A stretch of DNA of 64,000 bases, from contig NZ_CP017943.1 in the NCBI RefSeq assembly GCF_002764115.1, positions 434,001 through 498,000 on the forward strand, read 5' to 3'. The notes below the pieces were generated by a model, which worked only from the letters and a program-made list of their open reading frames with translations, did no database searches and was not told the DNA's origin. The stretch is from Phyllobacterium zundukense (GTDB lineage Bacteria; Pseudomonadota; Alphaproteobacteria; Rhizobiales; Rhizobiaceae). A program made the position numbers and the translations under genes. Of the stretch, positions 1-64,000 are shown in pieces. Position 1 is the stretch's first letter. Every line of letters starts with the position of its first letter.

Positions 1-1
1 C

Positions 2-757
2 GTCGGAGATTACATGTTCATCTCCTATCCTTCCAATAACCTTCAGGCATCCGCGCTGGCCACTTACGCCGTCGAAACTGGGTACAAGAAGGCTTTCATT
101 CTGAAGTCGCCCGACACAGACTACACTCTTACATTCCCACAGTATTTTGCAGAGGCTTTTAAGGCCAAAGGCGGAACTGTGGTTGGTGAAGCGGTATACG
201 CCATGGGGCAGCCCGATTTTTCTGCCGTGGTCGCGCAGATTAAGGGTATGGCCGAACAGCCTGACGTTATTATGACGGCAGCCTATGAACCTGACTTCCC
301 TGCTTTTATTAAGCAATTGCGCGGTGCCGGCGTCACAATTCCGGTTCTGGGTTGCGACTCCATCGGCACTCCCACCGTCTATGGACTGGGCTCTGCCGTC
401 GACGGCGTCATATATTCGTCTGCAGGCTTCCCTACGCCCGGAAGTAGTATGGAAGCATTCAACAAGCGGTTCAAAGACGAGACAGGCCGAGTCGCTGAGA
501 CCTCGTATGAAGCTTCTGGGTACGAACTTGCACAGTTACTGGATGCAGCGGCTCGACAGGCCGGGTCCGTTGAGCCATCCAAAATAAGAGACGCATTAGC
601 AAATTTGAAGGATGTGCAAACCGTCCTCAGCAAGGTGACCTATGCTGGCACCGAACGTGTTCCGTTGCGAGACATAGCCATAATTCGAATTCACGGCGGA
701 ACTCCCACTTTCGTTAAGACGATCCGCCCCGCGGTGTCCGATATACCTAAGCCTTGA
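2..757 (+). CDS. ABC transporter substrate-binding protein, LivK-like (5' end outside window)
   Basis: The frame is open from base 2, so the gene starts upstream of the window; the ATG at 14 is internal. About 250 residues are visible. They resemble the second half of periplasmic-binding-protein type I receptors (Peripla_BP_6, LivK family), with the typical segments around FSAVVAQIKGMAEQPDVIM and a C-terminal domain that closes the ligand cleft. The product would bind an amino acid, amide or small acid in the periplasm and deliver it to the permease. The next genes encode a LivF-type ATPase and a LivH-type permease, which supports the assignment. LivM and LivG are not visible downstream and may lie before the window. 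Substrate unknown; the adjacent monooxygenase genes hint at an aromatic or heterocyclic compound, but this is inference. Confidence 0.85.
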   Translation, partial: VGDYMFISYPSNNLQASALATYAVETGYKKAFILKSPDTDYTLTFPQYFAEAFKAKGGTVVGEAVYAMGQPDFSAVVAQIKGMAEQPDVIMTAAYEPDFPAFIKQLRGAGVTIPVLGCDSIGTPTVYGLGSAVDGVIYSSAGFPTPGSSMEAFNKRFKDETGRVAETSYEASGYELAQLLDAAARQAGSVEPSKIRDALANLKDVQTVLSKVTYAGTERVPLRDIAIIRIHGGTPTFVKTIRPAVSDIPKP

Positions 758-771
758 ACGGAATAACACCA

Positions 772-1476
772 ATGCTTCGCGTCGAGGGAATGAAAATACG
801 CTATGGAGCGGTTGAGGCAGTTCATGGAGTTGACCTCTGGGTTTCGAAAGGTGAACTCGTGACGCTGATTGGCGCTAACGGTGCCGGCAAGAGCTCTATT
901 CTTGCCGGTATATCCGGTCACGTCCCGCCATCTGAAGGAAAAGTTTCGCTATTTGGCGATCCAGTGACGGGTAGGTCCGCCGATGCGGTGGCCCGCATGG
1001 GCGTTGCTCTTACCCCGGAAGGCCGCCGAATTTTCGCACACCTCACCGTGAGCGAAAATCTCCACCTGGGTGGGGCGGCATTTGCAAGTGGCGAGGAACT
1101 TGCTGCCCGTCGCGAGGCGATGCTCGTCCGCTTTCCGATCCTTGCCGAGCGGATTGATCAAAAGGCTGGAAGCCTATCGGGTGGTGAGCAGCAGATGCTT
1201 GCGATTGCGCGATCGTTAATGAGCCAGCCTCGTCTGCTGTTGCTCGATGAGCCGTCACTGGGGCTGGCGCCGCAAACCATTGATAAGGTTTATGATCTTG
1301 TCGAAGAGCTGCAAAGAGAAGGACTGACCATTCTGCTTGTCGAACAAAACGTTGAACTAGCGTTATCGGTGGCGGATCGAGGTTACGTCATTGCAAATGG
1401 CCGTATCGCGCTAAGCGGCACAGCATCCGAACTCGCCGGGTCGGACCTTGTCCGACAGGCTTATCTGGCAATCTAG
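772..1476 (+). CDS. livF: LivF-type ABC transporter ATPase
   Basis: ATP-binding subunit that energises import through LivH-type permeases. The sequence carries Walker A (GANGAGKSS), the ABC signature LSGGEQQ and Walker B (LLLLDEPSLGLAP), followed by the switch region LLVEQNVELAL typical of LivF rather than LivG. Length (234 residues) is normal for LivF. I chose ATG 772 because MLRVEGMKIRYG matches usual LivF N-termini; a TTG at 754 overlapping the stop of the binding-protein gene would add six residues. It lies between the binding protein and the permease in one operon. Confidence 0.9.
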   Translation: MLRVEGMKIRYGAVEAVHGVDLWVSKGELVTLIGANGAGKSSILAGISGHVPPSEGKVSLFGDPVTGRSADAVARMGVALTPEGRRIFAHLTVSENLHLGGAAFASGEELAARREAMLVRFPILAERIDQKAGSLSGGEQQMLAIARSLMSQPRLLLLDEPSLGLAPQTIDKVYDLVEELQREGLTILLVEQNVELALSVADRGYVIANGRIALSGTASELAGSDLVRQAYLAI

Positions 1477-1485
1477 GAGGTTGAA

Positions 1486-2370
1486 ATGGAATTCCTCCAA
1501 TATGTGGTCAACATTCTGAGTTTGGGCGGTATTTACGCACTCTTGGCCCTTGGTCTGGCGATTGTATTTTCAATCGTCGGTCTGATCAATTTCGCGCATG
1601 GCGAGATAATGACGATATCGGGTTATCTTATCGTGCTTTCGTTGTCTCTCGGCATCCCTCTTCCGCTAGGTCTCATCATTGCGGTGGCCGGCGGCGCGGT
1701 CACCGCAATTCTCATGGACCGAGTAGCGTTCCGTCCGATGCGTTCTGCGTCGGTAACAACCCTCCTCATCACGAGTTTCGCAGTGAGCACCATCATCAAG
1801 GTGCTCCTACAAAATGGAGTTTCGGCTCGAGCAAAGCCTGTTGCGCTGCCAGAATGGATGTCTGGCACCGTCCAATTCTCAGGTTTTCAAATCGGTGTGG
1901 TTCCGTTGACGTCGATCATTCTAACGGTTGCCGTCCTGGTCTGTCTCGACATCTTTTTGCGGAAAACCACCTTGGGAATCGCGATGCGCGCCGCATCGGA
2001 AGATTTCGTGATGGTCAGCCTACTTGGTCTGCGTGCCAATACGGTTATTGCAACGTCGTTCGCGATTTCGGGCGTTCTCGCCGCTATTGCAGCAGTTTTG
2101 TGGGTTTCTCAGCGGGGTTCAGTAGATCCCCTCATGGGTTTCACGCCAGTTCTAAAAGCCTTTATTGCTGCCATCCTCGGAGGTCTCGGCTCGCTACGCG
2201 GCGCTGTGGCTGGGGGTTTTATCCTCGGCGGCCTAGAGGTCGGTTCGGAGCTTTTCCTAACTTCGGGCACAGCGCCCTACCGAGACGCCATTGTTCTGAT
2301 GGCAGTGGTAGCGTTGCTGGTTGTCAAGCCAGAGGGCCTAATACCCGCCTCGCGCGCTCAGCGCTCGTAA
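1486..2370 (+). CDS. livH: Branched-chain amino acid type ABC permease, LivH-like
   Basis: Inner-membrane permease of 294 residues with about eight hydrophobic segments spread over its length (for example GGIYALLALGLAIVFSIVGL near the N-terminus). The LivH hallmark LINFAHGEIMTISGY follows the first membrane segment, and the EAA-like loop before GGLGSLRGAVAGGFILGGLE contacts the ATPase. A strong ribosome binding site (AGGAGG at about 1476) sits just upstream and the gene starts nine bases after livF, so it is cotranscribed. Its LivM partner is not seen in the window, so either it is upstream or the transporter uses another second permease. Confidence 0.9.
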   Translation: MEFLQYVVNILSLGGIYALLALGLAIVFSIVGLINFAHGEIMTISGYLIVLSLSLGIPLPLGLIIAVAGGAVTAILMDRVAFRPMRSASVTTLLITSFAVSTIIKVLLQNGVSARAKPVALPEWMSGTVQFSGFQIGVVPLTSIILTVAVLVCLDIFLRKTTLGIAMRAASEDFVMVSLLGLRANTVIATSFAISGVLAAIAAVLWVSQRGSVDPLMGFTPVLKAFIAAILGGLGSLRGAVAGGFILGGLEVGSELFLTSGTAPYRDAIVLMAVVALLVVKPEGLIPASRAQRS

Positions 2371-2458
2371 CTGTTGAAGAATTCACGACGATAATGAGCG
2401 GCGAACTTAGAGGGTCCATCTTCTCGTCGTCCATTTGAAGTATAACTGGGAGGTTAAC

Positions 2459-3640
2459 ATGGACACTATGATAACGAATACGGAACTCGTCGAAAATGCA
2501 AGAAAGCTGCGCGGTTTTTTGCGTGCCAATGCGGAAGACTCTGCATTGAACCGACGTCTTGCAATGGAGAGCGCAGCGGCCCTACGTGCCGGAGGCTTCT
2601 TGCAGGTTATGGTACCCCGACGCTGTGGCGGCTCGGAGGCTGACTTTCAAACATTCTGTCAGATTTGCGAGGAGCTGGCTCGAGGTGACAGCGCGGCCGG
2701 TTGGCTAACAATGATAGCTGGTAGTAGCGCGGCGTTGATGGGCCTTCTCCCCGATAAGACTCGCAGCGAAGTCTATGATGCAGACCCTCGGGCAACCGTG
2801 ATCGGTCAATGGGCTCCAACCGCCAAATCCACGCCTGTTGACGGCGGATGGAAGTTGACGGGTAGATGGCCCTGGGCATCTGGTTGTTTCGAAGCTCAAT
2901 GGAGTTTCGTTGGGTCGCCGGTTCCCGACTCGTCAGGCAAGATGGTCGACGTGAGACTAGCACTCGTTCCAACATCAGAACTGACCATTGAAGATACATG
3001 GCATGTCGCCGGCATGTGTGGAACTGGTAGCAACACATTCGTCGGCGATGACATTTTTGTTCCATCGCACCGTGCAATGCTCATGAGCGAATTAATCGCA
3101 GGTGTTACCCGGTCGGATCATTCGGACGAAGCTATTTACCGGGCGCCGCTTATCACCGCGTTGCCGCTGGCTATGTGCGCCACCGCTGTGGGAATTGCAG
3201 AGTCTGCTTTCGATCACACCCTGGAAAACTTAGAACGAGGAAAGCCCATCGTGGCGTCTTGCTATACGGACGCAAGGCAGTCTCCGAGCTACCAGTTGAA
3301 TCTTGCCGATGCGCGCGGCGCTATAGACTCAGCAAGGCTACACGTAATGCGCGCGGCTAGTGACATAGATCGCTCGGTAGCCTCAGGAGTGCCGATGAGC
3401 GATCTTGAACGAGCACGTGTGCGGCTTGATGAAGCAGTTGCACAGAAACGTGTTCGCGAGGCCGTGGACCTACTGCTGAATATAGGAGGAGCTTCTGCTT
3501 TCATGCTCTCTAATCCTGTACAACGTATATGGCGAGACATTGAGACCTGTACACGTCATGCGTACATTAACGGCGACATCGGGCGCGAAATTTATGCGCG
3601 AGCTCTGCTTAACCTCGATCAGGTTAGTTCAAGCTTCTGA
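2459..3640 (+). CDS. Acyl-CoA dehydrogenase-fold flavin monooxygenase (oxygenase component)
   Basis: A 393-residue protein of the acyl-CoA dehydrogenase fold, closest in style to class D flavin monooxygenase oxygenase components such as HsaA, DszC or HpaB-like hydroxylases: an N-terminal helical domain (LARGDSAAGWL), a central beta domain (WKLTGRWPWASGC) and a C-terminal four-helix domain ending GDIGREIYARALL. Such enzymes use reduced flavin supplied by a separate reductase to hydroxylate an aromatic or heteroaromatic substrate. The flavin reductase gene follows at 3754, which fits. Start ATG 2459 has a GGGAGG site eight bases upstream; an upstream TTG (2435) is less likely. The substrate cannot be read from the sequence. 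Confidence 0.8.
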   Translation: MDTMITNTELVENARKLRGFLRANAEDSALNRRLAMESAAALRAGGFLQVMVPRRCGGSEADFQTFCQICEELARGDSAAGWLTMIAGSSAALMGLLPDKTRSEVYDADPRATVIGQWAPTAKSTPVDGGWKLTGRWPWASGCFEAQWSFVGSPVPDSSGKMVDVRLALVPTSELTIEDTWHVAGMCGTGSNTFVGDDIFVPSHRAMLMSELIAGVTRSDHSDEAIYRAPLITALPLAMCATAVGIAESAFDHTLENLERGKPIVASCYTDARQSPSYQLNLADARGAIDSARLHVMRAASDIDRSVASGVPMSDLERARVRLDEAVAQKRVREAVDLLLNIGGASAFMLSNPVQRIWRDIETCTRHAYINGDIGREIYARALLNLDQVSSSF

Positions 3641-3753
3641 ATCGGTATATAAAATACCTTAAAACAGCAAAGATCTTCACCTGCCACCAAAGCGAGCAGG
3701 TGGTTCGACCTTTCCCTGTTTATTCCAAAGCAGACCTTGGACTGGAGAATGTT

Positions 3754-4302
3754 ATGCCAATCGATAAGAAAGATGCATTTCGCGAGGCAATGGGGCGGTT
3801 CGCCGGTGCGGTTAACGTTATCACCACCGAGGAGCACGGCGCGCCAAGTGGGTTGATCGCTACTGCGGTATGCAGTTTGTCTTTTGATCCCCCGTCTGTT
3901 CTTGTTTGTGTCAACAAAACGGCGAGTGCTCACGACGTGATTCTACGGCGAGGTGCGTTTGCAGTTAATCTACTGTCGCCTACCCTATCGCATGTCGCAA
4001 ATCGATTTCAGACGCGAAAGGGTTCGGATCGATTTGAAGAGAGTTGTTGGGCGGCCGGCAAAACTGGAGCACCCCTGCTCAAGGGGGCTCCGATGGCGCT
4101 GGACTGCCGGCTTAGCCATACCTATGATGGCTATTCACACAGCGTCCTCATTGGTATTGTTGAAGATGTTCGGCTCGCCGAAGGAGATTCTCATAATTCT
4201 CTTCTTTGGCAAGGGCGACGGTACCACACACCTATAGAATTCGTGGAGCTGGTTCGTCGACCGGCTGACGTCCGAGTGGTGCTCGACGAGATGCTTTTCT
4301 AA
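3754..4302 (+). CDS. Flavin reductase (reductase component of two-component monooxygenase)
   Basis: A 182-residue protein of the flavin_reduct/HpaC-HsaB family, which reduces FMN or FAD with NAD(P)H and releases it to the oxygenase. Recognisable segments are the start MPIDKKDAFREAMGRFA, then GAVNVITTEEHGAPSGLIATA and SLSFDPPSVLVCVNKTASAH, the FMN-binding region, and the C-terminal LLWQGRRYHTP. ATG 3754 is preceded by GGAG at 3744, which decides the start over an upstream in-frame ATG at 3700. The gene lies 113 bases after the oxygenase gene, probably in the same transcript. Confidence 0.85.
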   Translation: MPIDKKDAFREAMGRFAGAVNVITTEEHGAPSGLIATAVCSLSFDPPSVLVCVNKTASAHDVILRRGAFAVNLLSPTLSHVANRFQTRKGSDRFEESCWAAGKTGAPLLKGAPMALDCRLSHTYDGYSHSVLIGIVEDVRLAEGDSHNSLLWQGRRYHTPIEFVELVRRPADVRVVLDEMLF

Positions 4303-4599
4303 TGATTTTTTCACTTTTAAAACCATGAGAAAGGTCCAACAACTTCAAGTTCAGGGGGTCTGCAACTGCTCGCCGCGCTAAATCCCTGCAAGTCGAGTTG
4401 CACTCGAGAAGCAATATTCCACTAGTCTGACAATTGGGCTCTGGCACCTCTCCGAGTTCGCAAACTATGTTTAGGCCATTTAGCGTTTGCCAGGGATGTG
4501 CGGAACACTCCCTAGATCTCGCTGCGTCTGCTTGGGTAAGATTCTACCCTTAAGCCGCGGTTACCGCCATTGTAAGCGTCAGGTCGCGCACCTCTGTCC
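4303..4599. other. Intergenic stretch without a supported gene
   Basis: No convincing coding frame, RNA gene or repeat is visible here. The stretch separates the monooxygenase operon from insertion sequence debris and may itself contain eroded IS21 sequence, because the IstA similarity fades out at its right edge. Confidence 0.4.
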
Positions 4600-4860
<261 letters not shown>

Positions 4861-4942
4861 CCGCTACCGATATTCGGCGCCCACCGGGTTCGCTAGATGG
4901 GGACACCTTGTCGCTTAATATAACTTCGCCGCAGAGTTACCG

Positions 4943-6056
4943 CTAGCGCAAGAAACTCAGACGGCACACCAGGTCGGTGGATGTACTAGTGGCCAACGTC
5001 TGGTGCCCTCGGCTTGCGGCTGCGATGATTTTGTCGGGGTCGGCTTTCCAGCGGAAGGGTTTGGGGTCGGTGTTGTGGTCGGCGAGGTATCGGTTGATGG
5101 CGGCCTGCAGATCGACGACGCCGACGAAGGCGCCGCGTCTGAGGCGTCGCTTGGTCAGCGCGGCGAAGAACCCCTCCACCGCGTTCAGCCATGTGGCGCT
5201 AGTCGGCGTGAAGTGGAAGGTGACGCGGGGATGACGGGAAAGCCAGGCGATCACCATCGGGTTTTTGTGGGCTGCATAATTGTCGAGGATGACGTGGACG
5301 GCTTCTTCGCCGGCACGGCTTTTTCGATGGCGTTGAGGAAGCGGATGAATTCCTGATGGCGATGGCGCTGCATGCACCGGCCGATCACCTTGCCCTCCAG
5401 CACGTCGAGAGCTGCAAAGAGGGTAGTGGTTCCGTGCCGCTTGTAATCGTGGGTCATGGTGCCGGCGCGGCCTTTCTTCATGGGCAATCCCGGCTGGGTG
5501 CGATCCAGCGCCTGGATTTGGCTCTTCTCGTCGATCGACAGGACCACGGCTTGGGCCGGCGGGTCGACGTAGAGTCCAACGATGTCGCGCACCTTCGCCG
5601 CAAACTGCGGGTCGTTGGAGAGCTTGAAGGTTCGGATGCGGTGCGGCTGAAGCCCGTGCGAGTGCTAGACGCGCTGGACGTAGGAAAGGCTCACGCCTGC
5701 GGCCTTCGCCATCGCGCGGCCGGTCCAATGGGTCGTCTCGCCCGGCGGTTCGGCCAGCGTCAGGGCGACGATCCGTCCGGCCACTTCCGGCCCAAAGGGC
5801 TTGACGCGCGAGGGCCGGGTCTGTCGCGCAGAAGGCCATCGACGCCTTCCTCGCAAAACCGCTCCTGCCAACGCCAGACCGCCGTCTTGCTCATCGCCGT
5901 GTTCTGCATGATCGCCATCGTGCCGAGCCCATCCGCTGTGGCCAGCACAATCCTGGCGCGCCAGACGTGCTTCTGAGGGCTGTTGCGGTCCGCAACAATG
6001 GCTTCCAGCCGGTCACGGTCCGCGGTGGTCACTGTGACAACGATCCCGGTGCGCAT
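4943..6056 (-). pseudogene. IS630-family transposase, inactivated by frameshifts and a stop
   Basis: Three frames on the minus strand together encode one IS630-family DDE transposase. The N-terminus (6056 down to about 5800) has the helix-turn-helix region MAIMQNTAMSKTAVWRWQE. The next piece, ETTHWTGRAMAKAAGVSLS, ends at a TAG near 5666 where the family has a Trp codon. The middle [18 protein letters not shown] carries the first catalytic Asp. A further frameshift near 5290 leads into [12 protein letters not shown] (second Asp) and WLNAVEGFFAAL (final acidic residue). All catalytic residues survive, but at least two frameshifts and one nonsense codon make this copy inactive. I could not define the terminal inverted repeats. 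Confidence 0.9.
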
Positions 6057-6741
6057 CCTCTAGACTCGCACGCAAAACCGCCGACGGGAAACCACATTCG
6101 GACTCGACCGTCACATTCATTCCACTAGGACGCGACCGGATGGGGATGGCGGACCGGGGTCGAGCCGCGGCGGTGGAAAAGGCCGGACCGAAAGGCTGGC
6201 AAAGCCAACACGCATCGAGGTCGGATGCAAGGGCGGCCGGGGTATTGAAGTCGATGTCTTGATCGCGCCGGAAGCGACGAAGGCCCTGATCCCGTAGATG
6301 GAAGAAGCATGAATGGGTACCCGGTGCGAATGCCGACACGCGCAAGAAGATCGACAGATTGATCGCGCTTGTGCAGACCGCTCTGCGTGAAAAGCCGGCA
6401 TCTTGATCAGTCTTGGTCGAGGATCACGGTTTCAGCACGGTGCGCAGGTCTCAAGCAAAAGCAGCGGCTTGGCGGTGTTGCGCGCGAGCCACCCGAAATC
6501 CAAAGGAGATACGGTGATAAGCAAACCGGAACAGGCTCCAATACAAACCAAACCCTGAGCCGCCTGCGCCTCGAAACGCGCAGCCCTGCCAGGTGAATAC
6601 CGAAGCTGTAGAGCCTAAAGCAGATACAGCCTCAATACGCGGACAACCGACTTTTGCTTAAGACTCCATCGCCCGCCGGGCCCAGACAGTGAACCCGGCG
6701 AGCCAACGTAACGAAACCACCGGTCTCGCAAGCTGAATAGG
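6057..6741. other. Gene-poor stretch after the insertion sequence
   Basis: About 0.7 kb in which no frame gives a recognisable protein. Short open frames on both strands look like chance frames in GC-rich DNA. It may hold debris from the insertion that brought in the IS630 element, but I see no conserved motif, hairpin array or RNA gene. Confidence 0.4.
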
Positions 6742-7863
6742 TTATGCTTTTTCCAACATAACGCGCGGATCCGCCCTCACCCGCTCGCTCTTGGGATCGA
6801 AAAATCGGTAGGTGCTTTGAACCTTGACCGATTTAGGCCCGCTTCCGCCGACCACCTGTAGGTCTGTCCCGGGTTCGGCAAATTTAATGTTTACCCAGCC
6901 CCGACCGATATTCCGTTTAAGCAACGGACTAACCCAGCCTGTAGTTGTTTCACCAACTACTTCACCGTTATAGGTGAGCTTCAAACCGCTAGCGATTGCA
7001 GGGGCCGATATGTCAGCTTCGATGCCCACGAGCTTCGTGCGGAGGCCTACCTCTTTTCGGCGCAGCATCTCATCTCGACCATGGAAAAATGTCTTTTCGA
7101 ACGCCACTGACCAACCCAGGCCATATTCCAGTGGTGAACCGCCCTTATAGAAATCCGCACCGAATAGAAAGCCTTTGTCCACAGCGATAGGGAATGCGGC
7201 CATCAATCCAAATGGGCCGCCGCCAAATTCCGCGCAGTATTTCGTAAATTTTTCCCACATCCCGAGCGCATACTCAGGACCGAAGTGAACTTCATAACCT
7301 AGTTCACCTGAGAACCCGACTCGCGCGATCGTCGTTGGAACGCCCTCGAAGTCGACTTGCAGGAAACGATTGTGCTCAAGATGAGCGACATCAACAACCT
7401 TTTCAAGAACATTGATAGATTTGGGTCCTTGAATGGAGAGAAAGGTGTTGGATAACTCAGTGATCCAAACCTTCCGGCCTTCGGACTTTTCGGCGATCCA
7501 TTTACGCGATGCCTCTCGCGCGATGCCGCCATGAATAATGAACCGGTCTTCTTTCATCCAAAAGATGATGACGTCGTCAATGAGATTAGCTTGGTCATCC
7601 AAGATACTTGAGTAAAGTGTACCGCCTGGGCTAATCTTTCCAAGATCGTTTACAATCAGAGTTTGTATAAAGTCAAAGGAGTCCGGCCCGCACACGCCAA
7701 AGCAACTTTGGAAGTCGTATTCTGCGAACCCTACACTATTGCGAATCATCATATATTCTTGATCCGTCGAAGTTATATGGGAAGCAACTCGCCATCCGCC
7801 AAAATCTATCATGGGAGCTTTAAGCTTCTCGTAGATAGGATCGTAAACCGTTCTCATTTCCAT
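6742..7863 (-). CDS. GcvT-like tetrahydrofolate-dependent methyltransferase/demethylase
   Basis: A 373-residue protein of the aminomethyltransferase (GcvT) family: N-terminal folate-binding domain (MRTVYDPIYEKLKAPMIDFG), the segment GFSGELGYEVHFGPEYALGMWE typical of GCV_T proteins, and a C-terminal barrel domain with GETTTGWVSPLLKRNIGRGWV. Family members move a methyl or methylene group from a substrate to tetrahydrofolate (glycine cleavage T-protein, dimethylglycine and sarcosine enzymes, DmdA, LigM). The nearby FAD amine oxidase, ETF, PurU, FolD and glycine betaine transporter point to methylated-amine demethylation. ATG 7863 has GGAG upstream; a TTG at 7917 would add 18 residues. It is not the housekeeping gcvT, as no gcvH or gcvP is nearby. 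Confidence 0.8.
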   Translation of the reverse strand: MEMRTVYDPIYEKLKAPMIDFGGWRVASHITSTDQEYMMIRNSVGFAEYDFQSCFGVCGPDSFDFIQTLIVNDLGKISPGGTLYSSILDDQANLIDDVIIFWMKEDRFIIHGGIAREASRKWIAEKSEGRKVWITELSNTFLSIQGPKSINVLEKVVDVAHLEHNRFLQVDFEGVPTTIARVGFSGELGYEVHFGPEYALGMWEKFTKYCAEFGGGPFGLMAAFPIAVDKGFLFGADFYKGGSPLEYGLGWSVAFEKTFFHGRDEMLRRKEVGLRTKLVGIEADISAPAIASGLKLTYNGEVVGETTTGWVSPLLKRNIGRGWVNIKFAEPGTDLQVVGGSGPKSVKVQSTYRFFDPKSERVRADPRVMLEKA

Positions 7864-8334
7864 AGTGCAGCTCCAGCCTATACCTGTTTCGCTATCAAGA
7901 TGATTTCTGAATTCCAAGAATTTGCGATACCCTGCTTGTCACCAAAAGCTGGTTTCTGTCGCGGTTATCCGCTAGCGGGTTTTCTCCGCCCGATCAGGAA
8001 CATTGTTTCGGTAACTTGTTCGAGTTCGGACAGCATGAGCGTATGAAAAAATTTTGTCAAGAATGTTCATTATCGGCTGGACAGAAAAATATTTCCAGAG
8101 TAGCGTTATTATCGAACCTGTTCATAGGCATTTGCTGAATGACCGGAACTTAGGGGCTTGAGCCAATTGCCTGCACGTTAGTGGCGTGCCTTGGGTCCCT
8201 GGTTGTTGGCAGCCTGTGGGAGAGGAGATGCCTCTATCTTTAACATCAGGTGGATCGCTCCCAGGAGGGCGATCACGCCTTAAGGGACATGGTTGCGGCA
8301 TGCTTTTAGTTTTGCAGTGACCCGGGAGAACTAG
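7864..8334. promoter_or_regulatory. Divergent control region between the methyltransferase and oxidase genes
   Basis: About 470 bases separate two divergent genes of the same pathway, so both promoters and probably an operator lie here. Between 8040 and 8130 the DNA is AT-rich and contains two similar GTTCAT-centred half sites (about 8066 and 8120). A hairpin formed by GATCGC and GCGATC (about 8252-8273) lies in the leader of the oxidase gene. I looked for a glycine riboswitch and could not recognise one. No regulator gene is adjacent. Confidence 0.35.
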
Positions 8335-9501
8335 ATGACCGAGAAATACAGCTGTGACGTGCTTGTGGTCGGCGCCGGAATCGCGGGTGCGGGTGCGGCA
8401 TATTATCTGTCCAGTCAAAAGCTGAACGTGATCCAGGTAGAAACAGATCACCCGGCTTCCGGTCCGACGGGGTCATCCTCCGCCGTGTGCCACTTGTTTT
8501 ATCTCGATCGTGAGCAATCCTTGCTGGCAAAACGCGGTATCGAGATTTTGAAGGATCTTCCGGGCGCTTTCGATCAGTCCGGTTGTCTTTGGGCCTGCGG
8601 CCCGGATAATGAGGCTCTCTACCGTGACGCGGTTAACCGTATACGCAATGTAGAAGGCAGCCGAATTGAAGGACTGACCGGAGCCCAGGCCTCGGCGCTG
8701 CTGCCGCACTTCAACATGGACGGGATAACCTTCGCTGCATGGGAAGATGAATCTGGGCATTGCGATCCCTATGGGGCGACAAACGAACTAGTTCATCGAG
8801 CGCGCGCGAACGGTGTTAAGTTCCTGGGTGGGCGTTCCGTTACCGATATTCATGTGACCAAAGGGCAGACCACCGGCGTAACTCTCAGCGACGGAACGGT
8901 CATTACGACCGAACGAGTGATACTTGCGACCGGTGTTTGGTCTAAGGCACTTGTGGCCAAGCTTGGAGTGAACCTGCCGATCTTCATCGAGCGTCACTTC
9001 ATGGCCGTGATGGACGCACCTGGTATCGCACGAAAGCTGCTCCCCCATTCCTGGGTCGACGAGACAACTAATTGCTATGCCCGGCCAGAAGGCGAGAACA
9101 CAATCCTAATCGGAACGTGGGGCGGCGGTGGTACTGGCATCGAGAACGAAGCCCTGGCCGCAGAACACAGCCGGATGAACTATCGCCTCGAGGTCGCCGG
9201 CGAGTTGGACCGCACGATCACACAGGAAGAGGCCGTTTGGGCCATCGAGCATATCATGACCCGCTCCCCAGAAATTGCAGAATTGGGTATCCGCCCGGGC
9301 TATGCATGCCAATACGATATGAGCGAGGACCACCTTCCAGTCGTTGACGAAATACCCGGTGCAAAGGGCCTTTTCGTCATCGCCGGATCGAGCGGGCACG
9401 GCTTCAAACTCGGCCCCGCAATGGGCGAATCTGTCGCGAAGTGGGCACTTGGTGAACGCCAGGAACTGCTTGAGGCATTCGCCTTGGCTCGGTTCGCATA
9501 G
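8335..9501 (+). CDS. FAD-dependent amine oxidase/dehydrogenase (DAO family, sarcosine oxidase-like)
   Basis: A 388-residue flavoprotein of the D-amino-acid oxidase family. The N-terminus has the Rossmann FAD motif [17 protein letters not shown] and the C-terminus the second FAD-contact region [20 protein letters not shown], the arrangement of sarcosine oxidase beta, dimethylglycine dehydrogenase and glycine oxidase. It would oxidise a secondary or tertiary amine. Because both ETF subunits follow directly, it probably passes electrons to ETF rather than to oxygen (inference). ATG 8335 is preceded by GGGAG. It starts the plus-strand operon leading to folD. Confidence 0.85.
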
Positions 9502-9587
9502 AACTGCATCCCCAAAGCAATAACCCAATTGAGTGTTGCTCAGGGAGCAATGCTGCTCTCAAGGTTTTGCATGATTGGAACACACGC

Positions 9588-10352
9588 ATGAAGATTCTCG
9601 TCCCAGTGAAGCGGGTGGTTGATTACAACGTCAAGATCCGCGTGAAGTCGGATGGCTCGGGTGTCGAGCTCGCCAACGTAAAGATGTCGATGAACCCGTT
9701 CGACGAGATCTCCGTCGAAGAGGCGCTGCGGCTCAAGGAAGCCGGCAAGGCGGAGGAAGTGGTCGTCGTTTCGATCGGCCCGGCCAAGGCGGAAGAGACG
9801 TTGCGCACCGCCCTCGCCATGGGTGCCGACCGCGCCGTTCTCATTGAGACCGACGATGCCGTCGAACCACTGGCCGTCGCCAAGATCCTGAAGGCCGTAG
9901 CTAACGCCGAGAAGCCGGGCCTCATCATCGTCGGCAAGCAGGCCATCGATGACGACAGCAACCAGACCGGCCAGATGCTCGCAGCCCTCCTCGGCTCGGC
10001 CCAGGCAACCTTCGCCTCGAAGATCGAGATCGGCGGCGGCAAGGCGCCAGAGGGCACAGCAAGGGTGACCCGCGAAGTCGACGGCGGCTTGCAGACGATC
10101 GACGTCAAGCTCCCCGCCGTGGTCACCACGGATCTGCGCCTCAACGAGCCGCGCTATGCCTCGCTGCCGAGCATCATGAAGGCAAAGAAGAAGCCGCTCG
10201 ATAAGAAGAGCCCGGCGGACTTCGGTGTCGATACCGCCCCGCGCGTCAAGGTGCTGAAGACCGAGGAGCCATCGGGCCGCAAGGCAGGCGTCAAGGTCAA
10301 GTCGGTCGCCGAGCTCGTCGAGAAGCTTAAAGTCGAAGCAGGCGTCCTCTAA
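9588..10352 (+). CDS. etfB: Electron transfer flavoprotein beta subunit
   Basis: The 254-residue beta subunit of the soluble electron transfer flavoprotein, which takes electrons from flavin dehydrogenases and passes them to the quinone pool through ETF-QO. The start [20 protein letters not shown] and the ETF signature region [20 protein letters not shown] are characteristic, as is [12 protein letters not shown] around the AMP site. ATG 9588 is chosen over a TTG at 9567 because the protein family starts with MKILV. Base composition is markedly GC-richer and more regular than the genes upstream, like a core chromosomal gene, suggesting a duplicated housekeeping copy moved to the plasmid. Confidence 0.95.
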
Positions 10353-10375
10353 GGTTCGAGAAAGGAATTACGACC

Positions 10376-11308
10376 ATGGCCATTCTTCTTCTGGCTGACC
10401 ACGACAATTCGAGCCTTTCCGACCAGACCGCCAAGGCGCTGACGGCAGCCGCAAAGATCGGCGGCGATGTTCATGTGCTGGTCGCGGGTAAGGGCGCCAA
10501 GGCTGCTGCCGATGCAGCCGCCACGCTCTCCGGCGTTTCCAAGGTGCTGCTTGCCCAAAGCGAGGAACTCGCCAACAACCTCGCCGAGCCGCTGACCGAC
10601 CTGATCGTCGCGCTGGCTAAAAGTTACGACACGATCCTTGCAGCCGCGACCTCGACCGGCAAGAACGTGTTGCCGCGCGTCGCCGCCCTGCTGGACGTCG
10701 CCCAGATTTCCGAGATCATCGAAGTTGTCTCCGCTGATACCTTCAAGCGTCCGATCTACGCCGGCAATGCCATCCAGACCGTTCAGTCATCGGATGCCAA
10801 GAAGGTCATTACCGTGCGCACTGCATCCTTCCCCCCGGCCTCCCAGGGCCCAGCTGCTGCCGTCGAGGAGATATCGACGGCAGACTTTTCTTCAGCCGTT
10901 TCGTCCTTCGTTGCAGATGCACTTTCGACCTCCGATCGTCCGGAACTCACATCAGCCAAAATTATTATCTCCGGCGGGCGGGCGCTCGGCTCGGCCGAGA
11001 AGTTCAACGAAATCATCCTGCCCGTCGCAGATAAGCTCGGGGCCGCCGTCGGCGCATCGCGCGCTGCCGTGGACGCCGGCTACGCCCCAAACGACTTCCA
11101 AGTTGGGCAGACTGGCAAGGTTGTCGCACCAGATCTCTACATCGCCTGTGGCATCTCCGGCGCTATCCAGCACCTCGCCGGCATGAAGGACTCGAAGGTC
11201 ATTGTCGCCGTCAACAATGATGAGGAAGCACCGATTTTCCAGGTCGCGGACTACGGCATCGTCTGCGATCTCTTCGAAATGCTGCCGGAGTTGGAGAAAG
11301 CGCTCTGA
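10376..11308 (+). CDS. etfA: Electron transfer flavoprotein alpha subunit
   Basis: The 310-residue alpha subunit that binds FAD in ETF. The N-terminal domain ([20 protein letters not shown]) partners the beta subunit and the C-terminal FAD domain contains [13 protein letters not shown] and the highly conserved [19 protein letters not shown] and [15 protein letters not shown]. An AAAGGA site precedes the ATG. It begins 23 bases after etfB in the same operon. In this context it should accept electrons from the amine oxidase at 8335. Confidence 0.95.
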
Positions 11309-11337
11309 GCACACTCCTTAAAATTGGAACGAAACAC

Positions 11338-12222
11338 ATGGACAGATTCACCCTCACCGTTACGTGTAACAGCCGGATTGGGATAGTTGCCGCTATATCG
11401 GGCTATTTGGCGACCCAGGGCTGCAACATTGTCGATTCGTCCCAGTTCGACGATCTGGATACCGGCAAGTTCTTCATGCGGGTAAGCTTCATTTCGGAAG
11501 AACGGGCCGATCAGGCAAAGTTGATCGAAGGCCTCAAGCCAATCGTTGCCGAATTCGGCATGGACGCCGAGATCCACGATGCGACCAAGCCTATGAAGGT
11601 CATGCTGATGGTCTCGCGCTTCGGTCATTGCCTGAACGACTTGCTTTATCGCTGGAAGATCGGCGCCCTACCGATTGACATTGTCGGCGTCGTCTCCAAC
11701 CACTTTGACTACCAGAAGGTGGTCGTCAACCATGACATTCCCTTCCATCACATTAAGGTGACGAAGGAGAACAAGCCGCAGGCGGAAGCGCAACTGCTGC
11801 AGATGGTCGAGCAGACCGGCACGGAGCTGATCGTGCTTGCCCGCTACATGCAGGTCCTGTCGGATCTGCTTTGCAAGCGCATGTCTGGGCAGATCATCAA
11901 CATCCATCATTCGTTCCTGCCGAGCTTCAAGGGCGCCAATCCTTACAAGCAGGCCTATGAGCGCGGCGTGAAGCTGATCGGCGCGACGGCGCATTACGTC
12001 ACCGCCCATCTCGACGAGGGTCCGATCATCGAGCAGGACACGGTGCGCATCACCCATGCGCAGTCGGCAGACGATTACGTCTCACTCGGCCGCGATGTCG
12101 AAAGCCAGGTGTTGGCACGTGCCATTCACGCCCATATCCATCACCGCACCTTTATCAATGGCAACCGCACCGTCGTCTTCTCGGCAAGCCCCGGTTCTTA
12201 TGCCTCCGAGCGAATGGGGTAA
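11338..12222 (+). CDS. purU: Formyltetrahydrofolate deformylase
   Basis: A 294-residue PurU: an N-terminal ACT domain (about residues 5-80, FTLTVTCNSRIGIVAAISGY) followed by the formyltransferase-like catalytic domain with the conserved IINIHHSFLPSFKGANPY, the GATAHYVTAHLDEGPIIEQD motif and its catalytic Asp. It hydrolyses 10-formyl-THF to formate and THF, freeing folate for another round of methyl acceptance. Its position between ETF and folD fits recycling of one-carbon units released by demethylation, rather than purine synthesis. Confidence 0.93.
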   Translation: MDRFTLTVTCNSRIGIVAAISGYLATQGCNIVDSSQFDDLDTGKFFMRVSFISEERADQAKLIEGLKPIVAEFGMDAEIHDATKPMKVMLMVSRFGHCLNDLLYRWKIGALPIDIVGVVSNHFDYQKVVVNHDIPFHHIKVTKENKPQAEAQLLQMVEQTGTELIVLARYMQVLSDLLCKRMSGQIINIHHSFLPSFKGANPYKQAYERGVKLIGATAHYVTAHLDEGPIIEQDTVRITHAQSADDYVSLGRDVESQVLARAIHAHIHHRTFINGNRTVVFSASPGSYASERMG

Positions 12223-12225
12223 ATC

Positions 12226-13113
12226 ATGGCTGAGGTCATCGACGGTAAGCAGGTAGCGGCATCTGTTATCGAGAGTGTCAAGCAAGCTGCAGCTGAACTG
12301 GAACGTTCGAAGGGTGTGAAGACCGGCCTTGCAGTTGTCATCGTGGGCGATGATCCGGCAAGCCACACCTATGTCGGCGCCAAGAGCCGCATGGCCAAAG
12401 AATGCGGCTTTGCCTCGATCCAACACACCCTGCCGGCCGAGACGGCGCAGGAGGAGCTGGCCGCGCTGGTGCGGAACTTGAACGAGAATCCGTTGATACA
12501 CGGCATTCTCGTCCAGCTGCCGCTGCCGAAGCACCTGGATTCCGGCCCGATCATCCAGTCGATCAAGCCAGAGAAGGACGTCGACGGTCTTCACGTCGTC
12601 AATGCCGGCAAAGTCGTGACCGGTGATCTCGATGGCGGCCTCGTCTCCTGCACCCCGGCCGGAGCTATGGTGTTCGTTCGCCACGCACACGGCAACGATC
12701 TTTCGGGCCTCAACGCCGTGGTGATCGGTCGCTCCAACCTTTTCGGCAAGCCAATGTCCGCCCTGCTGCTCGCGGCCAACGCAACGGTGACGACCGCCCA
12801 TAAAGGCACCAAGGACCTGCCCGGCTTCTGCCGCAACGCCGATATCCTCGTCGTCGCCGTCGGCCGTGCCGAATTGGTCAAGGCCGATTGGGTGAAGCCG
12901 GGTGCGACTGTCATCGACGTCGGCATCAACCGCATCAGCGTCGACGGCAAGTCGCGCCTAGTCGGCGACGCCGCCTTCGAGGAATGCGCCAAGGTTGCGG
13001 GCGTCATCACCCCAGTTCCCGGTGGTGTCGGCCCGATGACCATCGCCATGCTGATGGCCAACACCGTTATCGCCGCGCAGCGTTTAAGCGGCCTAGGCGC
13101 GCTGAGACTTTAA
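12226..13113 (+). CDS. folD: Bifunctional methylene-THF dehydrogenase/cyclohydrolase
   Basis: A 295-residue FolD. Visible hallmarks are [17 protein letters not shown] (with the catalytic Lys), [13 protein letters not shown], the Rossmann NADP segment [17 protein letters not shown] and the C-terminal [16 protein letters not shown]. It oxidises methylene-THF to methenyl-THF and hydrolyses it to 10-formyl-THF, the substrate of PurU encoded just upstream. The two genes are three bases apart, so translation is probably coupled. The pair forms a complete route from methylene-THF to formate. Confidence 0.95.
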
Positions 13114-13130
13114 TCGGCCGAGGGAAAGCT

Positions 13131-13820
13131 ATGGGCATGACCGAAATACCCGAGCGCGAAAGCATGAAGTTCTCGTGGTGATCGTCGGCGCGAGACCCGG
13201 CGGCCTGTCTGCGGCGATCCGGCTGAAGCAGGTCAATCCGGACCTCACCGTGGTCGTCTTGGAAAAGGGCTCGGAAGTCGGCGCCCATATCCTCTCCGGC
13301 GCCGTCGTCGATCCGATCGGCATCGACCGCCTGCTTCCCGGCTGGTGCTAGGAGGAGCGCCATCCCTTCAAGACGGAAGTGACGGCCGACGACTTTCTGG
13401 TGCTCGGTCCGGCCGGCGCCATTCGCTTGCCGAACTTTATGATGCCGCCCTTGAGGAATAATCAAGGCAATTACATCGTCTCGCTCGGCAACGTCTGTCG
13501 CTGGCTGGCGGGCCACGCAGAAGCGCTGGGCGTCGAGATCTATCCGGGCTTTGCCGCAACCGAAGTGCTTCATAACGACGAGGGTGCCGTCATCGGCGTC
13601 GCCACAGGCGACGGGCACCGAGAAGAACGGCGAGCGGCTTGAACTACACCCCGCGGCCATGGAACTGCTCGGCAAGTACATGCTGATCGGCGAGGGCGTG
13701 CGTGGCTCACTCGCCAAGCAGCTCATCGCCAAGTTCGACCTGTCGAAGGATCGCGAGCCCCAGCAATTCGGCATCGGCATCAAGGAGCTCTGACAGGTCG
13801 AGCCCGATGACAGGCCGGCC
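13131..13820 (+). pseudogene. ETF-ubiquinone oxidoreductase, broken and truncated
   Basis: The frame encodes the N-terminal half of ETF-QO (about 220 of roughly 550 residues): VVIVGARPGGLSAAIRLK, then GAHILSGAVVDPIGIDRLLP, NYIVSLGNVCRWLAGHAEAL and, after a shift, GEGVRGSLAKQLIAKFDLSK. The start is out of frame with the Rossmann motif, a TAG interrupts it at about 13349, a frameshift lies near 13620, and a TGA at 13791 replaces the Trp after GIGIKEL. The Rossmann motif has an Arg where GAGPAG is usual. The iron-sulfur C-terminal half is missing. ETF reduced by this operon must therefore use an ETF-QO encoded elsewhere. Confidence 0.88.
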
Positions 13821-13841
13821 AGTACCATCGGGATGAGCGGA

Positions 13842-15932
13842 TTACGCTGCCAGTTTCTTGCTTTTGCCGCCTCCCCCGCCCTGCAGTATACGATCAAGAA
13901 GCATCGCGAGAGTGATAACTGATACGCCGGCCTCAAATCCTAGGGGCAGGTTGACGCTTCCGACGGCCCACATGACTCTTTCACCTAGACCTATTGTGCC
14001 GATCATTGCGCTGACCACAACCATTGCCAAGGCCGACATGGTGGTCTGAGTGACTCCCAACATGATTGACGGAAGCGCGGCGGCAATCCTGACCTTCCAG
14101 AGAACTTGACTCTCCGTGGCCCCAAAAGCTCGCGCTGCCTCTACCATCTCTATATTGACTTGGCGCAGACCCAAGTTTGTTAGTCGGATGACCGGTGGCA
14201 TAGAATAGATGACCGTCGCAAAAATTCCGGCAACGATGCCGATCCCCAGAAACATCACCGCGGGGATGATGAATAGGAAGATAGGCAATGTTTGCATAAC
14301 GTCGAGCACTGCTCGACCGACGGCCTCAATCACATTGCTTTTGGCCATGAGAATACCAATTGCCACACCAAGGGTCACCGAGATTGCGACAGCGACTCCG
14401 ACTATCGCTAGCGTTGTCATGGCGTGCTGCCACATCCCAAGCATTCCGATCAAAAAGAGAGCTGCGACAGAAATTAGGCCCGTGCCAGCACCTCTTCTTC
14501 GGAACGCGAGCCAGCCAACGACCAAGGTGACTATCGGCCATGGCATCCAAAGTAGTGATTTTACAAATGGCAGGAGGATGTTCCTGATCAGAAAATCGCG
14601 AACCGGATGAATGTATGGCGCGACATTCAGGTTAAACCACCTAATTGCGTTATCTACCGGGCCATTCAGCGAGAATGTGAGTAACCCGGGGGAATTGCCG
14701 TCAGCACTAGGGAGAGCCAGTGCAGCAGCAGTGGCCAAAATAATCAAGGCTGCCGCCTGAAAAATGGCGGGATATAGCCCCCCGGATTTGGGGTAAACTC
14801 GTTTGGCTAGACGACCAACATGCCGGCGAGCTTTAGCGCGCATTGTTTCATTTTTATCGACGGAAGGCTGATTTCCATCGAACCCGGCGACAGGTGCCGA
14901 CCTTGTCGTGCCTGGGGTAATGCGAGGCTGGCTTAGCGCGTATCCGAGGCGATCAATCAAAATTGCAATGAAGACGATCGCGAGTCCTGCTTGGAGACCA
15001 CGGCCAAACCGAAGCTGTTGAACGGACCGCCACACCTCTATTCCCAGCCCCCCCGCGCCAATCATACCAGCCATGACCACTACGCTCAGCGCCAGCATCA
15101 CTGTCTGATTCACTCCAAGCATTATCGACGGCCTGGCAAGCGGCAGTTCGACCTTTGTCAGTACCTGGACCTTGCTGGCACCGAATGCCCGCGCGGCTTC
15201 GATCGCCTCCGGCGGAACCTCTCGCAACCCTAAGTTGGTTAACCGGACCACTGGAGGCAGGGAGTAGATTATCGTGATTAGGACCGCCGAGGGAGCCCCT
15301 GTTCCAAAGACAATCAAAAACGGAATAAAATAAACTAGCGAAGGACAGGACTGCATGGCATCGAGAACCGGTCGGAGTAGCTGCGTGAACCGGTCGCTTC
15401 GGGCCGCCAGAACGCCCAATACCAAACCGAACACAACGGCAAACAGGAGAGCAACAGCCATTAATGCGGCCGTTTCCATCGTAGGCTCCCACAAGCCCGT
15501 TGCACCGACGAATGTAATGCCAACCAGGCCGAACAAAGCAAGGCGCACCGATGCCAACGTGGCAACCGCAATAACGACAACAGCCGCTATGACTAGCGGC
15601 GAGGTCGAGAGCAGGACATGCTCGGTGAAATCGACCGCCGTAATGATAGTACTACGGATGCCGGAAAACAGCCACGGGATTGTCCTCACCGTCGCATCGA
15701 CTATTGCGTCGATCGCTTCCCCGACCGGTAGTTTCCACTCCGCCGGAAAGTTATGGTCCATGCCAAGAAATCCGTAAAGGACCAAGGTCATGCCTGTGGC
15801 AGCAACCACCGCGATCAGCTGAAGCAGAAAGCTGTAACTGCTGCCACGTTTCACGAGGGCTCCAAACTGGAGCCCTCGAACGGTGATTGGCCTGATCTCT
15901 GACATTGCTATTTGATCAGTAGCATCAACCAT
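13842..15932 (-). CDS. proW: Glycine betaine/proline type ABC permease with two fused permease domains
   Basis: A 696-residue inner-membrane protein with two tandem ProW-type permease domains. Each half has its own EAA loop: ALREVPPEAIEAARAFGAS in the first and LRQVNIEMVEAARAFGATES in the second, each preceded by SCPSLVYFIPFLIVFGTG or TLPIFLFIIPAVMFLGIG. Normal ProW has one such domain and dimerises; here one chain supplies both. ATG 15932 overlaps the TGA of the binding-protein gene by one base (TGATG), so translation is coupled; longer starts inside that gene are unlikely. Substrate is probably a betaine or related compound. Confidence 0.88.
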   Translation of the reverse strand: MVDATDQIAMSEIRPITVRGLQFGALVKRGSSYSFLLQLIAVVAATGMTLVLYGFLGMDHNFPAEWKLPVGEAIDAIVDATVRTIPWLFSGIRSTIITAVDFTEHVLLSTSPLVIAAVVVIAVATLASVRLALFGLVGITFVGATGLWEPTMETAALMAVALLFAVVFGLVLGVLAARSDRFTQLLRPVLDAMQSCPSLVYFIPFLIVFGTGAPSAVLITIIYSLPPVVRLTNLGLREVPPEAIEAARAFGASKVQVLTKVELPLARPSIMLGVNQTVMLALSVVVMAGMIGAGGLGIEVWRSVQQLRFGRGLQAGLAIVFIAILIDRLGYALSQPRITPGTTRSAPVAGFDGNQPSVDKNETMRAKARRHVGRLAKRVYPKSGGLYPAIFQAAALIILATAAALALPSADGNSPGLLTFSLNGPVDNAIRWFNLNVAPYIHPVRDFLIRNILLPFVKSLLWMPWPIVTLVVGWLAFRRRGAGTGLISVAALFLIGMLGMWQHAMTTLAIVGVAVAISVTLGVAIGILMAKSNVIEAVGRAVLDVMQTLPIFLFIIPAVMFLGIGIVAGIFATVIYSMPPVIRLTNLGLRQVNIEMVEAARAFGATESQVLWKVRIAAALPSIMLGVTQTTMSALAMVVVSAMIGTIGLGERVMWAVGSVNLPLGFEAGVSVITLAMLLDRILQGGGGGKSKKLAA

Positions 15933-16972
15933 CAGTTTGCCGCCTTCGGTATCCACTTGCGCCAAACTTCCTCGTTTTTCGTGAGCCACTGGCGAACCGA
16001 CTCTTCTTCGGTTATTCCATCCTTGGCGACTGGCACCATCATCTCGCCTAGGTGCTCACGCGTCATATGAAAGTTCTGAATGAATTCCCACACTTCCGGA
16101 TACCGCTTTGCAGCGTCGCCGTTCATGCCATTGTACATGGTCTGGTCCTTCCAAGCGCAGGCGTACGTCGTCCCCCAGCATTCCTCCGTGTAGGGAGGAA
16201 ACTTTACCAACGTCATGTCAAGCATATACAGGACATAGTGGGGGTCCCACATGAGCGCCATAATTGGCTCGCCTCGCTCGTATGCAGAGAAAATTTCTGC
16301 CACAAGGGCTGCCTCTGATCCGGCGAAGCGCATATCGTAGTTCAGGCCAAGGTTTTTAATTCGCTGTGGATCGCCATACAGCTCGGCCCACGATGGATCG
16401 CCGCTCAAGTAACGTCCCTTTGGCTCCGTCTCGGCGGTGGAAAAGATTTTGGCGCAGTCGTTCAGCGCACGCCAATCAGGTAATCCTGGGCATGAAGGCT
16501 TAATGCCTCGCTTTGGGTCCCCACGGATGACGTATGATGGTACGTACCAGCCTTCGAGTGCTTTCATGCCCTCGTTAGGCGAAAGGACGATCTTGCCCTC
16601 CTTCTCGGGCTGCTTGTAAAAGGGACTGCCGGTCAGATCCCAGATTTCCATGAGGACGTCTGCGTCGCCCCTAGCAAGCGATTGGAACCCCGGCACGAAG
16701 TCGATTCGCTGAACCTCAACATCGTAGCCCATCTTCTCACGTAGGATGATCTCGGCAACCTTGGTGTTGATAACCTGGCTGATCCAGTTCATTTCAACCA
16801 GGACCAGCTTCCCCTTGTTTGTTTTAGTCTCGGCCCATGCTGACAGTGGTGAAATGATGACGCTCAAGCACATGAACCAAGCGGCGAACAGCTTCCAGCG
16901 CCGATGGCGCCAAGATGCCTCGTAACGGTAGCCGCTGATTTTTTTACGGCCTTCTATTGTCCCTTCACTCAT
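15932..16972 (-). CDS. proX: Glycine betaine-type ABC substrate-binding protein
   Basis: A 346-residue OpuAC/ProX-family periplasmic binding protein. The N-terminus has a basic stretch then a signal peptide ending near SAWAETKTNKGK. The mature part contains LVLVEMNWISQVINTKVAEI and many aromatic residues (MEIWDLTG, EELYGDP-like regions, MALMWDPHYVLYMLD) of the kind that form the cation-pi box for quaternary amines in this family. GGAGG precedes the ATG at 16972. It lies between the ATPase and permease genes. Exact ligand (glycine betaine, proline betaine, carnitine or another) cannot be decided from sequence. Confidence 0.88.
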   Translation of the reverse strand: MSEGTIEGRKKISGYRYEASWRHRRWKLFAAWFMCLSVIISPLSAWAETKTNKGKLVLVEMNWISQVINTKVAEIILREKMGYDVEVQRIDFVPGFQSLARGDADVLMEIWDLTGSPFYKQPEKEGKIVLSPNEGMKALEGWYVPSYVIRGDPKRGIKPSCPGLPDWRALNDCAKIFSTAETEPKGRYLSGDPSWAELYGDPQRIKNLGLNYDMRFAGSEAALVAEIFSAYERGEPIMALMWDPHYVLYMLDMTLVKFPPYTEECWGTTYACAWKDQTMYNGMNGDAAKRYPEVWEFIQNFHMTREHLGEMMVPVAKDGITEEESVRQWLTKNEEVWRKWIPKAAN

Positions 16973-16994
16973 TTTGATTCCTCCCTTAATGAGC

Positions 16995-18179
16995 TCACAT
17001 GGTCTTATCCACGTTCTCTTCCAAGTTATTTTCAGCCAAAGCCCGCATTACTTCCTGCCGCTCTACACCGCCTAGTAGCCTGCCCTCATCATCGACGACC
17101 GGTATTGGTCCGTCGAAAACGGCGAAAAGGGAAAACAACTCTTCAAGCCGGGCGTCGGGCCGAACGCTCGCAACTTGACGAACCGCCGCATCCGCGGTTG
17201 CTGGGCTCTCTGCGGTCGCTAGATCGAACGCTCCAGAAAATCGCCCCTTGTCGTCGACGACGAAGACCGGTGTCCGACTTCCTTGGATTTCCGCCGTCAC
17301 CGGAGCATCCTTCAACTGCCCTTGGCACAAAGTCGGCAATTTTGTATTCATTACACTCCTGACCCGAATGACTTTCGAGCGAGGTACGTCTTGAATGAAC
17401 TTCGCCACATATTCGTCGGCGGGTCGTGCAACGATTTCCTCTCCGGTGCCGACCTGAACGATTTCCCCATTTCTCATGATTGCGATTCGGTCACCAATCT
17501 TCACCGCTTCTAGGAAGTCATGAGTGATGAAGACTATAGTCCGCTGCATCACGTCCTGCAGACCGAGAAGCTCGTCTTGCATCTGGCGTCTTATGAGCGG
17601 ATCAAGTGCACTGAAGGGTTCGTCAAAGATGATGATGCTTGGATCGACGGCTAGCGCTCTCGCAAGTCCCACGCGCTGCTGCATGCCTCCGCTCAACTCC
17701 GAAACGTGCCGTTCACCCCACCCCTCGAGACCCACTCGGCTGATGACCTCGAACGCCCGCTCACGCCTCGCCCGCGACGGAACGCCGCGTATCTCCAGCC
17801 CGAAACCGACATTATCGACCACAGTTCGATGGGGGAGCAGTCCAAAATGCTGGAATACCATGGCGAACTTCTCGCGCCGAACAGCCGAAAGCTGCTGCTG
17901 ACTCATCTGAATGAGATCTTCGCCGTCGAGGCGTACTTCACCGGCAGTAGGCTCAATCAGGCGCGTGAGACAGCGAACAAGTGTCGACTTCCCGCTTCCT
18001 GAGAGGCCCATTACGACGAATTTCTCCCCATCGCGCACCTGTAGTGAAGTATCGCGTACTGCAACATGATGGTCGGCCAGCTGGCTACCATTTGCATGCC
18101 GCAGATCGTCCAGAAATTTGCGGGGCCGAGGTCCGAAGACTTTCCATAGTCCGCGACAGTCGAGGCGAATCTCAGCCAT
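16995..18179 (-). CDS. proV: Glycine betaine/proline type ABC ATPase with C-terminal CBS domains
   Basis: A 394-residue ATPase of the ProV/OpuAA family. Walker A is GLSGSGKS (about residues 58-65), the signature is LSGGMQQR and Walker B IIIFDEPFSALDP. The region after about residue 275 contains paired CBS-like segments (TPVFVVDDKGRFSGAF and GPIPVVDDEGRLLGGVE), which in relatives sense ionic strength. It is the first gene of the proV-proX-proW operon. The operon reads toward the one-carbon operon and probably imports the substrate that operon degrades. Confidence 0.92.
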   Translation of the reverse strand: MAEIRLDCRGLWKVFGPRPRKFLDDLRHANGSQLADHHVAVRDTSLQVRDGEKFVVMGLSGSGKSTLVRCLTRLIEPTAGEVRLDGEDLIQMSQQQLSAVRREKFAMVFQHFGLLPHRTVVDNVGFGLEIRGVPSRARRERAFEVISRVGLEGWGERHVSELSGGMQQRVGLARALAVDPSIIIFDEPFSALDPLIRRQMQDELLGLQDVMQRTIVFITHDFLEAVKIGDRIAIMRNGEIVQVGTGEEIVARPADEYVAKFIQDVPRSKVIRVRSVMNTKLPTLCQGQLKDAPVTAEIQGSRTPVFVVDDKGRFSGAFDLATAESPATADAAVRQVASVRPDARLEELFSLFAVFDGPIPVVDDEGRLLGGVERQEVMRALAENNLEENVDKTM

Positions 18180-19162
18180 GGCGCGTCAACGAACTCTAAA
18201 TGGAGTTATGAAGGTAGTTGGTGTGACTTGTTCCGTTGTCATCTTAATGCCACCCCGTTGTTGCGACAGACACCAGTCAGCTATGAAAGACGCTTATTTG
18301 CGCCCTCCGTTTTGCCTTGTCATAAAGGCCCAATGCTACGATATAATCGTTTCAATGTCAATGAGAGCAGCGTATATTGAGCTATTATTTTCAGAGCATT
18401 GTGCTTTACCCGGCAAAGGAATGGCGGGCAAAGGAGTATAGAGAGCGCTCATATTGAGCGAGGAAAGATAATCGGAACGCGTGCCGACGGATGTAACCGG
18501 GAGACCAGATTGTTCCGACCAACCATTGCCGCACAGCCGCTGCCGGCCGCTCAATCTCGGCCGCCGCAGGATTTCAACGCGCCGAAGACAATGCCTCAAA
18601 CTCTCGCCGCAACGCTTCCACGTCATTAACCTTCACTACATGCACTCTGAAGAGCGCTCCCGACTAGCGGGAAAGATATAAACAACTCTCCCACTATAAT
18701 TTCACCACGCGCGCGTGTTATCTCTAGGGCGGCTCAGTCGTGGAACTGAGCGGCAGGTATTAAATCAATCTGGGAGGAATCGGACAAGAAGACCCGGAGG
18801 GACGGCCCTTTGAAGTCCGTACGCGGGTGATCTTTCCAATTCGAAGAAGCAGCGCCAGAGGTGGGCGTACTTGTGGTCGGTTTCAATGGGGCGAAGCTGG
18901 GGGCAACTCCGTTATTGCCGTTGCTGCCTGATTTACGGTGCTGTGGACTGACATTGTCCTGGACCCCTCCCGATTCGCTTCCTCAGAATATCCCATTACC
19001 CCTTCCGGTCCGCTTTGGTAATGCGTGACAATACGTAGGGGGTACAAGACGTGCCGCTGCCCTCCCGCGACGTCGAACAATCGCCGCCGGCATTTTCGCG
19101 CCCTCGAACGCCCCGGATCGCAAAACTGTGTTAAGTTGGCCTTACGGTCAGGAGCAGGAGCG
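18180..19162. other. Long gene-free stretch upstream of proV
   Basis: Nearly 1 kb with no convincing gene on either strand. The part next to proV must hold its promoter. Around 18340-18440 the DNA is AT-rich. The open frames at 18336-18681 and 18883-19284 read as chance frames, with no motifs and no good ribosome binding sites. Confidence 0.4.
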
Positions 19163-19270
19163 GTGTGGCTGGCTATCGTCTTCAAGATTGCGGCCGGCGC
19201 GTTCTTTGCCTGGATGACGTGGCTTATTGTGCGTGGACCAGTAGTCCAGACAATTGATCGGGGTGACTGA
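19163..19270 (+). CDS. Possible 35-residue membrane peptide
   Basis: A very short frame starting with GTG directly after a repeated AGGAG (two copies at about 19150-19160). The predicted peptide is mostly one membrane segment (WLAIVFKIAAGAFFAWMTW) with a polar C-terminus ending TIDRGD. Nothing else is known of it. The good ribosome binding site and the membrane-like content are the only support, so it may be spurious. Confidence 0.3.
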   Translation: MWLAIVFKIAAGAFFAWMTWLIVRGPVVQTIDRGD

Positions 19271-19452
19271 CTCTTGTCCGACATTTGAAGTGCTGGAGCA
19301 TGCCCATTCCGGCCGACATGCGCCCTTGGACGCCAAACCCGATTGAGGTGGATGTCCGTTTCTTGCCGCGATTAAGATTTGTCGATCGCCCTTACCCGAA
19401 TGGAATAGCTGACACTGGCAATCTAACTGCGCACACCGGACACAACCCCTTC

Positions 19453-19695
19453 ATGGTTCAACCCACTCAGCTCATTGTTGTCATGGCATTCTTCAGGGCG
19501 GATGACGGTGAGCTCGTGCCAGCGTTTGACGCTGCAAAGTTTGGCAGCGAAGAGCAGGCGCTTCGCATCGCACGCCACCTGGCCGGCAAGCACGTCGGCG
19601 TGATCGCCTGGAGCCGGGAGGCAGAACCCGGTATGGATGGTTACGGTCCGCCGACAGTTCTGTTTCAATCTGGCGACATACCAGACATGGAGTGA
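19453..19695 (+). CDS. Small conserved hypothetical protein (80 residues)
   Basis: The protein begins MVQPTQLIVVMAFFRADDGE and has the pattern of small rhizobial hypothetical proteins with ALRIARHLAGKHVGVIAWSR and a tail GPPTVLFQSGDIPD. ATG 19453 is preferred to an ATG at 19285, because the extra 56 residues have no protein-like character. No membrane segment or known domain is seen. Its stop overlaps the start of the next small frame (TGATG), suggesting a two-gene unit. Function unknown. Confidence 0.6.
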   Translation: MVQPTQLIVVMAFFRADDGELVPAFDAAKFGSEEQALRIARHLAGKHVGVIAWSREAEPGMDGYGPPTVLFQSGDIPDME

Positions 19696-19862
19696 TGATG
19701 AGAGTTCGGGATGCGATCAATCGCGATCTGATCAGGTACAGCAACGATTCACTATTTCTCTCAACACATGCAAAACAAGCGCTTCTCCGCGAGGCATCTG
19801 TCGCGATCCGTTGCTACCAGACACTGGTTGCGATCTCGGGTCAAACTCGATGCTCTTCGTGA
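19695..19862 (+). CDS. Possible 55-residue protein coupled to the preceding gene
   Basis: The start ATG shares its A with the TGA of the preceding gene (TGATG), a common sign of translational coupling. The predicted product is MMRVRDAINRDLIRYSNDSL followed by a helix-like segment HAKQALLREASVAIRC and a short tail with two Cys residues. No recognisable family. Support is only the overlap and the open frame. Confidence 0.35.
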   Translation: MMRVRDAINRDLIRYSNDSLFLSTHAKQALLREASVAIRCYQTLVAISGQTRCSS

Positions 19863-20151
19863 TGCAGCGCTTAAGAGCGGCCGGGGAAATCTTGCCTTGC
19901 TGCCCCTCCATCTTCCAACGCGAACGCTTCGCTTAACAATGGGTACTGACCATTGTGAATCCGCGATCTACTCCGATTCTTAATATTGACGACTTATGCC
20001 GCGTGTAACTTGGCTCGAACACAACTTTCAGTCACTCGCTTTTTTAGACCTACAAACGTCTCATGCCAAAACGTTCGGCCCAAAGCTTCCAGTCAGTGTT
20101 GACGTACAAGAACGTATTGTTCTTACTGAGAAATGATTTTCGATGGACTGG

Positions 20152-20598
20152 TCAGACGCGAGAAACAAGAGCGGGTATCGCCAACGGCTGATTCGACTCA
20201 TCAAAAATGGAGAAGTTATATCCGTTCTCACCAAGGCTAACGGAGTAACTTAGACGGTCACACACGCGGTTGTCTTTGTCGAAAGTAACGACCCGTGGCT
20301 TCAAAGACGTAATCCTTTGCTCGTCTAAATAAACCGAATTGCAGACGATGATTGGGTCGCCAGGCTGGCAAGTCCGCGCCGCAGCACCATTGAGAATGCA
20401 GCATCTGGAGTGGCGCTCACCGAATATGACATAGGTTGAAATGCGGTCGCCGGAATTCTTGTTCCATATTTCGACAAATTCCATGGGGAGAATGCCTGCT
20501 TCCTCGCAGTGAGCAGGATCAAGGGTAATCGAACCGTGGTAATTGAGGTTCGCCTCTGTGACGTGTATCCCATGAAGCTTGCCGGCGACGCATTGTTT
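20152..20598 (-). pseudogene. panD: PanD-like aspartate 1-decarboxylase with no usable start codon
   Basis: The minus-strand frame encodes a nearly complete PanD-like protein. From the 5' side it reads [20 protein letters not shown], then GSITLDP (the Gly-Ser self-cleavage site that yields the pyruvoyl group), [13 protein letters not shown] and [15 protein letters not shown], then a C-terminal extension of about 50 residues beyond classical PanD. The frame is open only from 20598, where a TAA precedes it, and no ATG, GTG or TTG occurs before the Met at 20484. A start there would remove the cleavage site. A ribosome binding site-like AAAGGA lies at about 20605-20610, so the start codon seems to have been lost. 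It follows bioZ. Family members are found beside biotin genes in rhizobia, which may supply beta-alanine or act otherwise. Confidence 0.7.
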
Positions 20599-20683
20599 TT
20601 AATGTCCTTTCGTTTTAGATGCACCGCTATCACCATACATCCGGGGCGGCTCGGTTTAATCGGATAAGACCCGCATATCTTCG

Positions 20684-21673
20684 CTAGATGCCCCAGACGA
20701 CCGCGCCGCCTGTCAGGCCGGCACCGGCTGCCGTCAACAGCAGCTTTTCTCCCGAGACAAATGGTTTTGCCTGGTGAGCGAGCGACAGCGAGAGCGGAAT
20801 GGTTGCGGCCGAGGAGTTGCCGTATTCAGCGATCGTGCGAACGATCCTTTCAGGCTCAATCCCGATATTCTCGCCAACGACGTCGAAGATACGGGCATTG
20901 GCCTGATGCGGGACGAACCTCGAGACCTCCGCAGCCTGAAGCCCTGCGCTCGCCAGCGCCCGCCTGGCGCAAAGGGTCATCATTTGCACGGCTTGCGCAA
21001 AGATTTCCCTGCCATCGCGCATGGTCATCAAGCATTCCTCGGCGGCCATGCCGGGACCAAAAGGCTGCTTCGACCCCCCCGCTGGAATCGAAATCAGGTC
21101 ATAGCGACTGCCATCAGATGCCAGTTCTAAACCGAGAACGCCCCTTTCTTCATCCCCTGATGGGACCAGAACCACAGCGCCCGCAGCGTCGGCAAAGAGC
21201 ACGGCGCTGGCGCGTTCTGCCGGATTGATGCGGCGGCTCAAAATATTGGCCGCGACCACGAGCACAGGCTTGCCTTGCGTTTTAACAAAGCCGTCGGCCA
21301 ATGTCAGCGCATAGATAAACCCCGAGCAGGCGCCGGCAAGATCGATCGCACCGGAATTCGCCAAGCCAAGATGATGGGCTAGCAACGGAGCGGAAGGCGG
21401 CAGCAGATGGTCTGGGGTCGATGTCGCCAGGATCGTCAACGCGATGTCGCCAGGGTTCACGTTGGCATCGTAGAGCGCAACGCACCCTGCCCTTGCTGCA
21501 ATTTCAACGAGTAACTCCCCGTCTACCGCCCAGCGCCGCGCGCGGATGCCGGTCCGGCGCTCGATCCAGCCGGGTTCGAGACCGAGCTGGTTTTCGATCT
21601 GCGCATTTTCAACACGGCGCGCTGGCACGTAATGGCCAAATCCGGCAATACGGCTTGCCTTGACCGGACTCAT
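20684..21673 (-). CDS. bioZ: BioZ, KAS III-like enzyme for pimeloyl precursor synthesis
   Basis: A 329-residue beta-ketoacyl-ACP synthase III homologue. The catalytic triad is visible: Cys116 in [13 protein letters not shown], His in [12 protein letters not shown] and Asn in [13 protein letters not shown]. In Agrobacterium and Brucella, BioZ condenses glutaryl-CoA or glutaryl-ACP with malonyl-ACP to start the pimeloyl chain, taking the place of BioC/BioH. The position at the end of bioBFDA distinguishes it from housekeeping FabH. Its start overlaps the bioA stop (ATGA). The frame is intact. Confidence 0.92.
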
Positions 21674-22872
21674 CGGCCACCGCCTTGGACAATCATGTCC
21701 GCTGCCTCATCAATGGCATCGTAGGTCCGGTCGAGATCGGCGCCCGTCACGCAATAGGGCGTCATCAGGTAGATCACATTGCCGAGCGGCCTGATCAGGA
21801 GATTTCTTGCCTTGAAGAATGCCCGGAGCTTCGGCCCAGCCTCCGATAGGTAACCGGTCGCCGGGACATTGACGTCAAGCGCAACGATCGTCCCGGCCTG
21901 ACGCACGTTACCGAAACGGGCGTCCGCCTTGAACCGCTCCAGCCTTGCGCCATGCATGGCGACGAGCGACTGGATAAGTGCCGTGACCAGCTCCGTCTTC
22001 CAGACCTCGAGGTTGGCCAGCGCTGCGGCACAGACGATCGGATTGGCAGTGTAGGAACTCGAATGGAAGAAGGTCCGGCTTCGATCGGTGGAGAGGTGTG
22101 CGTCGAATATTTCCGCCGAACACAAGGTCGCCGCCAGCGGCAGGGACCCGCCGGTCAAGCCTTTGGACGTGCACAGGATATCCGGTGCGATGTTCGCCTG
22201 TTCGCAGGCAAAGAGAGTGCCCGTGCGGCCCCACCCGGTCATCACTTCGTCGGCGATCATCAGGCTGCGATGCCGTGTCGCGATCGCCTTCAGTTCAGCC
22301 AGAAGCGATGCCGGGTACATAAGCATGCCTCCTGCTCCGAGAACCAGCGGTTCAATCAGCAGCGCTGCAACCTGTCCGCCGCGGCAGAATGCCTCGAAGG
22401 CGTCGAGCGTGTCCTGTTCTCGTCCGGGCATTGGAAACGGCAGTCTATCCACATCGAAAAGCATGGGTTCATAGGCCATATTGAACACGCCCCGTTCGCC
22501 CGCCGACATCGTCCCGATCGTGTCGCCATAGTAGCCATACTCCATGACGACAATGCGGGAGCGCGGCGTGCCCGAATTGTGGAAGAAGCCGAGGGCCATC
22601 TTCAGCGCCACCTCGACGCAGGTCGAGCCGCTGTCGGAATAGAACACGTGGTCGAGACCGGCAGGGGCAATGGCGACCAGTCCTCTCGCCAGTTCCTCCG
22701 CCGGCTCGTGGGTATATTCGGCAAAGATGATCTGGTCATAGGTCTCGCTGGCACGTCGGATCGCGTGACCTTGCTCATCCAAGAGATAGGCGCCGTCAGT
22801 CCGCACAATGCGCTTCATTGCCGGCTCGAGTGCATGCTGGGTAAATGGATGCCAGACAGCGGAGCAGGTCAC
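21670..22872 (-). CDS. bioA: Adenosylmethionine-8-amino-7-oxononanoate aminotransferase with internal deletion
   Basis: A PLP enzyme that converts KAPA to DAPA. Family features present are [43 protein letters not shown] and the PLP lysine in [21 protein letters not shown] 22872 overlaps the bioD stop (GTGA) and has AAAGGG upstream; a longer start inside bioD is less likely. Odd: after LLDEQGH the sequence jumps to [20 protein letters not shown]. The conserved block with the SSWW and THGHRHP-type residues, which form part of the substrate pocket, is missing. About 20 residues are lost in frame. The protein is therefore full-frame but probably impaired. Confidence 0.85.
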
Positions 22873-23507
22873 AGGAGCCCTTTCTGAAAACAGGAAATGT
22901 CGAAATGAACTTGAAACGCCTGGCGCAATGCGCAAGGCGTCAGGGGATCAAGCAGCGGTAACCGTCCAAGACAGTTTACGTTGCCGAGTTGGGGGATGAT
23001 CTCCAGCGTATCGGTCTGTTCGTTGCCGATGAACGCAACGCCGAAAACCGAAATGGAACGGCGGCGCAGAGCTTCAAGTGATAGCAGCGTGTGGTTGATC
23101 GTTCCAAGCTCGGTGCGGGCGCAAAGGATCACCGGAATCTGCCAGCGGGCAAAGACATCGGCGAACACTTCGCTTTGCGTCAAGGGGACCAGCACGCCGC
23201 CCGCCCCTTCGATGACAAGCGGAGACTCCATCGACGGAGGTGACAGTGCTTCCGGGTCAATCCGAACCTGGGCAATCCTGGCAGCCACATGCGGCGAAGC
23301 CGGCGTCTTTAGCCGCCATGCCTCAGGGACGATACGTTCGGGCGGTATCCGTCCGAGACGCTGGACTGTTTGGCTATCCGTTTCTCCTGAAAGGCCCGAT
23401 TGGACGGGCTTCCAGTAAGCAGCACCAAGCGCATCGGCCAATGCTGCCGAAAATACCGTCTTGCCGATATTGGTGTCCGTCCCTGTGACAACAAAACGGA
23501 GTGTCAT
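22869..23507 (-). CDS. bioD: Dethiobiotin synthetase
   Basis: A 212-residue BioD, which closes the ureido ring of dethiobiotin using CO2 and ATP. The N-terminal P-loop is [20 protein letters not shown], the segment [15 protein letters not shown] binds substrate, and [12 protein letters not shown] is the conserved second motif. It overlaps bioF upstream and bioA downstream by four bases each, the tight packing of a translationally coupled operon. The frame is intact. Confidence 0.93.
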
Positions 23508-24649
23508 GCTGCCTCCTCGATAAACTCGGTCGCCAAGGCGTCAAACATGCGGACAATTGCAGCCCGGTCGACGTTGAGTGTGACGGCAATCCGCAAGCGG
23601 GCTGTCCCTTCAGGCACCGTCGGCGGGCGGATCGCACGAATATCGAAGCCCTCGGCGCGCATACGTGCGGCGATACGCATTGCGCGGCTGTTGTCGCCGA
23701 TCATCACCTGCAGTATCTGCGATCCGCTGCCTTCGAGCCCAAGCACCGCCGTCAGTTGCGCATTGGCAAAGGTTCGAAGGTGCGCGAACTCCGTGCGGCG
23801 CTCCGGTTCGTCCACCAATATTTTCAGGGCCTCCCGAACAGCCGCCGCCGTCAACGGCGAAGGTGCCGTGGAGTAGATGAAGGCGCGTGCGCGGTTTATG
23901 AGGTAATCGCAAACGACGCTGTTCGCGCCGACAAGCGCCCCCGCAACGCCCAATGCCTTCCCGCATGTGTGGAGCAGGATGACATTGTCCCGGCCCTCCA
24001 TCCCGGCAGCAAGACCACGGCCGTTTGAGCCGAAAACGCCGGTCGCATGCGCTTCGTCAATGACCAGAAAGCCGTCGTGCCTGTCTGCCAGCTTCAGAAG
24101 CTCGGCCAGCGGGGCGCGGTCCCCGTCCATCGAATAAAGGCTCTCGGCCGCAATCCATGGATGTCCCATGCCACCCGCGGTGCGCCACTGACGGATTGCA
24201 TCGTCGAAACGCGCAACGTCGTTGTGGCGGACGGGAAAAGCCTCTGCCCGGCTGGCTGCGATACCCTCATGCGCGCTGGCATGGATAAGAGCGTCATGGA
24301 CAATAAGATCGCCACGTTGCGGCAGAGTCGAGAACAGCGCGGTATTCGCGGCATAACCACTGGAGAAATAGAGCGCCCTCTCCGTCCCGAAGAAGGCGGC
24401 AGCCTCAGCTTCGAGCGCCTGATGTTTCGGATGATTGCCCCGCAGCAGACGGGACCCGCCGGAGGCAACGGCAACACCGCGCTCGAGGGCCTCGGAAATG
24501 GCGGAGCGGATGCGCGGTGAGTTGGCGAGACCAAGATAGTCGTTCGACGTAAAATCGATGCCATCCTGCGCTACCAGCTCGCGCCTCCGTCCCTTCCGCT
24601 CCAGCCCGTTCAGCGTCGTGGCGTAGCGGGCAAGACGCTCGCGCATCAT
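23504..24649 (-). CDS. bioF: 8-amino-7-oxononanoate synthase
   Basis: A 381-residue PLP-dependent alpha-oxoamine synthase that condenses pimeloyl-ACP or pimeloyl-CoA with alanine. Visible motifs are [31 protein letters not shown] residues 60-76, [14 protein letters not shown] and the PLP lysine in [13 protein letters not shown] (Lys231). Length is normal. Its start overlaps the end of bioB (ATGA). Intact, unlike bioB and bioA. Confidence 0.93.
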
Positions 24650-25640
24650 TCAGCTGCATCCAGCGCCGTCGGCTTCAGACCGAGACGGCGAAACAGCCCG
24701 GCATCATGATCTTCGCCGGGATTGTCGGCGGTCAAAAGCGTATCGCCGACAAAGATGGAATTTGCGCCGGCAAAGAAACACAGCGCCTGCATCTCGTCGC
24801 TCATGTCCGTGCGTCCGGCCGAGAGGCGGACATGCGTTTGCGGCATGAGGATGCGGGCAAGCGCTATGGCGCGGACAAATTGAATGGGATCAGTGGGAGC
24901 GGCGTCCCCAAGTTTCGATCCAGGGCTCGGTATCAGCATGTTGATCGGTACGCTTTCCGGCGGAACCGGAAGATTGGCGAGCGTCACCAGCATGGCGACA
25001 TGGTCATCACTCGTCTCGCCCATGCCGAGGATGCCGCCGGCGCAGACCTTGATCCCCGCCTCGCGCACATTCGCCAGCGTCTCCAGGCGATCTGCGGGCG
25101 GGTGGTGATGATTTCCCGGTAGAAGCGTTCCGAGGTGTCGATGTTATGGTTGTAGTAATCGAGGCCGGCGTCGGCGAGCCTGCCCGCCTGATCAGGCGAG
25201 AGCATGCCGAGCGTCATGCAGGTCTCCATGCCAAGCGAGCGGACGCCCTCGACCATGGCGACGATCATGTCCATGTCGCGGTCTTTGGGGCTGCGCCAGG
25301 CCGCGCCCATGCAGTAGCGTGTTGCCCCGCCCTCCTTCCCTTTGCGGGCCTCGGCAAGCACTCGCTCGACTTCCATGAGTTTGGACGCCTTGAGACCGGT
25401 GGGATAATGCGCCGACTGGCTGCAATAGCCGCAATCTTCCGGACATCCCCCCGTCTTGATCGACAGAAGCCGGCTCATCTGTACGGCGTTTGGGTCGAAT
25501 TGCGCCCTGTGGATGGTGTTCGCCCGAAACAGCAAATCATTGAACGGCAAATTATAGATTGGTTTGGCCTCTGAAAAACGCCATCCTAGAGCGGCTGAGG
25601 CAGTTGGATCGATGGATTGCAACTGGGGCGCCTCCGGCAT
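24646..25640 (-). pseudogene. bioB: Biotin synthase, split by a frameshift
   Basis: The radical-SAM enzyme that inserts sulfur into dethiobiotin. The first frame (25640 down to about 25080) holds the cluster motif [17 protein letters not shown] (Cys66, Cys70, Cys73), [12 protein letters not shown] and the [16 protein letters not shown] motif. After EIITTRP the expected continuation [19 protein letters not shown] is in another frame, which then runs intact to 24646 with RLSAGRTDM and [11 protein letters not shown]. Compared with the family, about four bases are missing near 25090-25100. As sequenced, the protein ends in junk after about 185 residues and cannot be active. It is the first gene of the operon, behind the BioR boxes. 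Confidence 0.88.
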
Positions 25641-25677
25641 GCGGGAATTCTGCGACTCATAGGATGGGTAAGAGAAA

Positions 25678-25687
25678 TTATAGATAG
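25678..25687. promoter_or_regulatory. BioR operator, first copy upstream of bioB
   Basis: The sequence TTATAGATAG matches the known alphaproteobacterial BioR box TTATMKATAA at nine of ten positions. It lies about 40 bases upstream of the bioB start and 9 bases from a perfect second copy, so a repressor bound here would block the operon promoter. Confidence 0.75.
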
Positions 25688-25696
25688 AATCGATAC

Positions 25697-25706
25697 TTAT
25701 CTATAA
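25697..25706. promoter_or_regulatory. BioR operator, second copy, perfect match
   Basis: TTATCTATAA is a full match to the BioR consensus TTATMKATAA. It is one of two boxes in the bioR-bioB gap; a third lies at the bioR start. Two boxes suggest cooperative repression of bioBFDAZ when biotin is plentiful. Confidence 0.85.
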
Positions 25707-25805
25707 CTCTAGCCAGCACGAACAAAAACGCAACCGAATAAGACGGCCTTCGAAATAGAGCGGCTTTTGTAAGCAGCACAGTAGCAGGCTTTAAGGGTGG
25801 GCATG

Positions 25806-26473
25806 CTAGCCGACGATCGCGAAAGCGTCTCGCGTCGAACCCGTCGCGCTTTTGATGGGCTTTTGCCCGATCCATTGAACGTGCCGCTCAAGCACGGCAA
25901 CCGCGTTGTCGATGTTGCCCTGGCGCAGAAATCCAAGGATAGCGCGGTGATCGTGATCGGTCCGCACTTCCCAATCGGAGCGCCAGGCGGCAAACAAAAA
26001 TCGCGCGCTCACCGAATGAAGGTCATCGATGGCGGCGAGAAGGCGTGGCATGCCGCACGGCACGAGGATCAGCCGGTGAAACCGCCGGTTTGCCTCCTCC
26101 CAGGAGCGCACATCCCGCGAATTGTCCCGGCAACGGTTGCCTCTTCAGCTTGCTCCAGAATTGAGGATGTCAAATGTTGGGCAGCCTGCCGCAGCGCAAG
26201 ACCCTCGAGCTCGGCGCGCATCAGCGCTACTTCCCACACCTCCTTGAGATCGAAGGAAGCAACGCGTACACCCCTGCGGGGTTCGCTGACCGCAAGCCCC
26301 TGCGCCTCCAGCTTGCGGAACGCCGCCCGTACCGGCACATGGCTCGCACCGAATTCCTCCGCGATGTGATCCTGCCGCAGTTTCGTACCCGGCTCCAGCT
26401 GGCCGGTTACGATCCTGTCAGCAAGAATACGGCTGATGCGGTTGGCGATTGTGTCTGCATTCGTTGCGGTCAT
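25806..26473 (-). pseudogene. bioR: BioR-type GntR repressor, frameshifted
   Basis: A GntR/FadR-type regulator of about 222 residues in two frames. The first frame (ATG 26473) encodes the winged helix (PGTKLRQDHIAEEFGASHVP, then VRAAFRKLEAQGLAVSEPRR) and the start of the FCD ligand domain, up to EEATVAG. The rest (SWEEANRRFHRLILVPCGMP onward) is in a second frame down to 25806. One G appears to be missing in a run near 26128, so sequencing error must be considered. Its place upstream of bioB and the BioR boxes on both sides identify it as the biotin repressor BioR. As read, DNA binding may survive but the FCD domain is lost. Confidence 0.85.
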
Positions 26474-26476
26474 GTT

Positions 26477-26486
26477 TTATAGATAT
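26477..26486. promoter_or_regulatory. BioR operator at the bioR start (autoregulation)
   Basis: TTATAGATAT fits the BioR box TTATMKATAA except at the final position. It sits three bases upstream of the bioR ATG, where bound repressor would block its own expression. This agrees with the autoregulation described for BioR in related bacteria. Confidence 0.65.
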
Positions 26487-26826
26487 TTTGCTTCACCGAG
26501 CTTGTCGAGCCCGCGCGAATCTTTTCCGCAGATAAAGCCGTTGTACAGCTCCCCCGAACCTTATCACGATTGCTAACGGCCGTGGGGAGCTCGTTATCTC
26601 GTCGAATTGCTCCTGGGATGCCGTCGCTGCCAGATAAGGGGTGCCCAAATCGCCGAAATTCTTGACCCACAACTGGCATGCGACACTACCTGTCGGCCCG
26701 ATCCTCCGGAACTTTTATCGGCCGCGTTGCAGAACAGCCGTGCCGTGCTCGATCCTCGCTAACATTTGCCGGCTCCTCACCGCTCCCCGAGGGACGAAGT
26801 AGATCCCTTCCTCACCGGCGACGCTG
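26487..26826. other. Gap between bioR and trbI without a supported gene
   Basis: About 340 bases with only short chance frames. The minus-strand reading SVAGEEGIYFVPRGAVRSRQ between about 26715 and 26825 is open but matches nothing I recognise and has no start site of its own. The end of the trb operon transcript should lie here, but I do not see a strong hairpin with a T run. Confidence 0.35.
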
Positions 26827-28137
26827 TCAACTTTTGTAGTCTCCCGGGAAAACGATGTCCTGATCGACGAGCACATTGAACTTGTAGCCGGGGCGGATCT
26901 CGAGCGTCGGCTGCACGTCCATGTTTCTCTGAATGGTTCGATCGGCCACACGCCCGAATGTCTCGGCGAAATTCCGTCTTGCGGCATCCGAGGCCGTGTC
27001 TTGTGTCGCGAGTGTGGAACTCTGCGGGATCGCCATGTCCATGCCAGTGCCGATCATCGCGATCAGGATAGCCGAACCGAAGGTCTGAAGCCACTTGCGG
27101 TCGACCTTGTCGCGGAAGCCGCTGTAGCCTTGAGCGTCGGTGCCGGCCATACCGCCGATCTGGAGGGTAGAGCCGTTCGGAAAGATGATGTCCGTCCAGA
27201 CGACGAGCACGCGGCTCTGGCCGAACGACACCTTGCTGTCGTAGCGCCCGAACAGTTTCGCACCCTGCGGGATTAGCAGCCGGTGGCCGGTGGCGCTGTC
27301 ATAGACGTTCTGGCTGATCTGGGCGGTGATGCGGCCGGGAAGGTCCGAGTTAATGCCGGTGATCAACGTCGCAGGAATGACCGAGCCACGCTTCAGCTCA
27401 TAGAGCGATTGCTGCGGCACGACACGGTTCGGCAGGTATCCAAGCTCCCTGAGATCGGTGTTGAAGAAATCCTCCTTGGACCGCTGCCCGTTCTGGTCGA
27501 CGTCCTGGCCGCCGAGGCCGTTTTTCAGGGCAGCGGCATAAAGGTCGGGCGTGGTTTGGTTCACCGTCGAGGATGCGGTGGTCTTGTCGGCCGACGCTTG
27601 GTTGTCTGTCTTGTCGGTGCGTGCCTCCAGCTTGCTGCGGTCGATGGCAAGGGGCGCGTCATAGGCCGCGTCATTGGCCTGCAGCCGTGCCATCCTCTGG
27701 CGTTGCCGCTCGCGCAGATATTGCTCCTGCTGCTCGCGCTTCAGCCGCGCCCGCCAAACCGCCTCGGACTCCAGTTCCTGGTTCTTGTCCGGTTCCACCC
27801 GTACCGGCTGCTCCGCGAACGGATTGGTCTTCTTATCCTCCTTTGTCTCCACAGGCGTCGGCTGGAAGGTGACCTTCTGCTCTGTGTCGCCGATGATGCC
27901 GTCCGTGACACCGCGCTTCATCTGATCGGCAAAGGTCGAGGCAGGCGTTCCCGTACTCGTGTCCAGTCCCGCATCTTTACCGAAGAACAGCCCGCGCGAG
28001 GTCAGGCCGTATATGATCACCGCGAGGAAGGTGATCACCAGCACGATCACTATTATGATCGGCAGGCGGTTGATCCGGCGCATGCCGGCCTGTGCGTCCT
28101 CGGTCGCAGCAGCGCCTAGTTTAAGCGATTGTACCAT
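26827..28137 (-). CDS. trbI: Conjugal transfer protein TrbI (VirB10-like)
   Basis: A 436-residue VirB10 homologue that spans the envelope and links inner-membrane energy to the outer-membrane core. It has a short cytoplasmic part (MVQSLKLGAAATEDAQAGMR), one membrane segment (LPIIIVIVLVITFLAVIIYG), a long charged Gln- and Glu-rich periplasmic linker and the C-terminal core domain with GSVIPATLITGINSDLPGRI and LLIPQGAKLFGRYDSKVSFG. Last gene of the trb operon, 12 bases after trbH. Confidence 0.95.
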   Translation of the reverse strand: MVQSLKLGAAATEDAQAGMRRINRLPIIIVIVLVITFLAVIIYGLTSRGLFFGKDAGLDTSTGTPASTFADQMKRGVTDGIIGDTEQKVTFQPTPVETKEDKKTNPFAEQPVRVEPDKNQELESEAVWRARLKREQQEQYLRERQRQRMARLQANDAAYDAPLAIDRSKLEARTDKTDNQASADKTTASSTVNQTTPDLYAAALKNGLGGQDVDQNGQRSKEDFFNTDLRELGYLPNRVVPQQSLYELKRGSVIPATLITGINSDLPGRITAQISQNVYDSATGHRLLIPQGAKLFGRYDSKVSFGQSRVLVVWTDIIFPNGSTLQIGGMAGTDAQGYSGFRDKVDRKWLQTFGSAILIAMIGTGMDMAIPQSSTLATQDTASDAARRNFAETFGRVADRTIQRNMDVQPTLEIRPGYKFNVLVDQDIVFPGDYKS

Positions 28138-28149
28138 CGTCTCCCCCCC

Positions 28150-28614
28150 TCAGCCGCGCTTAAGAACCGAGAGCGCGCTTGCCGGTGTCGCGCCACTGGC
28201 GGTCACCGTATAGGCACGTCCGAGCTCGACTTTGCTGGTCGACAGACGCGTCAGGACCTGACCCTCAAATGCCACGACGACGTAAGCGAGCGGGATCACG
28301 GTCTTGCCCGCATCGGTTTTCTGGTCCGTTACAACGGCATAGCCCCAGCCCTTGAGCGCCGCCTCGAGCGCCTGCCCAAACGGAGAGTCGTCGGGTTTGA
28401 GGGCAATCGCCACCTTGCCGGACCCGACCTGCTCTGCGAGACGGCTCACCATATCGCCGGCGATAGCGCTTGCCGCCGGACCGGAGACGTCCGGCGGCGC
28501 GTCGCTGGCGACCAGGCCGTCTGTTCCGATTGTCTGGCATCCGGAAAGAAAGAGGACGATGAGGCCGGCGATGGCAAGGCGGCGGATCGGGCGAACAGCA
28601 AAAGCTCTCATCAC
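28150..28614 (-). CDS. trbH: Conjugal transfer lipoprotein TrbH
   Basis: A 154-residue small lipoprotein. The N-terminus [20 protein letters not shown] carries a lipobox with Cys26 as the expected lipid attachment site. TrbH is a conserved part of the Ti-type mating bridge between TrbG and TrbI, probably stabilising the outer-membrane complex. Its start overlaps the trbG stop by four bases. Confidence 0.9.
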
Positions 28615-29456
28615 CGCCCTCCCCGCTTGATCGTCACCTTCTCCTGTTTCCAGCCGACGCCTGACACCAGAACGGCCTTTTCGACATTGTAGTCGACGAT
28701 CATCATGTCGTTCTTCATCCGGTAGTTGAGGATCCGGTTCTGGCCACCGGAAACGACAAACAGCACCGGGGCGTCCTGGCCGGAAATCCGACGCGGAAAC
28801 TGGATGTAGGTCTTCTCACCATCGCTATAGACCCGCGTCGGCCGCCAGCCGGCCCGGCCGGAAACGGAGTAGGAAAAGCTCAGCCGTTCGGCCGGCACAT
28901 CAGCGCCAGGGATCGTGCTGGCTTCCAGCCGGGCATTGATGTCGGCGAGCTTGGCCGACACGTCTTCCGGATACTCGAACCCGACCCGCGCCATATACTG
29001 GGTTGGATGGGATTTCAGCTGGATATGATAGGTTCGCCGCGACGTCGTCACCACCATTGAGGTGACGAGACCAGGCTCGGACGGCTTGACGATCAGATGG
29101 ATTGCCTGCCCGCCGGCCGCCCCCGAAGTGGCGGGCTCGACCTTCCAGCGCACGGTGTCGCCAACCAGCACGTCGCGCACCACCTCGCCGGGCTGGAGCT
29201 CGATATCGCAGACCTGCAGGGGCGAGCAGACGACGGACGGCTGCACCTCGCCGAACAGGAAGATGACCTTGCCGTCGTCACCCCTGGTCACCAGGCCATG
29301 GCTAGCGCGCCACTTGCCCGAAATATCTATCCCCTTCTCTTCGTTAGCAGATACATCGCCCGCAAGCGCGTCCGATGTCAGAGCTGTTCCGGTTATCAGC
29401 CCACTTGCCAGGGCGAGGACCAGCCCGGCGCGGCGCGTATGTGTTTTCATGTTCAT
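28611..29456 (-). CDS. trbG: Conjugal transfer protein TrbG (VirB9-like)
   Basis: A 281-residue VirB9 homologue that forms the periplasmic and outer-membrane ring of the secretion channel. The signal peptide is [20 protein letters not shown] with cleavage near ALAGD. The mature part has VICSP-like contacts ([20 protein letters not shown]) and the C-terminal [20 protein letters not shown] conserved in CagX/VirB9 proteins. I place the start at ATG 29456; ATG 29468 and 29450 are alternatives. A long frame extending to 30086 overlaps trbF and is not the gene. Confidence 0.92.
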
Positions 29457-29473
29457 GTGCGTGGCCATGCCTT

Positions 29474-30136
29474 TCAAAGCTGTGCGGTCCAGTCGAAGTC
29501 GCGGAGGTAAAGCCCGATCGGGTTGAGGCGGATCACGCCCTCGTCCTGCGGCGGCGTCAGTGTCACCGTGGCAATGCCGCGGAACCGGCGGACAGCGGTC
29601 TCCTTGCCCTTGCGGTCCCGCTCGAACTCGGTCCAGTCGATCTGGTAGGACTGGTTGGACAGTGCGACGATGTTGTTGACCTCGATGGCGACAGTGGCAT
29701 TCTTCGCCTTCTCGAATGGCGAACTCGACCGGAACCACGCATTGACCTTTTCGGTCGCGGGATCGGTGGTTCTGAGCAGCGCGTAGGTGCGGTCGATATA
29801 TTGTTTCTGCACCACGGCATCCGGCGTCACCGAGCGGAAGTTTGAGACGAAGCCGCCAAGCGTGGCGCGCACCACGCGGGCGTCGGCATATTCGATCTGT
29901 TGCGGGAAGCCGGCCATCACGGCTGTCCCGAGCTTGTCGACCTCGACGACGTAAGGGACAAGCTTGACCTCGGTGCTCTGGTAGAGCGCATAGGAAAAGC
30001 CGACCACCGCCATGACCATGCCGGTGATACCGACCACCCGCCAGGCGGAGGCTGCCTTCACATAGGAGCCGTATCGCTCGTTCCACTCCTGCCGGGCGGC
30101 AAGATAGGGGTTATCCGGGGCGCGGTTCGCTACCAT
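29474..30136 (-). CDS. trbF: Conjugal transfer protein TrbF (VirB8-like)
   Basis: A 220-residue VirB8-family assembly factor: short cytoplasmic N-terminus ([20 protein letters not shown]), one membrane segment ([20 protein letters not shown]) and a periplasmic NTF2-like domain ending with [20 protein letters not shown]. It nucleates assembly of the mating channel at the inner membrane. It lies 18 bases after trbL in the operon. Confidence 0.95.
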
Positions 30137-30154
30137 CGTTTCCGTCCTCTCTGA

Positions 30155-31336
30155 TTAAGATTGATCGTTGCGTTCGGGAGGCGTCTTCGGGGCGCTGCGA
30201 CTGTTGGGCCGACCGTCCAGCTTGGCGTTTGCCAAACCGAGAAGAGAGCCGGCATAGGCGCCGGGAGAACCGATCGCTTTCTCCTTCGCCGCCGAGCCGG
30301 TTGCGTGCACGGCGCTGCCGATCCCTGACGCCATGCCGCGGAGGGCTGCTCCGGCGAATGATGATCCCGCCGCTCGTGCCGCCTGACCGGCTGCAAAGCC
30401 GGCGCCAGCAGCACCTCCGGCCAGAAACGCTCCGCCTGCTCCAAACGATGCGGCCTGGCCGCCATGCCGGATCGCTTCCATCCCGCCCGAAACTGAAGCG
30501 CCCTGCACCACGCCTTGAATGATGTTTGGCACGTACATGGCGATGATGAAGACCACCACTGATATGCCGGCAATTGCAAGGGTGGTGACGAATTGATCGG
30601 AAGAAGCAGTGGGTGCTTGGGCGAGCCCGGTGAGCACCTCCGATCCGATCTTTGCGATCATCACAAGCGCCATCAGCTTCATGCCCACTCCAAATGCGTA
30701 GACGAGGTACCGGACAGTAAAGTCTTTGGTGAAGGACGAACCGCCCAGGCCGAGCATGATCATGCCGGCGAGCAGGCCGACATACATCTCGACCATGACC
30801 GACACAAAAATCGCGGCGACCAGTGAGAAGCAGATGACGACGACGCCCATCGCCAAAACTGCCGCGATCGCGAGTGCATTGTCCTCGAACACCCCGAACT
30901 GTGCTTGCTGCGACATTTGCGAAGCGACGCGAATGCCGGCATCGAATATTTCGGCGGGGGACGCCGATCCGCCGCCCGCGCCGATCTGAAAAAGGCTGTC
31001 GACGACGGATCGGGCGAAACTCGGTCCCTCAGCGAGTACAAAAGCGAAGAAGCCGACGAACATGATGCGCCGGACGAGTTCGGCGAACCAGCTGTCGAGG
31101 GATGCGGCCTGAAGGGCGAGCCAAACCGCCGCAATCCCGATCTCGATGCCGGCAAGGATCCAAAACAGCGACTTCGCCGCATTCATGATGGTGGTTTCCC
31201 ACCCTTTCGCGGCCGTCGAGACCTGATTTTCCAGCTCTGTCAGGACCTGCCCCTGTTGCGCAAAGGCCGGAGCCGCGAAGACAACGCAAAGGAGGAAAGC
31301 GAGAAAAAGCGAACGCTCGATATTGCTCTTTACCAT
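30155..31336 (-). CDS. trbL: Conjugal transfer protein TrbL (VirB6-like)
   Basis: A 393-residue polytopic inner-membrane protein of the TrbL/VirB6 family, a likely part of the DNA path through the inner membrane. It begins with a signal-like segment (FLLCVVFAAPAFAQQGQVLT), followed by five or six membrane segments (for example VLAMGVVVICFSLVAAIFVS) and a Gly- and Ala-rich C-terminus (AGGAFLAGGAAGAGFAAGQA). It overlaps the end of trbK by seven bases. Confidence 0.95.
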   Translation of the reverse strand: MVKSNIERSLFLAFLLCVVFAAPAFAQQGQVLTELENQVSTAAKGWETTIMNAAKSLFWILAGIEIGIAAVWLALQAASLDSWFAELVRRIMFVGFFAFVLAEGPSFARSVVDSLFQIGAGGGSASPAEIFDAGIRVASQMSQQAQFGVFEDNALAIAAVLAMGVVVICFSLVAAIFVSVMVEMYVGLLAGMIMLGLGGSSFTKDFTVRYLVYAFGVGMKLMALVMIAKIGSEVLTGLAQAPTASSDQFVTTLAIAGISVVVFIIAMYVPNIIQGVVQGASVSGGMEAIRHGGQAASFGAGGAFLAGGAAGAGFAAGQAARAAGSSFAGAALRGMASGIGSAVHATGSAAKEKAIGSPGAYAGSLLGLANAKLDGRPNSRSAPKTPPERNDQS

Positions 31337-31530
31337 CGTGGCCGCATCTCCTGACCGTCCTTGATCGGTGGGAGTTCCTTGCCGGAGCCAAAGAACTTTT
31401 CCCTCGCGGCGCCTTGTTCCTCGGTGAGCGCAGGTTTGCCGGAAGCTCTCGAATTGGTGATCAGCGTTGCAGCGAGCGACGAAACCGCAGCGACAAGCAC
31501 GAGAAATGCAATGATGACGGTCCGGTTCAC
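31330..31530 (-). CDS. trbK: Entry exclusion protein TrbK
   Basis: A 66-residue protein with an N-terminal membrane or signal segment (TVIIAFLVLVAAVSSLAATL) and a conserved tail EEQGAAREKFFGSGKELPP. TrbK in Ti-type systems prevents redundant mating between cells carrying the same plasmid. The ATG overlaps the trbJ stop (ATGA), and its own end overlaps trbL. Confidence 0.88.
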   Translation of the reverse strand: MNRTVIIAFLVLVAAVSSLAATLITNSRASGKPALTEEQGAAREKFFGSGKELPPIKDGQEMRPRW

Positions 31531-32336
31531 CAGCGCGGCTCCATTTTCTGACCTTCGGGAATGCTCTTGACCTCAGAGTTGAAAAACTGCTCTCGCCGTG
31601 CCTGGGCGAGATCCTTCTGCGCCTGTTCCGACTGATACCAAGTGCCCATCATGGTCATCTGCTGGGAGACCAGCCCGCGCAGCTTCTGCATCTGCGCCAC
31701 TTGTTGCGTTGCGATCTCATGGCCCACCTGCAACGCCTTCATCTGGCCGTCGGCGCTCTCCGACATCGAGCGTAACGAAGACATGGTGGACTCCTCGCTG
31801 GAAAACTGTTCGGCGGTGAGATGCGCGGCTTTCAGCGTCCCGGCAATCGTGTCACGGTTGGTGTCCGACCAGCTCTGATAGGTCGTCGAAAAGCTCGCCT
31901 CCGTGGGCAAGTTGCTTTTCATCTCGGCATAGCTCTCAAAGCGCTGCCTGAGCTGGTCGTCGATATTGCCCATCGAAAACGCAAAGCCCTGCCCCTGCCC
32001 GACGATGCTCTTGAGCCTGCCCAAATCGCTTTCGACCTCGCCCCAGACATGATCCGGCAATTGCGCGGTGTTCTGCAGCATGTTTTCGTAAATATTCAGC
32101 TGGTTCTGGATCTGCTCCGCCAGCTGGTTGATCTGGGTGATCTGGTTGTTCACCTGCTCGGCCGATTTGCCGACCAGGGCGACGAGCTCGGCATTGTTGG
32201 CGAGCTGGGTGAATTCTGTTGCCTCGCCGGTGACTCCACCGGCCATGCCGGCAGACGGCAGAGCCATCGCTGCCACGATTGCGAGCATGGCGACGGTCCA
32301 GCGTCGATCAGCCGATGGGTAGGTCGATTTGCGCAT
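31527..32336 (-). CDS. trbJ: Conjugal transfer protein TrbJ (VirB5-like)
   Basis: A 269-residue secreted protein of the TrbJ/VirB5 group, thought to sit at the pilus tip. The signal peptide is WTVAMLAIVAAMALPSAGMA, followed by a coiled-coil rich part (SAEQVNNQITQINQLAEQIQ) and the C-terminal FFNSEVKSIPEGQKMEPRW. ATG 32336 has GAGGGA eight bases upstream. It overlaps the 3' end of trbE by 29 bases. Confidence 0.93.
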   Translation of the reverse strand: MRKSTYPSADRRWTVAMLAIVAAMALPSAGMAGGVTGEATEFTQLANNAELVALVGKSAEQVNNQITQINQLAEQIQNQLNIYENMLQNTAQLPDHVWGEVESDLGRLKSIVGQGQGFAFSMGNIDDQLRQRFESYAEMKSNLPTEASFSTTYQSWSDTNRDTIAGTLKAAHLTAEQFSSEESTMSSLRSMSESADGQMKALQVGHEIATQQVAQMQKLRGLVSQQMTMMGTWYQSEQAQKDLAQARREQFFNSEVKSIPEGQKMEPRW

Positions 32337-34776
32337 GAGCAATCCCTCTCTGTTTGAGCCAGTGTTCGGGCCAATTGTCCCCGTGTTCGAAGTGGAGTGC
32401 CCTGATGCGCTTCAGGTCTTCCTTGCCGGAGGCGCCGACAAAGGAGAGCGCAACGGGCCCGAGTGCCATGTCGAACAGCCGGCGGCCATCGGGCGATGCG
32501 ACGTAATGTTCGCGCTTTGGAAGGGCTGTGGCGACGATCTCGATCTGCCGCTCGTTGAAGCCGATCCGCTCGTAGAACTCCCGCGTACCGGGTTCGCGCG
32601 CGGCGCCGTTCGGCAGGCAGATCTTGGTCGGGCAGCTTTCCTTCAGCACATCGATGATGCCGGAGCGCTCGGCGTCGGAGATCGACTGGGTGGCAAGCAC
32701 CACCGCGCAATTGGCCTTGCGCAGCACCTTCAGCCATTCGCGGATCTTGTCGCGGAACAGCGGATGGCCGAGCATCAGCCAGGCTTCGTCGAGAATGATC
32801 AGGCTTGGCGCTCCGGTAAGCCGCTTTTCAACCCGCCGGAACAGATAGGTGAGGACCGGCACGAGATTGCGCTCGCCCATATTCATCAACTCTTCGACCT
32901 CGAAGCATTGGAAGGCGCCAAGCCTCAGGCCATCTTCTTCCGCGTCGAGAAGCTGCCCCATTGGCCCGTCGACGGTATAATGATGCAGTGCATCCTTGAT
33001 CTCGCGCATCTGCACGCCGCTCACGAAATCCGAGAGCGACCGGCCGCGCGATTCCGCCATCAATGCGATCTGGCGCGAGATGGCGTTGCGATGATCCGGC
33101 GTGACCATGACACCCTGCAGCGCCACAAGCGTCTCCAACCATTCGGCCGCCCAGGCGCGGTCGCCATCGCTGGAAAGCTCGGCGAGGGGGCAGAAGGCCA
33201 GCCGTGGCGACCCCCCGTCCCCTTCTCCACCCGCGTCGCCGCCAATTTCATAGTGGTCGCCTCGGGCGGCGAGCGTCAGCGGCAGCATCGATCGTCCCTT
33301 GTCGAAGGCGAAGAGCTGCGCGTCCCTGTACCGGCGGAACTGGGCGGCGATCAGTGCCAGAAGCGTCGACTTGCCGGATCCGGTCGGGCCGAACACCAGC
33401 GTGTGGCCGACGTCGTCGACATGGAGGTTCAGCCGGAAAGGTGTGGAGCCGCTGGCGACCTGCATCAGCGGCGGCGAGCCCGGCGGGTAGAACGGGCAAG
33501 GTGCTAAAGGACTTCCCGACCAGACCGAATTGAGCGGCACGAGATCGGCGAGGTTGCGGGTATTGATCAGCGGCTCGCGGATATTGGCATAGGAAACACC
33601 CGGCAGGCTGCCGAGAAAGGCATCGGTCGCATTGAGCGTCTCGATCCGGGCGCCAAAACCCTCCGCCTGAATCAGCCGGCGGACAGCCTCGCATTTCTCC
33701 TGCAGGCGAGGCTGCTCGTCGTCGAAGAGGACGATGACCGGGGTATAGTAGCCATAGGCGACGAGCTGCGAGGCGGCTTGCGCGATTGCATCCTCGGTCT
33801 CGGCCACCATCGTCATCGCGTCCTGATCGAGTGAGCGGCTCTGCGTCTGGAACAGCTGATCGAAGAAGGGTCGCACCTTCTGTTGCCACTTCTTGCGGGT
33901 CCGCTCGAGCCGCCCCCGCGCCTCCTGGTCGTCGAGAAACACGAAGCGGCTTGACCAGCGATAGGTGAGCGGCATGAGATCAAGGGCATTGAGAATGCCC
34001 GGCCAGCTTTCCGCCGGCAGGCCGTCGATGGCCACGACGCCGAGAAAGCGGTTCTCAACGGTCGGCGTCAAACTGTGCTGAAGCTCTGATGTCACCAGCC
34101 AATCGAGATACATCGGGATATCAGGTAGCCGCACCGGATGATTTTCGCCGGTGATGCAGAAGCGAATGAACTGGAAGAGTTCGTCGTAGCGCGCAATCCG
34201 AAAACCGCCGCGCTCCTCCGTTTCCTGCGTCAGCATCCGCCGGATGGAAACGATATTGGCCAGATACTGCTCGATTTCGCGGATCGAGGTGCGAAAGGCA
34301 TCGAAAACGCCGTCGGCATAGCTGGCGGATCGGCTGCCGGCATCCGAATAGACATAGCGCGTCAGTCCGGATCGCCGGGGTTCTGGTGGCCGCCAGGTCA
34401 GGATCAGCGCATGCCGGCTCTCGAAATGGCCTCTCTCCTGCTCGAAATGCGCCCGCCGCTCCGCATCGATCGCGCGCGTCACAGCGTCCGGGAAATGGCA
34501 GTCAGCCTCATCAGGATAGTCTGTCGTCGGAACGCGGACCGCCTCGACCTGGATCATCCAGCCGGAGCCAAGACGTGCCAGGATCGCATTGATCTGGCGG
34601 CTGATCTCGTTTCGCTCGGCGTCGGTCGAGCTCTCGCTGTCCGGGCCGGCAAAGTACCAGCCGGCCATCAGCGAGCCGTCCTTCAAGAGCATGATGCCGT
34701 TGTCGACGAGGCCTGCATAGGGAACGAGGTCGGCGAACGACGGGCCGGAATGCCGGAATTGCTTCAAGGCTACCAT
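32308..34776 (-). CDS. trbE: Conjugal transfer ATPase TrbE (VirB4-like)
   Basis: An 822-residue VirB4-family ATPase that powers assembly of the mating channel. The C-terminal motor domain has Walker A VFGPTGSGKSTLLALI and Walker B SLIILDEAWLMLGHP, followed by VVLATQSISDAERSGIIDVL. The N-terminal CagE_TrbE_VirB domain starts ADLVPYAGLVDNGIMLLKDG. Length is standard. It follows trbD in the operon by nine bases. Confidence 0.97.
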   Translation of the reverse strand: MVALKQFRHSGPSFADLVPYAGLVDNGIMLLKDGSLMAGWYFAGPDSESSTDAERNEISRQINAILARLGSGWMIQVEAVRVPTTDYPDEADCHFPDAVTRAIDAERRAHFEQERGHFESRHALILTWRPPEPRRSGLTRYVYSDAGSRSASYADGVFDAFRTSIREIEQYLANIVSIRRMLTQETEERGGFRIARYDELFQFIRFCITGENHPVRLPDIPMYLDWLVTSELQHSLTPTVENRFLGVVAIDGLPAESWPGILNALDLMPLTYRWSSRFVFLDDQEARGRLERTRKKWQQKVRPFFDQLFQTQSRSLDQDAMTMVAETEDAIAQAASQLVAYGYYTPVIVLFDDEQPRLQEKCEAVRRLIQAEGFGARIETLNATDAFLGSLPGVSYANIREPLINTRNLADLVPLNSVWSGSPLAPCPFYPPGSPPLMQVASGSTPFRLNLHVDDVGHTLVFGPTGSGKSTLLALIAAQFRRYRDAQLFAFDKGRSMLPLTLAARGDHYEIGGDAGGEGDGGSPRLAFCPLAELSSDGDRAWAAEWLETLVALQGVMVTPDHRNAISRQIALMAESRGRSLSDFVSGVQMREIKDALHHYTVDGPMGQLLDAEEDGLRLGAFQCFEVEELMNMGERNLVPVLTYLFRRVEKRLTGAPSLIILDEAWLMLGHPLFRDKIREWLKVLRKANCAVVLATQSISDAERSGIIDVLKESCPTKICLPNGAAREPGTREFYERIGFNERQIEIVATALPKREHYVASPDGRRLFDMALGPVALSFVGASGKEDLKRIRALHFEHGDNWPEHWLKQRGIAHAQIDLPIG

Positions 34777-34785
34777 GTCGCGGCC

Positions 34786-35085
34786 TCAATAACGCCGCCA
34801 GGGCGACGATGTGGCCCTGTAGACGCTTTTGTATGAGACGTGCCGGAGATAGACCCGGCGCATCAAGGGATCGGCCTTCGCCATCATCCGCAGGACTGCG
34901 ACGGCGACAAGCCAGAACATCATCCCTGCCATCGCTGCATACCAGGTGAGCACGACGAAGATGAGGATGACGGCAGCAAGCGCGCTCAGGAGAACCAGCT
35001 CGCGATCCGCGCCCATCAGCAGATTGGGCCGCGACAATGCGCGATGGATCCGCGAGCGGATGAGATTGGAGCCGAACTCAGCCAT
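34786..35085 (-). CDS. trbD: Conjugal transfer protein TrbD (VirB3-like)
   Basis: A 99-residue VirB3 homologue with two adjacent membrane segments ([19 protein letters not shown] and [19 protein letters not shown]) and the conserved N-terminus [20 protein letters not shown]. It works with the TrbE ATPase. Its start overlaps the end of trbC by eight bases. Confidence 0.93.
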
Positions 35086-35485
35086 GCGCCCCCTCCCCTA
35101 CTCGGGCGGCGAAAGACATCTGCACGGCCATGTTCTCGTGCATCTTTGGCTTGAGGCTGCCGATTGTGGCCCCCGTTGCTCCGAACAGGCCGACGATCTG
35201 GGTAGCGCCGAGCAGAACACCGCCGACGAGCGCGATGTAGCAAAGCCTTCTGGCAAAGTCGTTGAGCTCGCCGCCAAATATCAGCATGCCGCCCGCGATC
35301 GCAACCGCCGCGAGCGCTATGAAACCCGCGACCGGGCCGGTGATTGATTGCTGGATCTGTTGGAGCGGCGCCTCCCAGGGCAGTCCGCCGCCGCCAGATG
35401 ATGCGAGTGCGGGCGCGGCCAGCATCATTGAAAACACAAGAGCAACCGCGCCGGCACTCGCTAAAGGATAATGTTTAAGCGGCAT
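35078..35485 (-). CDS. trbC: Pilin subunit precursor TrbC (VirB2-like)
   Basis: A 135-residue prepilin: signal peptide ([20 protein letters not shown]) cut near ALASSGG, then two hydrophobic segments ([20 protein letters not shown] and [20 protein letters not shown]) that make up the pilin. In the family the mature peptide is cyclised. ATG 35485 is chosen because GAGGA lies at the right distance; ATG 35497 is also possible. It starts ten bases inside the end of trbB. Confidence 0.9.
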
Positions 35486-36446
35486 GACTTTCCTCATTGA
35501 TCTGAGCACAACGTTCGGTCTGGTAGGCCGAGCCGTTAAATCGCTCGACATGGATCACGTCCCGGACACGTCGGTTCCGGCCGTCACGCTCGATTGAGAT
35601 GACAAGGTCAACGGCTTCGCCGATCACCTCGCGCATGGGCTGCTGGCTGGCTTCGGCGGTCAGTTGCTCGAGGCGGCGCAGGGCGGAGATCGCCGTGTTG
35701 GAATGCACGGTGGTGACGCCGCCCGGGTGGCCGGTGTTCCACGCCTTGAGCAGCGTGAGCGCCGCGCCGTCGCGTACTTCCCCGACGATGATCCTGTCCG
35801 GACGCAAGCGCATCGTGCTCTTCAAAAGCCGCGCCATGTCGATGCCATCGCTCGTGTGCAGCGCGACCACGTTCTCGGCTGTGCACTGGATCTCGGCCGT
35901 GTCCTCTAGGATGACAATACGATCCTGCGGCGCCGTCTTGATGATCTCAGCGATCACCGCGTTGGCAAGAGTCGTCTTGCCCGACCCTGTTCCGCCCGAG
36001 ATGACGATGTTCAGGCGTGACGCGATCGCGGTCCTGAGCACCGAGGCCTGCGCTTCGGTCATCACCTGTTTTCTCACATAGTCGTCGAGGGGAATGAGAC
36101 GCGACGCCCGGCGCCGGATCGTAAAGGTTGGCGCCGAAACCACCGGAGGAAGCAGGCCCTCAAAACGATGGCCCCCGATCGGCAATTCGCCCGATATGAT
36201 CGGCTGCTCATGATCCGCTTCGGACTGCAGCGCATGGGCCACACTGCCGATGACGACCTCGGCCGCAGCCGGCGACATCTGACCGGCCGGTTGGATGCCG
36301 TGGCCAAGCCGTTCGATGAACAGCCATCCGTCCGGGTTCAGCATGATCTCGACAACGGTCGTATCCTCCAGGGCCGCGCAAAGCTGGTCGCCGAGTGCGT
36401 CCTGAAGTTTGCGCACCAGGCGGGAGTGGGAGCGGAGCTGGGTCAC
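35475..36446 (-). CDS. trbB: Conjugal transfer ATPase TrbB (VirB11-like)
   Basis: A 323-residue VirB11-family hexameric ATPase. Walker A is [16 protein letters not shown], the Asp box is [12 protein letters not shown] and Walker B lies in [20 protein letters not shown], followed by the His box [13 protein letters not shown]. The real start is the GTG at 36446, overlapping the traI stop as GTGA; the frame extends upstream inside traI but that part is not protein-like. Confidence 0.95.
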
Positions 36447-37081
36447 GCCGCACTCCTGTCGGACGCATCGCTCGTCACTGTTATCACGGAACGATAGCCT
36501 GGCGGACGGACGCTCTCCAAACTCGCTTGATCGGCGACAAGGCTGCCGGCGATAGCGATCGTTTTGCCAATCTGAGCGGGCGCCCCGAGCCGCGTCATCG
36601 GCCAACCGGCGCGCTTCAGGATGCGTTCGAATCGAAGGTCTGTCGCGGTGACGATCTCGTTATAACCATTCGCCATTGACCACTCGATGATCCCGGCGAA
36701 CATGGTGAGCGTTGCCAGGTGCAATTGGCCCCCTCCCCTTCCCGCTTCAAGCGAGGTGTCGACGCAAAAACGAGAGCTCTCGACCATGCCGGCATGTGCG
36801 GTTAGCGAGCCGTCGACCAGCAGCTGCGGAAAGTTGTCCTGAAGCATCGTCGGCCCGGAGGCGGCAAGAAGACGCGCGCAGCCGGCGACCTGACCGTCAG
36901 TGTTGACAGCCAGGATATACGTTGGCCCGAGCCCGTCGTAGCGGTCTCGCTCCTCACCTCCGACGATCTTTACATCCCACCCCATGCGCGATCCGAAGAC
37001 CGATGCGCGTAGGCGATGCATCTTTGTAAGCAGGTCGGAATTCTGCTCGTAAAGGTCTGGCGAAACAATAGTGATGTGCAT
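36443..37081 (-). CDS. traI: Acyl-homoserine lactone synthase TraI
   Basis: A 212-residue LuxI-family synthase, the exact usual length of Ti plasmid TraI. It makes the quorum signal (3-oxo-octanoyl homoserine lactone in Ti plasmids) from SAM and acyl-ACP. Conserved parts are MHRLRASVFGSRMGWDV (with the Arg and Phe of the active site), DRYDGLGPTYILAVN, GCARLLAASGPTML and VESSRFCVD. ATG 37081 has GGAG upstream. It is the first gene of the traI-trb operon, so the signal synthase is made with the mating apparatus. No traR or traM is present in this window. Confidence 0.95.
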   Translation of the reverse strand: MHITIVSPDLYEQNSDLLTKMHRLRASVFGSRMGWDVKIVGGEERDRYDGLGPTYILAVNTDGQVAGCARLLAASGPTMLQDNFPQLLVDGSLTAHAGMVESSRFCVDTSLEAGRGGGQLHLATLTMFAGIIEWSMANGYNEIVTATDLRFERILKRAGWPMTRLGAPAQIGKTIAIAGSLVADQASLESVRPPGYRSVITVTSDASDRSAA

Positions 37082-37140
37082 GCTCCACTCCGTAAAATCG
37101 AACTGGGGCACAGGAAGAGCATCACAACTCACATGTGGCA

Positions 37141-37158
37141 ACGTGCAGATTTGCACCT
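37141..37158. promoter_or_regulatory. tra box (TraR binding site) between traI and repA
   Basis: The sequence ACGTGCAGATTTGCACCT is an imperfect 18-bp inverted repeat that agrees with the Ti plasmid tra box (ATGTGCAGATCTGCACAT) at 15 of 18 positions. It lies 60 bases upstream of traI and about 260 upstream of repA. In Ti plasmids this box lets TraR activate both traI-trb and repABC, joining copy number to conjugation. Confidence 0.85.
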
Positions 37159-37420
37159 CGCCGGTTCTACCGAATCAGCGCTATAGCTCAAAGGAAAGCG
37201 AGAGAAGAACATATTGAGAACAGGCGGAAATTTGTGTTGGAACCTGCTTATTCGTGACAGCGGCAAATGGCCTGGGTGGAGATAAACTGTGAAATCAAAG
37301 CGGCCGTGACCCTTAGCGAGCGCGCGTTAACCCTAATCTTCTGGACGTGTCAGGAGAATCGTGTTCTAGCTTTAGCGGGCAATGGCCGGTAAACCGACAG
37401 TAGGCCGCCAAGAGGGACCA

Positions 37421-38644
37421 ATGGCGATAGCAAACCGAGTAGAAACAGTTGTTGGCTCCAAGGAAGATGCCGGCAGCAAAATCATGCGCCATGCCGGAAT
37501 TCTTTCTGGGCAATTGCAGCAGCTCAGAACTCGCATGTATCCGCCTCGGTCACAAAAGCTCCTGCGTCCCTTCTTGACCAACGAAGTATCTAAGTTGACG
37601 TCTATACCCGATTCCACCTTGAAGCTCATGTCCAGCGAAGGGCGTGGTCCGGTTCCGAGCCGGCTAGAGAATAACCATCGTGTTTATACCCTGGCCCAGA
37701 TTAATGAGTTGCGTGAATTGTTCGCAACGCAAAAACCTGCGGACGCCTTGCGATTTCTGCCTCGGCGTAGCGCTGGCGAGCATCTTCAAGTCGTTGCAAT
37801 AGCCAACTTCAAGGGCGGGAGCGCAAAGACTACCACCTGCATCCATTTATCCCACTATCTCGCCCTTCATGGATATCGCGTCCTTGCCTTGGACTTGGAT
37901 CCGCAAGCCTCCCTCTCCGCAATGTTTGGTGCGCAGCCTGAAATCGACATAGGAGCAAACGAAACAATCTATGCCGCTCTTCGCTATGACGAGGCTGAAC
38001 GTCGCCCAATCCGCGATATCATTCGCAAGACATACTTCGACGGCATTGACCTCATTCCGGGTAATCTGGAGGTGATGGAGTATGAGCACGAAACACCGAG
38101 GATACTGGCCAACAAGTCCGGCTCCGGTGCGATATTCTTCGAGCGCCTGAAGCTCGCTCTTCTGGAAGTCGAAGCGGACTATGATATCGTCATTCTTGAT
38201 ACTCCACCCTCGCTCGGCTTCCTCACGCTGAGCGCCATATACGCCGCGACGAGCATGATCATAACCGTGCATCCCGCCATGCTGGATGTCGCGTCCATGA
38301 GCCAATTTCTTCTCATGATGGGCGATCTCATCAGCGTCCTGAATGAAAGCGGCGCTCAACTTGATCAGGATTTCATCCGCTATCTGGTAACACGGCACAA
38401 CCCAAACGACGCTCCCCAGTCACAGGTGGTTGCAATGCTCAGACACCTGTTTGGCTCTGATGTGTTTTTGCCCACGGCCATCGAGAGCACGGCGGTTGAG
38501 GCGGCTGGACTGGCGAAACGTTCCATATACGAACTCGAGATGGGGCAAATCGGTCGTGATACTCAAAAACGTGCCCGTGAGGCGGTAGATGCTGTCAACG
38601 AGGCGATAGTTCGACTGATCAATGATAGCTGGGGGCGTGCATGA
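37421..38644 (+). CDS. repA: Plasmid partition ATPase RepA (ParA-like)
   Basis: A 407-residue RepA of the repABC family: N-terminal DNA-binding part (FLTNEVSKLTSIPDSTLKLM), then the deviant Walker A VVAIANFKGGSAKTTTCIHL and the ParA motifs LDLDPQASLSAMFG and DYDIVILDTPPSLGFLTL. RepA segregates the plasmid with RepB and represses the operon. ATG 37421 has GAGGGA ten bases upstream; an ATG-like start at 37382 is less likely. Diverges from traI across the tra box. Confidence 0.95.
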   Translation: MAIANRVETVVGSKEDAGSKIMRHAGILSGQLQQLRTRMYPPRSQKLLRPFLTNEVSKLTSIPDSTLKLMSSEGRGPVPSRLENNHRVYTLAQINELRELFATQKPADALRFLPRRSAGEHLQVVAIANFKGGSAKTTTCIHLSHYLALHGYRVLALDLDPQASLSAMFGAQPEIDIGANETIYAALRYDEAERRPIRDIIRKTYFDGIDLIPGNLEVMEYEHETPRILANKSGSGAIFFERLKLALLEVEADYDIVILDTPPSLGFLTLSAIYAATSMIITVHPAMLDVASMSQFLLMMGDLISVLNESGAQLDQDFIRYLVTRHNPNDAPQSQVVAMLRHLFGSDVFLPTAIESTAVEAAGLAKRSIYELEMGQIGRDTQKRAREAVDAVNEAIVRLINDSWGRA

Positions 38645-39672
38645 GCAAATCACCTCGCAAGTCCATCGTTGCCAGCTTCGGATTGCTTTCTGCAGAGCTG
38701 GAGAACAGCCAGACGAATGACCAGCAGCCTGACCCGCCACCGCAAGCCTCCGCTAATCGCGTGGGAGCTGGTGTTATTGGCGCGGCGCATCGCGCAATAG
38801 ATGACATCAGATCAGAACGAGATCGATTGAAGGCTCTTGTTGAATCAGGCGGAGGTGCGGTTCGAGAACTGGATCCCTTCCTCATTGACCCCTCCCCTTA
38901 CCCAGATCGATTGCCCGACGAAGACGCGACGAGTTTTGATGCGTTCAAGCGGTCGATTGAAACTGATGGGCAAAAGGTTCCGGTTCAGGTTCGAAAACAC
39001 CCGTCGTCGCCCGGAAGATATCAAATCGTCTACGGTCACCGGCGCTGGCTTGCTGCCAAGCAACTGGGCAAGGCTGTTCGTGCCATCGAGGTGGAGATTT
39101 CGGACCTTGATCTCGTTCTCGCACAAGGCATCGAAAACGCGAGCCGACAGGACCTGACTTGGATCGAGCGCGCTCTATTTGCGTCGCGGATGGACGATGC
39201 GGGGATCAAACCGCGCCACATCTATGCCGCGCTTTCGATCGAAGACGCCGAATTGGCACGCATGCGGAATGTCTACCGGATTATTCCCTCAGACATCATT
39301 GAGGCCATTGGCCGGGCGCCAAAAATCGGGCGGCCACGCTGGCTCGATCTGGCCAAGTCGGTCAGTAGCGATCCAGCAGCACTCGAGGTCTTGAGGACTG
39401 CATTGGTGAGGAACGTTGATGGAGCTGAAACCTCCGATCAGCGGTTTCAGCGCATGCTGAATGCGATCAAGCCAGCCACGAAAAAGGGCATCGAGCCGAC
39501 TTTGATCTCGGATGGCAGCGGTACACAACTTGGCGCCTTGGTGAAGTCTCCAAAGGAGGTCCGCATTTTGGCCGATGGGCCACTCGGGATCGAATTCTTG
39601 AAGTTTGTTGAGGCGGAGCTGCCAAGTCTTGCCGAGCGCTTCGCCCGCCAACGCGAGAATCGGAAATCCTGA
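38641..39672 (+). CDS. repB: Plasmid partition protein RepB (ParB-like)
   Basis: A 343-residue ParB-family centromere-binding protein. The N-terminal arm is MSKSPRKSIVASFGLLSAEL, the ParB nuclease-like domain contains VRKHPSSPGRYQIVYGHRRW and the motif ENASRQDLTWIERALFASRM, followed by a helix-turn-helix region. The ATG overlaps the repA stop by four bases. Its TGA lies inside a perfect 24-bp palindrome, a possible binding site for this protein. Confidence 0.95.
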   Translation: MSKSPRKSIVASFGLLSAELENSQTNDQQPDPPPQASANRVGAGVIGAAHRAIDDIRSERDRLKALVESGGGAVRELDPFLIDPSPYPDRLPDEDATSFDAFKRSIETDGQKVPVQVRKHPSSPGRYQIVYGHRRWLAAKQLGKAVRAIEVEISDLDLVLAQGIENASRQDLTWIERALFASRMDDAGIKPRHIYAALSIEDAELARMRNVYRIIPSDIIEAIGRAPKIGRPRWLDLAKSVSSDPAALEVLRTALVRNVDGAETSDQRFQRMLNAIKPATKKGIEPTLISDGSGTQLGALVKSPKEVRILADGPLGIEFLKFVEAELPSLAERFARQRENRKS

Positions 39673-39687
39673 CAGCTGTCAGGATTT
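39664..39687. repeat. Perfect 24-bp palindrome at the repB end (candidate parS)
   Basis: A 24-base perfect inverted repeat centred on GACAGCTGTC covers the repB stop codon. A 26-base version with the same core lies directly after repC (41100-41125). Paired palindromes around repC suit RepB binding sites (parS), which in repABC plasmids are long palindromes placed within or beside the operon. The T-rich flank could instead make it a weak terminator. Confidence 0.6.
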
Positions 39688-39718
39688 GAAGCTTAATGAA
39701 GAAAGGAAGCGCTGCAAA

Positions 39719-39755
39719 GGAAAAAGGCCCCCAAACGTTGCCGTCGTGGAAGCCT
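39719..39755 (-). terminator. Intrinsic terminator of the antisense RNA
   Basis: On the minus strand AGGCTTCC pairs with GGGGGCCT over eight base pairs including two G-T pairs, with a 15-base loop, followed by a run of T. The hairpin also forms the loop that would contact the repC messenger. Confidence 0.75.
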
Positions 39756-39770
39756 CTCTCTTAGTGTGAC
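39719..39770 (-). ncRNA. Counter-transcribed antisense RNA in the repB-repC gap
   Basis: All repABC plasmids studied encode a roughly 50-base antisense RNA between repB and repC that limits RepC synthesis and sets incompatibility. Here a minus-strand promoter (39777-39805) would start transcription near 39770, and a rho-independent terminator ends it near 39719, giving about 50 bases. The RNA is complementary to the repC leader. Confidence 0.8.
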
Positions 39771-39776
39771 AACCAG

Positions 39777-39805
39777 AGAATCGCATTTCCTCGAATCCCA
39801 GTCAA
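39777..39805 (-). promoter_or_regulatory. Promoter of the antisense RNA
   Basis: On the minus strand there is a -35 element TTGACT (39805-39800) and a -10-like GATTCT (39782-39777) separated by exactly 17 bases. The position fits an antisense transcript that starts just downstream at about 39770. Confidence 0.7.
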
Positions 39806-39865
39806 GGCTTTTTGGCACCGTTTTTGGTGAGCGGCTTTCTTTTGCCTCTTAGAAGGTGAAGAAAA

Positions 39866-41080
39866 ATGCAAAATGGACATGTTACGACGCCCTTTGGGCG
39901 GCGGCCGGTGACGCTTGCCCTTGTGAAACGACAGATCGCCACGAAGGAAATCCAGCCTGGCAAGTCGGCGGACAAATGGAAGATATTTCGCGACGCGTCG
40001 GAGGCCCGTTTGCTACTCGGGCTCCAGGATCGCAGCCTGGCAATACTTGATGCGCTTTTAAGTTTCTATCCGGAAAACCAGCTACGCGGTGATACCCCGC
40101 TCGTTGTGTTCCCATCCAACGCTCAGCTGATGCTACGTGCGCACGGTATAGCGGGCGCCACGCTCCGCCGGCACCTCGCATTGCTCGTCGAAGCGGGGCT
40201 GATAGTGCGTAGAGACAGCGCCAACGGCAAACGCTACGCGCGAAAGAACAAAACCGGTGAGATCGAAACAGCGTTCGGATTTGATCTGTCACCATTGCTT
40301 ATGCGAGCTGATGAGCTTGCTGGAATGGCACAGCAGGTTGCCGCGGATCGTCTTGCATTAAGAAGGGCTAAGGAAAACCTTACGATATGTCGGCGCGACG
40401 TCCGTAAGCTCATCACAGCCGCGATAGAGGAGGGAGCAGACGGAGATTGGGCAAAAATCGAGTCCGTGTATGTGGAGCTGATCTGCCGTATACCCCGCTC
40501 GCCACGCCTCTCGGATCTGGACGAACTCCTGGATGAGATGCAGATGTTGCAGGAGGAAATCGTCAACACATTGGATTTGCAGAAAGAAGTAGAAAATAAT
40601 AGCACCAATGATGCCCAAAATGAACGCCACATACAGAATTCAAATACCGAATCCACCTATGAACTTGAACCTGGCTTTAGAGATTACCAGGGCGGACGGT
40701 TGAGCCAAACCGATGAGCGTGAGCGCGAACCGTTAAAGGCATTCCCGTTGGGAATGGTGTTGCGGGCTTGCCCCGAGATTGCTGTATATGGGCCAGGTGG
40801 AGAGATAAATAGCTGGCGAGACCTGATGGCTGCGGCGATCACCGTGCGCTCCATGCTCGGCGTCAGCCCATCAGCTTATCAGGAAGCTTGCGAGGTTATG
40901 GGACCAGAGAACGCGGCGGTGACAATTGCGTGCATTCTAGAGCGGGCAGGGCACATCAACTCGGCCGGCGGGTATCTGCGCGATCTCACGTCAAAAACGG
41001 AACGAGGCGAGTTTTCACTTGGAGCTGTTCTGATGGCGCTGCTTAGAACGCATGGGCTCGGCGAGATAGCAACTGGATAA
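39866..41080 (+). CDS. repC: Replication initiator RepC
   Basis: A 404-residue RepC, the initiator that opens the origin lying within its own coding sequence. The N-terminus (MQNGHVTTPFGRRPVTLALV) and the winged-helix part (LMLRAHGIAGATLRRHLALL, VEAGLIVRRDSANGKRYARK) bind DNA; the C-terminal part (SWRDLMAAAITVRSMLGVSP) is the family's second conserved domain. An A-rich leader precedes ATG 39866, with only a weak ribosome binding site, fitting antisense control of translation. The frame is intact. Confidence 0.95.
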   Translation: MQNGHVTTPFGRRPVTLALVKRQIATKEIQPGKSADKWKIFRDASEARLLLGLQDRSLAILDALLSFYPENQLRGDTPLVVFPSNAQLMLRAHGIAGATLRRHLALLVEAGLIVRRDSANGKRYARKNKTGEIETAFGFDLSPLLMRADELAGMAQQVAADRLALRRAKENLTICRRDVRKLITAAIEEGADGDWAKIESVYVELICRIPRSPRLSDLDELLDEMQMLQEEIVNTLDLQKEVENNSTNDAQNERHIQNSNTESTYELEPGFRDYQGGRLSQTDEREREPLKAFPLGMVLRACPEIAVYGPGGEINSWRDLMAAAITVRSMLGVSPSAYQEACEVMGPENAAVTIACILERAGHINSAGGYLRDLTSKTERGEFSLGAVLMALLRTHGLGEIATG

Positions 41081-41099
41081 ACGGTCGAAGGGTGACTCT

Positions 41100-41125
41100 A
41101 AAACCCTGACAGCTGTCAGGGTTTT
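41100..41125. repeat. Perfect 26-bp palindrome after repC (candidate parS)
   Basis: A 26-base perfect inverted repeat with the same CTGACAGCTGTCAG core as the one at 39664. It lies 20 bases beyond the repC stop and abuts the start of a second partial repC. It may be a RepB site, a repC terminator (its right arm ends in four T), or the crossover point that joined two repABC cassettes. Confidence 0.6.
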
Positions 41126-41596
41126 GTCTCAAAATGAACCGCAGCAACAGAATTCAAAACCCGACTCTAGTTCTGATCCTGAACCTGGCTTAAGAAATAG
41201 CCAAGGGTCCAAACTCGAGCTCGTAAAAGCCAAGGCTGAAGATGCAACAAAGGCCTATCCGCTTGGACTGGTGATGAAGGCCTGTCCGGAAATTACGGAC
41301 TATGCAGCAAGCGGGATCAGCAACTGGCGGGATCTGATGACCACTGCGGCGCAGGTAAGGGGCTATCTCGGTATTTCCCCCTCGGCTTATGAGGATGCGC
41401 TCGATGTCTTCGGCCAGGAGAACACTGCCATCGTCATCGCCTGCATCCTGCAGCGAGCTCAACACATCAATTCCGCGGGCGGTTACCTGCGGGCTTTGAC
41501 CGAAAAGGCGAGGGCAGGGCGTTTTCTGTCGGGCCGATGCTGATGGCGGCGTTGAAGGCAAATAGCGTCCATCCGCAGTTGGTGACCGGGACGTAG
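41124..41596 (+). pseudogene. repC: Second repC 3' end (truncated and frameshifted)
   Basis: This region encodes a second copy of the RepC C-terminal domain. AYPLGLVMKACPEITDYAAS, then ISNWRDLMTTAAQVRGYLGI and INSAGGYLRALTEKARAG parallel the same parts of repC upstream but are clearly divergent, so this is not a recent duplication. After AGRF the true ending VGPMLMAALKANSVHPQLVT is in another frame up to 41596. The N-terminal initiator part is absent. It looks like the tail of a different repABC plasmid left by recombination or exchange at the palindrome. Confidence 0.88.
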
Positions 41597-41616
41597 TGGT
41601 AGGTCCCGTGGGCTGG

Positions 41617-41757
41617 CTATCCGCCGGTTCCTGGCTGTTGCAGCGGAACGGTTGGAGCCAGGCTGGGTGGTGCATCTTGGGTCGAACAAAAAGCGAGTGC
41701 TGCCAACAGCGCAAATCCCAGGACCAGCGCGAGGAAGAAGAGGTACTGTTGTCTCAT
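41617..41757 (-). CDS. Possible 46-residue membrane or secreted peptide
   Basis: A short minus-strand frame that begins MRQQYLFFLALVLGFALLAA and continues into a Pro-rich tail ending QQPGTGG. One hydrophobic segment is followed by FCST, so it could be a membrane anchor or a lipoprotein-like signal. No strong ribosome binding site is seen. Function unknown. Confidence 0.4.
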   Translation of the reverse strand: MRQQYLFFLALVLGFALLAALAFCSTQDAPPSLAPTVPLQQPGTGG

Positions 41758-41852
41758 CTGTTTCTACCGTTTGGGCACAGTTCAATGCGCATCTTTCCAC
41801 CCTTTACTGAATAGCGGAACGTCACCTGAATGGAGCAAAGAGCGCCAATATG

Positions 41853-42179
41853 TCAAACCGCCCGGTCTTGGTTTGATTGTTTTTTGAGCGGTATCCGGCT
41901 TTGGCCCCCGCCGGCGCAGCCTGGTGTTTCGAGATAGCGCTCGTATGTCTTCCGTACTTGGTTTGCGGCCCGATGCTTTGATGCCTGGTCACCGCTCATT
42001 ATGCCTTGGCGGAATTGCGAATGGCCAAGCAGAAAAATCCAGCGCCAGCGACCTTTGAGCGGACCGCCATCGATACGGTAGATCCGGCCGACATCAATCC
42101 CATTTGGCGCTATCGCAGTGAACTCGTGCGAGGGCTCTTGTGCTCCAATACTGGTTTTTTGCCAAACGATGTTATCCAT
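41853..42179 (-). CDS. Conserved hypothetical protein of rhizobial plasmids
   Basis: A 108-residue frame starting MDNIVWQKTSIGAQEPSHEF. The middle RIYRIDGGPLKGRWRWIFLL and the later NQVRKTYERYLE resemble small uncharacterised proteins often found on rhizobial plasmids. No membrane segment or catalytic motif. An upstream TTG at 42248 would lengthen it but the added residues look unlike protein. Function unknown. Confidence 0.5.
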   Translation of the reverse strand: MDNIVWQKTSIGAQEPSHEFTAIAPNGIDVGRIYRIDGGPLKGRWRWIFLLGHSQFRQGIMSGDQASKHRAANQVRKTYERYLETPGCAGGGQSRIPLKKQSNQDRAV

Positions 42180-42328
42180 GGCTCTGAAACTCTGTTCTCG
42201 CCCTAATTGTTTCATCCGGAACAGGATACCTGGCAAACGTGTCATCAAGATATGGTGACGAAAATCTCTGGAGATCGTAGCGGCTCAGGCATGCATGGGC
42301 ACTAGCTGCTTTCATTGTAGCGTTGAGC

Positions 42329-42657
42329 TCATGCGTCATTTCGATCATCAGGTGCTGCGATGTCGATGGGATCTAGGCCACGCAATACTCTTAGCCTGTT
42401 CGCCGTTGCAACCGAGAGATTGGTCCAAGTGTCTTCGATAATTTCGGCCGCGTCAATGAAACTCGCTTGCAAGTCGTGCTCGTTCATGAGCTCGACAATC
42501 CGATCGAAGTCTTGGCTCCTAATTCCACCATCTTGTAGAGCCGGGATGCCTGGTGGACGCTCAGATCGGATGCGTCCAGCGTGTTGGCTACGTCCTTCGC
42601 GACATCTATCACCAAATCCGCTTGTTCCTGTAGCGTGGTGACCCAGTTAACAGCCAT
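42329..42657 (-). pseudogene. Small helical protein gene, apparently frameshifted
   Basis: Two overlapping minus-strand frames both look protein-like. The first (ATG 42657) reads MAVNWVTTLQEQADLVIDVA then KDVANTLDASDLSVHQASRL and stops after about 56 residues. The second continues with FDRIVELMNEHDLQASFIDA then AEIIEDTWTNLSVATANRLR to 42329. They read best as one helical protein of about 108 residues broken by a one-base shift near 42500, but two overlapping genes are also possible. No family recognised. Confidence 0.4.
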
Positions 42658-42697
42658 GGGCTTCTCTCATCTAATAGAATGAGCAGGGTGAATAACG

Positions 42698-43607
42698 TCA
42701 ATTCCTGGCCTGCGCAACAAGGCCGAGCTTTCTCGCCCGGTCAAGCAAGTGTTCTGCCGACGAAGGTGCCCAGATCGATGATCCGCGCGGCGTGCGCTCG
42801 TGCATCGCCTCGATCTGGCTTGCAATATCACGGAACGTTAGATCCGGGTTGGCGTTGGCAATCCCGGTGACCAGCGACATCAATCGGTCTTGCGGCGTGC
42901 GCCGAGGCGAGGGGACAAACAATCCTGGATCAGCCAGTCCCTCGCGCACCAGCCGTTTGACTGAACGACGCAGGCGATCAGCCGACCATTTCTGTCCTGT
43001 CTCGCGGTTTAGGCTTCGCACAACGTCTTCCCAGGGATGCTCCGGTCGCATGCGCTGCACGATTGGCAACCATGATGAACATGGTCGTGGTCAGATCCGC
43101 GAGATGGCTGCGCTCTCGTGCCCGCGACGCCTTGGCAAGCGCATCTGGCCGCAGTTCACGGAAGCCGGGATTGCCAGGCAGTTTACCACGGGCTTTCGCC
43201 GCCTTGATCCCAGCCTTCGTACGTTCGGAAATCAGTGAGCGCTCCAATTGCGCGACGGCGCCCAGAACCTGCAAAGAAAACATTCCCTGTGGCGTGGATG
43301 TATCGATCGGATCGTTAAGCGAGCGGAAATGTGCGCCCTTCTCTTCCAACTGCTCAATGACCGCGAGCAGGTGACTGACGGAACGTGCGAGCCGGTCGAG
43401 CCGCACCACTAGCAGCACTTCGCCGGCATTGATCTCCCGCAACAGCTTCGCCAGCACAGGACGCGCCCGCGAGGCTCCCGACCCCCGCTCCTCGTAAATT
43501 GCAACACAGCCCGCCGCTTTCAACTCTAGTAGCTGCGCGTCGTTCACCTGATCTTCGGCTGAAACGCGGGCATAACCGCGGAGACGGGATCTTGGCCTGG
43601 TCAACAT
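42698..43607 (-). pseudogene. Serine recombinase (resolvase/invertase family), frameshifted
   Basis: The first frame encodes a resolvase N-terminal catalytic domain: GYARVSAEDQVNDAQLLEL with the catalytic Ser of YARVS, LLVVRLDRLARSVSHLLAVI, and LERSLISERTKAGIKAAKAR. After LADLTTTM the expected continuation LPIVQRMRPEHPWEDVVRSL is in another frame, which ends at 42698 with TPRGSSIWAPSSAEHLLDRA, a recombinase-type C-terminal DNA-binding part. A one-base shift near 43065 separates them. It lies at the border between the replication cassette and the defence region, so it may once have served plasmid dimer resolution or element insertion. Confidence 0.85.
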
Positions 43608-44130
43608 CCACCGATTCTAGCCATAAACAGCGCGCTTGTACAATATCGGAAGTTATGGATAAACGGTCAGTTGAAAATGCCGATAATAGGTGCAACGACG
43701 GTTCTACGGTCGACAAAACCCAGTAAAATCAACGAGAACGGGCGTCTAAACGACCAAAGAAGCGCACTACACGTCGATCGTTATGCAGGTGGCTGTCCAT
43801 TGCGCGGCCATGACCGGCTTCGACGTATTTCAGTCCGATAAGAAGAAGCTAAGTAGTTGTTAAGTGCCGTTTGTAAAAAAAAATTAACGTAAACAGTGAG
43901 TTAAAGTCACCTGAGTTTACGACTGTAAAATTTAAAACCCCAAATTGGGGTACGCGTGTGTGGTTTCTGACTAAGCATTTCAAATTGAAACGGTAAGCCA
44001 AAAATCGGACGCAGATTTCTGACCTCGCGAGCCTGGCGGCATTTGTCACTCATGGTGCCGGCCCTGCTCGAGCGCTTTGAGCTGCATGTTTGGCCAGATA
44101 CTGGTCATCGGCAGGGCGGGGAAATCGGGC
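43608..44130. other. AT-rich intergenic region
   Basis: About 520 bases without a credible gene. The part from 43840 to 44010 is unusually AT-rich for this plasmid and holds runs of A and short direct repeats, with a 66-codon frame on the minus strand that I regard as chance. It borders the Gabija-like operon and a recombinase, so it may be a junction of acquired DNA. Confidence 0.4.
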
Positions 44131-45618
44131 TTACGCTTCTCTATCCTCATGCCCGACAGCCCGCGAAGGCTGGGTGTCGGTCTGTGAAAAACGCTCGCTT
44201 GTCGAGATCACGCGGAGCCGCGTTGTTGCCCGGGTAAGCGCAACGTACCAATCCTTAGGCGTCATTGTTTCTGCCGCGACAACAATCGCGCGGTCAAACT
44301 CAAGTCCTTTGACGAGAAGTGTGCTGCCGATACTCCGGTTCGCGAGACGTCGGCCAGCATGACGTATTCGGTTCTGGACCTCCCAGACAGACGCGCTCAG
44401 GGTCGGAAGTCGGCCAGCTGCCTTGGTTTGCAAGGCCGATTGCATGGCAAAAAACATCTCGCGCCGGTACAGGTAGGACCCCGGTCGGTCGTGCATTGCC
44501 TGAAGAAACGCGAGCATAGCCAATTCGCCGCCGTTCGAGATAACAGCGTCAGCCAAGGGAAAAAGGCTACCGAACTTAGCCTGGCCCAATCGGCGCCCTT
44601 TCTGCCGAGCATCGATGGCCTTCTCGAGCTCGGCCCTGTCGGCGCCCGTTGTGTATTTTGACACGAAGCCAAGAAGTGCCTTCAAACGCGCCTGGCCGTT
44701 CGAATTGTCGATGGACGTCGCCGCAGAATGTAGCGTCTTACAGCCGATGGCCTCAATATTTGCGAAACCTTGCTTGGCAAGCTTTTGGGCCAAGGATGAT
44801 CGCCGGTTCTCACTGGTGCTGTCTGCAATGACAATCAGATTGCCCAAGTCGTTTTCACTCATCGCATCGAGGCACTGTCCGACGATAATCGCCTGGTGAC
44901 GGGTGGGATCGGCCGGAAGCGCTGTCCAAGTGACGCATTTAGGCCGAGAACTCAGATCAATACCATTGTTCTGCTGAAGAGCAGTGCGGATATCGCCCAA
45001 CCATTCGGCCAATTTGCCGTTGTCGGCATTCTTCCAGCGCCAAGGTGTCAAAAGCTCGGCCGATCTGACAAAGGTCGGGAAGACATCAGCATCCCAGTCG
45101 ACGGGTTGCTGATTCCTGAAGTCGAAAATTGCCTGGAGCGGGTCGCCGAAGACGCACGTCGGCAGAAGATTAGCCAACCGGCTGACAACCTGGTGCTGCG
45201 AGCGGGTGCAATCCTGATATTCATCGACAAAACAGCCGCCATAGGAAGCAATCAGCACCCCATCGACGGCGCCGCTATCGAGAAGCCGAGCGCCAGCGAG
45301 ATACACGGCGTCCCACTCGGCGATTGTCGTTGGCACAGTAGCGAGGATACCGGAGCGTTGCGGAAAAGAGGCAGCAAAACGTAGGCACCAACCCGCGATC
45401 GTATCGATGCGATATTTGTCGCTGGAGATGCGGTGCTTCTTGAGGCGGCGCGTCAGTGCATCGACGCCCGCATGTGTGTGGGTCAGGATGAGCCGTCGCT
45501 TCTCGCAGATCGCGACGGCGCGTGCGATTTGCTCTGTCTTGCCGCAACCCGCTGCTGCAACGATGCTTCCGCGACGCACGCCCGCCGCAAGCCGCGCGAT
45601 GTCCTCATCATCGGCCAT
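44131..45618 (-). CDS. gajB: GajB-like UvrD/PcrA helicase (Gabija-type defence)
   Basis: A 495-residue superfamily 1 helicase: Walker A IVAAAGCGKTEQIARAV, motif Ia LTHTHAGVDALTRRLKK, DEXQ-type motif II CFVDEYQDCTRSQHQVV, motif III FGDPLQAIFDF, and motif VI WYVALTRATTRLRVIS. The length is almost that of the Bacillus cereus GajB (about 494). In Gabija the helicase partners the GajA nuclease and senses DNA ends or nucleotide depletion during phage infection. ATG 45618 overlaps the end of the GajA gene by 11 bases; the long upstream extension in this frame lies inside GajA and is not used. Confidence 0.88.
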   Translation of the reverse strand: MADDEDIARLAAGVRRGSIVAAAGCGKTEQIARAVAICEKRRLILTHTHAGVDALTRRLKKHRISSDKYRIDTIAGWCLRFAASFPQRSGILATVPTTIAEWDAVYLAGARLLDSGAVDGVLIASYGGCFVDEYQDCTRSQHQVVSRLANLLPTCVFGDPLQAIFDFRNQQPVDWDADVFPTFVRSAELLTPWRWKNADNGKLAEWLGDIRTALQQNNGIDLSSRPKCVTWTALPADPTRHQAIIVGQCLDAMSENDLGNLIVIADSTSENRRSSLAQKLAKQGFANIEAIGCKTLHSAATSIDNSNGQARLKALLGFVSKYTTGADRAELEKAIDARQKGRRLGQAKFGSLFPLADAVISNGGELAMLAFLQAMHDRPGSYLYRREMFFAMQSALQTKAAGRLPTLSASVWEVQNRIRHAGRRLANRSIGSTLLVKGLEFDRAIVVAAETMTPKDWYVALTRATTRLRVISTSERFSQTDTQPSRAVGHEDREA

Positions 45619-47338
45619 CGACCCAACCCCGCATCGCATAGATGCCCAAGGCGAGCGGCGTTTCTGCGATTTCTGCCATACAGGGACCGATGATGGCTGC
45701 CAGCTGTTCGCCGCGCGTAATGTCCTTGAACCAACTCTTGTCCTTTGCGACTTTGCCCAGTATGCGCCGGACTGCCGGCGTATCGCGTTCGGCGCCAAGC
45801 TTTGCATCCGTGACGGTGGGAAGATCGGCCGCTGACAATGCTCTGTCCATCACCGCCATGACGCTGTCTTGCCCGACGAAAGTAACGGCGAGTTTGATCA
45901 TGTCGCGCACGCCGTTCCAAGGCAAATCAAGGAATAACCGTTCCTCCGTGGAGCATTCTCCGGGCCATTGATGGACAATGGTGCCTTTTTCTTCTGCCCG
46001 CTTGAGCGCGTCGGGGTTGGGTGCCTCGTCGGAATCGAGGACGAGCAGCACCTCATATCCAAGGTCCCGCAGGTGCTCCGCCACAAGTGGCGCCTTGTCT
46101 TTGCCTCCACCATCGATGGCGACGACGCTCTGCAGGGCAAAAGAATCAAAGTCCGATGTTTGCCACCACTCATCAAGACCGCGCGCGAAACCCTGTTCAG
46201 TCCGACCCTCGCCAACGAGCACCTTGCGAGCGAGGAATGCCTCGGGCGTGCCCCGAAGGTGCTGCTGGGCAGTATTGATGTCCTTCGCGGTCGCAGCGAC
46301 CGACGCAACCGTGGTGATACCGGACGTAGAGCGAACGGCGAAAATATCAGCAGCAGTCAGTTCCCTGATAACGACAGGTGAATGTGTCGTGGCGAATATC
46401 TGAGGCTGGCCGCCATCTTCGTTCGATTTGGGTGTCTTGAGATATTTGAGAAGCCTCGCGACACGATGCGGCTCAAGGCCATGCTCGATCTCGTCGATGA
46501 TTGCTATGTGGGGAGGTCCGGCATCATGTTGGAGCGCGGACACGAGAAGACGTGCGGATCCAGTACCGAGCCGGCGTAGAGGCAGATTGCCGTCATGCAG
46601 CGAGATCCCACCCGACGTTATGCTGACGCCTTGCACGTCAAGTTCGGCGGTGAACTTTCCCCGAACCGGCACTGCGAAGAGTTTGCTCAGTTCTTCTGCT
46701 CGATCCACGGCCTTCTTGAAGACGCCCTGGTCGCCCGCCTTGAACGAGGTGCGGGCAGCGCGACCAGCCTCGGCAAGTTGAAGACTGAACCCTTCGCCGG
46801 CCTCACCGATCCGCGTGAGCACAGACGTTCGGCCCCACCCAAGATGTCTTTCAGCAAAGGGCCCGAGCCGATTGGTTGCCAACTGCTTGGCATCTTTGTA
46901 TCGCACGGTTGGCGAATCGCTCTCGGAGGCATCTATGCGATCGTTTTGGATTGACCAACGGGCTTCGAGCGATTGGTCGATGACAACCGTAATGGAGAGC
47001 GCCTCCTCCAATCCCGCCCCCGGCTCGTCGATGATCTTCATCTCGGCTTGATCCCAACCGCGAAGATGAAGGCCGTACCGATCCTCCGTCTTAAAGGAAG
47101 ATGGCAAGCCAGCTAACGTCACGGTGATCCTAATCTCTTTCTTGACATTCAGATCGTAGAAATCGCAGTCGTCGGCGAAGATGTATGAACGCGGATTGAG
47201 ACAAAGTTCGATTGCATCGAGAATAGTGGTCTTCGTCGAGTCTCTCGGTCCATTAAGGCAGTTCATGCCTGGTGCCGGTGCCCAGACCAGACTGTGTATG
47301 CCGCGGAAATTCTGTATCTCCAAAAAAACGATACGCAT
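45608..47338 (-). CDS. gajA: GajA-like OLD-family ATPase-nuclease (Gabija-type defence)
   Basis: A 577-residue OLD-family protein: N-terminal ABC-type ATPase (MRIVFLEIQNFRGI, P-loop NGPRDSTKTTILDAIELCL, Walker B PPHIAIIDEIEHGLEPHRVA) and C-terminal TOPRIM nuclease (ARKVLVGEGRTEQGF with the Glu, and EVLLVLDSDEAPNPDALKRA with the acidic DxD-like residues). GajA of B. cereus is about 578 residues. Odd: the P-loop has Thr-Lys where Gly-Lys is normal (DSTKTT), which occurs in some OLD relatives. It forms an operon with the helicase gene. Alternative: another OLD-helicase system rather than Gabija in the strict sense. Confidence 0.87.
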   Translation of the reverse strand: MRIVFLEIQNFRGIHSLVWAPAPGMNCLNGPRDSTKTTILDAIELCLNPRSYIFADDCDFYDLNVKKEIRITVTLAGLPSSFKTEDRYGLHLRGWDQAEMKIIDEPGAGLEEALSITVVIDQSLEARWSIQNDRIDASESDSPTVRYKDAKQLATNRLGPFAERHLGWGRTSVLTRIGEAGEGFSLQLAEAGRAARTSFKAGDQGVFKKAVDRAEELSKLFAVPVRGKFTAELDVQGVSITSGGISLHDGNLPLRRLGTGSARLLVSALQHDAGPPHIAIIDEIEHGLEPHRVARLLKYLKTPKSNEDGGQPQIFATTHSPVVIRELTAADIFAVRSTSGITTVASVAATAKDINTAQQHLRGTPEAFLARKVLVGEGRTEQGFARGLDEWWQTSDFDSFALQSVVAIDGGGKDKAPLVAEHLRDLGYEVLLVLDSDEAPNPDALKRAEEKGTIVHQWPGECSTEERLFLDLPWNGVRDMIKLAVTFVGQDSVMAVMDRALSAADLPTVTDAKLGAERDTPAVRRILGKVAKDKSWFKDITRGEQLAAIIGPCMAEIAETPLALGIYAMRGWVDGR

Positions 47339-48104
47339 TCTGTGCCCCTCTGGCTGACGCATATCGTCAGTCGATATCTAGCCTTCGTTTGACTGCAAAA
47401 GCACCTGGAATCAGTCTCACGTTTGCTAAAGCTATACCATCGAATAGAGACAGCCATCGTTTCGACAGCGATACTGATGGCCCAACGTAAAATCCATGCT
47501 CTTGGAGCACGTAAAGAAGGCCATACATGGCGCTAAACCCTGCGTTTCTATGATGCACTACTCATCGGCAAAGCCGCAGAAGCTTGCGCGGCGAGTTCCG
47601 CACAGATTTCGGCCGCCTCGACATTACCTGCGATCACCACAATCGCCTTGGCAATGAGTCTGCCGCAGCCGCACTGTCCTTGACGGTCGGCTGGCATCCC
47701 TCGGCCATATACCCTTTGTCTGCAGTAAGCAGTGTGTCCGTTTAGTCCAAACGGCGGACATGATCTGGAAGATCGACCTGTGGTTGTCTTGGTATGGCCT
47801 GTCCCTCGTGAACGAGTCTCGCTAATTTGATCGCAGGTTGGGGCATTGGCGCACCAGTCGTGCGCATTACAACGTCGATCTTTCGCGACCGGCGCTGACC
47901 GATACTCGCATTCAACCGATGAGCATCGCGCGACGAATCTAGCTGGCAAGCATCGCCGGATAGCTCCATTAGACTTTGAATCTCTTCCCTTTTTGCAACT
48001 TGCCATCATAGTGTTGTTGATGCGATTCGGCTCAGTGTCCAACTGCATCCTGAGCGTGATTTCATCGCGACCAGTTCGTGAAACAACTAAGATGGCGTGA
48101 TCAT
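47339..48104. other. Intergenic region between Gabija-like and Shedu-like loci
   Basis: About 0.77 kb of divergent spacer holding the promoters of gajA (left) and the Shedu gene (right). Several minus-strand frames are open between 47548 and 48048; one would give a 49-residue product beginning MPADRQGQCGCGRLIAKAIV, but it lacks a spaced ribosome binding site and I do not call it. No repeat or RNA gene recognised. Confidence 0.4.
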
Positions 48105-49544
48105 ATGGAAGTTAAACCGATCGTCTCCTTCACCACAGTCGCCGATGAGACGCCTGACGGCCTGCGCGTAGATTTGATGACGACGGATTTCGGCCTGGAA
48201 GAACTACACCTCATCGTTTCGCAAAAGGTCATCGAACGGGCTTTGGAGGTATTTCCGGGGTTTGAAATACCGGAAGCCCCGATTGTCCTTGCGTCATACG
48301 AGGAGGACAGCCGGACGCTTAAGACATTTCCCATCAAGACAGGCTTTAATCAGGAGTTTCTGAAGCCGAAATACTCCAAACTCCGCAGCATTACGGTTGA
48401 AGATGTTTATGCGCCGGGTGACCATGAAACCGGTCAATCTTACAATCTGGAAGACCTTCCATCCGGATTTGTGAGAGATCCTCGGTTCGGGTTTGGGTTG
48501 AATTATGACATCCGGCTTATTGCCCTCTCTATTGAGAAGATCGTCGGCGTCAACGAACTGTTGATCTCAAAACAAAAGGGACTTTCGAAAGATGGGAACA
48601 CCTTGCGAATGTCGCGAGGAGTGTTCGGCAAGATTCGCACAACTATGGGTCGACTGCATCGCAGTACTCTCGCCTTCGCGAACTCTCGTAAGTCGGACTA
48701 TATCGACCTCACTTTGACAGCCATGCTCGATCCCAAACATGAGGCCGATGAGGATGCGCGCGACATAGCATCCGACCTCGGGGAGTTGCTCGCCCAAAAG
48801 CTCGTCGGCAAATCCAAGACTGAGGACATGGCCAGACGCTCGGCAATAAAGAGGGTGCGCTCGTCAGTGAAGACAATAGCGGAGAAAGAGCCGGAGGAAC
48901 TTCTCGAACTTCGACGAGAAATCGAAACGGTCACTTTGGAAGAGCTCATTGAGCGGATGGAAAAGAAGATCAGGCAGAAAAGCCTCACTGAGCATGACTG
49001 GCAGGCATTCCTCACTAATAACTCATTCGTACTGGGGCTTGCGTTCGGCGTTCCCGCCGTTGTCTTCGAAGAGCAGGTTTCCGTTGGTGGCACCAAACTC
49101 GACGGTAGCGGTGGCAAACTTGCGGATTATGTTGTCAAAGCTGGTCTCTTCGGAAATCTCGCAATCATCGAGATCAAGACGCCCTTCGCCGATCTTGTTG
49201 ACAAGAAGGCCTATCGCGGTGAACTCCATGCCCCCACACGCGAATTGGCTGGTGCTGTAAACCAGGTGCTCGACCAACGATACCGCCTGCAAATGGAAAT
49301 CAAGTCGAAGAAGATCGATTCTAGGGAGTATGACGTATTCACCTACGCCGTGCAGTGCCTCGTGATTGCAGGCACCATACCGGAAAGTGAGCCGGAGCGA
49401 AAATCACTCGAACTCTTCCGCAACAATTTGCGAGATGTAATGATAATCACTTTCGACGAACTTCTGGCCAAGCTGAAGGCATTGCTGGCGTTCTTCAAAG
49501 AGCCGCCGAAAGCGGCAGATCCCCATAGAGCGGAACTCTTCTAG
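48105..49544 (+). CDS. sduA: Shedu-like defence nuclease SduA (DUF4263)
   Basis: A 479-residue protein. The C-terminal third is the Shedu (DUF4263) PD-(D/E)xK nuclease: SLTEHDWQAFLTNNSFVLGL, then the catalytic Asp in GGKLADYVV and the Glu-x-Lys in LAIIEIKTPFADLV, followed by REYDVFTYAVQCLVIAGTIP. The N-terminal 280 residues vary among Shedu proteins and are thought to sense infection; here they include TTDFGLEELHLIVSQKVIER and a predicted helical linker rich in Glu and Lys. Shedu acts as a single gene. ATG 48105 matches the protein start MEVKPIVSFTTV; an upstream frame start at 48078 is less likely. Confidence 0.87.
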   Translation: MEVKPIVSFTTVADETPDGLRVDLMTTDFGLEELHLIVSQKVIERALEVFPGFEIPEAPIVLASYEEDSRTLKTFPIKTGFNQEFLKPKYSKLRSITVEDVYAPGDHETGQSYNLEDLPSGFVRDPRFGFGLNYDIRLIALSIEKIVGVNELLISKQKGLSKDGNTLRMSRGVFGKIRTTMGRLHRSTLAFANSRKSDYIDLTLTAMLDPKHEADEDARDIASDLGELLAQKLVGKSKTEDMARRSAIKRVRSSVKTIAEKEPEELLELRREIETVTLEELIERMEKKIRQKSLTEHDWQAFLTNNSFVLGLAFGVPAVVFEEQVSVGGTKLDGSGGKLADYVVKAGLFGNLAIIEIKTPFADLVDKKAYRGELHAPTRELAGAVNQVLDQRYRLQMEIKSKKIDSREYDVFTYAVQCLVIAGTIPESEPERKSLELFRNNLRDVMIITFDELLAKLKALLAFFKEPPKAADPHRAELF

Positions 49545-49702
49545 CCGGTCGGTTGGAGAATGGAAAAGGTGGATCGCGTCTGCCTGTCGCGTCACATGCG
49601 ATCCGCATAGAGGTCATGCAGATGCAGGATGCTGTGTTTCCGAACAACGCGCTGTAAAATGTCCGAACATTGATAAAAGATCCTATGGCCTGCTGTTCAT
49701 GG

Positions 49703-50395
49703 TCACTGGCGTGCCCGAAACGCTGAAATCATCTCCTTCGAAACGTCTTGCGGGAAACAAATCGGCGCGTAGCCACCGCCTCTGTTATAGGCGCTGCGCC
49801 GTCCGCATTTTCGCCCGGCCCGGTCTGTGTTGTAGGGACAAGCACATGTTCCAGGATAAACAGAGATTGATTGTGCGATAATGCTCTGAATGATCGTTGT
49901 GTCGCGTATGTCCGGCATGGCAATTTTAGGCTTCGGTGGAGCCTTTTGGGGCGGTGGTGTTTCGCGTTTCGCAGTTTCTTCTGGCTTGCTTTCGCTGAGA
50001 AGGTTGGATGAAATCCAGCCGTCCCGCCGCGTGAGATTGTCTCTGACGTGAGACCAGTCAGTCTGAGATTCCAGAAGAGTTACTTCGCGACCAATGTCGT
50101 ATCGATCGATTATGGTGAAGCCCTTATCTGGACCGCTTCTAAGTGCGACGCGTTTGCCGCGAACGAATAGCAATCTGGTGGCCGCATGTTGTGGCTCCGT
50201 CGGAGCTGCTTGCGTCGGGTTCGCCGCAGGATCTGTTTCGAGCGCTTGTTCAGCCGGCGGATCGCTGGCGCTGGAAGGTGTAGCAAGGGGCTCGCTAACA
50301 GAAAGTGGAGGTGGCCGCCGCGCATCCTTTTGGTGTGATCCGAGCCAAAAATCGCCGGTCACGATAATCGTTGCCCAGAACAGAAATTTGCGCAT
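49703..50395 (-). CDS. Secreted SH3-domain protein with Cys-rich C-terminal motif
   Basis: A 230-residue protein with an N-terminal signal or membrane segment (MRKFLFWATIIVTGDFW), a Pro- and Ala-rich linker, a bacterial SH3 domain (RVALRSGPDKGFTIIDRYDI then WSHVRDNLTRRDGWISSNLL) and a C-terminal motif YPGTCACPYNTDRAGRKCGR with further AYNRGGGYAPICF. The Cys-containing tail recurs at the end of many small secreted bacterial proteins. SH3 domains of this kind bind peptidoglycan. ATG 50395 has a G-rich ribosome binding site. Whether it belongs to the defence genes around it is unclear. Confidence 0.7.
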   Translation of the reverse strand: MRKFLFWATIIVTGDFWLGSHQKDARRPPPLSVSEPLATPSSASDPPAEQALETDPAANPTQAAPTEPQHAATRLLFVRGKRVALRSGPDKGFTIIDRYDIGREVTLLESQTDWSHVRDNLTRRDGWISSNLLSESKPEETAKRETPPPQKAPPKPKIAMPDIRDTTIIQSIIAQSISVYPGTCACPYNTDRAGRKCGRRSAYNRGGGYAPICFPQDVSKEMISAFRARQ

Positions 50396-50432
50396 GACCC
50401 GCCCCCACAAGGGTTATAGCTTCATACGGACT

Positions 50433-53400
50433 TCAACCCAGCACAAGAGACGGTTTCATGCGTTCAGTGGCGTTTCGTGGGGAGTGTGGCGTATATACGT
50501 CCAGTTCGTGAATACGTACCGTTGGCACAACCTTCTGCGCGATCTCACAAAGGTGCCTGTGATGAGTGAGGTAAATCACCTGACCGATCTTCGACATCTC
50601 GGCCAGCAGGCGGAAGACTTCCTCCGACCGTGGTTCGTCGAACGTTTCCATGATGTCGTCGGCAATGAACGGAACGGATGGACGAACCTGGGCAAATTCC
50701 TGGTAACCAGCGAGCCGCAATGCGAGGTAGAGCTGGAACTGTGTGCCCGTGGACATGGCGTCTGACATTTTCGAGCCGCCCTGCCGCGGAACGCCAATGA
50801 GGATTTCCTTGTCTTTCTCAGGTTTGGCAGCGAGACCGGAATATTCGCCACGCGTGATCTGGCGGAATGCGTCCGATGCTCTTTTCATCATCGAGCTTCG
50901 GTGTCTGTCACGATAAAGATGCAATGCTTTCTCGGCGGCCGAGGCTCCAGTTTTTAGGCGCAGGTATTTTTGCGCCAGATCCTCAATTTCAAGGAGGATT
51001 GTCCGCCGCTGCAGCTCGATCCTGGCCACCGCGCCGTCGCCCCCGACCTGCTCAAGCCTGTCTTTCGCACGGGTCAGATCTGCAAAGAGCAGTTTTGTTC
51101 GCTCCTCAAGGTTATCGATCCTGTCGGATAGTTCGGCGGCTTCCATCTCGACCTCTGAAACGTTGACCTCGGCAAGGAGTGCTTCGGCTTCGCCGAATGT
51201 CGTGACACGTAACTCTCTCACGATCTGATCACTCAATTCTGCGAGACGGCGCTCCAACCGATGCTTTTCAGCGACCTGTTCCAGCTGGTTGCTGACATCG
51301 GACAATGTCTCGACGCCAAAGAAGGTTGTGAGCGCGGTCTTGCGGGCTTCATGCACTGCAAGCTCCTGCTCGAGCCCCCTCCGGGTCTCCGACATGCGCG
51401 CATGCTCATCCATCTTCATAGAATGGATTTGCTGTGCCCTTTGGCCGGCGTCATATCTTTTCGTGAGGCTTTCTGTCTCAGCGAGACATTGTGTCGGATC
51501 GGAGGTCTCGCCAAGGTGTTTCAGAATATCGCGGACTTCAGCCTGAAAAGCATTCCGATCGTTTTCCATGGTTGCGATGCGCTGCGCCATCTGATCGCGC
51601 TCACGCAAAGTGGCCGGCAGGTCGGCAAGCGCTTTGAGAATCTCGCGCACTTGCGCGACGGCCGGCGCGTTAGCACCGAACCAGGTTTTTGCAAGTGCAT
51701 CCTTCCAGTTGTCGTCCCAGAGTTTTGCTGCCTTATCAGCGTCCGTGAAATCTTGCTGCCGTTCAGCCAGCTCGCGTTGGCGTTCAAGAAGATTTGTTGC
51801 CGCAGTCGCTCTCTCGGCCCGCAGGCTGACGGCCCGGGACAAGTGTGTGCTGGCCGCTTGCATCAGCGCTGTTGCTGACAACGTTTCAACGGCCTCGACA
51901 CCGGCAACACGCATCGCTTCAACGAGCGCGGCGACTTCATTTCCAAATTCTGCCCTTGCCTGCGCGATGTCCTCGTCCACCTGTTGCAAAGCATTCCATG
52001 CGACAAGCGTTTCCTTACGCATGTTGCTCCAGCGCTCAAGTAGTGAGAGCCAATCCTCAACCGCCCCGTTAACAGGCAATTCGATGGCAAGCGGAGTGGC
52101 CGTGCGAATTCGGGTGGAGAGTTGCAAGCGTTCGGCGTCCGCATCCGCTAACAGTTCTTCTTCGCGTAGTATGGCCGCCGCGTGAACCGACAATGTTTGG
52201 GTCAACTGCCGCAGCTCTGCCAAGTCTCGCGATCGCGCCAGACGGGCTTCGTTGAGGTCGTCGTCCGTTCGCATTTTCTGTTCGAAAACTTGGGCCGTTG
52301 TTATGTCGAGATGCTCGAGATGCTCGTCCCAGGCCTTCGTCCGAGCCTCGCGTGATTGATGAGCCTTGGCATCATCGATCAATCCAGCTGCTGCCTGTAT
52401 CGCCTCAATGCGCGCTTGAGCATCGCGTTGCTGCGTAATCAGATCGCGCAGCCGTTCCTTGTGATCTCTGAGACGTTTTTCGATCAACAGCGCTTCGTTT
52501 CTCCACGATTCGATCTGCCGTGCCTCGGGAGGGGCAATAGCGTGGAGAGCTGTTCCATCTCCAGTCCACGGGCGCAGGTTGCTCAACAGATTTTCGCAAT
52601 TTCGCGCCAGCTGTCCGCGATCGCGTTCCGACACCCGCAACCTTGCCTGATGATCGCTGCTTTGCAGTCTGGTGAGTGCTGTTTCAAACGGCGCCGTTGC
52701 TGCTTGGTCTATCACTCCGCCAGTCGTTGCAATTTTGGCGTTTTCTTCCGCGGTTCGATCAACAAGCTGCTTCGCTCTCTTCAATTCGCGCGTTGCTGTC
52801 TGAAGCGTGGCGTCAATACCTGAACGCGTTTCAATGAGATCGCGTAACGCACCAATGAGAGAGGCAGGCAAAAGCAGCGCTTCTGGGGTCTTGTTGTCAG
52901 TCTGTTCAAGTGAAGCAAGGATGATTGAAAGGGCAGCTTCCTGTTCTGCCAGCGCCACGCGACGACGAGGCAGGTCTGTTTCAGCAGTTCGGAACCGCGC
53001 CCGTCCATCCTCCAATCCAAGTATGCGGTCGGCCATCGGCCCCAGCGGTTCGTCAACGTCGATGAAATCGATCTCCGCTTGCAAGCGGGCGAGGTCCTTT
53101 TCGATGCCCTCGATCTGCGTCTGGATCCTGGTCTGGTCTTTCGTCAGCTGAGGGAGCTCAGAAACCCAGTCTGTGGGCGGTCGGGGCAAGTCGGCATAGT
53201 CAACAAGTTGAGCCGTCAGGCGCTCATGCTCAGCAGCAAGGGGGAGGGCGCGCATAATCCTTGCAAGTTCACCATGTCTCGTCCTGCTGCTAGCAAGGTT
53301 GCCCATCTCTTCATCATAGGACGATTCAGCCTGTTTGTGCGTTGCAATCAGGGTCGAATAGGTGGAAGCGAAGGTATCGATCTCATCGCGCTGTGCCTTA

Positions 53401-53981
53401 AGATCGGCAAGCGTCTGTTTCAATTCTGCCAGCTGCGTGTTGCGTCCGCGCTTCTTGTGAATGAGGTTCGCTTCCTCTGCTGTTGCCGCCAAAGTTTGAC
53501 TGAGGCCGGCCAGACCCGCGCTTGCGGAAAACAGCAATTCGCCAAGATCTCCCTTGCTCTGGATGATGGCGTTTCCGCCGTCCTCCAGAGACCGCTCATC
53601 AAGCGAAAACATCGTGCGGTATGCGTCCCGGCTGAGACCTGCGAGCGGTGTGCCAAACAATGCCTCATTGACCGGCTGCCCGTGCTGGTCCAGTAGCGAA
53701 TTTGTCCGCTGCTTTATCCGGACAAGCTTGTGTTCGTGTCCGTCAAATTCCAGACAGGCGCCGATCTGCATTGCACTGTATTGGTGGAGAAAATTGAAGC
53801 GGCTGCGTTCCTCGATGCCGAAAAGCAAATCGAGATAGGCTGCAAAGGCCGTGGATTTGCCAGCCTCGTTCAGACCATAGACGATATGCAGATCCGGTGT
53901 TCCAGCAACTGGCTCGCCAAAATCGAGCGAGTAATCCGTGAACTTGCCATAACGCGTCAGCTCGAGTTTGCGTAGCCGCAT
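50433..53981 (-). CDS. yhaN: YhaN-like SMC/Rad50-type ATPase
   Basis: A 1182-residue SbcC/Rad50-like protein. The N-terminus (LRKLELTRYGKFTDYSLDFG) and Walker A (IVYGLNEAGKSTAFAAYLDL) join a C-terminal half with the signature region STGTQFQLYLALRLAGYQEF and Walker B VPFIADDIMETFDEPR, then LTHHRHLCEIAQKVV. Between them lie about 900 residues of coiled coil. With the YhaO-like phosphoesterase it should form an MR-type complex that processes DNA ends. ATG 53981 shares one base with the YhaO-like stop (TGATG), so the two are made together. In this setting it may act in defence, but a repair role is equally possible. Confidence 0.85.
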   Translation of the reverse strand: MRLRKLELTRYGKFTDYSLDFGEPVAGTPDLHIVYGLNEAGKSTAFAAYLDLLFGIEERSRFNFLHQYSAMQIGACLEFDGHEHKLVRIKQRTNSLLDQHGQPVNEALFGTPLAGLSRDAYRTMFSLDERSLEDGGNAIIQSKGDLGELLFSASAGLAGLSQTLAATAEEANLIHKKRGRNTQLAELKQTLADLKAQRDEIDTFASTYSTLIATHKQAESSYDEEMGNLASSRTRHGELARIMRALPLAAEHERLTAQLVDYADLPRPPTDWVSELPQLTKDQTRIQTQIEGIEKDLARLQAEIDFIDVDEPLGPMADRILGLEDGRARFRTAETDLPRRRVALAEQEAALSIILASLEQTDNKTPEALLLPASLIGALRDLIETRSGIDATLQTATRELKRAKQLVDRTAEENAKIATTGGVIDQAATAPFETALTRLQSSDHQARLRVSERDRGQLARNCENLLSNLRPWTGDGTALHAIAPPEARQIESWRNEALLIEKRLRDHKERLRDLITQQRDAQARIEAIQAAAGLIDDAKAHQSREARTKAWDEHLEHLDITTAQVFEQKMRTDDDLNEARLARSRDLAELRQLTQTLSVHAAAILREEELLADADAERLQLSTRIRTATPLAIELPVNGAVEDWLSLLERWSNMRKETLVAWNALQQVDEDIAQARAEFGNEVAALVEAMRVAGVEAVETLSATALMQAASTHLSRAVSLRAERATAATNLLERQRELAERQQDFTDADKAAKLWDDNWKDALAKTWFGANAPAVAQVREILKALADLPATLRERDQMAQRIATMENDRNAFQAEVRDILKHLGETSDPTQCLAETESLTKRYDAGQRAQQIHSMKMDEHARMSETRRGLEQELAVHEARKTALTTFFGVETLSDVSNQLEQVAEKHRLERRLAELSDQIVRELRVTTFGEAEALLAEVNVSEVEMEAAELSDRIDNLEERTKLLFADLTRAKDRLEQVGGDGAVARIELQRRTILLEIEDLAQKYLRLKTGASAAEKALHLYRDRHRSSMMKRASDAFRQITRGEYSGLAAKPEKDKEILIGVPRQGGSKMSDAMSTGTQFQLYLALRLAGYQEFAQVRPSVPFIADDIMETFDEPRSEEVFRLLAEMSKIGQVIYLTHHRHLCEIAQKVVPTVRIHELDVYTPHSPRNATERMKPSLVLG

Positions 53982-55249
53982 CACTGTAGCTCCCTTGCGG
54001 GAGCTTTGAGGCGGGCGATGATGTCGTCACCACTTTGCGACATCAGATCATCGACGAAGGCGTCGAATTCAAGTTCGTTGTTTCCCGCAAACTTGCGACT
54101 TTCAGCCGGCAAATCGTCGAGGAGATCCTGGACCATCAGCCGGATGTCTTCGCGAAAGCCGTGGGAGGTCATAACCTCCGTCTGCATCAGCTCGCCAAGT
54201 TCAACCAATGGATCGGCGACGGCGAAGGTTTGGAGCAGGTCGGCTGGACGGACACCGAGCTCGATCTTTTCCACCCAGGTTCGGCCAATGCCTTGTGCGC
54301 GCTGTTCGGCCTCCGCCTGCAGCAAATCCAGGTCACGACGAAGACGCCAAGCCAGCGGCGTGCTGCCGATAAGTTTCAGGCGACCGACGAGATGCTCCGA
54401 CCGTGTCCGATCGCGCTGCTTAACAAGGGCATTTTCGATACTGCTGACAACGTCCCGCCACTCCTGAATATCCGTCACATCAACGGTCAGACGTTCGAAT
54501 TGAGCAATACTGGTCAAGCGCTCTTCGACGGTGATGGAACGATCATCGCCTATGGTCACCAGGGAAACGGTTTTCTCGCCCGCCTCGTTGATATCACGGC
54601 CCTGCGGCATTCCCGGCATAATAACCGTTTTTTGCCCGAGGTGATGCGACCGCAGATGAATATGACCGAGAGCCCAATAATCGAAACCGGAAGCATGAAG
54701 ATCAGCGACGTTGCATGGTCCATAAGGATCATGGCCGGAAGCACCGGCAAGACTCGTATGCATGATCCCGATATTTACGCCATCCGTCACAGGCGGTCTG
54801 TATTTCGGCAACAGATTGTCTGGTGCATGGGGTTTGGCAAAGCTCAATCCATGGATGACGATGTTCAACCCGTTGTGTGGCAGTTCGATAGCTTCGGCCC
54901 GAGCGCCAAATATCTTCACCGACGGTGGCAGCAGAAGTTCCTGCGTTATCTTGGACAACGCATCGTGATTGCCGCGGATCTTGTAGACGTTGATATCTGC
55001 CTCATGCAGCCGCTGCATCTGCGTTGCTAGAAACCGGGCGGTTTTCATGGAGGTCTGATCGCCGTCATAAAGATCGCCGGCGATGATCAAGGCGTTGACC
55101 TGTTCTTCTAGGCAAAGATCCACGACAGCAATGAGTGCCTGACGCGTGGCATCGCCGATCAAACTGGCTAGGTCCGGATCCCGAAGCGATAATGAACGCA
55201 AAGGCGAGTCCAGATGGATGTCAGCGGTATGGATGAACCGAAAAGCCAT
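53981..55249 (-). CDS. yhaO: YhaO-like metallophosphoesterase (SbcD/Mre11 type)
   Basis: A 422-residue nuclease with the calcineurin-like metal motifs in order: RFIHTADIHLDSPLRSL (DxH), ALIIAGDLYDGDQ (GDxxD), KIRGNHDALSK (GNHD), GIMHTSLAG and YWALGHIHLRSHH (GHxH). All five metal-binding blocks are present, so it should be active. It is the partner of the YhaN-like ATPase. ATG 55249 has AAGGA upstream; the frame extends 14 codons further but without support. Confidence 0.88.
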   Translation of the reverse strand: MAFRFIHTADIHLDSPLRSLSLRDPDLASLIGDATRQALIAVVDLCLEEQVNALIIAGDLYDGDQTSMKTARFLATQMQRLHEADINVYKIRGNHDALSKITQELLLPPSVKIFGARAEAIELPHNGLNIVIHGLSFAKPHAPDNLLPKYRPPVTDGVNIGIMHTSLAGASGHDPYGPCNVADLHASGFDYWALGHIHLRSHHLGQKTVIMPGMPQGRDINEAGEKTVSLVTIGDDRSITVEERLTSIAQFERLTVDVTDIQEWRDVVSSIENALVKQRDRTRSEHLVGRLKLIGSTPLAWRLRRDLDLLQAEAEQRAQGIGRTWVEKIELGVRPADLLQTFAVADPLVELGELMQTEVMTSHGFREDIRLMVQDLLDDLPAESRKFAGNNELEFDAFVDDLMSQSGDDIIARLKAPARELQ

Positions 55250-55451
55250 GGATCCTTTAATGGAGTGAGAACAGATCGAGCTGCAATACATCGCACGTCA
55301 CAACCAGTGCGTCACGCGTGCAGAGACAATTCACAGGAGTTTTCAGTGGATGGCGAAAGCGAGCTACGCGAATAAGGCGCGTGCAAGATGTGAACTGATA
55401 ACCGATGATCTGTATATTCTACCCAAAGGGTGGCAGGGGGAGACGGGGCTA

Positions 55452-56095
55452 ATGGATTTTCGCGCGTTGTTTTCTGGTGGCTGGGAGAAGAACACAGCGG
55501 TTGCAAGTGCCGTGATATCGGCTGGGGCACTGATCGTTTCGTTGATTGCGTTGAGTCATAGCTCTCAACAAACTGACATCGCGAAGGAGGCGCTTCGCGC
55601 AAGCGAAAAGAACGCGGCGTTTCTCAGCTTAGTGAAAGATTTGAGCGCATCTGCCAATCATTGGATCTCAGCCGCGGTGCCAACAGGTTTTCCTGGGTGG
55701 CGCCATTCAAAACGTCCGAACGATTGCAGATTCTTGCGTTCTATCAACCCAACTATCAGGTACCGAAGTCGGACAATAGAAAGCTGATCGACGAAGCGCA
55801 GGCAAAATCCGACACTGTCGGCGCTGTTCAAACCGCATTGCAAGTTTGGTTGAACGAGTCGGAATATAAGTTCGTGAACCAGTCCCTATTCGATCTGCGG
55901 AACATCTACATGCGAGAGATTGAAGAAAAGCTCTATGCTTCTTTGCAGGCGGAATCATATTTCAGAGTGGCGGCTCTTTGTTTTGGAACACGAGACGGTT
56001 TTATAGAATGGTACAAGAATCCACTTGGCGCCACGACCGACCAGATGCCCAAACTGAAAGATGTACGACTTACCAGCCGATCGCCGCGCCCTTAG
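55452..56095 (+). pseudogene. Membrane-anchored hypothetical protein, probably frameshifted
   Basis: The first frame (ATG 55452, with a GGGGAGACGGGG stretch upstream) encodes MDFRALFSGGWEKNTAVASA and a membrane segment VISAGALIVSLIAL, then a helix. After about 80 residues the protein-like sequence continues in another frame as WVAPFKTSERLQILAFYQPN, then DLRNIYMREIEEKLYASLQA, ending at 56095. One shift near 55700 joins them into a protein of about 213 residues. Two separate genes are less likely, as the second has no start signal. Family unknown; small membrane proteins often accompany defence genes. Confidence 0.5.
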
Positions 56096-56258
56096 CGACG
56101 AGCCCGCAGTTAAGGAGCGATTTCGTTAATGTCCCGAGGGCAGCGATGAACATACCGTGCGCGCCGAACTTCATATAGTCTCCGAGAATCGATAACCACT
56201 AGCAGAGCGATCATGACCAAATTGCCCCTGCCGCCGTGTTCCAGTAGCCACGAAGAAG

Positions 56259-56573
56259 ATGATCGAGGCACTCAAGGAAAACCGGAAGGCGAACCCCACG
56301 CCTTTGTCGCCATGCGTGGACCAGACAATAATTGATATCGAGTCGTACTACCGGAACCAGCCGGAGGGAGCCCCTGCCGCTGTACGTCAAACGCAGGGCG
56401 GAATGCTGGTTTACGCTTTGTCGACGATCCAGCTCCGCAGAACATCAAGCGGCCGCATCAACGTCCCGGGATTTGGCGACTTCACAATGAAGTCCGGGGT
56501 GAACTGCTACCATCCAAAGAGTCAGACGACGCTCGTCGTGCCGACGGACGAGGTCGTGACCCTGGGCCAATAA
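56259..56573 (+). CDS. Hypothetical protein (104 residues)
   Basis: The frame begins MIEALKENRKANPTPLSPCV and ends with TTLVVPTDEVVTLGQ. The sequence has a mixed beta pattern (YALSTIQLRRTSSGRINVPG) and no membrane segment or known motif. A weak ribosome binding site overlaps the start. It stands alone between two membrane-protein ORFs. Unknown function. Confidence 0.45.
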   Translation: MIEALKENRKANPTPLSPCVDQTIIDIESYYRNQPEGAPAAVRQTQGGMLVYALSTIQLRRTSSGRINVPGFGDFTMKSGVNCYHPKSQTTLVVPTDEVVTLGQ

Positions 56574-56725
56574 ACATCCGCACGGCGAGTTCGGTTATTC
56601 AATCTACCGCGGGAGGGAATGAATTTGTACCCACGGATTCTTTCAGCTCGACATTAACCACCGGCGCCCGCCCTTGTGCAAGGAACAATGATTGATCAGT
56701 CTTAACCAGACGAAGGATGACAGAA

Positions 56726-57205
56726 ATGGGCGACACTGATGCAAACCGATACTTTCATGTTGTGGCTTGGGTCAAAGGGGACGCCGAATCTCCGGTTTTC
56801 CTATTCGGCGATCTGTTGGAGACTGACTTAGAGAAGAAATTTCTCAGCTACTACCGGGCTGGCCGGAAACTGCTTGCAGACCGACATTTGTACGACATTC
56901 ACGACTTGGTATCAGTGTCTATTATCGAGACAGAGGTTCCTAAGGATAAGGCTATCGACGATTTTCTTCGCCGAGACCGCGATGCGATCGATCGCCTCAA
57001 TCAGAGTTCGCATGTGTTCTTCCTTGGCCGCATAAGTGGGCCGAATGATGTCGACGTGCTCGAGGTTGGTGAGGATGTCACATCTCGCTACATTAAGGGG
57101 CCGCCTGGTGAGGGTAGGACATTAGTCGACATAATAAACCATCCGTGGACCTTAACTGTCCTAGGCGGTCTTATCGTGGCACTCATTGCGGCAGCCGTCA
57201 TGTAA
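56726..57205 (+). CDS. Hypothetical protein with C-terminal membrane anchor
   Basis: A 159-residue protein: an N-terminal soluble domain (GDTDANRYFHVVAWVKGDAE, VSVSIIETEVPKDKAIDDFL) of about 130 residues and a single membrane segment at the very C-terminus (TLTVLGGLIVALIAAAVM), so it is tail-anchored. ATG 56726 is chosen because AAGG lies ten bases upstream; ATG 56717 would sit directly on it. No family recognised. Tail-anchored proteins beside protease and ATPase genes might be their substrate or effector, but this is speculation. Confidence 0.55.
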   Translation: MGDTDANRYFHVVAWVKGDAESPVFLFGDLLETDLEKKFLSYYRAGRKLLADRHLYDIHDLVSVSIIETEVPKDKAIDDFLRRDRDAIDRLNQSSHVFFLGRISGPNDVDVLEVGEDVTSRYIKGPPGEGRTLVDIINHPWTLTVLGGLIVALIAAAVM

Positions 57206-57354
57206 TTGAGTTGGCTGTTCGGGTAAAACATTATTGTTCAACCTATCCACAAGGATACTGGAGCAACGGTCCACGGACTCAGAGCACTCCTTCTCCTCGA
57301 CCAGTAAGACGCTCTTTGACGCAGCGCGGATTATCAAAGCTCACGACTGAGGTC

Positions 57355-59829
57355 CTAAACCTCGACCTCAGTCGTTACCTCGGCCTCCGGCTCGATCATG
57401 ATAGAGATCGGTGTATACAAGTCGATATCGTTCCGCCGCCCCTTTAGCGTTACCACGAGCGCATACCGCGCCCTACGGTTTACAACGGCCGGGCGCGCAC
57501 GATCCCGCCACCAGCCGCCGACAGGCTTGATGCATAACCTGTCTCGTCCAAGAAGATCGACTGCAGGACCACTCCATGTGTCGCAATGCAGCGACCCGGC
57601 GGATATGCTATCAGGGCCGAGCAACCACCGGTTATCGTCTGGGTGTCTAGGACCCACAGTGCGGGCAGTGTCCCGCTCCGAAGCGTTCACACGCCGCCTA
57701 AAGTGTTCCAACGTCTCGCCTTTCCTGCGCAAGTCGAACCGTAAGCCGAAGGACTGATAGCGCTGCGGATCAACGTTCGCCGAAAATCCTGGATTCGGGT
57801 CGATGAAGTACGAAAGTGTCACCTTGAGATCAACAAACTCATTGCCCAGTTGCTCCAAAACTGATGCGGGCAGAGGCAATGAGTAGTAGTGGCACTCGTG
57901 GAACTTCCGTGTGCCTTCCATCCGAAAGGGTTGAACCTCGTTTTGGGCGACTAAAGCGAGGTGATCTCTCGCCGACGCGCTCGCACGATCGAAGTCCGGT
58001 ACGCCGTAGCCGAACCGCCTCACTAGGGCATAGCGCTCGCGCAAATTTGGCTGGGCTTCGAACGCGGCTCGCATCGGCCCAGTGTACTCACCGCTGTGCA
58101 CCATCAGAGCACGGATCATCTCCGGCCAGTATTCCGGGTGCTTGGCTGCGAGGCGCGCCGCCATTCGTGCCGCTTGCGCAGTTGCGGCACTCGTTGCATC
58201 AAACGGCACCAATGGTAGCCGGTCAACATCTTTGCCGGTGCTAAGCAATCGCAAAGAGTCAACCGTCAGTATTTCACGCCCGGCCGGACTTAACGCGCGA
58301 TTACCTGCTTCAAGGACAAGCTCGGGCTTGAATGGGGACCGGCTGGGCATCCAACCGACTGTTGTCCGACTATGCGGGCTCAGCCCACCGGCTTCCGAAA
58401 GAGCCGTCCAACCTTCGTAACCTACGTCGGTGATTTCGCTGAGGTCGGTATAGCCTCCGACAGTCAACGCATTCCACGCTTGAGAGGGATCTTCGGCCGG
58501 ATAGGCGTCTTGACCCGACCACTGCGCCATCTCCATGACGGATTCGGTATTGCCAGTCGAAAGGACAAACAGCCGTTGAGGAGAATTCTCGTCATCGCCG
58601 ATCATGGTTCCAGCCGCGGCTTGATCGATCGCAGCGCTCCACGTCGATGGGTGTGCACCGGAAACATTCTCGTTGGTAATAGCCATGCAGAAAATGCGAC
58701 TGCGCTCAGATGCGCCTATCTCGGGTAACGCGACGGCCGCCTGTGTTATCGCACCATAGGAATTTGGATTGTTCACATCGGTCCTCTCGGGAGGCAGGAG
58801 CTTCACCGATTCCAGTCTATGAGAAAGAATGCGTGCTTCAGTATCCGCAAGTTGAGCCGTCAGATCACCATGCAATGCAATTCCGGCCATGGCCGTACCA
58901 TGGTTATCATGGTCGTCGACACCCCACTCCGTCTCATACGTATATAGGTCGGCCGACGCTATGGCTGGTTCCAAAAGGGCATGGGCGCGATTAACACCCG
59001 TGTCTAACAGGCATACAGAAGGTACCGTCGAATCGGGCCATACTATGCGGTCTGCCAGATCGTTGCTCCATTCGTGTTGGGTTTCGCGAACGTCTTCCAT
59101 AAAAAACACCGGGTTATCTGTAGCGCGCCGCAACTCGCTAATAACGCCCGTCGCAAACATCATGAGTTCGATCGCGGCTCGCGTGGCTAGGACCGGTACG
59201 ACTGCGGCTTCTGGAAAATACAAGCGGCGGTCACGACCTGCTGCCCTCAAGCCCAGGCGCTGACAGACATCTTCCAGCGCAACCTCGTTGTTGCGTTCCG
59301 TCCAGATCGCCCACCACATCTGATGTTGCGGATCACTTGGAAGGGCCGCAGCGTCGTCGGTCCAAAGCACTTCAAGGCGCGCACGCCTAAAGGCTTCAAT
59401 TGGCCCGACCGTGGCATCTTTTGGTGGCTTGCCGGCTCCAGTCAGCGGCCCGGATCGATAGTCCGCTAGAATGGCAGACAGCGCCACGCGAGCATGATCC
59501 GGCACGTAGAGAGCAACCGTTCGTCCGGCAGCATCGTCCTTTACTGCTGTTGGCTTAATACCCTGCCGTTTCTTCGCGAGAACGTCAGGATTCGTACCTC
59601 GTCTGAGTTCGACTTCGACATAGCTGCCTTGGGGAGGTGGCAGTCTGTCGTCTACTACTCGGGCGCTATCGGCTGCTTCGAAAGCCGTGTTGAGCTCGTT
59701 AAGCAGCTTCGCGCCATGCTCCTCCCGTATCCGAACCGCGCTCGAACCGCCGCCGCCCTGACCGGCATAATCGCTTGAGGTGTGAAAAACGGAAATGTCG
59801 ATATGAGGTAGGGTAAAACGTGTTGGCAT
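57355..59829 (-). CDS. ietS: IetS-like subtilisin family serine protease
   Basis: An 824-residue S8-family protease with no signal peptide, so it is cytoplasmic. The catalytic triad is visible: Asp276 in VCLLDTGVNRAHA, His310 in DDHDNHGTAMAG, Ser547 in FDATSAATAQAARMAA (Ala replaces the usual Gly before TS), with the oxyanion Asn427 in LSTGNTES. The large N-terminal (about 250 residues) and C-terminal parts are typical of IetS. With the AAA ATPase encoded three bases upstream it forms the IetAS pair, known from Ti plasmids as a stability and incompatibility (toxin-antitoxin-like) locus and later reported to defend against phages. Confidence 0.85.
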   Translation of the reverse strand: MPTRFTLPHIDISVFHTSSDYAGQGGGGSSAVRIREEHGAKLLNELNTAFEAADSARVVDDRLPPPQGSYVEVELRRGTNPDVLAKKRQGIKPTAVKDDAAGRTVALYVPDHARVALSAILADYRSGPLTGAGKPPKDATVGPIEAFRRARLEVLWTDDAAALPSDPQHQMWWAIWTERNNEVALEDVCQRLGLRAAGRDRRLYFPEAAVVPVLATRAAIELMMFATGVISELRRATDNPVFFMEDVRETQHEWSNDLADRIVWPDSTVPSVCLLDTGVNRAHALLEPAIASADLYTYETEWGVDDHDNHGTAMAGIALHGDLTAQLADTEARILSHRLESVKLLPPERTDVNNPNSYGAITQAAVALPEIGASERSRIFCMAITNENVSGAHPSTWSAAIDQAAAGTMIGDDENSPQRLFVLSTGNTESVMEMAQWSGQDAYPAEDPSQAWNALTVGGYTDLSEITDVGYEGWTALSEAGGLSPHSRTTVGWMPSRSPFKPELVLEAGNRALSPAGREILTVDSLRLLSTGKDVDRLPLVPFDATSAATAQAARMAARLAAKHPEYWPEMIRALMVHSGEYTGPMRAAFEAQPNLRERYALVRRFGYGVPDFDRASASARDHLALVAQNEVQPFRMEGTRKFHECHYYSLPLPASVLEQLGNEFVDLKVTLSYFIDPNPGFSANVDPQRYQSFGLRFDLRRKGETLEHFRRRVNASERDTARTVGPRHPDDNRWLLGPDSISAGSLHCDTWSGPAVDLLGRDRLCIKPVGGWWRDRARPAVVNRRARYALVVTLKGRRNDIDLYTPISIMIEPEAEVTTEVEV

Positions 59830-59832
59830 GCG

Positions 59833-60834
59833 CTATGAAGTCGCCACGTCGCGAAATGCGATGCGCATCTCGCGCCGCTCATCAAGGCGCATTAGCAGGT
59901 CGTCAGTCAAAACGACTTTGCGTTCGTCCAGAATGGCAGACTTTACCGCATCATCAGCCGCACGAACAAGTTCGGACTGGCTCAGGTTCTCCGCAGCCTC
60001 AAGAATCTTCTTCCAAGCTAATCGCGAAGTTTTCATCGGCTTCAGATTGCTCGTGATGATCTCTTTGATCTGAGTTTGCGTCGGTGGCTCGAACTCCAGC
60101 ACCTGATCGTATCTGCGCAATAACGCACGATCCAACAACGAGGGATGATTGGTCGCACAGATGATCAGGCTATCGGTGGCATTTTCCTCCTCCATGAATT
60201 GCAGGAAGGAATTCAGCACGCGGCGCATCTCCGCCACATCGTTTGTCGAAGTCCGGTGTCCGCCCACAGCATCGAACTCATCGAACAAGTAAACACCGCG
60301 ACGTCTCGCAGTCTCATCAAAAACGAGACGCAGTTTAGCGGCGGTGTCACCCATGAAACGTGTGATAAGTCCTTCGAGGCGAATGACAAATAGCGGTAAA
60401 TGCAACTCGCCAGCAAAGGCCTCGGCCGACATTGTCTTACCGGATCCCGGTGGGCCAACAAAGAGGAGACGACGGCTTGGTACCTTGCCATGCTCGCGCA
60501 GCCAGTCACGCTTGCGCTGCTGAAGTATAATGTCAGCCATGCGCTGAGCCAGCCGTGCATTCAAAACGACATCCTTGAGCTTGTAACGCGGTTCCCGCAG
60601 TTCAAGAAGACCCTCAAGGTTGCCACGGGGCGCGCCAAAAGCGATCGGTACAGATGCGCCGCGCGATCTACGTGCCCGGGCGCGCTCGATCTCCGCACGC
60701 ATTTCTTCAGCTATGCTCTTGTGACCCTGGCGGGCTTCCGACGCGGCAACCTGCAAAGCAATCGAGAAAAACATGTCGTCGTCGCCTTCGGACCGACTTC
60801 TTAGCATTGCTAGTATTTGTTTTGTGTTGGACAC
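59833..60834 (-). CDS. ietA: IetA-like AAA+ ATPase
   Basis: A 333-residue AAA+ protein: an N-terminal helical region (about 100 residues), Walker A RRLLFVGPPGSGKTMSAEAF (residues 127-134 core), Walker B GVYLFDEFDAVGG, sensor 1 LIICATNHPSLLDRA and an arginine finger in LLRRYDQVLEF. It precedes the subtilase gene by three bases and is its usual antitoxin or regulator in IetAS. The ATPase may unfold or deliver substrates to the protease or restrain it. Confidence 0.88.
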   Translation of the reverse strand: MSNTKQILAMLRSRSEGDDDMFFSIALQVAASEARQGHKSIAEEMRAEIERARARRSRGASVPIAFGAPRGNLEGLLELREPRYKLKDVVLNARLAQRMADIILQQRKRDWLREHGKVPSRRLLFVGPPGSGKTMSAEAFAGELHLPLFVIRLEGLITRFMGDTAAKLRLVFDETARRRGVYLFDEFDAVGGHRTSTNDVAEMRRVLNSFLQFMEEENATDSLIICATNHPSLLDRALLRRYDQVLEFEPPTQTQIKEIITSNLKPMKTSRLAWKKILEAAENLSQSELVRAADDAVKSAILDERKVVLTDDLLMRLDERREMRIAFRDVATS

Positions 60835-61513
60835 GAAGCCTCGCTCTCTAACTTCATGCTACTATGAACGGTGTCGCGTCTAAAGGCTTTTGATCACGCG
60901 TCCACACACTTCGCGCCTAGGATAGACTAGACGGGTGGCTTGCCGTTCAGCAGTTGCGAACTCATTATACGTCTAAAGGTAAATATAATATCGACCGTGA
61001 ACAAAGCAAGAACAATGTACTATATTGGTTTTTCCAGGAGGTCGCTCTGTTTTGGGGCCAACGGCAGTGGCAATTCAATGGGCTGTCCTCGACTTCATTG
61101 AAGATGTCGAATGCGAAGTGGCCGTCCTGAACTTGAAAATTCGACGCACCGGTAAAGTCGACCGGTTTGAAGCTCGAAGATTGCCGGTTTTCCTCTGAGC
61201 TGACGGCTATGATTTTCCGTAGTCATACCTCTTTGCGTGTGGCAGACACTATTCGCAAGGCATTGGACATTTGGGGATGGACCGCCGAAGAATGATTTTC
61301 ATGGCGCGGGTTATAACCGTTGTAAACTCATACACAGATATGTATATCAAGGGTGATTTCAGCAATAGGCTGCGGCTCACGGCTCTGCGGACTGTACGAT
61401 CTTCGGGTTGTCCTGATGTACGAGCTTCGGGAATATCCTATTCTCTCAGTTGACGACTCCATGGTTAAACATGGGTTGCAGTTTGCTGAAGTCTCGCAAT
61501 GGAGGATTCGCCC
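60835..61513. other. Non-coding stretch upstream of the reverse transcriptase locus
   Basis: Nearly 0.7 kb without a credible gene. It carries the ietA promoter on the left and the reverse transcriptase promoter on the right. Features in the right part are two near-identical 15-base copies (see the repeat entry) and a small CCATG/CATGG hairpin at about 61462-61477. Defence reverse transcriptases often use a structured RNA encoded just upstream, so an RNA gene here is plausible but not shown. Confidence 0.45.
61393..61431 (+). repeat. Short direct repeat upstream of the reverse transcriptase
   Basis: TGTACGATCTTCGGG (61393-61407) recurs as TGTACGAGCTTCGGG (61417-61431), 14 of 15 bases identical with a 24-base period. 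Each copy contains the same GA-x-CTTCGGG segment, in which the CTTCGG tetraloop sequence is often found in stable RNA hairpins. It may be part of a non-coding RNA or a regulatory site. Confidence 0.5.
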
Positions 61514-61693
61514 ATGAACAAAATTCAAAAGCGTCTCGACCTTGCTGTAGCAGTGCTGACTGTATTGTACCTCTCTACCGAGACTATCAATGCCGTTTTT
61601 GATCTGCTCAGCAAGGTTGTCAACTATGCCCGTAATGTTCGAAAACTTTCTTTATTCTTATTGGAAAAACGGCAAGCCAATATATGCCCCTAA
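61514..61693 (+). CDS. 59-residue protein overlapping the reverse transcriptase gene
   Basis: A short frame with an excellent ribosome binding site (GGAGG, eight bases before ATG 61514). The product, MNKIQKRLDLAVAVLTVLYL then STETINAVFDLLSKVVNYA, is mainly one or two helices, the first fairly hydrophobic and possibly membrane-associated, with a basic tail. Its last 68 bases overlap the start of the reverse transcriptase gene in another frame, so the two are likely translationally coupled. No family recognised. It may only be a leader that drives translation of the enzyme. Confidence 0.55.
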   Translation: MNKIQKRLDLAVAVLTVLYLSTETINAVFDLLSKVVNYARNVRKLSLFLLEKRQANICP

Positions 61694-62471
61694 TCCCTTC
61701 GGGGAAAAGCTTGGTATCGATATCAAGCGTCAGGTCAACAAGGCTTACAAGTTCGACAGCTTTATCTACCATTTCAAGGACGGCTCTCACGTCGTCGCGC
61801 TCCATAAGCACCGAGCCAACAATTTCTTCTGTCGCATCGACATCGCTCGCTTTTTCTACAACGTCCAGCGCAACCGGCTGAAACGCGTCCTCAAGGACAT
61901 CGGTATCTTCCGTGCCGAATATTATGCGAAGTGGTCCACCGTGAAAAACCCGTTCGCGGGTGGCGGCTATGTCATACCTTACGGATTTGTGCAGTCGCCC
62001 ATCTTGGCAACGCTCGTTCTGGCGAGGTCTGCTATTGGCGATTACCTGCGTGGCCTCGATCCCACGATTACCGTTTCCGTCTATATGGACGATATATGCC
62101 TGTCGGGAAACGATGAAGCCGCGCTGCAGGTCGCGTTCGATGGCCTGCTGGCGGCGGCGCACGTGGCAGGATTTGAGCTGAACGACGACAAGACACGTCC
62201 TCCGGCCCCGCAGATCGACATTTTCAATTGCACCCTTGAGAACGGCAAGACCGAAGTGCTACCCGAGCGCATTGACAAATTTTATGCTGAGTTCAGAACG
62301 GGCGCTGGTGAAGCATCATTTGAAACCTACTGCGATATCGTGAAATCGCACACATGGCGCATTGGTGCCCGCAAGAGGCGTCGGCGCTTGCATTTCATGT
62401 CTAAGCGGAAAGCAGCACTTGTTGCAGCCACTGCTCCAGTCGTTCCCCCTCCGGCGCCGGAAGCTACTTGA
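61626..62471 (+). CDS. Reverse transcriptase of unknown group (defence type, not retron)
   Basis: A 281-residue reverse transcriptase. Motif A is FCRIDIARFFYNVQRNRL, motif B GFVQSPILATLVLARS, motif C VSVYMDDICLSGND with the catalytic Asp pair, and motif D/E GFELNDDKTRPPAPQIDIFN. The N-terminal region has FLYSYWKNGKPIYAPNPFG. The catalytic box is YMDD rather than the YADD of most retrons, and no VTG motif follows, so a retron is unlikely; no maturase or endonuclease domain suggests a group II intron either. It resembles the unknown-group or DRT reverse transcriptases. The C-terminus is very basic (RIGARKRRRRLHFMSKRKAA), probably binding RNA. I take ATG 61626, with AAGG upstream. Confidence 0.85.
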   Translation: MPVMFENFLYSYWKNGKPIYAPNPFGEKLGIDIKRQVNKAYKFDSFIYHFKDGSHVVALHKHRANNFFCRIDIARFFYNVQRNRLKRVLKDIGIFRAEYYAKWSTVKNPFAGGGYVIPYGFVQSPILATLVLARSAIGDYLRGLDPTITVSVYMDDICLSGNDEAALQVAFDGLLAAAHVAGFELNDDKTRPPAPQIDIFNCTLENGKTEVLPERIDKFYAEFRTGAGEASFETYCDIVKSHTWRIGARKRRRRLHFMSKRKAALVAATAPVVPPPAPEAT

Positions 62472-63084
62472 GCTTTCCGGTCATCGAACCGGTGAGTAGA
62501 CCGAACACAAATCCCAGCACGCTGGTGATAGTCTTCTCCGCAAAGGTCTTTTTGGCCTTGTCCTGTGTGAAAAGGTACAGCAGGCAGAACGCCACGAGTA
62601 CGAAGGCCACCAGCCCGAGCAGGCTGTATACGATGGTATGGTCCTGCTCTCTCTCCGCCGTCGTCTTGGTTTCCTGCGCGCTTGCCGGTGCAAAGAAACT
62701 GAACGACAATCCCACGTCGGCGGTCTTCTCTACGTAGGGCACTTGTTTCAGGGTGGCTTGAGCTTCCGCAATGTCAGTTTTGAGGTTGCCGACGAGTTTG
62801 GACGCCTCGGGATACGTCGCCACGATCTGCTCCAGCGACAGCAGGCTAGCGTTCGACTGCTCCAGCACACCCAAGACGCGCTTATAATCCTCGTTCGGAA
62901 CCTGCCATACCTTCTCGGTCTCCACTGGACTGACGCGGTGCCATAAGCCCAATACCGAACCGCTCAACAGCGTAACAACCGCACCGGTCGCAATGCCTGA
63001 CGTCAGCAACCGCAACAGCGGATACAATCGGGCGAGTGGCGTGTCGTTGGCAGCCTCTTCTTTTGGTTTCTCTGGTTCATTCAT
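62464..63084 (-). CDS. Membrane protein convergent with the reverse transcriptase gene
   Basis: A 206-residue protein with an N-terminal acidic stretch (MNEPEKPKEEAANDT), a membrane segment (LTSGIATGAVVTLLSGSVLG), a periplasmic helical part with repeated Leu-rich segments (NASLLSLEQIVATYPEASKL), a second membrane segment (IVYSLLGLVAFVLVAFCLLY) and a third near the C-terminus (SVLGFVFGLLTGSMTGKLK). ATG 63084 has GAGGG upstream. Its stop overlaps the reverse transcriptase stop region by eight bases. No family recognised. The tight convergence suggests a long-standing association, but it need not be functional. Confidence 0.6.
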   Translation of the reverse strand: MNEPEKPKEEAANDTPLARLYPLLRLLTSGIATGAVVTLLSGSVLGLWHRVSPVETEKVWQVPNEDYKRVLGVLEQSNASLLSLEQIVATYPEASKLVGNLKTDIAEAQATLKQVPYVEKTADVGLSFSFFAPASAQETKTTAEREQDHTIVYSLLGLVAFVLVAFCLLYLFTQDKAKKTFAEKTITSVLGFVFGLLTGSMTGKLK

Positions 63085-63202
63085 GTAATACACCCTCTGC
63101 CTGTCCTTGGTGCACGGATTCTGAGGCGGTTGGAAGGGACACCCCACCACTTTCCCGTGAATATATTTGCCCAACCCTATGGCCGTGCGTGACGATTTCT
63201 AA

Positions 63203-63482
63203 ATGAACTCTGTCGGACGTCCGCTTGTTACCCTTGATGATCTGTCACCCAACTGGCGTGGTGCGGTGCACGCGATTCACGGGGAAGGCGTAGCGACGCA
63301 GAGGTGAAAGTCGCCCTCGCTATACCGTCTTGTTGAAGATCGATTACTACGGTCTCGACAATAGGCTACATAGTGACGATCCCGCCAACCCCAAGCTGAA
63401 GTGGAGAGTTCTTACCGGAGTTTTCGCTGACGAGTATTCGCTTGGTCGCGATTCGATCAAGCGGCTGCTCGCTCAAGGGTAG
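63203..63482 (+). pseudogene. Possible phage-type small terminase or helix-turn-helix remnant
   Basis: The plus strand reads MNSVGRPLVTLDDLSPNWRG from ATG 63203, a start similar to small terminase-like proteins, then DAEVKVALAI in a second frame, then YYGLDNRLHSDDPANPKLKW and DEYSLGRDSIKRLLAQG in a third, ending at 63482. The pieces line up in order but need two frameshifts. It may be the eroded remains of a phage-derived gene, or unrelated fragments. Confidence 0.3.
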
Positions 63483-63516
63483 CTGTTTTGGCGTTATGGT
63501 TCAGGGCAGGGGCTCG

Positions 63517-64000
63517 CTAGTCGTCTTCTGACTCTAAGACAAGCGCTCTTCGCAATGTCTCCATGACGATCGGATCATCCCAATTAGAATCTCGTTCGAC
63601 GAGTTCATAGGCGACTGACGAGCTGACAGGAGCCGGTAGGTTACTGGCCTGCACATCCAAGCGGATCGAGCCGTTTTTTGTGCCCTTCGGGAAGACAACG
63701 AAAATTTCGTCCTCCCACAAGCGGCGTGCTCGAAAATCTTGGCATTGCAGTGCACCGCGCTTGTCGGAAGAACCCGGGCGGTCGACCCAATAGAATCCGA
63801 CCGGGTCACGTTCGTCCGCTCGTGGAAAAGTGAGCGCAGGCCGGAACGGATGGTTGAACAAACTGCGGGGCATTGGCGGCTTTGGAGGTCTAGGAAACGG
63901 ACATAGGCGCGATACAATCTCATAAGCGTCCTCTGCATCCGCCTTTAAGAATCCGTCGCCCAAGATGCTATACTCGATCCGCAGGCCAGGCGCCGTCACA
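63517..64000 (-). CDS. Hypothetical protein, 5' end outside window
   Basis: The minus-strand frame is open to the window edge, with a GTG at 63999 that may or may not be the start. About 160 residues are visible, including RPALTFPRADERDPVGFYWV, a short basic part GSSDKRGALQCQDFRARRLW and the tail DDPIVMETLRRALVLESEDD. No domain, membrane segment or catalytic motif is recognised. It ends 35 bases beyond the terminase-like fragment. Confidence 0.55.
   Translation of the reverse strand, partial: VTAPGLRIEYSILGDGFLKADAEDAYEIVSRLCPFPRPPKPPMPRSLFNHPFRPALTFPRADERDPVGFYWVDRPGSSDKRGALQCQDFRARRLWEDEIFVVFPKGTKNGSIRLDVQASNLPAPVSSSVAYELVERDSNWDDPIVMETLRRALVLESEDD

Follow-up and report, generated by a model that had tools for sequence, protein, structure and literature searches.

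A reverse transcriptase locus in a Phyllobacterium anti-phage gene cluster that resembles a relative of retrons, with its own structured RNA and a conserved membrane peptide

The reverse transcriptase (RT) locus of Phyllobacterium zundukense described here looks like an undescribed relative of retrons, in which a structured RNA, a small open reading frame (ORF) for a hydrophobic peptide and the RT gene follow one another on the forward strand. Sequence comparison of homologous loci supports the conservation of this three-part order, selection on the peptide, two covarying helices (P1 and P3), more weakly a long-range helix (LR), and a defence context. The reading that we prefer, with about even chances of being right, is a retron-related tripartite anti-phage operon composed of structured RNA, membrane-peptide effector and RT, with translation of the RT coupled to that of the peptide. 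Beyond the conserved features, we infer RNA binding, cDNA synthesis, toxicity of the peptide, triggering by phage and a need for the coupling.

The RT gene (61626–62471, forward strand; all positions are those of the window, the 64,000-nucleotide stretch of DNA that was analysed) encodes a 281-aa protein with a YMDD motif and an RVT_1 domain (a Pfam-type match of 59 bits), in agreement with its identification as an RT in the sequence-only reading, and its homologues and their tree place it likewise. Its start was set at the ATG at 61626, which is common to close relatives; the open frame's earliest ATG was dropped as a start. With 207 homologues found, the enzyme belongs to a family of short RTs that occurs in alpha-, beta- and gammaproteobacteria as well as on plasmids and viral contigs, and a second copy of the RT system lies in the same genome. 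The very basic tail that had been remarked on in this enzyme is real within the rhizobial group, to which it is confined, but is not a general trait, being absent from family members of about 245 aa. The window also holds the known anti-phage systems Gabija, Shedu and IetAS, which bears out the earlier placement of the locus in a cluster of such genes. Near the relatives, where 105 of 170 neighbouring ORFs picked were scanned, PADLOC models of Druantia, Argonaute-SIR2, Lamassu and type IIG restriction matched single ORFs in a scan run without a matched background set.

For the comparison of loci, 92 were collected, of which 19 were removed first (duplicates, distant or short matches) and six lacked a full RT ORF, giving 67; the small ORF was also present in the four of those six that were read (L004, L050, L054 and L056, the other two being L058 and L079). 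Leaving out L003 (start uncertain), L015, L031 and L091 (5' end of the RT broken or missing) and the duplicates L052, L055, L074 and L075 gave the 59 loci counted below, which still include near-copies such as L009/L012 and L016/L092.

The small ORF (61514–61693, forward strand, 59 codons) begins at an ATG at 61514, behind a GGAGG Shine-Dalgarno sequence at 61501–61505, and its stop ends at 61693, inside the RT gene. It stands at the same place in 59 of 59 loci, its openness there being partly by construction because the ORFs of the loci were picked as open frames, and in all 59 it is preceded by a match to four to six of the six bases of AGGAGG, with starts chosen partly by Shine-Dalgarno score. 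Over the same 105 nt, stops interrupt the two alternative frames in 59/59 and 57/59 loci, substitutions favour third codon positions, and of 62 pairs 60 have a dN/dS below 1 (the frameshifted locus L027 belongs to one of the two pairs above 1). By these measures the small ORF is under purifying selection. The separate ORF with a GGAGG site ending inside the enzyme gene that had been called from the letters is thus upheld by its recurrence and by the frame and dN/dS evidence; what had been overlooked is that, judged from its predicted product, it is a conserved membrane component of the locus, that it also takes part in a conserved RNA fold, and that the system is found again elsewhere in this genome and across three classes of proteobacteria.

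The peptide is mostly 44–68 aa long, with one hydrophobic segment that is kept across widely different sequences. Its hydropathy is at least 1.6 in 49 of the 59 loci, positive charge precedes the segment in 55, and AF2 predicts a single helix (mean pLDDT 75.5). Searches of Pfam, PADLOC and NCBIfam, SLATT models included, gave no match above cut-off. The hydrophobic toxins of type I toxin-antitoxin systems are small, with a basic start, one hydrophobic helix and RNA structure on the messenger; the peptide shares their size, basic start, single helix and structured messenger and, unlike them, is linked to an RT. Such a peptide is easily missed, because the small ORF is listed in none of six annotated plasmid records, in a gene table known to have gaps.

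Upstream of the small ORF, the interval from IetA (60835–61513) contains no long gene, as had been said of some 0.7 kb here; it is, however, occupied in part by a structured RNA of 139 nt (61355–61493, forward strand), delineated by stem search, covariation and an RNA model (R1). The RNA is closed by stem P1, in which P1a pairs 61355–61364 with 61484–61493 and, after a bulge AUA, P1b pairs 61368–61373 with 61478–61483. P1 has 16 pairs and 89.4% of cells paired. Two-sided changes affect 84 of its cells, where shuffles gave 30.3 (sd 4.3), and its score was 0.531 against 0.271 (sd 0.017); the number of pairs with two-sided changes was reached in 57 of 500 shuffles and is not outstanding. A further control that supports P1 was anchored on a motif that 6 of the 59 loci lack. 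The stem search itself rewarded the motif TA(A/G); in 39 of 59 loci it returned a stem with this motif, and in several others the stem it gave looked wrong. The covariation argues for the upstream RNA that had been suspected, and for a closing stem of the retron type, named a1/a2 in retrons, around it. The window locus scores 258.6 bits with R1, whose alignment includes it, and its independent strong finds number two, L004 and L091, because L050, L054, L056, L002 and L092 are near-copies of rows of the model. Rfam gave no match at curated score (best match in the region E 2.4). Six nucleotides ahead of the RNA, TTGTAA-17 nt-TATATC (61320–61348, forward strand) is a candidate promoter, and by eye its close relatives carry boxes like it; it is treated as putative because it has only 8 of 12 consensus bases and is missing from the list of the promoter scan.

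Two further helices lie ahead of the RT start. In P3, early codons of the small ORF (ACCUUGCUG, 61539–61547) pair with late ones (CAGCAAGGU, 61609–61617, which contains the AAGG of the RT; both forward strand); 99.7% of cells are paired and 32 cells show two-sided changes against 10.8 (sd 2.1) in shuffles. Covariation inside the small ORF makes this stretch both gene and structured RNA. The helix was followed through alignment A2 (32 loci, from alphaproteobacteria and the viral contig L076), and has a counterpart in the 22 loci of A3 (beta- and gammaproteobacteria, viral contigs and the alphaproteobacterial MAG L033). In all 54 loci its 5' strand falls in one and the same codon phase, and its loop spans 70 nt in all 32 A2 loci and 60–132 nt, always a multiple of three, in the 22 others. 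Overlap with the AAGG is restricted to A2; in the other 22 the 3' strand starts 25–51 nt ahead of the RT start, so P3 may serve the RT–RNA complex rather than coupling. LR, which ties the RT leader to the RNA upstream (AGUUGACGAC, 61448–61457, with GUUGUCAACU, 61616–61625, directly ahead of the RT start codon; both forward strand), came through duplex, shuffle and slide tests as weaker than P1 and P3. In A2, 97.2% of its cells are paired, U-A becomes C-G in 5 of 32 loci, and two-sided changes are ordinary (135 of 500 shuffles). In A4, which comprises 15 of the 22 A3 loci (L033, L034, L037, L038, L039, L046 and L078 being left out because their LR strands are out of register), LR scored 0.285 against 0.185 and 0.211 for versions slid by one column. 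In beta-type loci it is out of register, and a duplex test with permutations that take no account of relatedness found many individual loci no better than mismatched partners.

Under the tripartite operon reading, the RT would bind the RNA closed by P1 and use part of it as template for cDNA, and the resulting RT–RNA(–cDNA) complex would keep the co-expressed peptide inactive; a phage would disturb the complex, freeing the peptide to damage the inner membrane, and the infected cell would be stopped. Expression would be coupled through P3, pairing early with late peptide codons, and through LR, pairing the upstream RNA with the bases that follow; as P3 and LR are adjacent in the window and cover the RT's AAGG up to the AUG, we propose that production of the RT requires prior translation of the peptide. 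The peptide could also be a leader or an anchor instead of an effector. That the small ORF is only a regulatory leader, whose translation opens the P3/LR fold while RT and RNA defend alone like a two-part DRT, would fit the way both helices cover the ribosome site of the RT in this window and the overlap of the small ORF with the RT start; we consider it rather unlikely given the selection on the amino acids of the peptide, the hydrophobic segment kept over divergent sequences, the loop-length changes in whole codons, and a P3 that stops short of the RT start throughout A3.

The placement of the RT bears on how closely the system is tied to retrons. In a tree sampling 25 retron-group RTs (11 labelled by PADLOC and the other 14 by position), the family forms its own clade adjoining them. 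Family and retron group together have UFBoot support of 100 and the 25 retron-group RTs alone 98/0.778, with the family sister to the group and not inside it; the family node is printed with 62 after re-rooting against 100 for the unrooted split, which we take for a label displaced by re-rooting. The nearest solved structures are those of retron RTs. Among the best 25 of 41 PADLOC matches to the RT, a generic RT model led (54.8 bits), followed by 22 retron-group models with a top score of 46.3 bits, and the UG/DRT models Drt3a (21 bits) and UG33 (18.2 bits) ranked under both. The retron marks that had been reported lacking are indeed absent from the family alignment: in place of NAXXH (region X) the 26 rows of A1 have ALHxH, or AMHxH in one row, keeping only the final histidine, and in place of VTG (start of region Y) 19 family rows have DIF, DVF, SAF, EAF and the like. 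According to two papers, two of 16 verified retron RTs vary at the N of NAXXH (PMC6868368), and NAXXH and VTG occur in only 59% and in 47%, respectively, of retron and retron-like RTs (PMC4244168). With these motifs absent, retron chemistry cannot be assumed for this RT.

An ordinary retron of an unrecognised type, with P1 as a1/a2, the branching residue in the UAGG bulge region, an RT that makes msDNA and the peptide as toxin, is a rival reading. The RT adjoins those of retrons, the closing stem lies directly upstream, the region-X histidine is kept and a likely effector shares the operon; we nevertheless hold this improbable, as the family lacks both motifs and stands as a clade of its own, and as retron models reach at most 46.3 bits here whereas the best model gives 234–752 bits for 11 sampled retron RTs. 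The RNA, too, differs at the position of the AGC that in retrons carries the priming guanosine of the msr: P1a is followed by TAGGC, TAACC, TAGCC or TTAGC, so AGC occurs in some loci only, and the G following UA varies, several loci reading UAACC. Unlike in retrons, moreover, the gene of a single-span peptide lies between RNA and RT and forms part of the RNA structure.

Assignment of the RT to DRT10, DRT9 or another UG group was rejected on the PADLOC scores and on the tree sample, in which the confirmed UG/DRT RTs are one Drt9 (L133) and one UG17-like RT (L119). The best 25 of 41 PADLOC matches include no UG17 row, a search for Drt5 found nothing in 200 genomes or controls, and one for Drt3a gave matches below cut-off only. 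DRT10 (UG17 RT, SLATT protein and ncRNA) is alike in its defence setting and in its order of ncRNA, membrane gene and RT, all three parts being required there (PMC12632851). It differs in its RT, as L119 groups with other RTs away from this family, and in its membrane component, here a one-segment peptide. DRT2 and DRT9 likewise have an RT with its own structured RNA close by, but the RT here is shorter and nearer to retrons, and L133 falls outside the family-plus-retron clade.

Protein-primed DNA synthesis has been reported for DRT9 and DRT10, and the peptide might by analogy be a structural partner of the RT, acting as a membrane anchor or as a protein primer; its tyrosine could carry the cDNA because the RT core is short. 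The tyrosine sits in an NY context in 51 of 59 loci and in SY in five, and in gamma-type loci the Asn codon before it changes between AAC and AAT. Two loci have NC and one is frameshifted, and the conservation has another cause in most A2 loci because the Tyr codon there overlaps the RT start codon; this role is improbable. A further conception, which we regard as a long shot, is that one RNA serves as both messenger and RT substrate: the peptide gene, as the P3 loop knotted to the upstream RNA by LR, would be turned in part into cDNA, or cDNA would start on the peptide tyrosine, and phage infection would yield a membrane-tethered DNA–peptide product. If so, RT-based immunity would comprise three kinds: retrons, DRTs and this one.

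The remaining neighbour is a convergent gene for a 206-aa membrane protein (62464–63084, reverse strand) that overlaps the RT stop by eight bases. The sequence-only reading had described this ORF and its overlap correctly, and had taken it for a partner of the RT; just 9 of 67 loci, all of one rhizobial subclade, have it intact, with fragments in two (the second system copy in the same genome left aside), so it is accessory and ruled out as a core part. In PADLOC, Pfam and NCBIfam the protein matched no family above cut-off, and a protein search returned two proteins; homologues were found in eight other loci. When homologous loci were compared for both neighbours and for upstream conservation, the small ORF and the upstream RNA survived and the convergent gene fell. 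That this three-segment protein is the effector, controlled by the RT–RNA pair, is very improbable for the same rarity, even with an identical eight-base overlap in all nine intact loci.

With this locus comes a separate RT lineage, in our sample sister to retrons, that has its own RNA and membrane peptide and occurs on plasmids, on viral contigs and on the chromosomes of three classes of proteobacteria. As the peptide gene doubles as a covarying RNA, the coupling of RT and effector is directly testable by mutation and counter-mutation, and the short RT with its compact RNA also has practical appeal for DNA writing.

The RT gene (ATG at 61626, end at 62471, + strand, 281 aa), on the 586-kb contig that carries the window (apparently part of a rhizobial genome, judging by the closest relatives), shares 68 bases with a small ORF on the same strand (ATG 61514 to 61693, preceded by GGAGG at 61501-61505), and its stop is overlapped by 8 bases by the convergent gene of a membrane protein (62464-63084, - strand); all the genes claimed in the sequence-only reading were found. 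The small ORF recurs at the corresponding place in all 59 counted homologous loci (41-109 codons, 53 of them 41-68), as that reading had asked of the homologues, with its stop inside or close to the RT start. The membrane gene, which had been put forward as a partner of the RT, proved to be an occasional accessory, present intact and with the identical overlap at 9 of 67 loci and as fragments at two. The genome that contains the window holds a second full copy, comprising the RNA, a 59-codon ORF and a 251-aa RT, on a different contig.

The small ORFs of the 59 loci were selected for being open; in the 105 nt compared, one of the two alternative frames is interrupted by stops in 59 loci and the other in 57. 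The best 19-residue hydropathy is at least 1.6 in 49/59 peptides, and this value is reached within the first 38 codons in 47/59 peptides compared with 0/59 in each other frame, while 55/59 carry a positive net charge ahead of the hydrophobic segment. Among 62 equal-length pairs of peptide genes, which are non-independent, dN/dS was below 1 in 60, and differences at codon positions 1, 2 and 3 numbered 401, 311 and 603; all six differences between loci L037 and L046 are at third positions. AlphaFold predicts a single helix over residues 3-57, with pLDDT of about 90 at residues 11-30 and about 60 beyond residue 40. No family in Pfam, PADLOC or NCBIfam matched the peptide above cut-off. At locus L027 the peptide is frameshifted and the RT interrupted, as also in the near-copies L074 and L075.

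The peptide gene also contains a helix (P3), in which ACCUUGCUG, close to the peptide start, pairs with CAGCAAGGU, 5′ of the RT start. Across 32 loci (alphaproteobacteria and viral contig L076), 287 of 288 cells of P3 were paired (99.7%), 32 cells showed two-sided change compared with 10.8 (sd 2.1) in shuffles, and the score was 0.378 compared with 0.157 (sd 0.016), slid versions reaching at most 0.118. The equivalent helix in a second set of 22 loci (beta- and gammaproteobacteria, viral contigs and the alphaproteobacterial MAG L033), GCC..GUUAA:UUAAC..GGC, was 96.6% paired, with 20 two-sided cells compared with 5.4 (sd 1.6) and a score of 0.439 compared with 0.182 (sd 0.023; slid versions at most 0.133). 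The 5′ strand keeps a single codon phase in 54/54 loci, and the span is 70 nt throughout the first set and 60 to 132 nt, invariably a multiple of three, in the second. Given this phase, the spans in threes and the covariation, we conclude that the stem is conserved at the RNA level and the loop at the protein level.

The DNA upstream, suspected from the outset of bearing an RNA, bore out that suspicion when checked for covariation. Its closing stem (P1, of the RNA at 61355-61493) has 16 pairs in the 32 loci, with 89.4% of cells paired, 84 two-sided cells compared with 30.3 (sd 4.3) in shuffles and a covariation score of 0.531 compared with 0.271 (sd 0.017; slid versions at most 0.137); the number of pairs with two-sided change, 10, was not outstanding (57/500 shuffles). 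A search for stems ending just 5′ of the small-ORF ribosome site, whose scoring rewarded a TA(A/G) motif, found a stem followed by this motif and enclosing 125-192 nt in 39/59 loci. In a motif-anchored test, the mean length of own-locus pairing exceeded all 2000 permutations for the 32 alpha-type loci and also for 21 other loci, and the fold of 61355-61640 beat 200/200 shuffles (z -3.75). A model of the RNA region, which has no match in Rfam, recovered two independent copies, L004 with 179.6 bits and L091 with 226.1 bits, and gave weak matches just 5′ of the RT at several further loci (L033, L044, L036 and L038, E 4e-6 to 8e-5). The 5′ part of the L091 RT is broken, yet its RNA region scores 226 bits. 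A weak third match in the window's own genome (G000:C3:95878-95986, E 0.0015) is possibly chance or a remnant.

A long-range helix (LR) pairs AGUUGACGAC of the upstream RNA (61448-61457) with GUUGUCAACU (61616-61625) 5′ of the RT start. In the 32 loci it was 97.2% paired and scored 0.196 compared with 0.160 (sd 0.012; 0/500 shuffles), with two-sided change in only six cells, common in shuffles (135/500). A shifted equivalent in 15 loci of the second set was 91.7% paired, with eight two-sided cells compared with 2.6 (sd 1.2; 0/500) and a score of 0.285 compared with 0.200 (sd 0.024; slides of -1 and +1 gave 0.185 and 0.211). Testing the duplex in 52 loci yielded -27.9 compared with -25.2 kcal/mol (sd 0.48; 0/2000), a result inflated by related loci, many individual loci not being distinct. 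LR crosses P1, and the RNA is therefore a pseudoknot when both are formed. P3 and LR are adjacent in the window, where they cover AAGG and the spacer that separates it from AUG; the strands of the two helices overlap in gamma-type loci, so that there they would compete.

At least 207 relatives of the RT were found in a protein search (best 8000 candidates scored, 120 listed), and a pattern scan of genome contigs from 84,980 species gave 45 family loci; plasmid records contributed a further eight. Strong matches (E below 1e-50) occur in 9/394 genomes of the window's own bacterial family. The RT is 244-281 aa in 54/59 counted loci, and all of 58 aligned sequences retain YxDD, PYGF and the region-X histidine. 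Among solved structures, retron RTs come closest (Eco8, E 3.1e-8). In a tree of 76 RTs (19 family members, 25 retron-group RTs, 11 of these with PADLOC labels, and 32 remaining RTs), the family forms one clade (UFBoot 100, SH 0.998), as do the retron-group RTs by themselves (98, 0.778) and the two together (100, 0.984), while one Drt9 (L133) and one UG17-like RT (L119) fall among the remaining 32. The phylogenetic placement thus gives the RT family a clade of its own adjoining the retron group, a sister relationship that applies to this 76-RT sample only, because UG and Abi RTs were thinly sampled.

That the family consists of retrons is opposed by their hallmarks, given in PMC6868368 as NAXXH, VTG and a priming G in AGC: all three tests fail for the RT family and its RNA, in keeping with the earlier view that the RT lacks retron marks. 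Many retron-like RTs are without retron motifs, according to PMC4244168. DRT10, which needs all three of its parts, has the identical gene order but a different RT and a SLATT protein (PMC12632851). No description of the family was recognised in the literature searched, a mostly non-subscription set in which the principal papers classifying retron and UG RTs did not figure.

The anti-phage cluster described around the RT was matched in the databases, with IetA and IetS upstream of the locus and, in the same island, Gabija (GajB 44131-45807, 532 bits; GajA 45608-47362, 648 bits) and Shedu (SduA 48078-49544, 471 bits). Within the cluster, an AAA_27/SMC-like ATPase of 1183 aa adjoins a calcineurin-like phosphoesterase (50433-55291), presumably an SbcCD-type pair. 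Rfam matches to an S-element and a p42d-type antisense RNA (39714-39868) are taken as signs of a repABC replicon. A PADLOC scan of 105 ORFs neighbouring 22 relatives (25 of 155 families listed, no background set) matched Druantia, Argonaute-SIR2, HerA, Lamassu and type IIG restriction, with one or two ORFs each (E 1e-15 or better); L087 is flanked by genes for an S8 peptidase and for an ATP-binding protein, a pairing also seen in IetAS, and L085 by an AbiEii-type gene. The viral-contig scan placed the RT family on nine IMG/VR contigs (L076-L084), and prophages may therefore carry the system. There is a modest chance that this RT-RNA-peptide system represents a new kind of RT immunity.
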